The position numbers and the translations under genes are program-made. Positions 1 through 32,133 of a stretch of DNA of 32,133 nt are shown piece by piece (positions within the stretch are counted from its first letter, which is position 1; each line of letters begins with the position of its first letter). Source of the DNA: Nanobdellota archaeon (GTDB lineage: Archaea; Nanobdellota; Nanobdellia; SCGC-AAA011-G17; GW2011-AR17); assembly GCA_013331795.1 (NCBI GenBank), contig DUFP01000022.1:1-32133 (forward strand), read 5' to 3'. The notes beneath the pieces are model-generated. The model was not told the origin of the DNA, did no database searches, and saw nothing but the letters and a program-made list of their open reading frames with translations.

Positions 1-1
1 G

Positions 2-229
2 AAGAAATGTATGATAAAAGATCCCGAGTATAATCGAAGATGTAGAGTTGAATCGGTGTTTAATGCAATCAAACACAGAAGACTGATTGCATTAAGAAGC
101 AAAGAACCACATATGAAGAAAAGAGAAATTGCATGGCACATTCTTATTTACAATTTAGAAATACTACAGAGAATAAGGCAGCTTATTCTTTGGCTCCTAA
201 AGGAGCCATTCCGGACAAGCCTAAAATAA
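2..229 (+). CDS. C-terminal fragment of a DDE transposase (cut by window edge)
   Basis: The reading frame is open to the left edge of the window, so only about the last 75 residues are present; an internal ATG at 11 is probably not the true start. The motif RCRVESVFNAIKHR, followed by a Lys/Arg-rich stretch and REIAWHILIYNLE, resembles the catalytic-Glu end of DDE transposases, with the Glu of VESVF as the likely acidic residue. It does not resemble the C-terminus of the transposase at 15748-16673, so it belongs to a different IS type. A 6-bp hairpin arm pair (GGCTCC/GGAGCC, 192-207) lies inside its last codons. The IS family cannot be fixed from the fragment. Confidence 0.6.
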   Translation, partial: KKCMIKDPEYNRRCRVESVFNAIKHRRLIALRSKEPHMKKREIAWHILIYNLEILQRIRQLILWLLKEPFRTSLK

Positions 230-235
230 AGAAAG

Positions 236-244
236 CTATATAAG
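236..244 (+). promoter_or_regulatory. TATA box of the YbaK-like gene
   Basis: CTATATAAG is centred 27 bases before the ATG at 267, the spacing expected if transcription starts at or next to the start codon. No Shine-Dalgarno sequence precedes the ATG. Confidence 0.5.
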
Positions 245-266
245 ACTCATTTTTTTCCTTTAATCT

Positions 267-752
267 ATGGGAATGGAAGAAGTAGAGCGTATTAAAACAT
301 TATTTAAAGAGTGTGGGATAGAACCTACATATCTAGAACATGAACCAGTTCTGACAAGTGAAGATGCTGCAAAAACCCGTGGTTTTGAACTTAAACAAGG
401 CATTAAAGCAATCGTTCTGACAAATGGAAATAATGAATGGCTTATTGTTGATGTCCCAGCAGATAAGAAAGTAAACATAAAAGCAGTCGCAGAAAAAAAG
501 TCTTGGTCAAAAGGAAAAACACGTATGGCAACACCTGAAGAAGTGTTGGAGAAAACAGGCTGTCAGATAGGTGCAGTCCCTCCTTTTGGGCATAAAGAGT
601 CTATTCCTATCTTTGTAGATGAAGCTATTTTTGAAAATCAAGAAAGTGCATTCAACATTGGTTTACGTACACACTCAGTAAAAATAAAAACAGAACTAAT
701 GAGAAAGGTATTTCAAGAAAAGAATGCAACGTTTGGAATCTTTTCTAGTTAG
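267..752 (+). CDS. YbaK/ProX-type aminoacyl-tRNA deacylase (trans-editing factor)
   Basis: This 161-residue protein matches the YbaK/aminoacyl-tRNA editing fold (YbaK, ProXp, the INS domain of bacterial ProRS). Those enzymes hydrolyse mischarged tRNAs such as Cys-tRNA(Pro) or Ala-tRNA(Pro) in the cytoplasm. Visible hallmarks are a Lys after a Gly-rich turn (GIKAIVL, Lys47), equivalent to the substrate-binding Lys of YbaK, and the loop GAVPPFGH near residues 107-114, matching the family Gly-x-x-x-Pro-Phe-Gly motif. The length is normal for a free-standing editing domain, and no synthetase domain is attached. The exact mischarged substrate cannot be told from sequence. The ATG at 267 fits the TATA spacing; an ATG two codons later is possible. 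Confidence 0.85.
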   Translation: MGMEEVERIKTLFKECGIEPTYLEHEPVLTSEDAAKTRGFELKQGIKAIVLTNGNNEWLIVDVPADKKVNIKAVAEKKSWSKGKTRMATPEEVLEKTGCQIGAVPPFGHKESIPIFVDEAIFENQESAFNIGLRTHSVKIKTELMRKVFQEKNATFGIFSS

Positions 753-763
753 TTCATGATAGA

Positions 764-773
764 AATATTTAAG
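764..773 (+). promoter_or_regulatory. TATA box of the MOSC gene
   Basis: AATATTTAAG is centred about 30 bases before the ATG at 799, again suggesting a leaderless or nearly leaderless transcript. Confidence 0.45.
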
Positions 774-798
774 AACGCAATAAAATATTTTCTAAAGA

Positions 799-1284
799 AT
801 GAATGCCTATATTTATCAAGTAAATGTAAAGCCTCAAAGAGAAGGTGAAAGGGGTCTCCCAAAACATGCAGTAGAATCTGCAAGAGTTACACCTCATGGC
901 ATTATAGGCGATTTTAATCGATATAGACAAGAAAAGCTTCATGGTAGTCTCAGTCGAGCACTTCTAATTATGCCCTTAGAGATGATAGAAACATTCAACC
1001 AGGAAGGATGGCCTGTACAAGCTGGAGATATTGGAGAAAATATTACCACTAAAGGAGTTGCATACTCTGATTTTGTTATAGGTGCAAGATATCAACTTGG
1101 TGAGATAGAAGTAGAAATCTCAGAAAGAGCAACACCTTGTGGAAATTTAAAACTTCTTCCGTATATAGGCACGTCAAAATGGCAAGAGTTTAGAAGAGTA
1201 ATGACAGAAAGAAGAGGGTACTATGCAAAAGTTCTAAAAGAAGGGCAAATACAAAAAAATGATTTAGTAAGTAGGATCTTTTAA
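799..1284 (+). CDS. MOSC domain protein
   Basis: A single MOSC domain fills this 161-residue protein. It is the domain found at the C-terminus of molybdenum-cofactor sulfurase and in YiiM/YuaD proteins, which handle sulfur on a conserved Cys. Supporting motifs are HGIIGDFN (residues 33-40), the HGSLSRALLIMP strand (48-59), GDIGENITTKG (76-86) and the Cys of ATPCGN (Cys114). The protein is probably cytosolic and metal-cofactor related, but no molybdenum enzymes are in view, so its substrate is unknown. Its stop codon overlaps that of the convergent DUF106 gene within a shared TTAA at 1281-1284. Confidence 0.85.
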   Translation: MNAYIYQVNVKPQREGERGLPKHAVESARVTPHGIIGDFNRYRQEKLHGSLSRALLIMPLEMIETFNQEGWPVQAGDIGENITTKGVAYSDFVIGARYQLGEIEVEISERATPCGNLKLLPYIGTSKWQEFRRVMTERRGYYAKVLKEGQIQKNDLVSRIF

Positions 1285-1736
1285 TAGACTTTCAATAATT
1301 TTCTCAGTCCTAAACTAAAGAGAATAGAGGCTAAGATATAAATCCAAATCCAGCTTAAACCAAAGAGTACATCAGGACTTCCTATGCCTAGATAGTATTG
1401 TCGAATCCACTCAAAAATAATCAGGATGGGGATAAAAGTAATAAGAGTAGGCTTCAAACTTTGGAAAAGATATTTCATATTTTTTTCCATTGCTTTCTTT
1501 TGCACTTCCATCATCTTTTCAGGATTATCTTTAAGCATTTTCATTTCTTTTTGTAGCTCTTTCATGTCATCTTTTAACTCTTTCATCAACTTTTGATCAG
1601 TCAAAAATTTATACAAAAGTGTCATAACTAAAGTAATGAGAAGACTCAGAAAAAGAAGATTCCAGGGATTAGGAATACTCATCAGTGGCCCAAGAGTTGG
1701 ATTCAATACAGGATTTAAAAAATCAATAAAACTCAT
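1281..1736 (-). CDS. DUF106 membrane protein, archaeal YidC/EMC3-like insertase
   Basis: This 151-residue protein has the layout of the archaeal DUF106/EMC3/TMCO1 branch of the Oxa1 superfamily. There is a first transmembrane helix near residues 27-45, a charged helical hairpin rich in Lys/Met/Glu (about 46-85), and two more membrane helices (about 96-112 and 122-145). Family members help insert membrane proteins and sit beside SecY. Here the gene follows secY by 33 bases, the usual archaeal neighbourhood. A TATA-like TTAAATA about 25 bases upstream may give it its own promoter. The adk gene often found next is absent; a convergent MOSC gene ends here instead. Confidence 0.85.
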   Translation of the reverse strand: MSFIDFLNPVLNPTLGPLMSIPNPWNLLFLSLLITLVMTLLYKFLTDQKLMKELKDDMKELQKEMKMLKDNPEKMMEVQKKAMEKNMKYLFQSLKPTLITFIPILIIFEWIRQYYLGIGSPDVLFGLSWIWIYILASILFSLGLRKLLKVY

Positions 1737-1769
1737 AGAAAGAAAAGAAATATTTGAACTATTTAAGAC

Positions 1770-3176
1770 TTACGACTTCGTCATTATTTTTGCAAGTGCT
1801 GGATGCATATCCATCATGTGCTGATTTGCAATCTCTTCATAGAGTTTATAGATAATCATAACAGCAAGAAGAATTCCTGTTCCCTGTGTAAGCGCCCCCA
1901 TAAGGTCTGCACTTGCAGCAAGGATTCCTACAGCTGCTCCACCCATAACAGTTAATGGGAAAATATACCTATCAAGAATTGCTTCGAGAACTCTTTGATC
2001 TCTTCGGAAACCTGGAATTTGCAACCCAGAGTTAAGCATATTTCGTGCTTGTGCACTTGCATCCATTCCAGAAGTTTGCACCCAAAAGATTCCAAAGATA
2101 ATTGCTCCTCCCACCATGAAAAGCAAATAGACTAATGCTTGTGCAAGATGACTAAAAGTAAGACTTCCTGTAATAATTGCTTGTACAAGATTTTGTGGAG
2201 TAATCCAAAGAACAAATCCAGAAACGGGACTTGAACCAGAATAGGTTCCTAACAAAGGATGTCCCCATTTTTCTAAAAGTCGTGCCCAGAGTTGTACATT
2301 TGCAAGCAATGCTGCAATAAGAATAACGGGAATGTTAGAAGTATAAAGGAAATTGAGCGGCCATCGAATACCATGTCCTCGAATTCTTCCAAAGGATAAA
2401 GGAATTTCTACCTTCATTGCCTGTACATAGACAACAACAAAGAAAATAAGAATGGTTGCTAGGATAGAAGAGAGTGCAAGTATTGCGCCTGTAGGATTTT
2501 GATTTGCAAGAGAGGAAATAAAGACCCAAACTTTTCCTACAGCATCTTGGCTTGTACCAAATGCAAATGTTCCTGCTGTAGTTAATGGGCTAAATGCTCG
2601 AATCATAATTTCGGATGCAACTCCTGCTGCAATAAAGAGAGATATACCCGAGCCAAATCCCCATTTACTAATGATCTCATCCATAAACATAATAAGTATT
2701 CCACCAACAATAAGTTGCCCAATAAGAATAAATTCCATTGTTCGAAATTGTGAAGGATCAAGAAGTGCAGATGGTGCTAATCCCCCCATGAAAACATAAA
2801 TTCCTGCTTCAAAGATAATAAAGAAGATAGAGAGTAATTTTTGCACGCCTTGGAATCGTTTTTTTCCTTCTACACTACTTAAATCAAATTTAACTAAACC
2901 AGACCCATTCAAAAGTTGAAGAACAATAGAGGAAGTAACAAGTGGTCCAATACCAAGAGAAATAATAGAACCAAAACTTGCTCCAAGAATAATAGAAAGG
3001 AATTCAAACTGTGCGAGAGAGTTTTCTCCTAAGCCATATAAAGGAATTAAACCTAAGAGAAAAAATGCGACAAGAGTAATCATTGTCCACTGTAACTTTT
3101 CTTTAAATCCTAATTTCTTTTGCAGAGGGCTTTGAACCTCAGGCAAATTCATTAAAACAGTGTTCAGGAAGGACAT
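1770..3176 (-). CDS. secY: Preprotein translocase subunit SecY
   Basis: The central pore subunit of the Sec translocon has 468 residues from the chosen ATG, normal for archaeal SecY/Sec61-alpha. About ten hydrophobic helices are visible, as is the N-terminal amphipathic stretch ending in LPEVQSP, typical for the family. Conserved segments include GSIISLGIGPLVTSSIVLQL (plug and TM2 region), the cytoplasmic loop IPLSFGRIRGHG, and GMDASAQARNMLNSGLQIPGF in the C-terminal half. The frame can be opened four codons earlier at a TTG (3188), but the ATG at 3176 gives the usual N-terminus. It lies directly after L15 in the spc-type operon and before DUF106. Confidence 0.97.
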   Translation of the reverse strand: MSFLNTVLMNLPEVQSPLQKKLGFKEKLQWTMITLVAFFLLGLIPLYGLGENSLAQFEFLSIILGASFGSIISLGIGPLVTSSIVLQLLNGSGLVKFDLSSVEGKKRFQGVQKLLSIFFIIFEAGIYVFMGGLAPSALLDPSQFRTMEFILIGQLIVGGILIMFMDEIISKWGFGSGISLFIAAGVASEIMIRAFSPLTTAGTFAFGTSQDAVGKVWVFISSLANQNPTGAILALSSILATILIFFVVVYVQAMKVEIPLSFGRIRGHGIRWPLNFLYTSNIPVILIAALLANVQLWARLLEKWGHPLLGTYSGSSPVSGFVLWITPQNLVQAIITGSLTFSHLAQALVYLLFMVGGAIIFGIFWVQTSGMDASAQARNMLNSGLQIPGFRRDQRVLEAILDRYIFPLTVMGGAAVGILAASADLMGALTQGTGILLAVMIIYKLYEEIANQHMMDMHPALAKIMTKS

Positions 3177-3190
3177 GTGTGCATACAACT

Positions 3191-3625
3191 CTATTCTTTA
3201 CTATTTTCTACTACTATAGATCCACCAGCATTTTTAACCTTTTCTATACATTGTTTAGATGCTCGTTTTACAGTAATTTTTATAGCTGTATGAAGCTCTC
3301 CTGTTGACAGAAGTTTTCCATAGCCATATTTTTTCAAATTAATTTCTCCTTTAAGAGAATGTTTTGCAATAAGAACATTAAGATCACGAATATTAATTGC
3401 AGTATATGGTTTTGATGCTGGAACAATAAATCCTCTCTTTCCAAAGTAATCATTTCCATAAAGATTAATGATCGTTGGCTTCTTGGTGTCTGCTCTTTTT
3501 CCAGTACCTGCCATTCCTTTTCCTCCACGAGATCCTTTTCCTCTGTGCTTTTTCTTACTACCCCAACCATGGGATTTATAGCCTCGGAATCCTTTATTTT
3601 TCTTTTTTGGAGTACTTCGTTTCAT
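3191..3625 (-). CDS. rpl15: Ribosomal protein uL15
   Basis: This 144-residue large-subunit protein has the Gly/Lys/Arg-rich N-terminal tail of uL15 (GFRGYKSHGWGSKKKHRGKG, then SRGGKGMAG), which threads into 23S rRNA. A folded C-terminal half ends near VKNAGGSIVVENSK. The length is normal for archaea. It sits between L30 and SecY, the conserved end of the spc operon, with a 2-base gap from the L30 stop. Confidence 0.96.
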   Translation of the reverse strand: MKRSTPKKKNKGFRGYKSHGWGSKKKHRGKGSRGGKGMAGTGKRADTKKPTIINLYGNDYFGKRGFIVPASKPYTAINIRDLNVLIAKHSLKGEINLKKYGYGKLLSTGELHTAIKITVKRASKQCIEKVKNAGGSIVVENSKE

Positions 3626-3627
3626 GT

Positions 3628-4098
3628 TTAGATCATCCTTTTGATAAGTTCATTAATTTTATCTTTTCTATATCCTAAAGATCCACCCATACTAAATGGT
3701 TTTTTAATTCCACATCTTTCAAATCCTTTATTCGGAGGACTAAGTCTAAAATAAGGTTTCAATCCAGGAATATCTTTGAGTTTTTTCTTCTGCCCAAAAA
3801 ACTCTTCAATAAAAGTTTTTGCATCCATTTTGAGATGTTCTTTTAAGTATGTATCAGTAAGAGCTTTATTTCCAGCAACTCGTGCTCTCTTAGTAAAAAG
3901 AAGAGTAAATGTTTCTTTATCAATTTCTCCCCAAGTAATATAATCTTTTGCACGATGGATCATTCCAAGATATACAGGATTATTAGGAACAATGACACAA
4001 CCATTTTGTTTGTAAAGACGCATCATATCAAGAGTATCATTTACTTTACCATTAACTCCTGTTCTTCCTCGAATCCGTATGATTGCAATATTATTCAT
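3628..4098 (-). CDS. rpl30: Ribosomal protein uL30
   Basis: The archaeal-length (156-residue) uL30 starts with the family strand NNIAIIRIRGRTGVN and continues with TLDMMRLYKQNGCVIVPNNP. The start is the ATG at 4098: a strong Shine-Dalgarno GGAGG lies a few bases upstream, inside the last codons of S5. A TTG-started extension to 4113 would place that Shine-Dalgarno within the gene and is less likely. The start overlaps the S5 stop by 8 bases, suggesting translational coupling. The C-terminal extension absent from bacterial L30 is normal for archaea. Confidence 0.95.
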   Translation of the reverse strand: MNNIAIIRIRGRTGVNGKVNDTLDMMRLYKQNGCVIVPNNPVYLGMIHRAKDYITWGEIDKETFTLLFTKRARVAGNKALTDTYLKEHLKMDAKTFIEEFFGQKKKLKDIPGLKPYFRLSPPNKGFERCGIKKPFSMGGSLGYRKDKINELIKRMI

Positions 4099-4849
4099 TC
4101 CTTCCTCCAACAATACCTAATTTTTGGATATGTCTTTCTTTAGTTTTTACTTTACTAAGTTGTTTGAGTGCATCAAAGCATGCATACATGACATTGAGTT
4201 TTGTTCGTGTTTGTCCTCGTGCTTTTCCATAAACATCTTTAATTCCAGCAAAGCGAAGAATTTTCTGTGCTTCTCTTTCAGTACAAAGCTTTGTTCCCTT
4301 TGGAGCAGGCATAAGTTTGAAGAGTGCTGAACTGCATTTTCCATCAACAGTAAAAGGAATGGAATGTGCTTGTCCGCAACCGCATTCCCACGATCCACAC
4401 CCTCTTTTAATCTTAATAATGTTTAGTTTTGCCATTCGCGTTGCTTTTTCTCGTGCAGGAACAGTTTCTTTTGCTTTTCCAAAACCAATTCCTACATATC
4501 CGTTTCCATCTCCGCAAACAGCAAGAGTAGCAAAAGAAGGTTTATTTCCTTCCTTAGTCTTTTTCTGTGTTTGTCTCCAGATACTTCTCTTTCCACCACC
4601 AAACTTTCCTTTGGATTGTCCAACTTCAAGGAGATCAACTTGTAATCCTGGAAGTAACATATCAACAATTTGTGGTTCTAAAAGAGGAAGTCCTCTATCT
4701 AGGATATAATCAATAGTACTAATATCTCCATTCTTAACTTTTTTACCCAGTTCTGTTTTAGGCTTCCAACTATCTCTATCAAAACCCTTATCTTTAGAGA
4801 TGCCACTTTCTGAACTATCTTCTTTATAATTTCGTTTTTTCTTTATCAT
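4091..4849 (-). CDS. rps5: Ribosomal protein uS5
   Basis: The 252-residue small-subunit protein has an N-terminal S5 RNA-binding domain (VGQSKGKFGGGKRSIWRQTQ, then FATLAVCGDGNGYVGIGFGK) and a C-terminal domain (LRFAGIKDVYGKARGQTRTK). The Cys-rich insert GCGSWECGCGQAHSIPF is characteristic of archaeal/eukaryotic S5. An extra charged N-terminus of about 35 residues precedes the conserved core. Its ATG directly follows the L18 stop codon. Confidence 0.97.
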   Translation of the reverse strand: MIKKKRNYKEDSSESGISKDKGFDRDSWKPKTELGKKVKNGDISTIDYILDRGLPLLEPQIVDMLLPGLQVDLLEVGQSKGKFGGGKRSIWRQTQKKTKEGNKPSFATLAVCGDGNGYVGIGFGKAKETVPAREKATRMAKLNIIKIKRGCGSWECGCGQAHSIPFTVDGKCSSALFKLMPAPKGTKLCTEREAQKILRFAGIKDVYGKARGQTRTKLNVMYACFDALKQLSKVKTKERHIQKLGIVGGRNE

Positions 4850-5347
4850 TTATTTCACCTTTTGGATATTAGCCTTAACAGCACTAAATTGTTTGCTGAT
4901 TTCTTCTGAAATATGCTTTCCGAGTATTCTATCTTCATGTGGGAAGATTTTTGCGTCATGAGGAATTTTCATTCCGGAATCAATAAGCCCTTTCAAAACA
5001 CTAAAAGCGATGGTTCCTTGTCGAGTAAGGTATAATCCTTGATCTAAAATAGCGTCTTGGATTTTTTTCCCTTGTGCTTTCATACCAAAAAGATATCCAA
5101 CAAGATATCCTGCTGGGGTATTTCTTCCATATCCTTTCCAGCCATATTCTTTGAGATCTTTACTTGTTACAGTAAAAAGTGTTTTATCTCCATCTGGATG
5201 ATACTCTACAGCTTGTACAGTAATGTTCTTCAAAGATTTTCGAACAACAATTCGCAAAGCATTTGATTTAAGGAGTTCTAATCTTTTTCTATAATTAGTT
5301 TTTCCTTGGAGTTTTCTCCTGAATGGTAAAAATCTTTTTGTTTTCAT
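4850..5347 (-). CDS. rpl18: Ribosomal protein uL18
   Basis: This 165-residue archaeal uL18 binds 5S rRNA in the central protuberance. Recognisable parts are PFRRKLQGKTNYRKRLELL near the N-terminus, LRIVVRKSLKNITVQAVEY, and the archaeal segment YGWKGYGRNTPAGYLVGYLF. The C-terminus retains the archaeal FPHEDRILGKHI block. Start and L19e stop overlap by four bases (ATGA). Confidence 0.96.
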   Translation of the reverse strand: MKTKRFLPFRRKLQGKTNYRKRLELLKSNALRIVVRKSLKNITVQAVEYHPDGDKTLFTVTSKDLKEYGWKGYGRNTPAGYLVGYLFGMKAQGKKIQDAILDQGLYLTRQGTIAFSVLKGLIDSGMKIPHDAKIFPHEDRILGKHISEEISKQFSAVKANIQKVK

Positions 5348-5808
5348 TTTTTGGTATTTTTTTCCTGAAAGAGCTTGTGCTCAGTTAAATAGAGTTTAAT
5401 ATGCCTCTTATTTCTGAAATATCCTCCTTTTATTTTAGAGTAAAGATTTCTATACGTAGGAATGCTTACCAAACCTTTAAGTTTGAGTTCTTTAAGGAAA
5501 GTTCTCTGTCCACGAACAAGGTTCATCCATGCTGTTTTTTTAGTAAGTCGTGAGCTTTTCTTTCCTTTTCTTGTTCCCTGCCCTTTTTGTCTTCCCTTTC
5601 TTCTTTGGGTAAGTCTCTTTCGTGCGCGAACACGAGAGTGCCCTAGTTCAGGCCTTCTTTGAATAATTCTTTTTCTGATAAGTGTGCGAACATCTCCTTT
5701 AGTGATAGCTTCTTTAATCTCAGTCATGTGCTCAGTATCAAACCATACTTTGCTTTTTCCAACACCAAGCATTTCTGCGCTAATTCTTTTTTGATTGCCG
5801 AGTCTCAT
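5344..5808 (-). CDS. rpl19e: Ribosomal protein eL19
   Basis: The 154-residue eL19 is found only in archaea and eukaryotes. It opens with NQKRISAEMLGVGKSKVWFD, the family signature, followed by the long basic helix with GHSRVRARKRLTQRRKGRQK. The last part (RTFLKELK, IPTYRNLYSKIKGGYF, RNKRHIKLYL) is also typical. It overlaps the neighbours on both sides by four bases, so the L32e-L19e-L18 trio is translationally coupled. Confidence 0.96.
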   Translation of the reverse strand: MRLGNQKRISAEMLGVGKSKVWFDTEHMTEIKEAITKGDVRTLIRKRIIQRRPELGHSRVRARKRLTQRRKGRQKGQGTRKGKKSSRLTKKTAWMNLVRGQRTFLKELKLKGLVSIPTYRNLYSKIKGGYFRNKRHIKLYLTEHKLFQEKNTKK

Positions 5809-6392
5809 TGTTTTTTCTCCAAGATCTTAATTTTGTCGCTTTTTTCTCCCTTTTTTGTTTCTTCTTGTGCTTCTGTAGCAGCAGGAGTTTCTTTCTTTTC
5901 ACTTTCCTTGGTTTTTTTCAAAGATTCTTCTTTCACTTTTTTAATTTGGTCTTCTTTTTGTTTTTTAGTATTTTTTCTGGTAGTAAAGTCTGCTTCTACT
6001 TTTTGCATGAAAGCGGAAACATCCTTGATTTGTGAAACAGGATATTTTTTTTCTGCACAAATTTTCAGCAGAGACATTTTATTTCGTAAACCTATTCTTC
6101 CAAAAACAATAATTTGTGTTTTGGGATCAAATCCCTGTAAATCTTTGGAATTCTGAACATGAACTTCTTTCAATCCTTGTCGAGTAAGACCTCGAACAGC
6201 TTTTGGAGATGCAAAACCTGGAGAAGGCGATCTTCGTCTTCCTTTCAAATGCATTCTCATTTTAGAGTGCATTCCTTTAGCCTTTCTCCATGTTTTCTTC
6301 AAACTTTTATTTCGAGTAGCATCTTGTCTTAAGAAACGAGGTTTCTTGAGTTTCGTTGCTCTTCTTTGTTGGAGTAATCGTGCTTCTACCAT
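5805..6392 (-). CDS. rpl32e: Ribosomal protein eL32 with charged C-terminal extension
   Basis: The first ~130 residues are a normal archaeal eL32: FLRQDATRNKSLKKTWRKAK, GRRRSPSPGFASPKAVRGL, then VFGRIGLRNKMSLLKICAEK. The last ~65 residues form an added Lys/Glu/Thr-rich, low-complexity tail (for example TPAATEAQEETKKGEKSD) that the core family lacks. The tail is probably disordered and its role is unknown. The gene follows L6 by two bases and overlaps L19e by four. Confidence 0.94.
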   Translation of the reverse strand: MVEARLLQQRRATKLKKPRFLRQDATRNKSLKKTWRKAKGMHSKMRMHLKGRRRSPSPGFASPKAVRGLTRQGLKEVHVQNSKDLQGFDPKTQIIVFGRIGLRNKMSLLKICAEKKYPVSQIKDVSAFMQKVEADFTTRKNTKKQKEDQIKKVKEESLKKTKESEKKETPAATEAQEETKKGEKSDKIKILEKKQ

Positions 6393-6394
6393 GT

Positions 6395-6934
6395 TTATCC
6401 TCTACTCTTTTTTGTAATCCAAAGTCCATCTTGGAATATTCTTCTATCTTTATTTGTAATTCTAGTACACTGCTCAAAGTTTGCTGCAGTTTGTCCAGCA
6501 ATTTCTTTGTCAGGGGAATGAATAGTAATGACATCACCATCAATTTTTACTTCTGTATTTTCCAAAATATCTGCCTTTCTTGGAACTTTTTCTCCGAGGA
6601 AATTCTTTACAACAAGTTTTTTTCCTTCAATAGTAACAGACATTGGGAAGTGACTGGAACAAACTTTTAATTGGTACTCATAAGGCTCCTCAACACCTTT
6701 AATCATATTGGCAATGTGGGATTTGAAAGTATTGATAATTTTCTTTTCTCGTTTAGTAAATCTTTTAGGCTCAATAATAATCTTATTATCTTTCTTACTA
6801 AGTTTTACAGTAGGATAGGAGAGTTTTTTCTTGACTTCTAATGTATTCTTCTTTACAGTAACAATTTCATCTACATGAACTTCAATTCCTGCAGGGATAG
6901 TAATTTCTTTCCGAAGTCTTCTTTCTTCTATCAT
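6395..6934 (-). CDS. rpl6: Ribosomal protein uL6
   Basis: This 179-residue archaeal uL6 has its two-fold repeated RNA-binding domain, with KEITIPAGIEVHVDEIVTVK in the first copy and KVCSSHFPMSVTIEGKKLVV followed by NFLGEKVPRKADI in the second. The C-terminus carries the conserved RRIFQDGLWITKK. The ATG at 6934, one base after the S8 stop, is chosen over a TTG at 6946 that would overlap S8. Confidence 0.95.
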   Translation of the reverse strand: MIEERRLRKEITIPAGIEVHVDEIVTVKKNTLEVKKKLSYPTVKLSKKDNKIIIEPKRFTKREKKIINTFKSHIANMIKGVEEPYEYQLKVCSSHFPMSVTIEGKKLVVKNFLGEKVPRKADILENTEVKIDGDVITIHSPDKEIAGQTAANFEQCTRITNKDRRIFQDGLWITKKSRG

Positions 6935-6935
6935 C

Positions 6936-7328
6936 TTAGTAAACAAATGCTAATAATCTGCCTCCGAGGTTTTGTTCTTTTGCTTGATCCTGAGTCATAA
7001 TTCCCTTTGAAGTAGAGAGGATAATAATTCCAAAATCCTTGGAAGGAAGGAATCTTTTCTCAAACTTATCATATTCTTTTACTGTTGCTGCAAATCGTGG
7101 TTTAATTGCACCACATTTATTGACACCACCAATAAGGTTAATTTCAATAAAGCCACCTTTGCCATCATCAATAATCGTATAAGCACCAATGTAATGATTA
7201 TCTTTCATAATTTCAAGCACTGCCTTTGTGATTTTTGAAACAGGTTTCACTATAACATTTGCCTTTCCTACTTTCTCTGCATTGAGTATATTGCTCAACG
7301 CTGCTGCCAAAGTGTCATTCATTGCCAT
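6936..7328 (-). CDS. rps8: Ribosomal protein uS8
   Basis: The 130-residue uS8 binds the central domain of 16S rRNA. It starts with NDTLAAALSNILNAEKVGK and carries the archaeal features YIGAYTIIDDGKGGFIEINL, then CGAIKPRF and IILSTSKGIMTQDQAKEQ, and ends with GGRLLAFVY as in other archaea. The spacing to S14 upstream is one base. Confidence 0.96.
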   Translation of the reverse strand: MAMNDTLAAALSNILNAEKVGKANVIVKPVSKITKAVLEIMKDNHYIGAYTIIDDGKGGFIEINLIGGVNKCGAIKPRFAATVKEYDKFEKRFLPSKDFGIIILSTSKGIMTQDQAKEQNLGGRLLAFVY

Positions 7329-7329
7329 T

Positions 7330-7560
7330 TTAGTAATATTTCCTGAATCCTAATTTTCTTGCATTTTCTCTAAAACATTGCCTACAAACATCAAGTCCAT
7401 ATTTTTGTATATGCGCACCCAGTCTTCCACAGATTTTGCAGGGTTTTGCATTAATTCCAAATTTTCTTGGTTTTGGAGCATTATGTTTAAGGAATTTTTT
7501 TAGTTTGACAGGCTTATTTTTAAGCTGTTTAAAAACCTTCTTGTAATTGCCTGCAGTCAT
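7330..7560 (-). CDS. rps14: Ribosomal protein uS14, zinc-binding form
   Basis: A zinc-ribbon uS14: the Cys pair in CKICGR is matched by CRQC about 17 residues later, followed by [13 protein letters not shown], the family C-terminus. At 76 residues it is longer than the common archaeal form of about 50-60, owing to a basic N-terminal stretch rich in Lys. The start overlaps the L5 stop by four bases. Confidence 0.95.
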
Positions 7561-8084
7561 TCTTCTGCCTCCTCTCTTTCAATAACAGTTATTTTCAAAG
7601 TATTTCTTGCAAATGCAATTGCATCTTGTTTTGAAATTGCATGTCTTTTAGGAATCTTTCTTTTTTCTAGGGATCTCCTTTTGATTCTAAATCCCTTTCT
7701 TTGAAGGCTTACTGCAACTTCAAATCCACGAATTCCCACTTCTGGAATGTAATTCAATGTTGGAACATCAAGATATTCTTTAATTCCAAAGGAAAAATTG
7801 CCATGTATATCAAAAGATCTTGCTTGAAGTCTGTTATCTTTTGCTTGGAGCAAAGTTTTCAAAACTTCTTTAGCTTTTTCTCCTCGAAGAGTAACTTTGG
7901 CACCAATAACTAAGTTTGGTCGTAGTCCCCAAGTTGGAATTCTTTTTTGAGTAAGTGTTTCAGATGGTTTTAAACCAGATATTTTTTGAAGAAGGATTTT
8001 TCCTTTCTCTAATTCTGGACCAGGCTTACCAGTACCAACATTCAAAGTAACTTTTTCAATTCCAATTTCTTTCATAATATTCAT
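7557..8084 (-). CDS. rpl5: Ribosomal protein uL5
   Basis: The 175-residue uL5 contacts 5S rRNA and P-site tRNA. It opens with [20 protein letters not shown], followed by [20 protein letters not shown] and [20 protein letters not shown], all typical of archaeal L5. The ATG at 8084 lies two bases after the S4e stop; an in-frame ATG three codons later (8075) is a plausible alternative. Confidence 0.96.
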
Positions 8085-8086
8085 GA

Positions 8087-8773
8087 TTATGCCTCAAGTG
8101 TTTTTATTTTTCCAATAGCAAAAGCATATCTTTTTGCAGTTTCAAAACTCCCTTCAGGAGTTTTTACAACAATAGTATTCACCTTTGTATCATCAAGAGT
8201 TCCTACAACTCCTCGTTTTGTTCCACCTATAAGATAAATTCTTGCACCTCTTTTCAAAGAGACATGGTCTTTAATGCTTCCATCTTTTAAAGAAACAAAA
8301 AGTGTATCTCCTGTTTTATAGCTGGCTACTTTATCTAAAATAATATTAGTCCCATCCGAGTTATTCAATTGAATTTTCTTTCCGGAAATAATTGTTTTAT
8401 TTTTAATCTGAACAATTCGTACATCTTTTTCATCATCTCCTAAAGGAGAGAGTTTGAATTTTCCTTTAATATCATAAAAAACTCTATAGTCTTGGTTTAG
8501 ACTAGGAATACTAATGACATCCATAAGCCCAACAGCATAGCCAAGGTCTTTTCGAACTTTTCCATTTACAAAGATTTTTCCTTCGTTGAGAATCTTCTTT
8601 GTTTCTCTTCTAATTCGTGCAAATTTTAAAAGATCAGTAATAACAAGGGAAAGTGGAATAGATTCTCTTAAATTGTGTGCGCCTGCATGTGGACGAGTAA
8701 TAAATTTAATACCTTTTCTTTTTACACCCCAGCTTACTGGTGCTGTCAATCGTGATAAATGATTTTTAACCAT
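8087..8773 (-). CDS. rps4e: Ribosomal protein eS4
   Basis: This 228-residue archaeal/eukaryotic eS4 has an N-terminal segment HLSRLTAPVSWGVKRKGIKF, an S4-like RNA-binding module (LLKFARIRRETKKILNEGKI, then VNGKVRKDLGYAVGLMDVIS) and a C-terminal KOW-type barrel (RGARIYLIGGTKRGVVGTLD). Its ATG overlaps the L24 stop codon by one base. Confidence 0.96.
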   Translation of the reverse strand: MVKNHLSRLTAPVSWGVKRKGIKFITRPHAGAHNLRESIPLSLVITDLLKFARIRRETKKILNEGKIFVNGKVRKDLGYAVGLMDVISIPSLNQDYRVFYDIKGKFKLSPLGDDEKDVRIVQIKNKTIISGKKIQLNNSDGTNIILDKVASYKTGDTLFVSLKDGSIKDHVSLKRGARIYLIGGTKRGVVGTLDDTKVNTIVVKTPEGSFETAKRYAFAIGKIKTLEA

Positions 8774-9171
8774 TATTTTTTCTCCTGAGTTTTCTTATTT
8801 TCAATTTTTGCTTTTCTTATTTTGTCTGTTAAATCCAATTCTGTAATCATAAGGTTGGAAGGGTCAAGTGGAATCAAAACTTTGCTTCCATCTTTTTTGC
8901 TAAGTTCAATACCTTCAATATAGATTTTTTGGCTTTTAATCAAAATCCTACTAACTTTTCCTGTTTTTTTCTTGTGTTGCCCTCGAAGGATTTTTACTTT
9001 GTCTCCTTTTCGAAGAGTAAAGCTTCGAGTAGTGTATTTCTTTCGAAGTTCTGGACTAAGATGTGCTGCCAAAAAAGTATGTTGCACATGCAGAGGAGCA
9101 TTATATCTATATTTTCTCTGCTTGCTTGGACGTTTACTTGCATTCCAATGTTTTGACCATTTGAGTTTCAT
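8773..9171 (-). CDS. rpl24: Ribosomal protein uL24
   Basis: The 132-residue uL24 is an assembly-initiator protein for the large subunit. The archaeal N-terminus (KWSKHWNASKRPSKQRKYRY) leads into LRKGDKVKILRGQHKKKTGK, a KOW motif. The C-terminal Lys-rich tail is typical. It lies between L14 and S4e. Confidence 0.95.
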   Translation of the reverse strand: MKLKWSKHWNASKRPSKQRKYRYNAPLHVQHTFLAAHLSPELRKKYTTRSFTLRKGDKVKILRGQHKKKTGKVSRILIKSQKIYIEGIELSKKDGSKVLIPLDPSNLMITELDLTDKIRKAKIENKKTQEKK

Positions 9172-9174
9172 TTT

Positions 9175-9576
9175 TTATACCACAATACTTGATACTTTTG
9201 AAATACCAGGCCATCTTTCAGCAGCTTCTTTTGCAATAGCCCCTTTAAAGATTGTTCCTTTTGGATTTCCTTTATCGTCTTTTAATACAATAACTGCATT
9301 ATCTTCAAATTTAATACGAGTTCCATTCGGCCTCTTAAATTCCTTTTTCTGTCGAACAACAATTGCAGAGACAACTTGTTTTCTCATCTCAGGTTTTCCT
9401 TTGATAACAGATGCTTTGACAAGATCACCAACACCTGCAGATGCAAGTCTTCTTCGAACAGTTTTATGCCCTTTGACGCTAATGATCTTAACTATTTTTG
9501 CTCCAGAGTTATCACAAGTAGGAACTTCAGCTCCAATAGGAAGAGCTCGTACTTTGAATCCGCTAATTGCTTTCAT
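9175..9576 (-). CDS. rpl14: Ribosomal protein uL14
   Basis: This 133-residue uL14 shows the family core GAEVPTCDNSGAKIVKIISV, then AGVGDLVKASVIKGKPEMRK and GTRIKFEDNAVIVLKDDKGN, ending with RWPGISKVSSIVV. It interacts with 23S rRNA near the subunit interface. The start overlaps the S17 stop by four bases (ATGA). Confidence 0.97.
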   Translation of the reverse strand: MKAISGFKVRALPIGAEVPTCDNSGAKIVKIISVKGHKTVRRRLASAGVGDLVKASVIKGKPEMRKQVVSAIVVRQKKEFKRPNGTRIKFEDNAVIVLKDDKGNPKGTIFKGAIAKEAAERWPGISKVSSIVV

Positions 9577-9908
9577 TTATGCACCTTCACGACAATGAAT
9601 TTTTTTGTTTTGCTGATAGGTCTTGTTTCAACAATAGTAACTGTATCACCAATTTCTGCTTCAATACATTGAGGATTATGGGCTTTAACACGTGATCTAC
9701 TCTTAGAGTATCTCTCAAATTTTGAAAGATAGGCAATTCTTAACCATTCTACATTAACAGTCTTATGAGGACTTTTTTTGATAACTTTTCCTTCAAAGAC
9801 TCTCCCATGTAATTTAGTATCGCCATGGAAAGGGCAATGTGTATCACTACAGCTCTTGCTAGGTGAAACGAATCCCATTCCAACATCTTTCTTCGCTTGT
9901 TTTTTCAT
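9573..9908 (-). CDS. rps17: Ribosomal protein uS17
   Basis: The 111-residue uS17 has the archaeal extended N-terminus (DVGMGFVSPSKSCSDTHCPF, HGDTKLHGRVFEGKVI) followed by the OB-fold core and HNPQCIEAEIGDTVTIVETR, then PISKTKKFIVV. Its start overlaps the Rnp1 stop by four bases. Confidence 0.96.
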   Translation of the reverse strand: MKKQAKKDVGMGFVSPSKSCSDTHCPFHGDTKLHGRVFEGKVIKKSPHKTVNVEWLRIAYLSKFERYSKSRSRVKAHNPQCIEAEIGDTVTIVETRPISKTKKFIVVKVHK

Positions 9909-10165
9909 TTTTTGATCCTATCTTCTGGCCTTCCGACCAAAATATCTCCTTTGATTATTATTTCTTGATTGTTGATTTTTGTTTTGAAACTTGCACCTTT
10001 TTTCAGCACGTTCTTCTCACCAATTTTTGTTTGAATAACGAAAGTATTTTTTGTCTCATCGACAATTTCGCCTTCAATGCCAATCAAGCTTTTGTTGTTT
10101 GCATCAACCACCACAACGTCAAGGCCAATAAGTTCATGCCTGGCGATGTTTGTTGGTGATCTCAT
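9905..10165 (-). CDS. rnp1: RNase P protein component 1 (Rpp29/Pop4 homologue)
   Basis: An 86-residue Sm-like barrel protein of archaeal RNase P, the ribonucleoprotein that removes tRNA 5' leaders. Family traits are the N-terminal [20 protein letters not shown], the strand [18 protein letters not shown] and the C-terminal [14 protein letters not shown]. Its place between aIF1 and S17 is the conserved archaeal position. It overlaps both neighbours by four bases. It should act on the tRNAs in this window once their leaders are made. Confidence 0.95.
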
Positions 10166-10494
10166 TTTTTGTAAGTATATGCTTCGTTAGTGACTGTGAT
10201 GGAGCTTGCGGAAAAACCTTCTTCGATAACATATCTTTTTGCTTTCTCAAGATGATCTCCCTGAAGTTCAATATTTTTGTCTTTTGTTGTCCCACCGCAA
10301 GCAAGTTTTGATTTAAGCTTTTTTGCCAATTCTTTGATATTAATTGTTTTGTCATCAATGCCTGAAATAACGGTAATGAGTTTTCCAAATCTTCGCTTGA
10401 CAAGCCTAATCTCAATTTTCTGCTCTTCTTTTGCGATAGTTTCGCAAACACAGAGTTCTTGAGGAAGGCCACATTTAGAGCAAATCTCACGCAT
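10162..10494 (-). CDS. Translation initiation factor aIF1 (SUI1 family)
   Basis: The SUI1/eIF1-family factor checks start-codon pairing on the small subunit. The core is [20 protein letters not shown], then [17 protein letters not shown]. The N-terminal Cys cluster [13 protein letters not shown] is the usual archaeal form. I start it at the ATG at 10494 (110 residues), which overlaps the L29 stop by eight bases; an upstream ATG at 10527 adds an unusual Arg/Lys run and deepens the overlap. Confidence 0.93.
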
Positions 10495-10708
10495 GGGTTT
10501 TTTTCTTCTCCTCCTTAGTAGCTTCATTCATAATAGTCATAATCCGTGCAACAGTTTTTTTTACATTCTTTACATTTCCTGGATTTTCGGGAACTGTCCC
10601 TGCTGCAATTTGAGCATTTATTTTAATAAGATCTTTTTTTAGTTCAAGTAACTTATTTTCCTGTTCTTGCTTATTCATTTTTCGAATATCCTTATTCTTG
10701 ATCTTCAT
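10487..10708 (-). CDS. rpl29: Ribosomal protein uL29
   Basis: A 73-residue helical protein at the polypeptide exit. It has the family N-terminus [20 protein letters not shown] and [20 protein letters not shown], ending with [17 protein letters not shown]. The ATG at 10708 gives the typical start; one five codons upstream (10723) is also in frame. It overlaps the S3 stop by 17 bases. Confidence 0.93.
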
Positions 10709-11453
10709 TTTTAGCCTGTTCATCCTTTGTTTTTTTTATTGTTTTTTTCTTCACGGTTTTCTTTTTTGTTTTAACTTTTTCTTCTTCTTTCTCAATATTT
10801 TCTTCTTCTGTTTCACTTGTTTTGACTTCTTCAACGTGAATAGTCATTTTTGCTTGATCAATGAGAGTAAGTTTATCTGGTAAGATAGTATGAGGAGGTA
10901 AGATACGCACTTTAATTCCAATGCTTCCTGATTTTAAGTTTGCAGTAGCCAGCCCATATGCAACCTTGGACATAGAAACATCTCCTGATTTTTTCAAATA
11001 TCCTGCATAAAACTTCCAAGTCTTTGCTCGTGCTCCTGGAAGTCCTCTTCCACCAATAGCAATTTCTGCTCCCATTGCACCAGCATCAATAATTCTTTGT
11101 AAAGTTTTATATCCAACTGATTTAAATCTTTTAGGACCAAATCTTTCTAAAGTTGTAACAATTTGTTCTGCCATAGTTTGGGCATCAATATTAGGATTGG
11201 AAATTTCTGCAACTTCAATTTGAGGGTTCTCCATTTTAAATTTTGTTTTGAAGACTTTTGTGAGATCTCGAATATTTTCTCCACCCTTTCCAACAATCAG
11301 TCCAGGTCGTGCAGTATAAATAATAATTCTTTCTCCTAATGGAGTTCTTTTTATTTCAAATGAACTGTATTTTCCAGGCCCTAATTCTTTGTAAAGATAT
11401 TCGTTGACTAAATACTCTCGCATTTTCTCACTAACAAATTTTCGCTCAATCAT
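10692..11453 (-). CDS. rps3: Ribosomal protein uS3
   Basis: The 253-residue uS3 lies at the mRNA entry tunnel. The KH domain carries the GxxG loop in RPGLIVGKGGENIRDL; the C-terminal domain contains GFKT-type residues replaced by SVGYKTLQRIIDAGAMGAEI, then GGRGLPGARAKTWKFYAGYL. About 40 C-terminal residues form a Lys/Glu-rich low-complexity tail. The start overlaps L22's stop by four bases. Confidence 0.97.
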   Translation of the reverse strand: MIERKFVSEKMREYLVNEYLYKELGPGKYSSFEIKRTPLGERIIIYTARPGLIVGKGGENIRDLTKVFKTKFKMENPQIEVAEISNPNIDAQTMAEQIVTTLERFGPKRFKSVGYKTLQRIIDAGAMGAEIAIGGRGLPGARAKTWKFYAGYLKKSGDVSMSKVAYGLATANLKSGSIGIKVRILPPHTILPDKLTLIDQAKMTIHVEEVKTSETEEENIEKEEEKVKTKKKTVKKKTIKKTKDEQAKNEDQE

Positions 11454-11917
11454 TTGGTTTTTTTCTCCTTTGGTTCACTTTTCTTTTCTACTTTTTTCTT
11501 TTTCTCTTTTTCTTTAAGTACTATTTCAATATGAGTTCTTTTTGCATGTCTTCCACGTTGTCGACCTGCCTTCATTTGTGTATTTCCTTTGTTTGCAACA
11601 ATATGAGAGACATAAAGACTATCAATGTCAAGCCCTTTATTTTGTGCATTCATTTCTGCAGACTTCAATAAGAGCAATACTTCCTTTGCAACTTTTGCAG
11701 GAAATCGCCCTGGTCCCATTGGTCCTCTCTTGTGGCCAAGATCCATATGATATCTTTTGAATGGAACAGCAACTTTCAATGCAATAACATCTTCCATTTT
11801 TTTCTTCGCATCAGCAAGATTTTTTCCTCGAAGAAAACCTGCAACTTCAACAGCAAACTTTCTAGAGATACCTATATTATTTCCTCTTGCAGATGCAATA
11901 TGTTGTGTGTCTTCCAT
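11450..11917 (-). CDS. rpl22: Ribosomal protein uL22
   Basis: The 155-residue uL22 lines the exit tunnel. The archaeal features are ISRKFAVEVAGFLRGKNLAD, FKRYHMDLGHKRGPMGPGRF, then AKVAKEVLLLLKSAEMNAQN and HIVANKGNTQMKAGRQRGRH. The final ~25 residues are mostly Lys/Glu. It is spaced two bases from S19 and overlaps S3 by four. Confidence 0.96.
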   Translation of the reverse strand: MEDTQHIASARGNNIGISRKFAVEVAGFLRGKNLADAKKKMEDVIALKVAVPFKRYHMDLGHKRGPMGPGRFPAKVAKEVLLLLKSAEMNAQNKGLDIDSLYVSHIVANKGNTQMKAGRQRGRHAKRTHIEIVLKEKEKKKKVEKKSEPKEKKTK

Positions 11918-11919
11918 TT

Positions 11920-12318
11920 TTATTTCACAGATGCAGCAGAGCTAGACTTTGTTGCACCAATTCCTGGTGCGGAGTGTGAGACTCTGTTTCTTGTAAGTGT
12001 AAATTCTCCTAAATAATGCCCAAGCATATCTGGCAATACCTCAATTTGAGTGTATCCTTTTCCTGTATGTACATGAACCATAAGGCCAACCATTTCTGGG
12101 ATAATAATCATATCTCGGCAATGTGTTTTAATAGGCTTCTTATATTTTCCTTCTTTTACTTTTTTTATTTTTATGAGTAATCTTTTTTGCATTTCAGTAA
12201 ATCCTCTTTCAAGGCTTCTTCTTTGTCGTGAGGGAATAAGTTTTGCAAACTCTTTTATATCCATAGCTTTAAGCTCTTCTACTGTTTTTCCTCGATAAGT
12301 AAATTCTTTACGTGCCAT
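11920..12318 (-). CDS. rps19: Ribosomal protein uS19
   Basis: A 132-residue small-subunit head protein. The core HCRDMIIIPEMVGLMVHVHT, GKGYTQIEVLPDMLGHYLGE and FTLTRNRVSHSAPGIGATKS matches archaeal S19 closely. The N-terminal FTYRGKTVEELKAMDIKEFA is also typical. Its start abuts the L2 stop. Confidence 0.96.
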   Translation of the reverse strand: MARKEFTYRGKTVEELKAMDIKEFAKLIPSRQRRSLERGFTEMQKRLLIKIKKVKEGKYKKPIKTHCRDMIIIPEMVGLMVHVHTGKGYTQIEVLPDMLGHYLGEFTLTRNRVSHSAPGIGATKSSSAASVK

Positions 12319-13044
12319 TTATCGTTTTCTCCCACTTCTTCGTGCTCTAATTAATCCTACATTTCTTCCAGCTGGAGCCCAACGAGGAGGAGTCTTAGGT
12401 TTCCCTGCATGTCTTCCTCTTCCAGATCCAAATGGATGATCTACAGCATTCATAGCAACTCCTGAAGTTTGTGGATAGAGTTTGTTTCTTGCTCTCATAG
12501 CATGCATTCTCTTTCCTGCCTTCAAGAAAGGTTTTTCAATCCTTCCATCTCCAGCAATGATTCCAATAGTTGCTCGGCATTCTCCAGTGAATGTCTTTTG
12601 TTTTCGTGAAGGTAATTTGACAATAATTCCATTTTCAACTTTTCCAACTACTCGTGCAAAAACACCTGCAGTTCGTACAAGTTTTCCTCCATCTCCAGGT
12701 CTACATTCTAAATTATAAATTGCAGTTCCTTCAGGGATATTTTTCAAAGGAAGAACATTTCCTGTTTGTACAGGAGCACTTGCACCAGAAGCAACAATAT
12801 CTCCAACCCTAACATTCAAAGGTGCAGAAATAAGGACAACTTCTTTTGTATCATATTTTATTTCTGCCAAAGGAGCCATATGCCCTGGGCAATCAATAAG
12901 ATCTTGGATAGTTCCATACACAACAGAGTTTCTTTCAGTATCATCATAAGCTCTATAGCTAATTTTTCCATAGTATCGATGACTTGGAGCTCTATAAGTA
13001 GATGTTCCTCTTCCTCGACGTTGTGTAATAAGCCTCTTTCCCAT
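12319..13044 (-). CDS. rpl2: Ribosomal protein uL2
   Basis: The 241-residue uL2 is needed for subunit association and peptidyl-transferase function. It starts GKRLITQRRGRGTSTYRAPS; the C-terminal part holds AMNAVDHPFGSGRGRHAGKP with the conserved His of the DHP motif, then PPRWAPAGRNVGLIRARRSG. Length and order are standard for archaea. Spacing to L23 is one base. Confidence 0.97.
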   Translation of the reverse strand: MGKRLITQRRGRGTSTYRAPSHRYYGKISYRAYDDTERNSVVYGTIQDLIDCPGHMAPLAEIKYDTKEVVLISAPLNVRVGDIVASGASAPVQTGNVLPLKNIPEGTAIYNLECRPGDGGKLVRTAGVFARVVGKVENGIIVKLPSRKQKTFTGECRATIGIIAGDGRIEKPFLKAGKRMHAMRARNKLYPQTSGVAMNAVDHPFGSGRGRHAGKPKTPPRWAPAGRNVGLIRARRSGRKR

Positions 13045-13045
13045 G

Positions 13046-13312
13046 TTAGAGTAATCCTAGCTGAGTTGCTACATCAATAGCTGGTGTTTCAGCTGAAAGT
13101 TTTAAATATGCTTTTTTCTTCCCAGAAGGGAGGATACATGTATTGATTTTGGTTATTTTGATTTTGAATAATTCCTCTGCAGCTTTTTTGATTTCAATTT
13201 TGCTTGCTCTTCTATCAACGACAAAAACAAGTTTGTTTTCATTCTGCATAAGCTTTACATTCTTCTCAGTAGTTAAAGGATGTTTCAGTATTGCGAATGT
13301 TTCTATACTCAT
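13046..13312 (-). CDS. rpl23: Ribosomal protein uL23
   Basis: The 88-residue uL23 sits at the tunnel exit, where SRP docks. It carries AILKHPLTTEKNVKLMQNEN, VFVVDRRASKIEIKKAAEEL, then KITKINTCILPSGKKKAYLK. Its start overlaps the L4 stop by four bases. Confidence 0.95.
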   Translation of the reverse strand: MSIETFAILKHPLTTEKNVKLMQNENKLVFVVDRRASKIEIKKAAEELFKIKITKINTCILPSGKKKAYLKLSAETPAIDVATQLGLL

Positions 13313-14133
13313 TTCTTAGTCTCCTTTTTTGTTTGAGTATAAAATAATGCTTCTTTTTCCATAATTTCCAATGCTTTGTCAGACCAAAGAGTCAATCGCC
13401 CTGCATCTGTTCCTGGTGCAAGCAATTCTGCATTCAAATCTTTCACTGTGCATACATCGATACCTTGAAGGTTTCTTGCTGCAGTAATAAGAGCACATTT
13501 TTTGGAAACAACAAGAAGAGGCCCTTTTTTCTTTCTATAGGGTCTTCCTCTATTTTTTCCTTTTCCAGCCCTAATCTTTTTTATAGCAATTCGATCTAAT
13601 TCTTTTTCAAGTCCTGCTTTTGTAAGGAAATCATGGATATCTTTTGCTTTTTTAAGATCTTCAATTGTATTCTCAACAACAAATGATTCTGTAGTGTGTC
13701 CTCGTCTTTTGACAAGTGCTGCATTCATTGTTGCAGCAATAGCGCTTCGAATTGCCTTTCTTCGCTCTTGAACATTTATTTTAAGATCCCAAATTTTTGC
13801 TGCTTTAGGCGGGTGGGAAACTCTTCCACCAACTGTGTTTGGTGCAACTGCTCCCACATAATGAAAATTCATTCCCTTTCGAGAAAGTACTTTTCTTGGA
13901 GTTCTTGATTGCCCTCGACCATAAGTAGTTTTGTAATGCTTTCTTCTTTTTGTAATAAAAGCAGATTGTCGTAGTCCAGCTCCTTCTTTTGTTCCATATG
14001 CTTGAATATTATGAGATTGTTGTGCGAGTACAGCCTTCTTGATAAGATCTGGTCTAAATTCTTCAGAAAATTGCCGGGGTAAAGTAACTTCCTTTCCTTT
14101 TTTCCCATCCATTCCTACAATTGATGTTTTCAT
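13309..14133 (-). CDS. rpl4: Ribosomal protein uL4
   Basis: This 274-residue archaeal uL4 has the tunnel-loop region (RRKHYKTTYGRGQSRTPRKV) and the conserved GGRVSHPPKAAKIWDLKIN, then KKIRAGKGKNRGRPYRKKKG. In E. coli, L4 represses its own S10 operon by binding the leader RNA; the structured leader here makes a similar loop worth testing, but that is only analogy. It is the second gene of the cluster and overlaps L3 and L23 by four bases. Confidence 0.96.
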   Translation of the reverse strand: MKTSIVGMDGKKGKEVTLPRQFSEEFRPDLIKKAVLAQQSHNIQAYGTKEGAGLRQSAFITKRRKHYKTTYGRGQSRTPRKVLSRKGMNFHYVGAVAPNTVGGRVSHPPKAAKIWDLKINVQERRKAIRSAIAATMNAALVKRRGHTTESFVVENTIEDLKKAKDIHDFLTKAGLEKELDRIAIKKIRAGKGKNRGRPYRKKKGPLLVVSKKCALITAARNLQGIDVCTVKDLNAELLAPGTDAGRLTLWSDKALEIMEKEALFYTQTKKETKK

Positions 14134-15098
14134 CGTTGTTTGGACTCCACACTAATATAACTAATTGGTTTTGTATGCAATTTCTTTTTCACACGAATTG
14201 CTTCTGAAAGTGCAATAGGTCTTTTTGTCGCTCCTGCAACAGATCCTTTTACAAGAAGATAATCACTCTTCACAAAACCATAGCGGACAAATCCACCTTT
14301 AGGATTAATATCTGTAGGATTCGTTCCTATTTTGAGGGTAGTTTTATTATACTCTGTTCGTAAATGATATCCCCATTTTCCACATTGTGCAACACTGTAA
14401 AGTACTTTATTTGGATGCCAGGATCCAAGTGTTCCTACTTTTCTTCGTGCTTTTTCTGCTTTATGTTGCAATGGTTTGACACCGAATTTTTTCACAACAC
14501 CGGAAAATCCTTTTCCTTTTGTAACAGAGTGAATATCAACATATTGTGTTTCTTTGAAAACATCAGAAACTTTAATTTCTTTATCTAGAAGGCTTTGTGC
14601 AAATGCAGATTTTTCTTGGAGATCTTTTCCACCGACAGAAAACTCAAGCATATCTGGTTTCTTTTTTCCTAAGCCTGTAAGTTTAGGCTGTGTATAAACA
14701 CTAACTTTAATAGCATCAAAATGTTCAGGAACTTTATTATCTTTTTTAGACCCTCGAATCTTCCTGCCTAATTCTTTATCCCACTTCTTAGAGAATAGTT
14801 CAGAAATAAGTTTTAAATCACCATCTTCATTTTGTGCATAATAACGAACAGAATAAATTTTTAATGGTGGGCATTCAATCACGGTAACCGGAGTAAAAAT
14901 ATCCATATTTTTTCTATGAGAATTAGGATTTGTTTCTTTCTGAATCATATGAGTCATTCCTACTTTGTAGCCTAAGAAACCTAGAACTTTTTTATCTTTA
15001 GAATCAACTTTGCTTCGAACACGTGGAGCGTGCTTACTACTTCGAGCATGCGGCCAAAATTGTAAACTTCCTCTCCTAGGATGATGTTTTTTTCCCAT
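14130..15098 (-). CDS. rpl3: Ribosomal protein uL3, first gene of the S10/spc cluster
   Basis: A 322-residue archaeal uL3: N-terminal KKHHPRRGSLQFWPHARSSK, then the motif VDIHSVTKGKGFSGVVKKFG and GSWHPNKVLYSVAQCGKWGY. The C-terminus VKGSVAGATKRPIALSEAIR is also conserved. The ATG at 15098 is the natural start, giving the family Gly-Lys-Lys-His-His opening. The first two bases of this ATG are inside a 6-bp hairpin (15097-15113), the last element of a structured leader. No gene precedes it on this strand, so the operon promoter must lie in 15099-15390. Confidence 0.97.
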   Translation of the reverse strand: MGKKHHPRRGSLQFWPHARSSKHAPRVRSKVDSKDKKVLGFLGYKVGMTHMIQKETNPNSHRKNMDIFTPVTVIECPPLKIYSVRYYAQNEDGDLKLISELFSKKWDKELGRKIRGSKKDNKVPEHFDAIKVSVYTQPKLTGLGKKKPDMLEFSVGGKDLQEKSAFAQSLLDKEIKVSDVFKETQYVDIHSVTKGKGFSGVVKKFGVKPLQHKAEKARRKVGTLGSWHPNKVLYSVAQCGKWGYHLRTEYNKTTLKIGTNPTDINPKGGFVRYGFVKSDYLLVKGSVAGATKRPIALSEAIRVKKKLHTKPISYISVESKQR

Positions 15099-15113
15099 AC
15101 GATTTTTTCGTAT
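15097..15113 (-). promoter_or_regulatory. Hairpin covering the L3 start codon
   Basis: On the minus strand, ATACGA and TCGTAT form a perfect 6-bp stem around an A-rich 5-base loop; the last two stem bases are the A and T of the L3 ATG. Folding would hide the start codon, so it may adjust translation of the whole operon. The regulatory role is inferred. Confidence 0.45.
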
Positions 15114-15125
15114 CTATTTTTGACT

Positions 15126-15227
15126 TGTCTTCGCAGACAGCAGGTTTAGAGACGTCGAACCTGCACTCGCCTTTTTGAGAAGCAGAACCTCAGTTCTGTG
15201 TTCGACAGTTTTGCTGTGAACAATCTC
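15126..15227 (-). promoter_or_regulatory. Structured leader RNA of the ribosomal protein operon (candidate)
   Basis: Within about 100 bases there are four hairpins plus a closing helix. In minus-strand order they are: GAGA/TCTC (15224-15227 with 15177-15180) enclosing two hairpins, GTTC-ACAG/CTGT-GAAC (15200-15221, one bulged base) and CAGAAC/GTTCTG (15183-15198, tetraloop). Then come a 7-bp stem GCAGGTT/AACCTGC (15140-15164) and TGTCT/AGACA (15126-15139), which on the minus strand has the GNRA tetraloop GCGA. The tetraloop favours the minus strand as the functional RNA. It precedes L3, so a 5' leader is likeliest; an independent small RNA is possible. Confidence 0.5.
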
Positions 15228-15292
15228 TTATAGAGTAGTATTAAATGCAACCTTCCGATATGCATCTTAATTCAATGCAGAAAAATGAGGCT

Positions 15293-15303
15293 CCTTATAA
15301 AGG
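15293..15303 (-). promoter_or_regulatory. Probable TATA box for the ribosomal protein operon
   Basis: On the minus strand CCTTTATAAGG is preceded by a GAAAC stretch resembling a BRE. A start about 25 bases downstream would give a leader of roughly 170 bases containing the hairpin cluster. The element is nearly symmetric, so it could also fire toward the histone gene. A second weaker TTTAATA near 15237-15243 is an alternative. Confidence 0.4.
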
Positions 15304-15356
15304 TTTCGTAAACCTATATTCTAGAGACTATAGGATATCTTTTTTCAGAGGATAAT

Positions 15357-15366
15357 CTTTATAAAA
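15357..15366 (+). promoter_or_regulatory. TATA box of the histone gene
   Basis: CTTTATAAAA is centred about 30 bases before the histone ATG at 15392, leaving at most a few leader bases (an A-rich run). Confidence 0.5.
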
Positions 15367-15391
15367 TAGAGAAACTAAAAAAAGAAAGAAA

Positions 15392-15604
15392 ATGAATGTA
15401 CGAAAGACGATTTTACCCGCAGCAGCAATGGAAAAGCTTTTGAAAAAAGCTGGTGCTGAGAGAGTTGCAGATGATGCAAAAGAACGTTTAATTGAAGTTC
15501 TCGAGGCAAAAGCGGAAGAAATTGGGCAAAAAGCAATTCGCTTGGCAAATCATGCAGGAAGAAAAACAATAAAAGCTTCTGATATTCGAGAAGCAGTAAA
15601 GTAA
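15392..15604 (+). CDS. Archaeal histone (HMf family)
   Basis: A single histone fold of 70 residues, the full length of HMfA/HMfB-type histones. These form dimers and longer stacks that wrap DNA. Recognisable parts are the opening ILPAAAMEKLLKKAGAERVA (helix 1 and loop), the long central helix DDAKERLIEVLEAKAEEIGQ then KAIRLANHAGRKTIKASDIR, and the closing EAVK. No N- or C-terminal tail is present. It is divergent from the ribosomal protein operon, across 293 bases of non-coding DNA. Confidence 0.96.
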   Translation: MNVRKTILPAAAMEKLLKKAGAERVADDAKERLIEVLEAKAEEIGQKAIRLANHAGRKTIKASDIREAVK

Positions 15605-15631
15605 CTAAAAGTTTTTCACAAAACATTCTCT

Positions 15632-15719
15632 CTCTTTAGAAAGAGTATAACCTCCAATAATCTCAATAACTTTATCACTATTGAGAACTTTGCATAATTC
15701 ATAAGAGCTTTAAGCTCTT
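15632..15719. repeat. Three hairpins between histone gene and transposase
   Basis: Three perfect inverted repeats lie in the gene-free gap: CTCTTT/AAAGAG (15632-15645), TCTCAATA/TATTGAGA with a 10-base loop (15661-15686) and AAGAGCTT/AAGCTCTT (15703-15719). The first could help end histone transcription; the others may belong to the left part of the insertion sequence. No gene is visible here. Confidence 0.45.
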
Positions 15720-15721
15720 GA

Positions 15722-15742
15722 CACTTCAGCTTTGCTGAGGTG
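15722..15742 (+). promoter_or_regulatory. Hairpin burying the transposase Shine-Dalgarno sequence
   Basis: CACTTCAGC and GCTGAGGTG pair over 9 bp (one G-U) around a TTT loop. The 3' arm contains GAGGTG (15737-15742), a good Shine-Dalgarno sequence five bases before the transposase ATG at 15748. Closing the hairpin would block ribosome loading, a known way of keeping transposase low in other IS families. Confidence 0.5.
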
Positions 15743-15747
15743 GTATT

Positions 15748-16673
15748 ATGAGTGGTTCTTTCAAACAATTTGGTATAAAACTGGCATATGAACAATTAGA
15801 AAAAAGGGGTGATAAACTTCAGATCTTTGATGGTCTTATTGATTGGTCTCGCTTTCAAACGTTATTTTTTCGTCGTGGAGGCAAAGGCAGACCTTCTTAT
15901 AATCCTATTATGATGTTTAAAGTGCTGATTCTTCAGCACTTGTACGGTATTGCTGATGAAGAAGTAGAGTATCAGATTGTCGATCGCATTTCTTTTCAAA
16001 GATTTCTTGGGTTTCCTGAGAATATTCCAGATCATACCACCATCTGGAGATTCAGAGAGTATCTCTCTGAAAATAATTTACATGATGTTCTTTGGAATGA
16101 ATTGAATCGCCAAATTCAAGATAAAGGTATACAATATTCCAAAGGGGTTATTCAGGACGCAAGTTTTATCACTGCAAATCCAGGAAAAACAAATACCAGG
16201 ATAAAATAGATCGTGGGCGTGGACAATCCACAACGAGAAATGAAGATGGAACATGGACACAGAAAAATGGAAAAAATTACTTTGGGTATAAGTTCCATAA
16301 TAAAGTAGAGTTAGGCAATGGATTTATTTCAGACTTTGCTGTAACAACAGCAAAGGTTCATGATAATCAAATCGACCTTGCAAAGGAAGATGAAATTGTC
16401 TATCGAGATAAGGGATATTTTGGTGCAAAAACTCAGGCAAAAGGAAATGCAACAATGGATAGAGGAGTGAGAGGAAGAAAACTAAACATTAGAGAGAGTC
16501 TTAGAAATAAAAGAATAGCAAGGATTCGTTGCGTAGGAGAAAGACCATTTGCAGTGATCAAGAATGTCCTCAATGGAGGACATACTCACTATACAGAGTT
16601 GCATAGAGTATTTACACAGCAATTCATGAATTGCTTTGTGTATAATTTGATCCAGCTAAAAAGAATTATCTGA
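15748..16673 (+). pseudogene. IS5-like transposase, interrupted by a -1 frameshift
   Basis: ORF A (15748-16209, 153 residues) has the N-terminal DUF772-type domain (FFRRGGKGRPSYNPIMMFKV, then DRISFQRFLGFPENIPDHTT) and the first catalytic Asp in VIQDASFIT. It ends in a stop at 16207-16209. The protein continues in the -1 frame: switching near 16188 reads NKYQDKIDRGRGQSTTRNED, then the family block TQKNGKNYFGYKFHNKV, the second Asp in YRDKGYFGAK and the Glu in GERPFAVIK, ending at 16673. The DDE triad is therefore split between frames. A run of five A's sits at the junction, but it is not a classical slippery heptamer in frame, so decay, programmed frameshifting and an assembly error all remain possible. 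Clear terminal inverted repeats were not found. Confidence 0.8.
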
Positions 16674-16771
16674 ACTAGCGTGAGCTATAAAAAATTATGA
16701 GAAAAAAAGAGTTTTGCAAAGAGAAAACGGAACAAAAAAGAGAAAGAGAATAATTTTGAGAGATAAATCTC

Positions 16772-16999
16772 TCAAAATTTAGAATTAATCACTTTTGCAA
16801 AGTTCTCTACAGTTGAAGCAAAATAAGGGTCTTTCGTATCATAAGAGTAAATATCATTATCAACAAGATCCCAAAGCTCTCGAAGATCTCTTGAAGAAAT
16901 TCTAGTCCTTCCTTCTACAGCCATCTCAAAAGAGTCACTAAAAAGATATTCCCTAAATTCACTAAATCTTCCAAGGCATTTGATTTTAGTTCTAACCAT
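16772..16999 (-). CDS. Small hypothetical protein
   Basis: A 75-residue protein I do not recognise. It is mixed charged, predicted helical, without membrane segments, Cys pairs or signal peptide; the middle part (RTRISSRDLRELWDLVDNDI) is Arg/Asp-rich. A TATA box at 17021-17031 centred 27 bases upstream of the ATG supports it as a real gene. It lies next to the insertion sequence, facing its 3' end, and could be a lineage-specific gene. Confidence 0.5.
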   Translation of the reverse strand: MVRTKIKCLGRFSEFREYLFSDSFEMAVEGRTRISSRDLRELWDLVDNDIYSYDTKDPYFASTVENFAKVINSKF

Positions 17000-17020
17000 A
17001 CCTCTTTTGAGTAGAGATCA

Positions 17021-17031
17021 TTTTATAAATA
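17021..17031 (-). promoter_or_regulatory. TATA box of the 75-residue gene
   Basis: Minus-strand TATTTATAAAA is centred 27 bases ahead of the ATG at 16999, indicating a leaderless transcript. Confidence 0.45.
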
Positions 17032-17059
17032 TTTTGTTTTAGTTATTACTAAGGGATGA

Positions 17060-17305
17060 CTATTTTAGGCCTGGAAATCCTGTAAAATCAGAGAATTCAC
17101 CTGTTTCAGAAAGATCCTTATATTCAGGTTCAATTTTTTTATCCTTATACCCTTGAGGAACTTTGACCTCAACATATTCATTGCTGGGTTTTTCATATCT
17201 TTTTTTCACATTTTTATAGAAGGAAACAGTGAGAGCCTCAAAGAAAGAAACAATAATAACATAAACTGCTTTACAAATCTTTTTTATCGTTTCAAAAAAA
17301 GTCAT
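17060..17305 (-). CDS. Small hypothetical protein with hydrophobic N-terminal helix
   Basis: An 81-residue protein of unknown function. The N-terminus (residues 8-31, KICKAVYVIIVSFFEALTVS) is a hydrophobic or amphipathic helix that may attach it to the membrane; the rest is polar, with Tyr/Lys/Glu/Pro-rich sequence and no cysteines. The Shine-Dalgarno GAGGTG about six bases before the ATG, and a 9-base gap to the upstream gene, show that it is the second gene of an operon with the 235-residue protein. Confidence 0.6.
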   Translation of the reverse strand: MTFFETIKKICKAVYVIIVSFFEALTVSFYKNVKKRYEKPSNEYVEVKVPQGYKDKKIEPEYKDLSETGEFSDFTGFPGLK

Positions 17306-17314
17306 CTTTCACCT

Positions 17315-18022
17315 CTACAGCTTATATTCTTTAACAAGCTTCTTCCCATCTAGGTGAATCTCCCTTATTAATTTTCCTCTTCGGATGGCATGCAAACGTG
17401 CTGTAACAAAGTCTTTTTCATACTCCTTGGGGATTTCTAAATCAGTAATATCAAAACTATGTGCGATAAGAACTTTTGTAAAACCCTTTGGCACATCAAA
17501 AGCAAAATCTTCAACAATACTCATATCTTTTGTTTTAAATTTACAAAAATCTGCTTTAGGTAATTCTTCACTTTCTTTATTTGTTGCCTTTGCGGATTTA
17601 GGATTCTTTACTTTTGTCTTCAATTCTCCCTCATCTGTTTTAAAAGATAATAATACTAATGCAGAAGTAAATTTAGTAAGAAGATCTTGAACCTGTTTTT
17701 TTGTCAGCTCAGCATCAATAAGAAATGTCTTCACACCAGCAAACTGTTTCATCCCAGAAAAAGGAACACCTGCTTCACTTTCAGTAAGTTTTTGTGTAGT
17801 AATAACTCCCCCAGTAACATGCGTTTTTCCTTGAATCGTTTCTGCCAATTGATATGCAAATTCACCTGAGAACTCAAAGCCTGTAGAAATACTTGATAAT
17901 TTTTTTCCTTTAATAATCTGAACAACAGCTTTTTGTTCATACAATCCTTTTCCATAACGAGTAAATTGTCTTTGCACCCATTCGTCTCTTTTTCCATCTA
18001 CAATTTTTCGGATAAAATTCAT
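17315..18022 (-). CDS. Conserved-looking hypothetical protein, two-part fold
   Basis: A 235-residue soluble protein I cannot assign. Two halves can be seen, separated by a Lys/Ser/Asn-rich linker near residues 137-155 (KVKNPKSAKATNKESEELPK). The first half contains GFEFSGEFAYQLAETIQGKT and ITTQKLTESEAGVPFSGMKQ, the second IVEDFAFDVPKGFTKVLIAH, then SFDITDLEIPKEYEKDF and RLHAIRRGKLIREIHLDGKK. No catalytic motif stands out. A TATA box (18043-18053) lies 26 bases upstream of the ATG, and the 81-residue gene follows in the same operon. Confidence 0.7.
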   Translation of the reverse strand: MNFIRKIVDGKRDEWVQRQFTRYGKGLYEQKAVVQIIKGKKLSSISTGFEFSGEFAYQLAETIQGKTHVTGGVITTQKLTESEAGVPFSGMKQFAGVKTFLIDAELTKKQVQDLLTKFTSALVLLSFKTDEGELKTKVKNPKSAKATNKESEELPKADFCKFKTKDMSIVEDFAFDVPKGFTKVLIAHSFDITDLEIPKEYEKDFVTARLHAIRRGKLIREIHLDGKKLVKEYKL

Positions 18023-18042
18023 AGAAAAAAATAAAATTTCCT

Positions 18043-18053
18043 GATATATAAAT
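18043..18053 (-). promoter_or_regulatory. TATA box of the hypothetical operon
   Basis: Minus-strand ATTTATATATC is centred about 26 bases before the ATG at 18022. Confidence 0.45.
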
Positions 18054-18058
18054 GTAAC

Positions 18059-18880
18059 TTAGAAAGAGAGCCTTTTCAATTCAATGGAAATAGCATTTTC
18101 ATTCACTCTGATGTAACTCGGGCAAAGAACATAAGGATAGCTTTTCTCTTGGCAGTATTGAAGAACTTTTGGATCAAACTTCACAACAACATTTAAACCT
18201 CTTTTATCTCTATGAAGTATTTCAAAGTCTTTAAGGTCTTGTTTTACTTTTTTTTGTAAAACAAGGAGTTTCTTTATTTTATTTTTTTTTAATGCTTCAC
18301 CTATCTCTTGATAAAATTGAGGGTGAATTTTTGTAATAGACATAGCCTCTTTTGCCACATCAAAAAACTCTTTATGATTCATAGAAATCCAGCCCCCATA
18401 TCCACATTCTACTGGTTTCCACTTTCCAAAACTTCCTACAATGATATCAGAATATCCTCCATTACAAAGTTTCCTATCTCCTATTGCTCCAGATGCATCC
18501 TCAATAACAAGACAGCCAGCTTTCTTGCAAATAGTGCTGATCTTTCGTAAGGCTTGTTCAGCGAAGTATCCTGCAAAAGAAGAAAAAATAAATGCAGATG
18601 CATATTTTGCTTTCTTTTTCAAATCTTTTAAATCAATAACTCCATAGTCTGTTTTTACTTCAACAATATTTAAATCAAAAAATTGAGGATAGCCTTTGTA
18701 GGAAAACCATCCTCCTTGATCAGGAATAAGAATATCTTGTTTTGGATTTATTTTTTTCGCAATATGCAAAGCAAGGAAAATCGCAGAATTACCTCTATCA
18801 GTAAAATGCACATATTCATGGCGGCAGAGTTTTTTCATTTTTTCATCAAATTTTCTACTCAATGTTTCTACATCTTCCAT
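18059..18880 (-). CDS. Short DegT/DnrJ/EryC1-like PLP-dependent protein
   Basis: The 273-residue protein has a fold-type I PLP-enzyme signature of the DegT/sugar aminotransferase group. FTDRGNSAIFLALHIAK (residues 26-42) resembles the cofactor phosphate loop, VIEDASGAIGD contains the Asp that would hold the pyridine nitrogen (Asp128), and GSFGKWKPVECGYGGWIS contains the expected Schiff-base Lys (Lys153 or Lys155). Members usually make amino sugars and have about 370 residues; this one is shorter, with a reduced C-terminal domain, so the substrate may differ. It is transcribed divergently from a TPR-like gene through one central TATA box. Function beyond PLP binding is inferred. Confidence 0.75.
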   Translation of the reverse strand: MEDVETLSRKFDEKMKKLCRHEYVHFTDRGNSAIFLALHIAKKINPKQDILIPDQGGWFSYKGYPQFFDLNIVEVKTDYGVIDLKDLKKKAKYASAFIFSSFAGYFAEQALRKISTICKKAGCLVIEDASGAIGDRKLCNGGYSDIIVGSFGKWKPVECGYGGWISMNHKEFFDVAKEAMSITKIHPQFYQEIGEALKKNKIKKLLVLQKKVKQDLKDFEILHRDKRGLNVVVKFDPKVLQYCQEKSYPYVLCPSYIRVNENAISIELKRLSF

Positions 18881-18901
18881 AAAACAAAAAGAAGAGCTTC
18901 A

Positions 18902-18911
18902 CTTTAAAAAG
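18902..18911. promoter_or_regulatory. Shared symmetric TATA box between divergent genes
   Basis: CTTTAAAAAG reads as CTTTTTAAAG on the other strand, so both directions offer a TATA box. Its centre is about 27 bases from the DegT-like ATG (18880) and 29 from the TTG at 18936. The same geometry recurs at 31514-31523. Confidence 0.5.
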
Positions 18912-18935
18912 CTATCTTAGAGCATAGGAATCCTT

Positions 18936-19340
18936 TTGAATCTGAAAAGAGATACAAAAAGGATGGAATATGGCATAATAACAAAACTTCTCATGACAAA
19001 AGGGGTAGACAATGTAGAAATACCAGAAAGTATTAGAAAAAAAACTTGTATAGAAGCAGGGACAGTGATGTTTAAAAAAGGCATGTATGAAGAAGCTGCA
19101 AAAACTTTTGCGAAAGCAAACTTGAAACAAGAGCTTTTAGCTTCTGGGGATTGGTTATCCCAGCAAGGTCGTTTTTCAGATGCTGCATATTTCTATAAAT
19201 TTTCTCAGGATACAAAAAGAATGGAAGCCTGTGCACACGCATGCATGAATCAAGGTGCTTCACAACAGGCAAAAATACTTTTTGAAATCTTAGGGAATAA
19301 AAACATGCTTCTCTTTCTTCAAGATAATTTTGGCGTCTAG
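18936..19340 (+). CDS. Small TPR-like helical repeat protein
   Basis: Up to 134 residues, all helical, with repeats typical of tetratricopeptide-like pairs: TVMFKKGMYEEAAKTFAKAN, then DWLSQQGRFSDAAYFYKFSQ and ACMNQGASQQAKILFEILGN. Such folds bind protein partners; the partner is unknown. The TTG at 18936 fits a leaderless start 29 bases from the shared TATA box. The first ATG in frame, at 18963, would give 125 residues and remains possible. The gene is upstream of metRS but is separated from it by that gene's own promoter. Confidence 0.65.
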   Translation: MNLKRDTKRMEYGIITKLLMTKGVDNVEIPESIRKKTCIEAGTVMFKKGMYEEAAKTFAKANLKQELLASGDWLSQQGRFSDAAYFYKFSQDTKRMEACAHACMNQGASQQAKILFEILGNKNMLLFLQDNFGV

Positions 19341-19344
19341 AAAG

Positions 19345-19354
19345 CTATTTAAAA
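19345..19354 (+). promoter_or_regulatory. TATA box of metRS
   Basis: CTATTTAAAA is centred about 27 bases before the ATG at 19377. GGAG touches the ATG too closely to act as a Shine-Dalgarno, so a leaderless transcript is likely. Confidence 0.45.
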
Positions 19355-19376
19355 CAGCTAATATTCTTTAAAGGAG

Positions 19377-21392
19377 ATGATTAAAGAAAAAAGACTTATC
19401 ACTGCGGCTCTTCCTTATACAAATAATGTCCCACATTTAGGAAATATGGTTGGTTCTCATTATCCTGCAGATGTATTTGCAAGGTATTGCCGTTTAGCTG
19501 GTTATGATACGGTTTTTATTGGGGGAACAGATGAGCATGGAACAGCAAGTGAGATAGCAGCACAACAAAAAGGGGTGACTCCGCAAGAGCTTTGTGATTT
19601 CTTTTACAAAATTCATAAAGAAATTTATGATTGGTTTGAAATAAGTTATGATAATTTTTCAAGGAGCAGTAAAAAAATTCATCACGAAACAAGTAATGAA
19701 TTTCTAAAAGTTGTCTACAAAAATGGATATATCATTGAAAAAAAGGTAAAACTCCCTTATTGTCTCTCTTGTAAAAGAGAACTTGCAGATAGGTATATTG
19801 AGGGAACCTGCCCAAAATGTAGCTATGAAAATGCTCGAGGTGATCAATGTGAAAATTGTGGAACACTTTTGGATCCAGAAAAACTACTTAAAGCAAGATG
19901 TAAAGTTTGTAGTTCAACAAAAATAGAGTTTAAAGAAATCCAGCATTTATTTTTAGACTTAGAAAAACTATCTTCAAAGATAGAGAAATGGTTAGAAAAA
20001 AATAAACAATTACGTCCGCAAGTCAAAAATTTAGCTTTAGCATGGATTCGCGATGGTCTAAAACCAAGATGTATCACAAGAAATTTGAAATGGGGTATCC
20101 AAGTTCCAATAAAAGGATATGAACAATTTGTGTGGTATGTTTGGGCAGAAGCTCCAATAGGATATATCTCAAGTACAAAAGAATGGAATAAAACAAAATG
20201 GAAACAATACTGGTTAGATCCCAAAGCAAAAATATATCATTTTGTAGGTAAAGATAATATTCCTTTTCACACAATTTTTTTCCCAGGATTACTACTTGCT
20301 CATAAAGAGTTCAATCTCCCATATAATGTTGTAGGTGTGCAATATCTTAATTATGAAAGAGGGAAATTTTCTAAAAGTAGCAATAGAGGAGTTTTCTGTG
20401 AAAACCTTCCCAAAGCAGATCTTTCACCAGAATATTGGAGATATTATATGGCATATCTTATACCAGAAACAAAAGATACAGAATTTCTCTGGTCAGATTT
20501 CCAAGAAAGAATTAATAATGAACTTGTTGCAAATCTAGGAAATTTTATTAATCGGACTATTACTTTTACAAATAAAAATTTTGAAAGCCAAGTCCCAACA
20601 CCAAAGCTCAAGATAAAAGACAAAAAATTCTTAAGAGAAATTGAAAAACAAACAAAAAATATTCTATCCATGTATGAAAAAGTAGAACTACGTATGGCTA
20701 TGGATGAAATAATGAAGCTTTCAACAATGGGAAATAAATATTTTCAAGAAAATGAGCCTTGGAAAAATTCTGAACGTGCACCTACAGTAACGTATCTCTG
20801 CTTAAATCTTTCAAAAACATTAGCATTATTAGTGCAGCCCTACCTTCCTACAAGTTCTAAGAAAATTCTAGCAATGTTAAATAATAAAGAAATCAATTTT
20901 AAAATGCTTTCAAAGCAAACTCTCAGGCCAAAACAAAGAATAAACACAGCAGAGTTACTTTTTACAAAAATAGAAAATAAGAAGATTGAAGAGTTAAAAG
21001 AGAAAACGTCAAAGATTACAGATTATTTTAAAAAAGAGGAGAAAAAAACCATGCCAACAGCAACAGAAACATCAATCCCATTTTCAGAATGGGAAAAACT
21101 GAAATTCAAAATAGGAACTATCTTAAAAGTAGAGCCTCATCCAAATGCAGATCGCCTCTATGTTCTTCAAGTTGATCTTGGAACAGAAAAAAGACAAATT
21201 GTAGCAGGTATAAAGCAACACTATAAAGCAGAAGAACTTCTCGGAAAACAAATTGTAGTGTTTACCAATCTGCAACCAGCTATGATCCGTGGTATCGAAA
21301 GCCATGGCATGCTTCTTGCTGCTGATTCAGAAGGAAAAAGTATTCTTCTTAGCCCAGAGAAACCAGCAAAGCCAGGTTCTCGCATAGGCTAA
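19377..21392 (+). CDS. metG: Methionyl-tRNA synthetase with C-terminal tRNA-binding domain
   Basis: This 671-residue class I synthetase charges tRNA-Met in the cytosol. In order: the HIGH-type motif HLGN at residues 20-23, a four-knuckle zinc insert (CLSCKRELAD, CPKC, CENC, CKVC, about residues 126-180), the signature KFSKS near 327 replacing KMSKS, a helical anticodon-binding domain (about 390-530), a Lys-rich linker and an EMAP/Arc1p-type OB-fold (from about 575, FKIGTILKVEPHPNADRLYV). The fused C-terminal domain is usual in bacteria and some archaea; in others it is a separate protein. Confidence 0.97.
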   Translation: MIKEKRLITAALPYTNNVPHLGNMVGSHYPADVFARYCRLAGYDTVFIGGTDEHGTASEIAAQQKGVTPQELCDFFYKIHKEIYDWFEISYDNFSRSSKKIHHETSNEFLKVVYKNGYIIEKKVKLPYCLSCKRELADRYIEGTCPKCSYENARGDQCENCGTLLDPEKLLKARCKVCSSTKIEFKEIQHLFLDLEKLSSKIEKWLEKNKQLRPQVKNLALAWIRDGLKPRCITRNLKWGIQVPIKGYEQFVWYVWAEAPIGYISSTKEWNKTKWKQYWLDPKAKIYHFVGKDNIPFHTIFFPGLLLAHKEFNLPYNVVGVQYLNYERGKFSKSSNRGVFCENLPKADLSPEYWRYYMAYLIPETKDTEFLWSDFQERINNELVANLGNFINRTITFTNKNFESQVPTPKLKIKDKKFLREIEKQTKNILSMYEKVELRMAMDEIMKLSTMGNKYFQENEPWKNSERAPTVTYLCLNLSKTLALLVQPYLPTSSKKILAMLNNKEINFKMLSKQTLRPKQRINTAELLFTKIENKKIEELKEKTSKITDYFKKEEKKTMPTATETSIPFSEWEKLKFKIGTILKVEPHPNADRLYVLQVDLGTEKRQIVAGIKQHYKAEELLGKQIVVFTNLQPAMIRGIESHGMLLAADSEGKSILLSPEKPAKPGSRIG

Positions 21393-21393
21393 G

Positions 21394-21403
21394 CTTTTTA
21401 AAC
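21394..21403 (+). promoter_or_regulatory. TATA box of the lysA-aspartate kinase operon
   Basis: CTTTTTAAAC starts right at the end of metRS and is centred about 29 bases before the ATG at 21428. Confidence 0.45.
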
Positions 21404-21427
21404 CCTTATTTTATTTTTCTTGCCTTC

Positions 21428-22615
21428 ATGGAACTACAAATTGGAACAGTATCAGCAATAACATTAGCAAAAGAATATGCTACTCCTTTGTATGTCTATG
21501 ACAAGCAAATTATTCTCAAAAGAATTCAGGAGTTAAAAGATGCTTTTCCAAATGCGCATATTTGTTATGCAATAAAAGCAAATCCTAATCACTCTATTCT
21601 CAAGCTCATTGCACAGCAAGGCCTTGGTGTAGATTGTTCCAATCGTTTTGAACTTGAACTTGCGGAGAAAGCTGGTTTTGATTTAAAAAAATCTGTATTC
21701 ACTTCAACAAATCCTTCTAATGAAGATTTGAAAAAAGCACTCAGTACTGGTGTGCTCATGAACATAGATCATATTTCTATTTGGAGAAGAATGCAAAAAA
21801 TAGCTTTGCCAAAAAAAATATCCTTCCGTATTAATCCAGGTTTCGGCAAAGGAAAATTTCCAGAGATTGATGTTGGAGGAAAGGATTCCAAATTTGGAAT
21901 GTCTGAGGAGCTTGCAACAGAATGTTATAGACTTGCAAAAGAGTCAGGAATTAAAAATTTTGGTATTCACATGATGACAGGCTCTTGTATTTTGGACGAG
22001 GCCTATTTTGAAAAACTCGTACAAACAATAGAGATGATTGCAGAAAATATTGAAAATAAAGTAGGAATAAAATTTGATTGGATAGATATAGGCGGAGGGA
22101 TTGGTGTTCCCTATGAGCCTTTTGAAAAGCCTTTAAATCTTAAAAATATGGGAGAAAGAATAAAATTTATAAAAAAATCAAATGCAGTTCTAGTATTAGA
22201 ACCAGGAAGATATATTGTTGCAGAATCAGGAACTTTGTTAACAACAGTTACAACAGTCAAGGATTATTTTATTGGTGTTGATGCAGGAATGACAACCTTA
22301 ATTAGACCCATGCTTTATGGTGCATATCATCCTATTGTACTCGCAAACGACACATCACTTCCAGAAACAGAAAAACTTACGGTAGTTGGTCCTATTTGTG
22401 AAGGTACAGATTGTTTTGCAAAAGATCGCCCATTGCCAAAAATAAAAGAAGGAGATATTCTTGCAATTCAAATCGCAGGTGCATATGGATTTATTATGGG
22501 CTCTCAGTATAATGGCCAGCCAAGGCCTGCAGAAGTTTTAGTTTCAAATGGATTTCATACAATCATACGAAGAAGAGAAACGACAGAGGATCTTATAAGA
22601 AATGAAACAAATTAA
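21428..22615 (+). CDS. lysA: Diaminopimelate decarboxylase
   Basis: A fold-type III PLP decarboxylase that converts meso-diaminopimelate to lysine. The Schiff-base Lys is Lys50 in YAIKANPN; WIDIGGGIGVPYE is the phosphate loop; EPGRYIVAESG follows; CEGTD holds the partner-subunit Cys. The C-terminal GAYGFIMGSQYNGQPRPAEV with IIRRRETTEDL is the LysA form rather than ornithine or arginine decarboxylase. One departure is HMMTGS where most LysA have HIGSQ. It has 395 residues, slightly short but complete. It overlaps the aspartate kinase gene by 14 bases, so the two are co-translated. No dapA, dapB or other lysine genes lie in the window. Confidence 0.9.
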   Translation: MELQIGTVSAITLAKEYATPLYVYDKQIILKRIQELKDAFPNAHICYAIKANPNHSILKLIAQQGLGVDCSNRFELELAEKAGFDLKKSVFTSTNPSNEDLKKALSTGVLMNIDHISIWRRMQKIALPKKISFRINPGFGKGKFPEIDVGGKDSKFGMSEELATECYRLAKESGIKNFGIHMMTGSCILDEAYFEKLVQTIEMIAENIENKVGIKFDWIDIGGGIGVPYEPFEKPLNLKNMGERIKFIKKSNAVLVLEPGRYIVAESGTLLTTVTTVKDYFIGVDAGMTTLIRPMLYGAYHPIVLANDTSLPETEKLTVVGPICEGTDCFAKDRPLPKIKEGDILAIQIAGAYGFIMGSQYNGQPRPAEVLVSNGFHTIIRRRETTEDLIRNETN

Positions 22616-24179
22616 AGTATTCAAAGCTGGTGGCACTTCCACAGGTACAGCTCAAGGCTATGAATTACTAGAAAGAGAAATAAGAAAAGAAATAAATGGT
22701 GGATATAAAATAATTTTAGTAGTTTCTGCTCCGGATCAAAATAAAGATCCTAAAGATGAGTTTAGAGTAACACCCCTTTTGAGAAGAAAAGCAGCTGGGG
22801 AAGATACTTTAGAAAAAGTAATTCAAATTTATGAGGATATTGCTGTCCCTTTAGGTTTTCATTGTAAGAGGGATTTTTTTGATGAAGCTATTGCAACAGC
22901 AAAGAGAGCTGATGATATTGTTTATTTAGGTGAGCATGTACAGGCATGGCAATTTAATCGTTACCTCACAACAAAAGGCTTATTATCTCGTTGGATAGAT
23001 GCACGTGAAGTACTCCTCACAGATTCTAATTTTGGAAATGGAAAAGTGATTAGAGTAAACACAGAAATTTTATCTGGAGAAGAACAAGTCTATGTAGTAG
23101 GTGGTTTTTATGGCAAAGATGAAAGGGAAAATACAGTTATTCTTTCCAAAGGAGGATCTGATCTCACTGCAGATGTACTTGCTGCAGCAGTGGGAGCAGT
23201 ATCAAATACAAACCTCAAGGAAGTAGAAGGAATTTTTGCAACAGATCCCAATTTTGTTCCTCAAGCAAGAATTATAAAATCATTAACCTACAGAGAACTT
23301 CGAGAACTTTCTTATGCAGGAAATACTGTTTTACAGGAAGAAGCAATGTCTGCATCAAAGAAAGCAGGAGTGCCTATTATTGTTCGTTCTTTGTTAACTC
23401 CGCACAATCCTGGGACAAAAATAGTTAGAGAAAGGGATACAACAGATCATCCTATTGTAGGCATTGCAGCAAAGAGTAATTTTACTATTTATACTCTCAA
23501 AAGAGAAAAAGATCCTCTCTACTTTAAAGAGCTCTTCAGAGTATTTGCAGACAAAAGAATATCTATTGATATGGTTGGGACAGAAAATGGTTTAGTAACT
23601 ATTGCAGTTGCACAAGAAGAAATGAAAAATCTTTCTCCTATAGAAGATTTAGAAGAAATTATCTCAAGAAAATTTAATGTACGCCAGGTTCATTCAAACC
23701 AAGCGCTTATTTCTGTAGTAGGAGAAGGTATACAAGATCCTTATACATTAAGAGAAAGAATATGTTCTATTTTAGGAAGGGATATTTCTGCGAGTTATGG
23801 TCCTATTTTAGGCGGAACAAATACAGATACAACAACATTTTATATTGAAAAGTTTGGGATGAATAGTGAAAAAGGTTTTATTATGAAAGTTGCAGATTAT
23901 TTTGCAGAAACACAAGTTCCTATAACTGGAGTCTCTACAACAATAGATTCTCTTTCTATAGGAACAAATACAATAACAACAAAGAAGGATATACAGGATG
24001 TATGTACATATCTTAATGGGCAAATAGCTGTTGACACAATTACAGTTACAAGAAATGGTCTTTTGTTATATGGCCCAAGAAAAGTTCCAAGTAATATTAC
24101 TGTAGCAATCGATCAAGGTGAAAAAAAAGAGTGCTTAGTAGAGAAGGCAGTAAAACAATTATATCTTGAGTTTTTTTAA
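22602..24179 (+). CDS. Aspartate kinase with extended regulatory region
   Basis: The first enzyme of the aspartate family pathway phosphorylates aspartate. The kinase domain starts with KAGGTST (residues 8-14, for the usual KFGGTS) and holds LSKGGSDLTADVLAAAVGA near 184, the aspartate/ATP-binding loop. After about residue 285 come ACT-type segments: IVGIAAKSNFTIYTLKREKD, LISVVGEGIQDPYTLRERIC and a further unit MKVADYFAETQVPITGVSTT with IDSLSIGTNTITTKKDIQDV. At 525 residues it exceeds the ~400-470 of most aspartokinases, consistent with an extra ACT-like unit. Feedback control by lysine or threonine is likely but not shown by the sequence. Confidence 0.9.
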   Translation: MKQIKVFKAGGTSTGTAQGYELLEREIRKEINGGYKIILVVSAPDQNKDPKDEFRVTPLLRRKAAGEDTLEKVIQIYEDIAVPLGFHCKRDFFDEAIATAKRADDIVYLGEHVQAWQFNRYLTTKGLLSRWIDAREVLLTDSNFGNGKVIRVNTEILSGEEQVYVVGGFYGKDERENTVILSKGGSDLTADVLAAAVGAVSNTNLKEVEGIFATDPNFVPQARIIKSLTYRELRELSYAGNTVLQEEAMSASKKAGVPIIVRSLLTPHNPGTKIVRERDTTDHPIVGIAAKSNFTIYTLKREKDPLYFKELFRVFADKRISIDMVGTENGLVTIAVAQEEMKNLSPIEDLEEIISRKFNVRQVHSNQALISVVGEGIQDPYTLRERICSILGRDISASYGPILGGTNTDTTTFYIEKFGMNSEKGFIMKVADYFAETQVPITGVSTTIDSLSIGTNTITTKKDIQDVCTYLNGQIAVDTITVTRNGLLLYGPRKVPSNITVAIDQGEKKECLVEKAVKQLYLEFF

Positions 24180-24193
24180 AAATTAGTTTTTTT
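24171..24193 (+). terminator. T-tract terminator after aspartate kinase
   Basis: Two runs of seven T's (24171-24177 and 24187-24193) flank the stop codon. Archaeal RNA polymerase stops on such U-tracts without a hairpin. Convergent tRNA genes follow. Confidence 0.4.
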
Positions 24194-24216
24194 ATAGTAA
24201 AAATTCTGAGAAGGAA

Positions 24217-24303
24217 TGGGCCCGCTGCGATTTGAACGCAGGACCTCTCGATACCTGACTTTGTTATCAGTCGAGTGCTCCAGCCAGGCTGAGCTACGGG
24301 CCC
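24217..24303 (-). tRNA. tRNA-Ile (GAT) with a 12-base intron
   Basis: The 7-bp acceptor GGGCCCG/CGGGCCC, D-arm, anticodon stem CTCGA/TCGAG and T-arm CTGCG/CGCAG with TTCAAAT loop are all perfect; discriminator A; CCA not encoded. The anticodon GAT is at 24266-24268. The anticodon loop has 19 bases instead of 7, so 12 bases (24253-24264) are an intron at the canonical 37/38 site. CTGA of the exon pairs with TCAG of the intron, with 3-base bulges TAA and GTA at the cuts, matching a relaxed bulge-helix-bulge for the archaeal splicing endonuclease. Confidence 0.93.
24253..24264 (-). other. 12-base intron of tRNA-Ile
   Basis: Near the lower size limit of archaeal tRNA introns. Removal leaves loop CTGATAA. 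Boundaries follow the bulge-helix-bulge rule of cutting after the second bulge base. Confidence 0.8.
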
Positions 24304-24330
24304 GTATATGAGTTTTGGAATTTTTGAAGC

Positions 24331-24340
24331 TTTATAAAAC
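24331..24340 (-). promoter_or_regulatory. TATA box of the tRNA-Ile gene
   Basis: On the minus strand GTTTTATAAA lies about 32 bases upstream of the first base of the tRNA, so each tRNA has its own promoter. Confidence 0.45.
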
Positions 24341-24397
24341 TTTTTGAAAAAATGAAAAAGAAAAATAACGGCCTAGGTCGGGCTCGAACCGACGACC

Positions 24398-24427
24398 GAT
24401 ACCGCAAAACTGCCAAGGCAAATTTTG
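24398..24427 (-). other. tRNA-Asn intron 3, in the variable loop (about 44/45)
   Basis: About 30 bases. CCGC pairs with GCGG, followed inward by AAAA/TTTT and GCC/GGC. The exact site may be shifted by one base: the mature variable loop would be AGGTC or CGGTC. Confidence 0.7.
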
Positions 24428-24434
24428 TCGCGGT

Positions 24435-24462
24435 GTCTAGTTCAGCAGTATATCGCTGTGAT
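24435..24462 (-). other. tRNA-Asn intron 2, position 37/38 (canonical)
   Basis: 28 bases between CTGTTA and ACCGCG. The bulge-helix-bulge is weak (C-G, T-A and a G-U pair only), but an internal CAGC/GCTG stem is present. Repeated A's at the edge make the cut ambiguous by one base without altering the mature tRNA. Confidence 0.7.
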
Positions 24463-24472
24463 TAACAGCCGC

Positions 24473-24502
24473 CTGAGCTTAAGAAACAAAAATGCTTCTA
24501 AT
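24473..24502 (-). other. tRNA-Asn intron 1, position 27/28 (noncanonical)
   Basis: 30 bases. A 4-bp helix joins the D-stem GAGC to GCTC near the intron end, with 3-base bulges on each side cut after the second base. An inner imperfect helix TTAGAA/TTCTTAA completes the motif. Confidence 0.8.
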
Positions 24503-24553
24503 GTGCTCCACCACTGAGCTACTAGGCCTTATTTTCCAAAAAGCAGGAAGCAC

Positions 24554-24562
24554 TTTAAATAC
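24554..24562 (-). promoter_or_regulatory. TATA box of the tRNA-Asn gene
   Basis: Minus-strand GTATTTAAA is centred 30 bases upstream of the tRNA 5' end. Confidence 0.45.
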
Positions 24563-24624
24563 GTTTCTGTTCCCAAATTCATCCTTTTTTATATCTCGAA
24601 AGCGACAAATAGAGAAACCTAAAA

Positions 24625-24633
24625 TTTATATAC
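24625..24633 (+). promoter_or_regulatory. TATA box of the large repeat-protein gene
   Basis: TTTATATAC is centred about 31 bases before the ATG at 24660, which decides the start: earlier in-frame ATGs fall inside the tRNA-Asn gene. Confidence 0.45.
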
Positions 24634-24659
24634 CTGAATATAAACCCACGAATACAAAA

Positions 24660-26750
24660 ATGACAAATACAATCTTATTAGGAGAAGCAAGGGTTTTATT
24701 AGAACAAGGAAAATCACCTCTTGAAGTAAAAAAGATGCTTTTACATCATCCCAACTCTAGGCAAGATCAAATTGATAAAACTGTAGAAGAAGCATTGCAT
24801 TTATGTGAACAAGCAGGAACACTTCCTCCTAAAAAACCACAAAAAATTGTAGTGCCAGTAAAGCGAGGAGTAGCACCCTCAGAAGTTACAACTGAAGAAC
24901 CTAAAAAAATAATACCTGCTACACCCGTAATAGTAAGAGAAGATACCACAGGAAATGGGTATATAACGAGTGCATCTTCTTTAGGAAGAGATGATGGAAC
25001 AACAACATTTGAAGAAATAGATAAAGGAAAAGAAAAGAAAAAGAGAGATTTCTTTACTCCACTCTTGTATGGCTTTGGAGCCATAGGTTTAGGCGCTATA
25101 ATCTATACATCATTTTCTTCCTTTTCCAGACCTAACTCAGAACCAGAAAGACCTCTACAAACAATCCAATCTTTACCATCGCCTTTAGAAATAAAACTAA
25201 AAGAAGAAGAAAAAATAATACCAGTTGTAAACGAAGAAAAACAAATCCTCAAATATGATGGAACAACAGTAACGATTGATCCTATCCCTGGTTATGGCCT
25301 GACAACATATGCTGCACTTCTTGCAGAGCAAGATATCAAAGATATTGCTGCGCTTTCTTGGGACGAACAAAAAGAACTTTTAAAAAAACAAAGGACAAAA
25401 TTAGCAAAAGCATCAAAAGCAGATCTCCGAGAAATACTTGCAATAACAACACAAATCACAGAAGCAAATCCAAGAGATGTCTATAAAAAAGCACTGACTT
25501 TGGAAGGCTTAAAAGATGCAACAAAAAATATTATCTATATGCATGTGCCTTTAAAATTATCTTATACTGCCCAAGAAAAAGTTTCAACAAGAGCATCAGA
25601 AAGGACTTTTCCTATTTTAGAAGAAAAAATATTTGTATATAATGAAAGAGAAAGTGAAACTCTTTTAGATGATAAACTTGCAATTAATTTTACGCTGCCT
25701 GGTATAGGTGTTTCCCAATATGTAACTGCCTTAGTAGAAGAAGGCTGGACGCAAGAAACAATATATGAACTTGCACAATGGGATGCAAAAAAACAAAAAC
25801 AAAGAGTAAAAAAAGCACATACAAGACATATACAAAGTATAGGCCAAAATGCAATGGACCCAATCCTAGAAATAACAAAAGACATAATTCAAGATCCTAT
25901 GAATAGTTCTGAAGTCCATAAAATTGATGTGACAGAAAAAGGCCTAAAAAATCCAAAAAGAAATGTTGTATATCTTACTACTTTTCTATTGCTTGATCCT
26001 GCAAAGGAGGATATAATCCAAAATTCTTTAGAAGAAATGCTAAGAAATTCCTACGAACAAACAAATATTCCAGACTTAGGAGCTTTGTTACAAGATTATT
26101 TTGACTTGAGAGCTATAGAAAGAGATATTCCTATTGTAGAAAATCCTGAACTCATGTCTGAGCTCACTAAGAATATTGCACGCCAATATAATACTTCACA
26201 AGCTGAAGGCATTTCAGAAAATCTGCTCAGCAAGGATTTCTCTCGAGAGAATCGTTTGGAGTTAGCAAGGGATTTGTATAGAGAGGCAGCAGACAGAAGG
26301 CAAAGAGATAGGTATATGACTGTAGAAGATATTCTTGATTTTGTAAATGAAGGCCTAGATGAAAGAATCACTGCAAGAGGTATTCGTGAGGCTGCACAAG
26401 AAACACGTACAGGTCTTTTACAAAAGCAAAGAAAAGATCGAATGCAAGAGATCTATGGAAAATTCTTAGAAAGAGACCTTCATCAGTCAAAGAAAGACTT
26501 CTATGGAACCATCGGAAAAGAGTATGATATTTCCCCAAGCACAGTCTATAAAGATATAAGAAAAGCTGAGGGAGGGGAAAAAACGAGAATTGTGTATGAT
26601 GCTAAAGAAGATTTTAAAATACTTTCTCCAAGCACAGTCTATTTACAAAATATACGAAAAGCAGAGGAAATGGAAAAACCAAAACTTGTGTATGATTCTC
26701 GTGAAGATTTTAAACTAATATATAATCTCCCCAAAGAAAAAGAAAATTAA
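24660..26750 (+). CDS. Large membrane-anchored protein with internal repeats, function unknown
   Basis: From the ATG at 24660 the protein has 696 residues. An N-terminal helical part (residues 1-50) is followed by a Pro/Thr/Lys-rich linker, a single membrane helix near 131-153 (TPLLYGFGAIGLGAIIYTSF) and a long soluble part. Two related units follow: residues ~197-300 (PIPGYGLTTYAALLAEQDIK ... LSWDEQKELLKKQRTKLAK ... LKDATKNIIYMHVPL) and ~335-445 (TLPGIGVSQYVTALVEEGWT ... AQWDAKKQKQRVKKAHTR ... LKNPKRNVVYLTTFL). The C-terminus has an HTH-like helix (DISPSTVYKDIRKAE) and a 31-residue tandem repeat. I recognise no family. It ends in a TTAA overlap with topoisomerase VI-A. Confidence 0.75.
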   Translation: MTNTILLGEARVLLEQGKSPLEVKKMLLHHPNSRQDQIDKTVEEALHLCEQAGTLPPKKPQKIVVPVKRGVAPSEVTTEEPKKIIPATPVIVREDTTGNGYITSASSLGRDDGTTTFEEIDKGKEKKKRDFFTPLLYGFGAIGLGAIIYTSFSSFSRPNSEPERPLQTIQSLPSPLEIKLKEEEKIIPVVNEEKQILKYDGTTVTIDPIPGYGLTTYAALLAEQDIKDIAALSWDEQKELLKKQRTKLAKASKADLREILAITTQITEANPRDVYKKALTLEGLKDATKNIIYMHVPLKLSYTAQEKVSTRASERTFPILEEKIFVYNERESETLLDDKLAINFTLPGIGVSQYVTALVEEGWTQETIYELAQWDAKKQKQRVKKAHTRHIQSIGQNAMDPILEITKDIIQDPMNSSEVHKIDVTEKGLKNPKRNVVYLTTFLLLDPAKEDIIQNSLEEMLRNSYEQTNIPDLGALLQDYFDLRAIERDIPIVENPELMSELTKNIARQYNTSQAEGISENLLSKDFSRENRLELARDLYREAADRRQRDRYMTVEDILDFVNEGLDERITARGIREAAQETRTGLLQKQRKDRMQEIYGKFLERDLHQSKKDFYGTIGKEYDISPSTVYKDIRKAEGGEKTRIVYDAKEDFKILSPSTVYLQNIRKAEEMEKPKLVYDSREDFKLIYNLPKEKEN
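26532..26720 (+). repeat. Two 93-base tandem repeats in the C-terminal coding region
   Basis: SPSTVY at 26532 recurs 31 codons later at 26625, and both copies continue with IRKAE, a Lys/Arg-rich linker, VYD and EDFK. The DNA is still alike (CCAAGCACAGTCTAT in both copies), so the duplication is recent or conserved. Confidence 0.75.
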
Positions 26751-27832
26751 TCTAGAAATTCTTTGTTCTTGATTTTTTGAGGTAAATATTCTTCTGAAAT
26801 AAAACTAATCCCTCTTGCACTTAAAGCCTGAATTTCTACTTTTGCTTTAAATTCTTTCATCATTTTAAACTGTCTTTGCCATTCTTTATTATCTTTAAAC
26901 CAATCATATGCCGCTACTTGTTTGATACGTGCATAGTCTTTTTCATCAAGAGTAATAAAATGCTTTTTGAGATCATATTTTTCAATATCATCCATAGTGA
27001 TACCTACATATTTTACTCCTGGGATAGTTAATCTCTCTGAAGCATGCGCAAGTGCAATAGAACCATATTTGATAACAGAATAAATATATGCTCCATAAAT
27101 ATCTCCATCACAAAGAACATAGATAGGTAAATGATGTTCTTCATATAATCTTTGTAATAATCTTCTGATTCCTCTGGTAGTTTGGCCCTGTGACGCAATA
27201 ATAATTGCATCATTCTTCAACCAATATTTATCTTCATTGAGACGCTCCCAAACAGCAGCTTTCTCCATGTAAAGAACATATTTTGCATCAACGTTTTTAA
27301 ATGTAATTTCTTCAACATTAGAAGGAATAGCCCATCCACCGCTTCCAAGCTTACTCCAGTCAATAGTATCGCCTTTGTCTACAATAATAACCTTCCCTGC
27401 AATGCTTCCATTTTTATTCGCATTAACATGCATTTGTTCTCGAGAAAGACTGGTCATAACTTCAAGATCTTCAATCGCTTTATCTGACTCCGTTTGATCA
27501 TCAACAAGATTTACTTTTGTTCCTGGAATAGTTTTTTTTACCATGTAAAAAACATCTCGCAGACTAGAGTGTTTTCCACTCTCAAGCAGTTTGTCTTTGA
27601 TAACAGAAGCAACCTCTATAGTTTGTAGGAATTTTTTTGAATGTGCAACATTAAAGAAACTTCTTGTTCCAGTTTTATTTCCTAGTTTGAGAGTCTTAGA
27701 TTTTTGATCATAAACAATATTACTCAGATTTCGTAGAGGAAACACAATCTCTGGGTTCTTTCCTTTTTTAATCTGGTGAACAATTTTTGATCCAAGATCC
27801 TTCAATACTTTTTTTTGTTCTTCTTTACTCAT
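26747..27832 (-). CDS. top6A: DNA topoisomerase VI subunit A
   Basis: The Spo11-like cutting subunit of the type IIB topoisomerase, which relaxes and decatenates DNA. In this 361-residue protein the winged-helix domain carries the catalytic Tyr96 (SLRDVFYMVKK; most relatives have Tyr-Tyr). The Toprim domain provides Glu190 (YMEKAAVWERL) and Asp242/Asp244 (CDGDIYG) for magnesium. Length is normal. It overlaps the subunit B gene by eight bases, ensuring paired synthesis, and its stop overlaps that of the convergent large protein gene. Confidence 0.97.
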   Translation of the reverse strand: MSKEEQKKVLKDLGSKIVHQIKKGKNPEIVFPLRNLSNIVYDQKSKTLKLGNKTGTRSFFNVAHSKKFLQTIEVASVIKDKLLESGKHSSLRDVFYMVKKTIPGTKVNLVDDQTESDKAIEDLEVMTSLSREQMHVNANKNGSIAGKVIIVDKGDTIDWSKLGSGGWAIPSNVEEITFKNVDAKYVLYMEKAAVWERLNEDKYWLKNDAIIIASQGQTTRGIRRLLQRLYEEHHLPIYVLCDGDIYGAYIYSVIKYGSIALAHASERLTIPGVKYVGITMDDIEKYDLKKHFITLDEKDYARIKQVAAYDWFKDNKEWQRQFKMMKEFKAKVEIQALSARGISFISEEYLPQKIKNKEFLD

Positions 27833-29498
27833 TGTCTATTTCCTTTTGCTTTTCACCATAAGCAACATTTTCTCCAATAATTTCTGTTTTTTCTGCTTCT
27901 TTGACTTCAACAAGTAGCCCTTTTAATTCTTTCTTCAATATTTTCAGTAATTCTTCCTCAATATCACTCTTTTTTTCTCCAGTAAGTATTGCAAGTGATG
28001 CAGCTAATTCTGGGATATATTTTTCAAATAAACCTATTCGCTCTTGCTGTTCTCGTGCCCTAATATTTTTTCGAATATACAATGCAAGTTTTCTTCCTGT
28101 ATCTTGTAATGCAAGACGCACTTCTTTAATAATATCTGGATAGGAGGCAACAGCTTCTTTGCTTTCTGAAGTAAAAGGCACCCATACAGAAGCAATATGC
28201 ACAGAGATAACGAGTGGCCCTGCTGGGAGAGTTCCTTTTGATTGGGAAATTCCATAATTTTTCCATGCGGTTTGAATGATAGACCTTGTAAGAGCACATG
28301 CTCCAGGCTGATGCTGTAATGGAACTTTGTTTGCATAACGAATAACTCGCGCTAATTCATCTTTAGGTAAATCTCCTCCAAAGGCTATAGCACATTCTAT
28401 TTGAAATGGGAAACCTCTATAAACAACAGGGGATCGTGTAACTGCGGCATAGAATTCAGCAGTAATTTCTTTCTTCAAACCCTTCAAAAGTTGTTCTTCA
28501 CCAATAGGAGAAAGACAATCTGTTGGGGGAGCCATGATTTTTGTTTGTTTAATAGCATTGAATATTTTTTCAACTTCCTCTCGTGCGATTGCATGTGGTT
28601 TTGTTCGCTCTTCGATTCCTGCTTTTTCACAAATCTCTTTTGCAACACTCGCGCTTACCCGGCAGAAATCCTGTTGGAGAAAGCCTTGCACACTTGATGC
28701 CTTGCTTTCTTTCAGCATACGCATAAGCGTTCCAAGCTCTACTCCATATGGATGAGGCTGAATTTCTTTTGTTTCTTTTGGAATTTCCTGGCTTGCTCGT
28801 GCAAATTCTATTGCTTCAGCTCCAGGTGCTTTGTAAATAATGCTTGCTTCTGGGTTTGCAATTGCGGTTAACTGGAGAAATTCATCAACACTCAATTTCC
28901 CTTGTTGATATTTCCCTTCTAATTCAATTTGTAATTTCGTACCATGATCTTTATTTTCCCACTCTCTTTCTTCATCTTTCATAATTTCTGGTTCATTTGT
29001 TTTTGTATTGAGATGAAGTTCATAGTAGTGCGCTTTCGCTTTAGGATCAATTTTAGAAATAATTTTAATAGGTTTTCCAGTCGTTAACTGACCATATAAA
29101 GCCGCTGCAGAAATTCCAATACCTTGGGCACCGCGTGATTGCCTCAATCTATGAAATTTACTCCCATACAATAATTTTGCAAAAATATTTGGAATCTGCT
29201 GTCGTACAATTCCAGGGCCATTATCCTCTACAGTTACTTTATATTTATCGGTACTTATTTCATCAATAATGACTCTGACTTCAGGAAGTACTTTCATTTC
29301 TCCACATGCATCTAAGGCATTATCAACTGCTTCTCGTACTGTAGTAAGCAAAGCTTTTCGTGGATTATCAAAGCCCAGTAAATGCCTATTCTTCGTGAAA
29401 AACTCAGAAATAGAGATAGATTGTTGCTTTTCAGCCAGTACTTCTGCAGTGATCCTTTCCTTTTTTCCAGTACTTCCTAGTAATGTCGTCTGTGCCAA
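27825..29498 (-). CDS. top6B: DNA topoisomerase VI subunit B
   Basis: The ATP-driven GHKL subunit has 557 residues. The Bergerat fold shows REAVDNALDA (Glu56, Asn60), EDNGPGI (Asp92) and SRGAQGIGISAAALYGQLTT; the switch Lys lies in the transducer half, in ALTRSIIQTAWKNYGISQSK. The C-terminal charged tail is normal. The only suitable start is a TTG at 29498; no in-frame ATG lies between it and the upstream stop. A TATA box (29521-29530) centred 28 bases upstream supports a leaderless TTG start. Confidence 0.96.
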   Translation of the reverse strand: MAQTTLLGSTGKKERITAEVLAEKQQSISISEFFTKNRHLLGFDNPRKALLTTVREAVDNALDACGEMKVLPEVRVIIDEISTDKYKVTVEDNGPGIVRQQIPNIFAKLLYGSKFHRLRQSRGAQGIGISAAALYGQLTTGKPIKIISKIDPKAKAHYYELHLNTKTNEPEIMKDEEREWENKDHGTKLQIELEGKYQQGKLSVDEFLQLTAIANPEASIIYKAPGAEAIEFARASQEIPKETKEIQPHPYGVELGTLMRMLKESKASSVQGFLQQDFCRVSASVAKEICEKAGIEERTKPHAIAREEVEKIFNAIKQTKIMAPPTDCLSPIGEEQLLKGLKKEITAEFYAAVTRSPVVYRGFPFQIECAIAFGGDLPKDELARVIRYANKVPLQHQPGACALTRSIIQTAWKNYGISQSKGTLPAGPLVISVHIASVWVPFTSESKEAVASYPDIIKEVRLALQDTGRKLALYIRKNIRAREQQERIGLFEKYIPELAASLAILTGEKKSDIEEELLKILKKELKGLLVEVKEAEKTEIIGENVAYGEKQKEIDNE

Positions 29499-29520
29499 TT
29501 TGTAGTCTGGAGAAAAAAGC

Positions 29521-29530
29521 CCTTAATAAA
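29521..29530 (-). promoter_or_regulatory. TATA box of the topoisomerase VI operon
   Basis: Minus-strand TTTATTAAGG, 28 bases (centre) before the TTG start of subunit B; it separates this operon from the Bud32 gene just upstream. Confidence 0.45.
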
Positions 29531-29540
29531 TGTTTCGTAA

Positions 29541-30137
29541 CTACTTATGTTTGTAATGCCCTCTTTTCTCAACTTTTTCTAATCTTCGAAGAATCATCTC
29601 AACATCTTTATTTTCTTTTGTATATCCCTCTAAAAGATAATGAAAGCATTCTTCTGCATGGAGATAATGTTTACTTTCTAAAGCTTTTTTTATAATATGC
29701 AAGTCAACAGCTTTGTCCTCGATTTTTGTAGACACAAAACCTAATCCAAAATCAATAAAATAGACTTTATCATGAACAATAATATTTGAAGTAGTCAAAT
29801 CTCCATGAATAATACTAGCATTATGCAATTTCGCAATTTTTTTCCCTACCCTTGTAAAAATATTTTTTCTATTTACAGAACCAATAACATCTCGTAGTTT
29901 TTTTCCTTCAATAAATTCCATTTGGATAGTCATTTCTTTATCTGAATGGGTAATAACTTTAGGAACAGGAATATGTTCTGCAGCTTTCTGTAAAAGTTTG
30001 ACTTCTTTTCGTGTGTTTGTTTTTCGAATAACAGCATCAAGAGCCTCATGTCTATAATTTTTTTTCACTCTCTCTTTAATAACAGTGCCATCCTCAAAGA
30101 AAACTTTTGCTTCTGCTCCCTCTTGAAGAAACTTCAT
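29541..30137 (-). CDS. bud32: Bud32, KEOPS-complex kinase/ATPase
   Basis: A 198-residue minimal kinase of the KEOPS complex, which with Kae1 makes t6A at position 37 of tRNAs reading ANN codons. Key residues: Lys21 (VIKERVKK), Glu45 (RKEVKLL), the catalytic loop HGDLTTSN (residues 111-118, Asp113), and DFGLGF (Asp129). The C-terminal helix with Lys/Arg (RRLEKVEKRGHYKHK) is typical for tRNA contact. It is a stand-alone protein, not fused to Kae1. Its ATG overlaps the SRP54 stop by four bases. Both tRNAs in this window, Ile-GAT and Asn-GTT, should be t6A substrates. Confidence 0.94.
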   Translation of the reverse strand: MKFLQEGAEAKVFFEDGTVIKERVKKNYRHEALDAVIRKTNTRKEVKLLQKAAEHIPVPKVITHSDKEMTIQMEFIEGKKLRDVIGSVNRKNIFTRVGKKIAKLHNASIIHGDLTTSNIIVHDKVYFIDFGLGFVSTKIEDKAVDLHIIKKALESKHYLHAEECFHYLLEGYTKENKDVEMILRRLEKVEKRGHYKHK

Positions 30138-31492
30138 CTTCCAAACCCTTTAGGCATTTTTCCTTTAAGCTTTTTCATCATTTTTTCAGGATCTTCTGTC
30201 CCTTTAACCATTTTCATCATTTTTTTTGTTTGCTTATATTGTTTAAGAAGCTCTCTGATTTCAGCAACGGTAGTTCCAGAGCCTTTTGCAATTCTATCAA
30301 TTCTTTCCCGAGAAATAATTTCTGGATCTTCAAGTTCTTCCTTTGTACAAGATTGCATAATAATCTTCCACTTTTTCAACTTCTCTTCTTGCCCTTCGAG
30401 CATTTCTTTAGGAATTTTCGCTCCTCCAAAACCCGGAATCATTTCTACAAGTTTTGATAGAGAACCCATTTTACCCATTGCCTGTACTTGTTCATACAAA
30501 TCCAGAAAATTAAAATCTCCTTTGAGCATTTTTTTCCCAAGATCTTCTGCTTCTTTTTCACTCATTGCTTCTTGTGCTTTTTCAAGCAATGCTTCAATAT
30601 CCCCCATGCCTAAGAGACGACCAACAAATCCTTTAGGGTTAAATACTTCAATATCATCAGCTTTCTCTCCAGTTCCAATAAACTTCACAGGTGCTTGAGT
30701 CACAGCACATGCACTCAGTGCTCCTCCTCCTTTTGCAGTTCCATCGAGTTTTGTAATGAACACACCTGTTACGCCGCATGCACTATGGAAACTCTCTGCT
30801 TGTTTCTGTGCAGCTTGTCCAATATCTCCAGAGATAACAAGAAGTTTCTCATCAGCTTGAATGTATTTATTTAGAGAAGAAAGTTCCTCAACCAAATCCT
30901 CAGAAAGCGAATCTCTTCCTGCTGTATCAATAAGGAGAATATCATAGTCCTTGTAATTTTTTTCAAATTCTTTATAGATCTTCAGTGCATTCTTTTCTTT
31001 TTCATTGATATAACAAGGAATATTGAGTTTATCAGAAAGTTGTTTGAGTTGTTCTGGTGCAGCTGGTCGATGTACATCTAAACCAATGGTGGCAATTTTA
31101 AATCCTCTTTTCTGGTAGTATTTTGCGATTTTACTAATAGAAGTACTTTTTCCACTACCATATAAACCAACCATCATAATTTTAAATGGTTTCTTAGTTT
31201 TATCAATAATAATTTCACTTTTTTCTCCACCTAGAAATTTGGTGAGTTCTTCGTATACTATAGTCACCAAATATTCCCTCTGAGAAATACCAGCAGGTAC
31301 TTTTTCATCAAGTGCCCGTTTCTTAATAGAGTTAGAAAGCGCAAAGACGAGTTTCACATTCACATCTGCTTGCAAAAGTGCTCTTTGGATGTCCTTTACA
31401 AGCTCATGTACAAGCTTTTCATCAACAAAAATGCTTTTTGCTATCTTAGCTAATGTATCCTTTAATGAGCTTCCTAATTTGTCTAAAACCAT
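30134..31492 (-). CDS. srp54: Signal recognition particle protein SRP54
   Basis: The SRP GTPase, which carries ribosomes making membrane proteins to SecY, has 452 residues from the ATG at 31492. The N domain (LGSSLKDTLAKIAKS onward) is followed by the G domain with P-loop GLYGSGKST (109-117; most relatives have GLQGSGKTT), DTAGR and TKLDGTAKGGG, and a Met-rich M domain (GDFNFLDLYEQVQAMGKMGS, MIPGFGG). An upstream extension to 31576 would add a hydrophobic run unlike the family and would overlap the divergent gene, so it is rejected. It forms an operon with bud32. Confidence 0.96.
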   Translation of the reverse strand: MVLDKLGSSLKDTLAKIAKSIFVDEKLVHELVKDIQRALLQADVNVKLVFALSNSIKKRALDEKVPAGISQREYLVTIVYEELTKFLGGEKSEIIIDKTKKPFKIMMVGLYGSGKSTSISKIAKYYQKRGFKIATIGLDVHRPAAPEQLKQLSDKLNIPCYINEKEKNALKIYKEFEKNYKDYDILLIDTAGRDSLSEDLVEELSSLNKYIQADEKLLVISGDIGQAAQKQAESFHSACGVTGVFITKLDGTAKGGGALSACAVTQAPVKFIGTGEKADDIEVFNPKGFVGRLLGMGDIEALLEKAQEAMSEKEAEDLGKKMLKGDFNFLDLYEQVQAMGKMGSLSKLVEMIPGFGGAKIPKEMLEGQEEKLKKWKIIMQSCTKEELEDPEIISRERIDRIAKGSGTTVAEIRELLKQYKQTKKMMKMVKGTEDPEKMMKKLKGKMPKGFGR

Positions 31493-31513
31493 AGAAAAAA
31501 GGAGTTTCAGAAC

Positions 31514-31523
31514 ATATATAAAT
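31514..31523. promoter_or_regulatory. Shared TATA box between SRP54 and the ParB-like gene
   Basis: ATATATAAAT reads ATTTATATAT on the other strand. Its centre is about 26.5 bases from the SRP54 ATG (31492) and 29.5 from the ATG at 31548. Confidence 0.5.
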
Positions 31524-31547
31524 CTTGTTAGTTTATAAAAAATCAAA

Positions 31548-31934
31548 ATGATTTCACAAAAGATCCCAAAAATCATAGAAGATGTAGGCTTTGATTTTGA
31601 TTGGATTGAAGAAAAAGTGTGGAAATTACAATATCTTATAGAAGAAATAAATTTAGAAGAGTTAGCGTGGCATTTTGATATCCCTTTTTGGAATAAACCT
31701 CGTAGCTTTTATGATTTAAAACCAAGAGAGGTCATAGAAAATCATTCAAAATACAAAGAAGAATATGAAAGAACAATGCAAGCAGATCTTTCTCATCCTA
31801 TAGATATTATGAAGAATAAAGGAAGATGGCTTATTCTAGATGGTTTACATAGATTAGTAAAACTAAAAATCCAAGGAAAAGAAAAAATAAGAGTAAGAAA
31901 AATTCCAAGAAAGGAAATAAAAAATATTTGTTAA
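31548..31934 (+). CDS. Small ParB/sulfiredoxin-like domain protein
   Basis: A 128-residue protein whose C-terminal half carries WLILDGLHRLVKLKIQGKEK. The DGLHR box (residues 98-102) matches the DGxHR nucleotide-binding motif of the ParB N-terminal/Srx fold, which in ParB binds CTP. The N-terminal part (EDVGFDFDWIEEKVWKLQYL, then LAWHFDIPFWNK) is acidic and aromatic and unlike ParB itself. No DNA-binding HTH is attached, so chromosome partition is not implied. It is transcribed divergently from SRP54. Domain assignment is by motif only. Confidence 0.6.
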   Translation: MISQKIPKIIEDVGFDFDWIEEKVWKLQYLIEEINLEELAWHFDIPFWNKPRSFYDLKPREVIENHSKYKEEYERTMQADLSHPIDIMKNKGRWLILDGLHRLVKLKIQGKEKIRVRKIPRKEIKNIC

Positions 31935-31941
31935 AAAACTA

Positions 31942-32133
31942 TTATTCTGCTTCTTTAATGAGCTGTATTCCTGTAACAAGTCCCCAGATCCAAACGAGGA
32001 TGACAATAGGGATACCTATCAAAAAGAAAGACAGTGCAATACCTATAATAAGGAGAATAAGTTGAAATAATCCTTCTGATTTTCTTCCTGCAATAATCGT
32101 GCCTAATCCTGGTATCAATAATACATTAATCAG
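31942..32133 (-). CDS. C-terminal part of a small membrane protein (cut by window edge)
   Basis: The last 63 residues of a protein whose start lies beyond the right edge. It has two hydrophobic segments: LINVLLIPGLGTIIAGRKSE at the visible start, then LFQLILLIIGIALSFFLIGI continuing through PIVILVWIWGLVTGIQLI. This looks like small two- to three-helix membrane proteins with a conserved PGLG turn, but no function is known to me. It converges with the ParB-like gene, 7 bases separating the two stop codons. Confidence 0.65.
   Translation of the reverse strand: MINVLLIPGLGTIIAGRKSEGLFQLILLIIGIALSFFLIGIPIVILVWIWGLVTGIQLIKEAE

Follow-up and report, generated by a model that had tools for sequence, protein, structure and literature searches.

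A tRNA-Asn gene with three predicted introns in a Woesearchaeota archaeon with a single detected alpha-type splicing endonuclease

Introduction

A 160-nt tRNA-Asn(GTT) locus raises the question of how a gene of this length would give a tRNA of normal size, and which enzyme would process its transcript. The locus lies in a 32,133-nt stretch of archaeal DNA (contig DUFP01000022.1, positions 1 to 32,133), which was analysed as a whole and is called the window here. Three-intron tRNAs are already known, mainly from the Thermoproteales, as a first-pass annotation of the window had stated and the literature confirms; examples are Pyrobaculum calidifontis tRNA-Glu(UUC) and P. islandicum tRNA-Pro(UGG) (PMC4390854, PMC4090602). 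It is therefore the host lineage, its alpha-only enzyme and the graded series of introns that are of interest here. In the accepted picture, many noncanonical tRNA introns are coupled to broad-specificity (alpha-beta)2 or epsilon2 endonucleases. The ribosomal protein uL2 of the window is 66–91% identical to five database records, three titled Candidatus Woesearchaeota and two from unclassified MAGs. These relatives identify the host, a tiny archaeon, as a member of the Woesearchaeota (DPANN) and bear out the earlier guess of a DPANN host.

Results

Structure of the tRNA-Asn gene

A de novo splice search that allowed up to three introns and was blind to relatives was applied to the locus. It scored normal-size cloverleaf pairing and consensus bases, and each intron had to form a central helix of the bulge-helix-bulge (BHB) type with at least 3 of 4 base pairs, correctly spaced from the two cut sites. 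The top solution removed 24473–24502, 24435–24462 and 24399–24428 and left a predicted product of 72 nt with discriminator G, anticodon arm CGCGG-CTGTTAA-CCGCG, anticodon GTT and variable loop CGGTC. Its score was 55.3, compared with a mean of 47.7 (sd 1.4, maximum 50.7) for 40 shuffles of the interior, and no one-intron solution was obtained. The exons join into a standard cloverleaf with a matching anticodon, as found by the splice search and by identity to the relative G003 (below). The features, all on the minus strand, are as follows.

24369–24528, minus: pre-tRNA-Asn(GTT), 160 nt, three introns (RF00005, blind splice search, orthologues)
24503–24528, minus: exon 1, 26 nt, 5' acceptor, D-arm, A26 and C27, through position 27 (splice search)
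24473–24502, minus: intron 1, 30 nt, at 27/28 (splice search and comparison of four species)
24463–24472, minus: exon 2, GCGGCTGTTA, 10 nt, bearing anticodon GTT (splice search)
24435–24462, minus: intron 2, 28 nt, at canonical 37/38, relaxed BHB (splice search, orthologues)
24429–24434, minus: exon 3, ACCGCG, 6-nt micro-exon with A38 and the 3' strand of the anticodon stem (splice search)
24399–24428, minus: intron 3, 30 nt, at 43/44 (splice search, orthologues)
24369–24398, minus: exon 4, 30 nt, variable loop CGGTC, T-arm, 3' acceptor and discriminator G (splice search)
24554–24561, minus: TATA-like box TATTTAAA, starting 33 nt upstream of tRNA-Asn (conserved block)

The first-pass annotation had read the intron lengths (30, 28 and 30 nt), the anticodon and its arm, the discriminator and the 72-base product exactly as the search returned them. 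It had also placed two of the introns at noncanonical sites, which the search and the orthologues support. Of its three positions, 27/28 and 37/38 stand, but "about 44/45" for the third gives way to 43/44.

Rfam tRNA model RF00005 matched the 160-nt locus over its full length with 36.1 bits in a search of the host's own genome, where the cut-off is 29 bits. ARAGORN in bacterial mode and an Rfam scan of the window at the gathering threshold missed the gene, and these misses are uninformative because the genome-wide model search detects it. Standard tRNA searches can thus miss essential tRNA genes in such genomes.

In intron 1, GCTC pairs with the D-stem GAGC (22–25), and all 4 of the 4 central pairs form. 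The structure has a 4-bp central helix, two 3-nt bulges and almost no exon–exon helix, so that it is a relaxed BHB; the D-stem pairing proposed earlier is correct, but the description "textbook" is not. The central pairs are maintained in four species, one of them as G-U, and in the inner helix three pairs have changed on both sides with pairing retained, in a small sample of four species. Intron 2 has 3 of 4 central pairs with one mismatch in all four species, and its consensus fold favours a different pairing. Intron 3 at 43/44 shows 4 of 4 central pairs (ACCG/CGGT), two 3-nt bulges and an adjoining inner helix, CAAAA/TTTTG. This position is preferred because it gives a regular BHB and a variable loop CGGTC as in the relatives G003, G005, G006 and G007. 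Placement at 44/45 in the window also gives 72 nt but is less regular, and G006 fits 44/45.

Orthologues with zero to three introns

Orthologues were found by DNA similarity together with the RNA model. The tRNA-Asn gene is free of introns in G004, a member of the genus, and in G007, G013 and G022 from other genera. In G003 (G003:C66:16092-16194) the sole intron is 31 nt long, lies in the D-loop (about 15/16) and has a full central helix. The uninterrupted arm of this gene, GGTGGAGCACGCGGCTGTTAACCGCGCGGTCG, is identical to the predicted spliced sequence of the window and spans all three junctions. G002 and G005 carry introns 1 and 2 and lack exactly intron 3. G006 has all three introns, as in the window, with the third at 44/45; its predicted product matches that of the window over the anticodon arm and variable loop, and the gene, which comes from a separate assembly, is 78% identical to that of the window. 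Intron 2 is common to the window, G002, G005 and G006 and is absent from G003, G004 and G007. Because orthologues without some or all of the introns exist, the junctions can be placed directly.

Gene order is fixed around the locus: one flank carries the topoisomerase VI B and A genes with a long ORF, the other tRNA-Ile, lysC, lysA and metG. This holds for the stretches fetched from G002, G003 and G005, and partly from G006; lysA and metG were compared only where covered. The TATA-like block is conserved across all intron states of tRNA-Asn.

Other tRNA introns in the genome

The tRNA set of the genome is rich in introns, and no other gene in it is as interrupted as tRNA-Asn. Introns at the canonical site were found by the splice search in Thr(TGT), Ile(TAT), Trp, Tyr, Arg(TCG), Arg(GCG) and Ile(GAT) of the same genome, and noncanonical introns in Arg(TCT) at 28/29, Leu(GAG) at 29/30 and Lys(TTT) at 30/31. 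The Lys(TTT) gene has a further intron at 37/38. These assignments come from the splice search alone, save where orthologues were compared. With these genes and the equally interrupted orthologue in G006, tRNA-Asn is no isolated oddity.

The neighbouring tRNA-Ile(GAT) has a very short intron.

24217–24303, minus: tRNA-Ile(GAT), 12-nt intron ACAAAGTCAGGT at 37/38 (24253–24264), bulge-helix-loop type

This gene also shows turnover. It has no intron in G003 and an intron of 12–13 nt in the host genome (G000) and G002, while G005 and G006 combine a 12-nt intron with one of 22 nt at 27/28. The introns of 12–13 nt are of the bulge-helix-loop type because they leave no room for an inner helix. Introns of this type are cut poorly even by the M. 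kandleri heterotetramer (PMC12397907).

As a separate observation, the tRNA with anticodon TAT (Ile) carries a 34-nt canonical intron (G000:C11:13743-13850); in this lineage, a UAU anticodon may serve to decode AUA.

Splicing endonuclease and ligase

The first-pass annotation, which had noted the broad specificity of the endonuclease in the Thermoproteales, had called for the enzyme of this genome to be classified. The expected (alpha-beta)2 or epsilon2 enzyme was not found, and this check gave an alpha-type protein only. One EndA gene was detected (G000:C16:9849-10409), encoding a single-unit protein of 187 aa with the N and catalytic C domains (PF02778 and PF01974). The catalytic triad Tyr, His and Lys is retained in the alignment to solved enzymes. 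Protein and family searches detected no second copy in the host's own assembly (90% complete). Neither this genome nor the 103 genomes of the order yielded a beta, fused-alpha or epsilon subunit. Fused or three-unit forms are not indicated in the order because the open frames are about 100–270 aa, which is too short. Among solved structures the best match is the catalytic chain of the Nanoarchaeum equitans enzyme 3IEY (E 1e-36). The EndA gene was not found in the assemblies of G001 and G003 though their tRNA genes carry introns, and G003 is rated 100% complete.

These data bear on a second reading, in which the gene and its introns are as described but cutting is by an (alpha-beta)2-type enzyme that escaped detection and has a diverged beta subunit. 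Elsewhere, broad specificity accompanies (alpha-beta)2 or epsilon2 enzymes (PMC6379350, PMC4033280), the closest solved relative is the catalytic subunit of a heterotetramer, and a beta subunit, like another tRNA-Asn copy, could be missing because the assembly is only 90% complete. However, PF01974 is matched in 96 of the 103 genomes, with one match above the cut-off in all but one of them (G048, 6% contaminated). In addition, phmmer with the EndA query reaches 3iey_B, the partner chain of N. equitans, at 2e-13, and an equally similar partner should therefore have been seen. We regard a hidden beta subunit as unlikely, though it is the most serious of the rival readings.

The alpha4 (those studied to date) and alpha'2 endonucleases are listed as narrow in specificity (PMC6379350). 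The enzymes to which reviews link broad specificity are the (alpha-beta)2 and epsilon2 types, which have a loop bearing lysine (PMC6379350, PMC12397907). Whether the Woesearchaeota EndA is an alpha-only enzyme of broad specificity is in our judgement evenly balanced. Such an enzyme would cut introns outside the range ascribed to alpha4 enzymes, whether relaxed, noncanonical or of the bulge-helix-loop type, even at a length of 12 nt. Broad cutting would perhaps be achieved through a conserved Lys-(Ser/Thr)-(Arg/Lys) motif, K41-S42-R43. Nearly all Woesearchaeota EndA inspected have this motif at the position of K44-P45-R46 in A. pernix, which is the lysine motif of the Crenarchaea-specific loop. 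It is a lead only, because the alignment in this region is of low confidence.

The genome also has an RtcB ligase gene. In the RtcB protein (G000:C21:300-3500), the active-site GFDIN/CGVR junction is occupied by an intein-like insertion several hundred residues long, and RtcB itself may therefore need protein splicing. Its frames are also long, about 1010 aa, in G002, G003 and G006. A second RtcB gene (G000:C12:16000-17600) is broken by a run of N in the assembly.

Discussion

Our data point to a functional tRNA-Asn(GTT) gene with three BHB introns, whose transcript would be cut by a single alpha-type EndA and joined by RtcB, and we consider this joint reading very probable. The structure of the gene, its junctions, orthology and distribution and the presence of the EndA and RtcB genes are established at the level of sequence; transcription, splicing, sequential cutting and the tetramer are inferred. 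An alternative is that the gene is silent or decaying and that an intact copy elsewhere is active. A second tRNA-Asn gene, which the first-pass annotation had named as evidence against the active role of this one, was found neither in G000 nor in G002, G005 and G006, so this locus is probably the only tRNA-Asn(GTT) gene of the genome. The G000 assembly is 89.7% complete, which leaves some room for another copy. However, the acceptor, D- and T-arms and the promoter are intact and conserved, the interrupted gene has been kept at the same locus in four species, and the intron helix shows compensatory changes. A silent copy is thus very improbable. A structure with two introns, one of them long or nested, is less credible still: the best such solution reaches a score of 50.1, but this is below the three-intron score, its anticodon stem is poor and its variable loop is 9 nt long, and the junctions are fixed by G002 and G005, which lack exactly intron 3, and by the uninterrupted anticodon arm of G003. 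An assembly artefact or inserted mobile DNA, to which the fragmented draft of 41 contigs and transposase remnants elsewhere in the window might point, can be practically dismissed, since the separate G006 assembly shows the same three introns with diverged sequence, and introns of 28–30 nt are located at BHB-type junctions.

For the three-intron gene, we propose that a single alpha-type EndA, most likely as a homotetramer, would cut the transcript and that RtcB would ligate the exons. Introns 1 and 3 each contain a few bases that mimic the 5' strand of a tRNA stem and pair with the 3' strand of that stem, which helps to form the central helix. These bases are GCTC for the D-stem in intron 1 and GCGG, inside GCGGT, for the anticodon stem in intron 3. 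The helix of intron 3 occupies bases 38–41, and 39–41 belong to the anticodon stem flanking intron 2. Introns 2 and 3 cannot both be cut in one fold because both need the same bases (around 39–42), and these mutually exclusive pairings imply sequential removal. Overlap between introns and an ordered pathway had been proposed in the first-pass annotation; the exclusive pairings of introns 2 and 3 agree with removal one at a time. Sequential removal would also avoid a free 6-nt exon. Elsewhere among the archaea, when introns lie close together, the folding of one is known to depend in some cases on prior removal of its neighbour (PMC8450103).

The orthologues give some insight into the history of the introns. 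A tree of seven ribosomal proteins groups the four genomes as ((G000,G002),(G005,G006)) with full support for the group. G003 and (G001,G004) fall outside, and the placement of G003 relative to (G001,G004) is weakly supported. Mapped on this tree, the presence of introns 1 and 2 indicates that they were gained within the genus, on the branch to the four genomes. Intron 3 is present in one member of each pair (G000 and G006), which would require either one gain and two losses or two gains. The copies of intron 3 in the window and G006 appear related (unadjusted p 0.013), and one gain with two exact losses is therefore favoured. The distribution as a whole indicates that the introns of tRNA-Asn come and go quickly within the genus and near relatives.

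Transposition of introns between tRNA genes was also considered. In an all-against-all comparison, no cross-gene similarity survived multiple testing; likeness was confined to orthologous introns and a few weak pairs, in the number expected among 231 comparisons. The 22-nt tRNA-Ile intron at 27/28 in G005 and G006 was rejected as a copy of intron 1 of tRNA-Asn, the likeness being found only in the end constrained by pairing.

The system resembles the three-intron tRNAs of the Thermoproteales, which likewise combine three BHB introns in one tRNA at canonical and noncanonical sites. It differs from them in its DPANN Woesearchaeota host and in the sites 27/28, 37/38 and 43/44 in tRNA-Asn. Thermoproteales have an (alpha-beta)2 endonuclease, whereas a partner of the alpha-type protein was not found here, and intron transposition between tRNA genes is reported for them, in contrast to the lack of any sign of copying here. 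ARMAN-2 (Micrarchaeota) is also a DPANN host with relaxed BHB introns at various tRNA positions (PMC12397907, PMC4033280), but its epsilon2 three-unit enzyme is unlike the 187-aa single-unit alpha protein. The alpha4 EndA of Methanocaldococcus jannaschii (1A79) is similar in size, domain order and catalytic residues, and in neither case was a partner gene found. It is, however, listed as narrow (PMC6379350), whereas the present host has relaxed and bulge-helix-loop introns. The catalytic chain of the (alpha-beta)2 EndA of N. equitans (3IEY) is the best match among solved structures, but that enzyme has a beta subunit, and none was found here. No description of noncanonical tRNA introns in Woesearchaeota was found in the literature searched, which covered the journals in part.

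In this lineage a tRNA gene can hold as many as three introns, and some introns are no longer than 12 nt, yet only an alpha-type enzyme was detected. If the alpha-only EndA is indeed of broad specificity, it would separate intron-rich tRNA genes from heteromeric endonucleases. The genus offers one orthologous tRNA gene with 0, 1, 2 or 3 introns in fixed synteny, on a tree with a resolved inner part. This graded series makes the gain and loss of tRNA introns directly testable.

Two other features of the window may be mentioned. The long ORF beside tRNA-Asn in the syntenic relatives (24660–26750, 696 aa) has no Pfam match and is fast-evolving, with 31–64% identity. A transposase fragment (DUF772, 153 aa) at 15748–16209 adjoins the ribosomal protein cluster, a short ORF at 16455–16673 looks like a further transposase piece, and the two together are probably a decayed insertion element.
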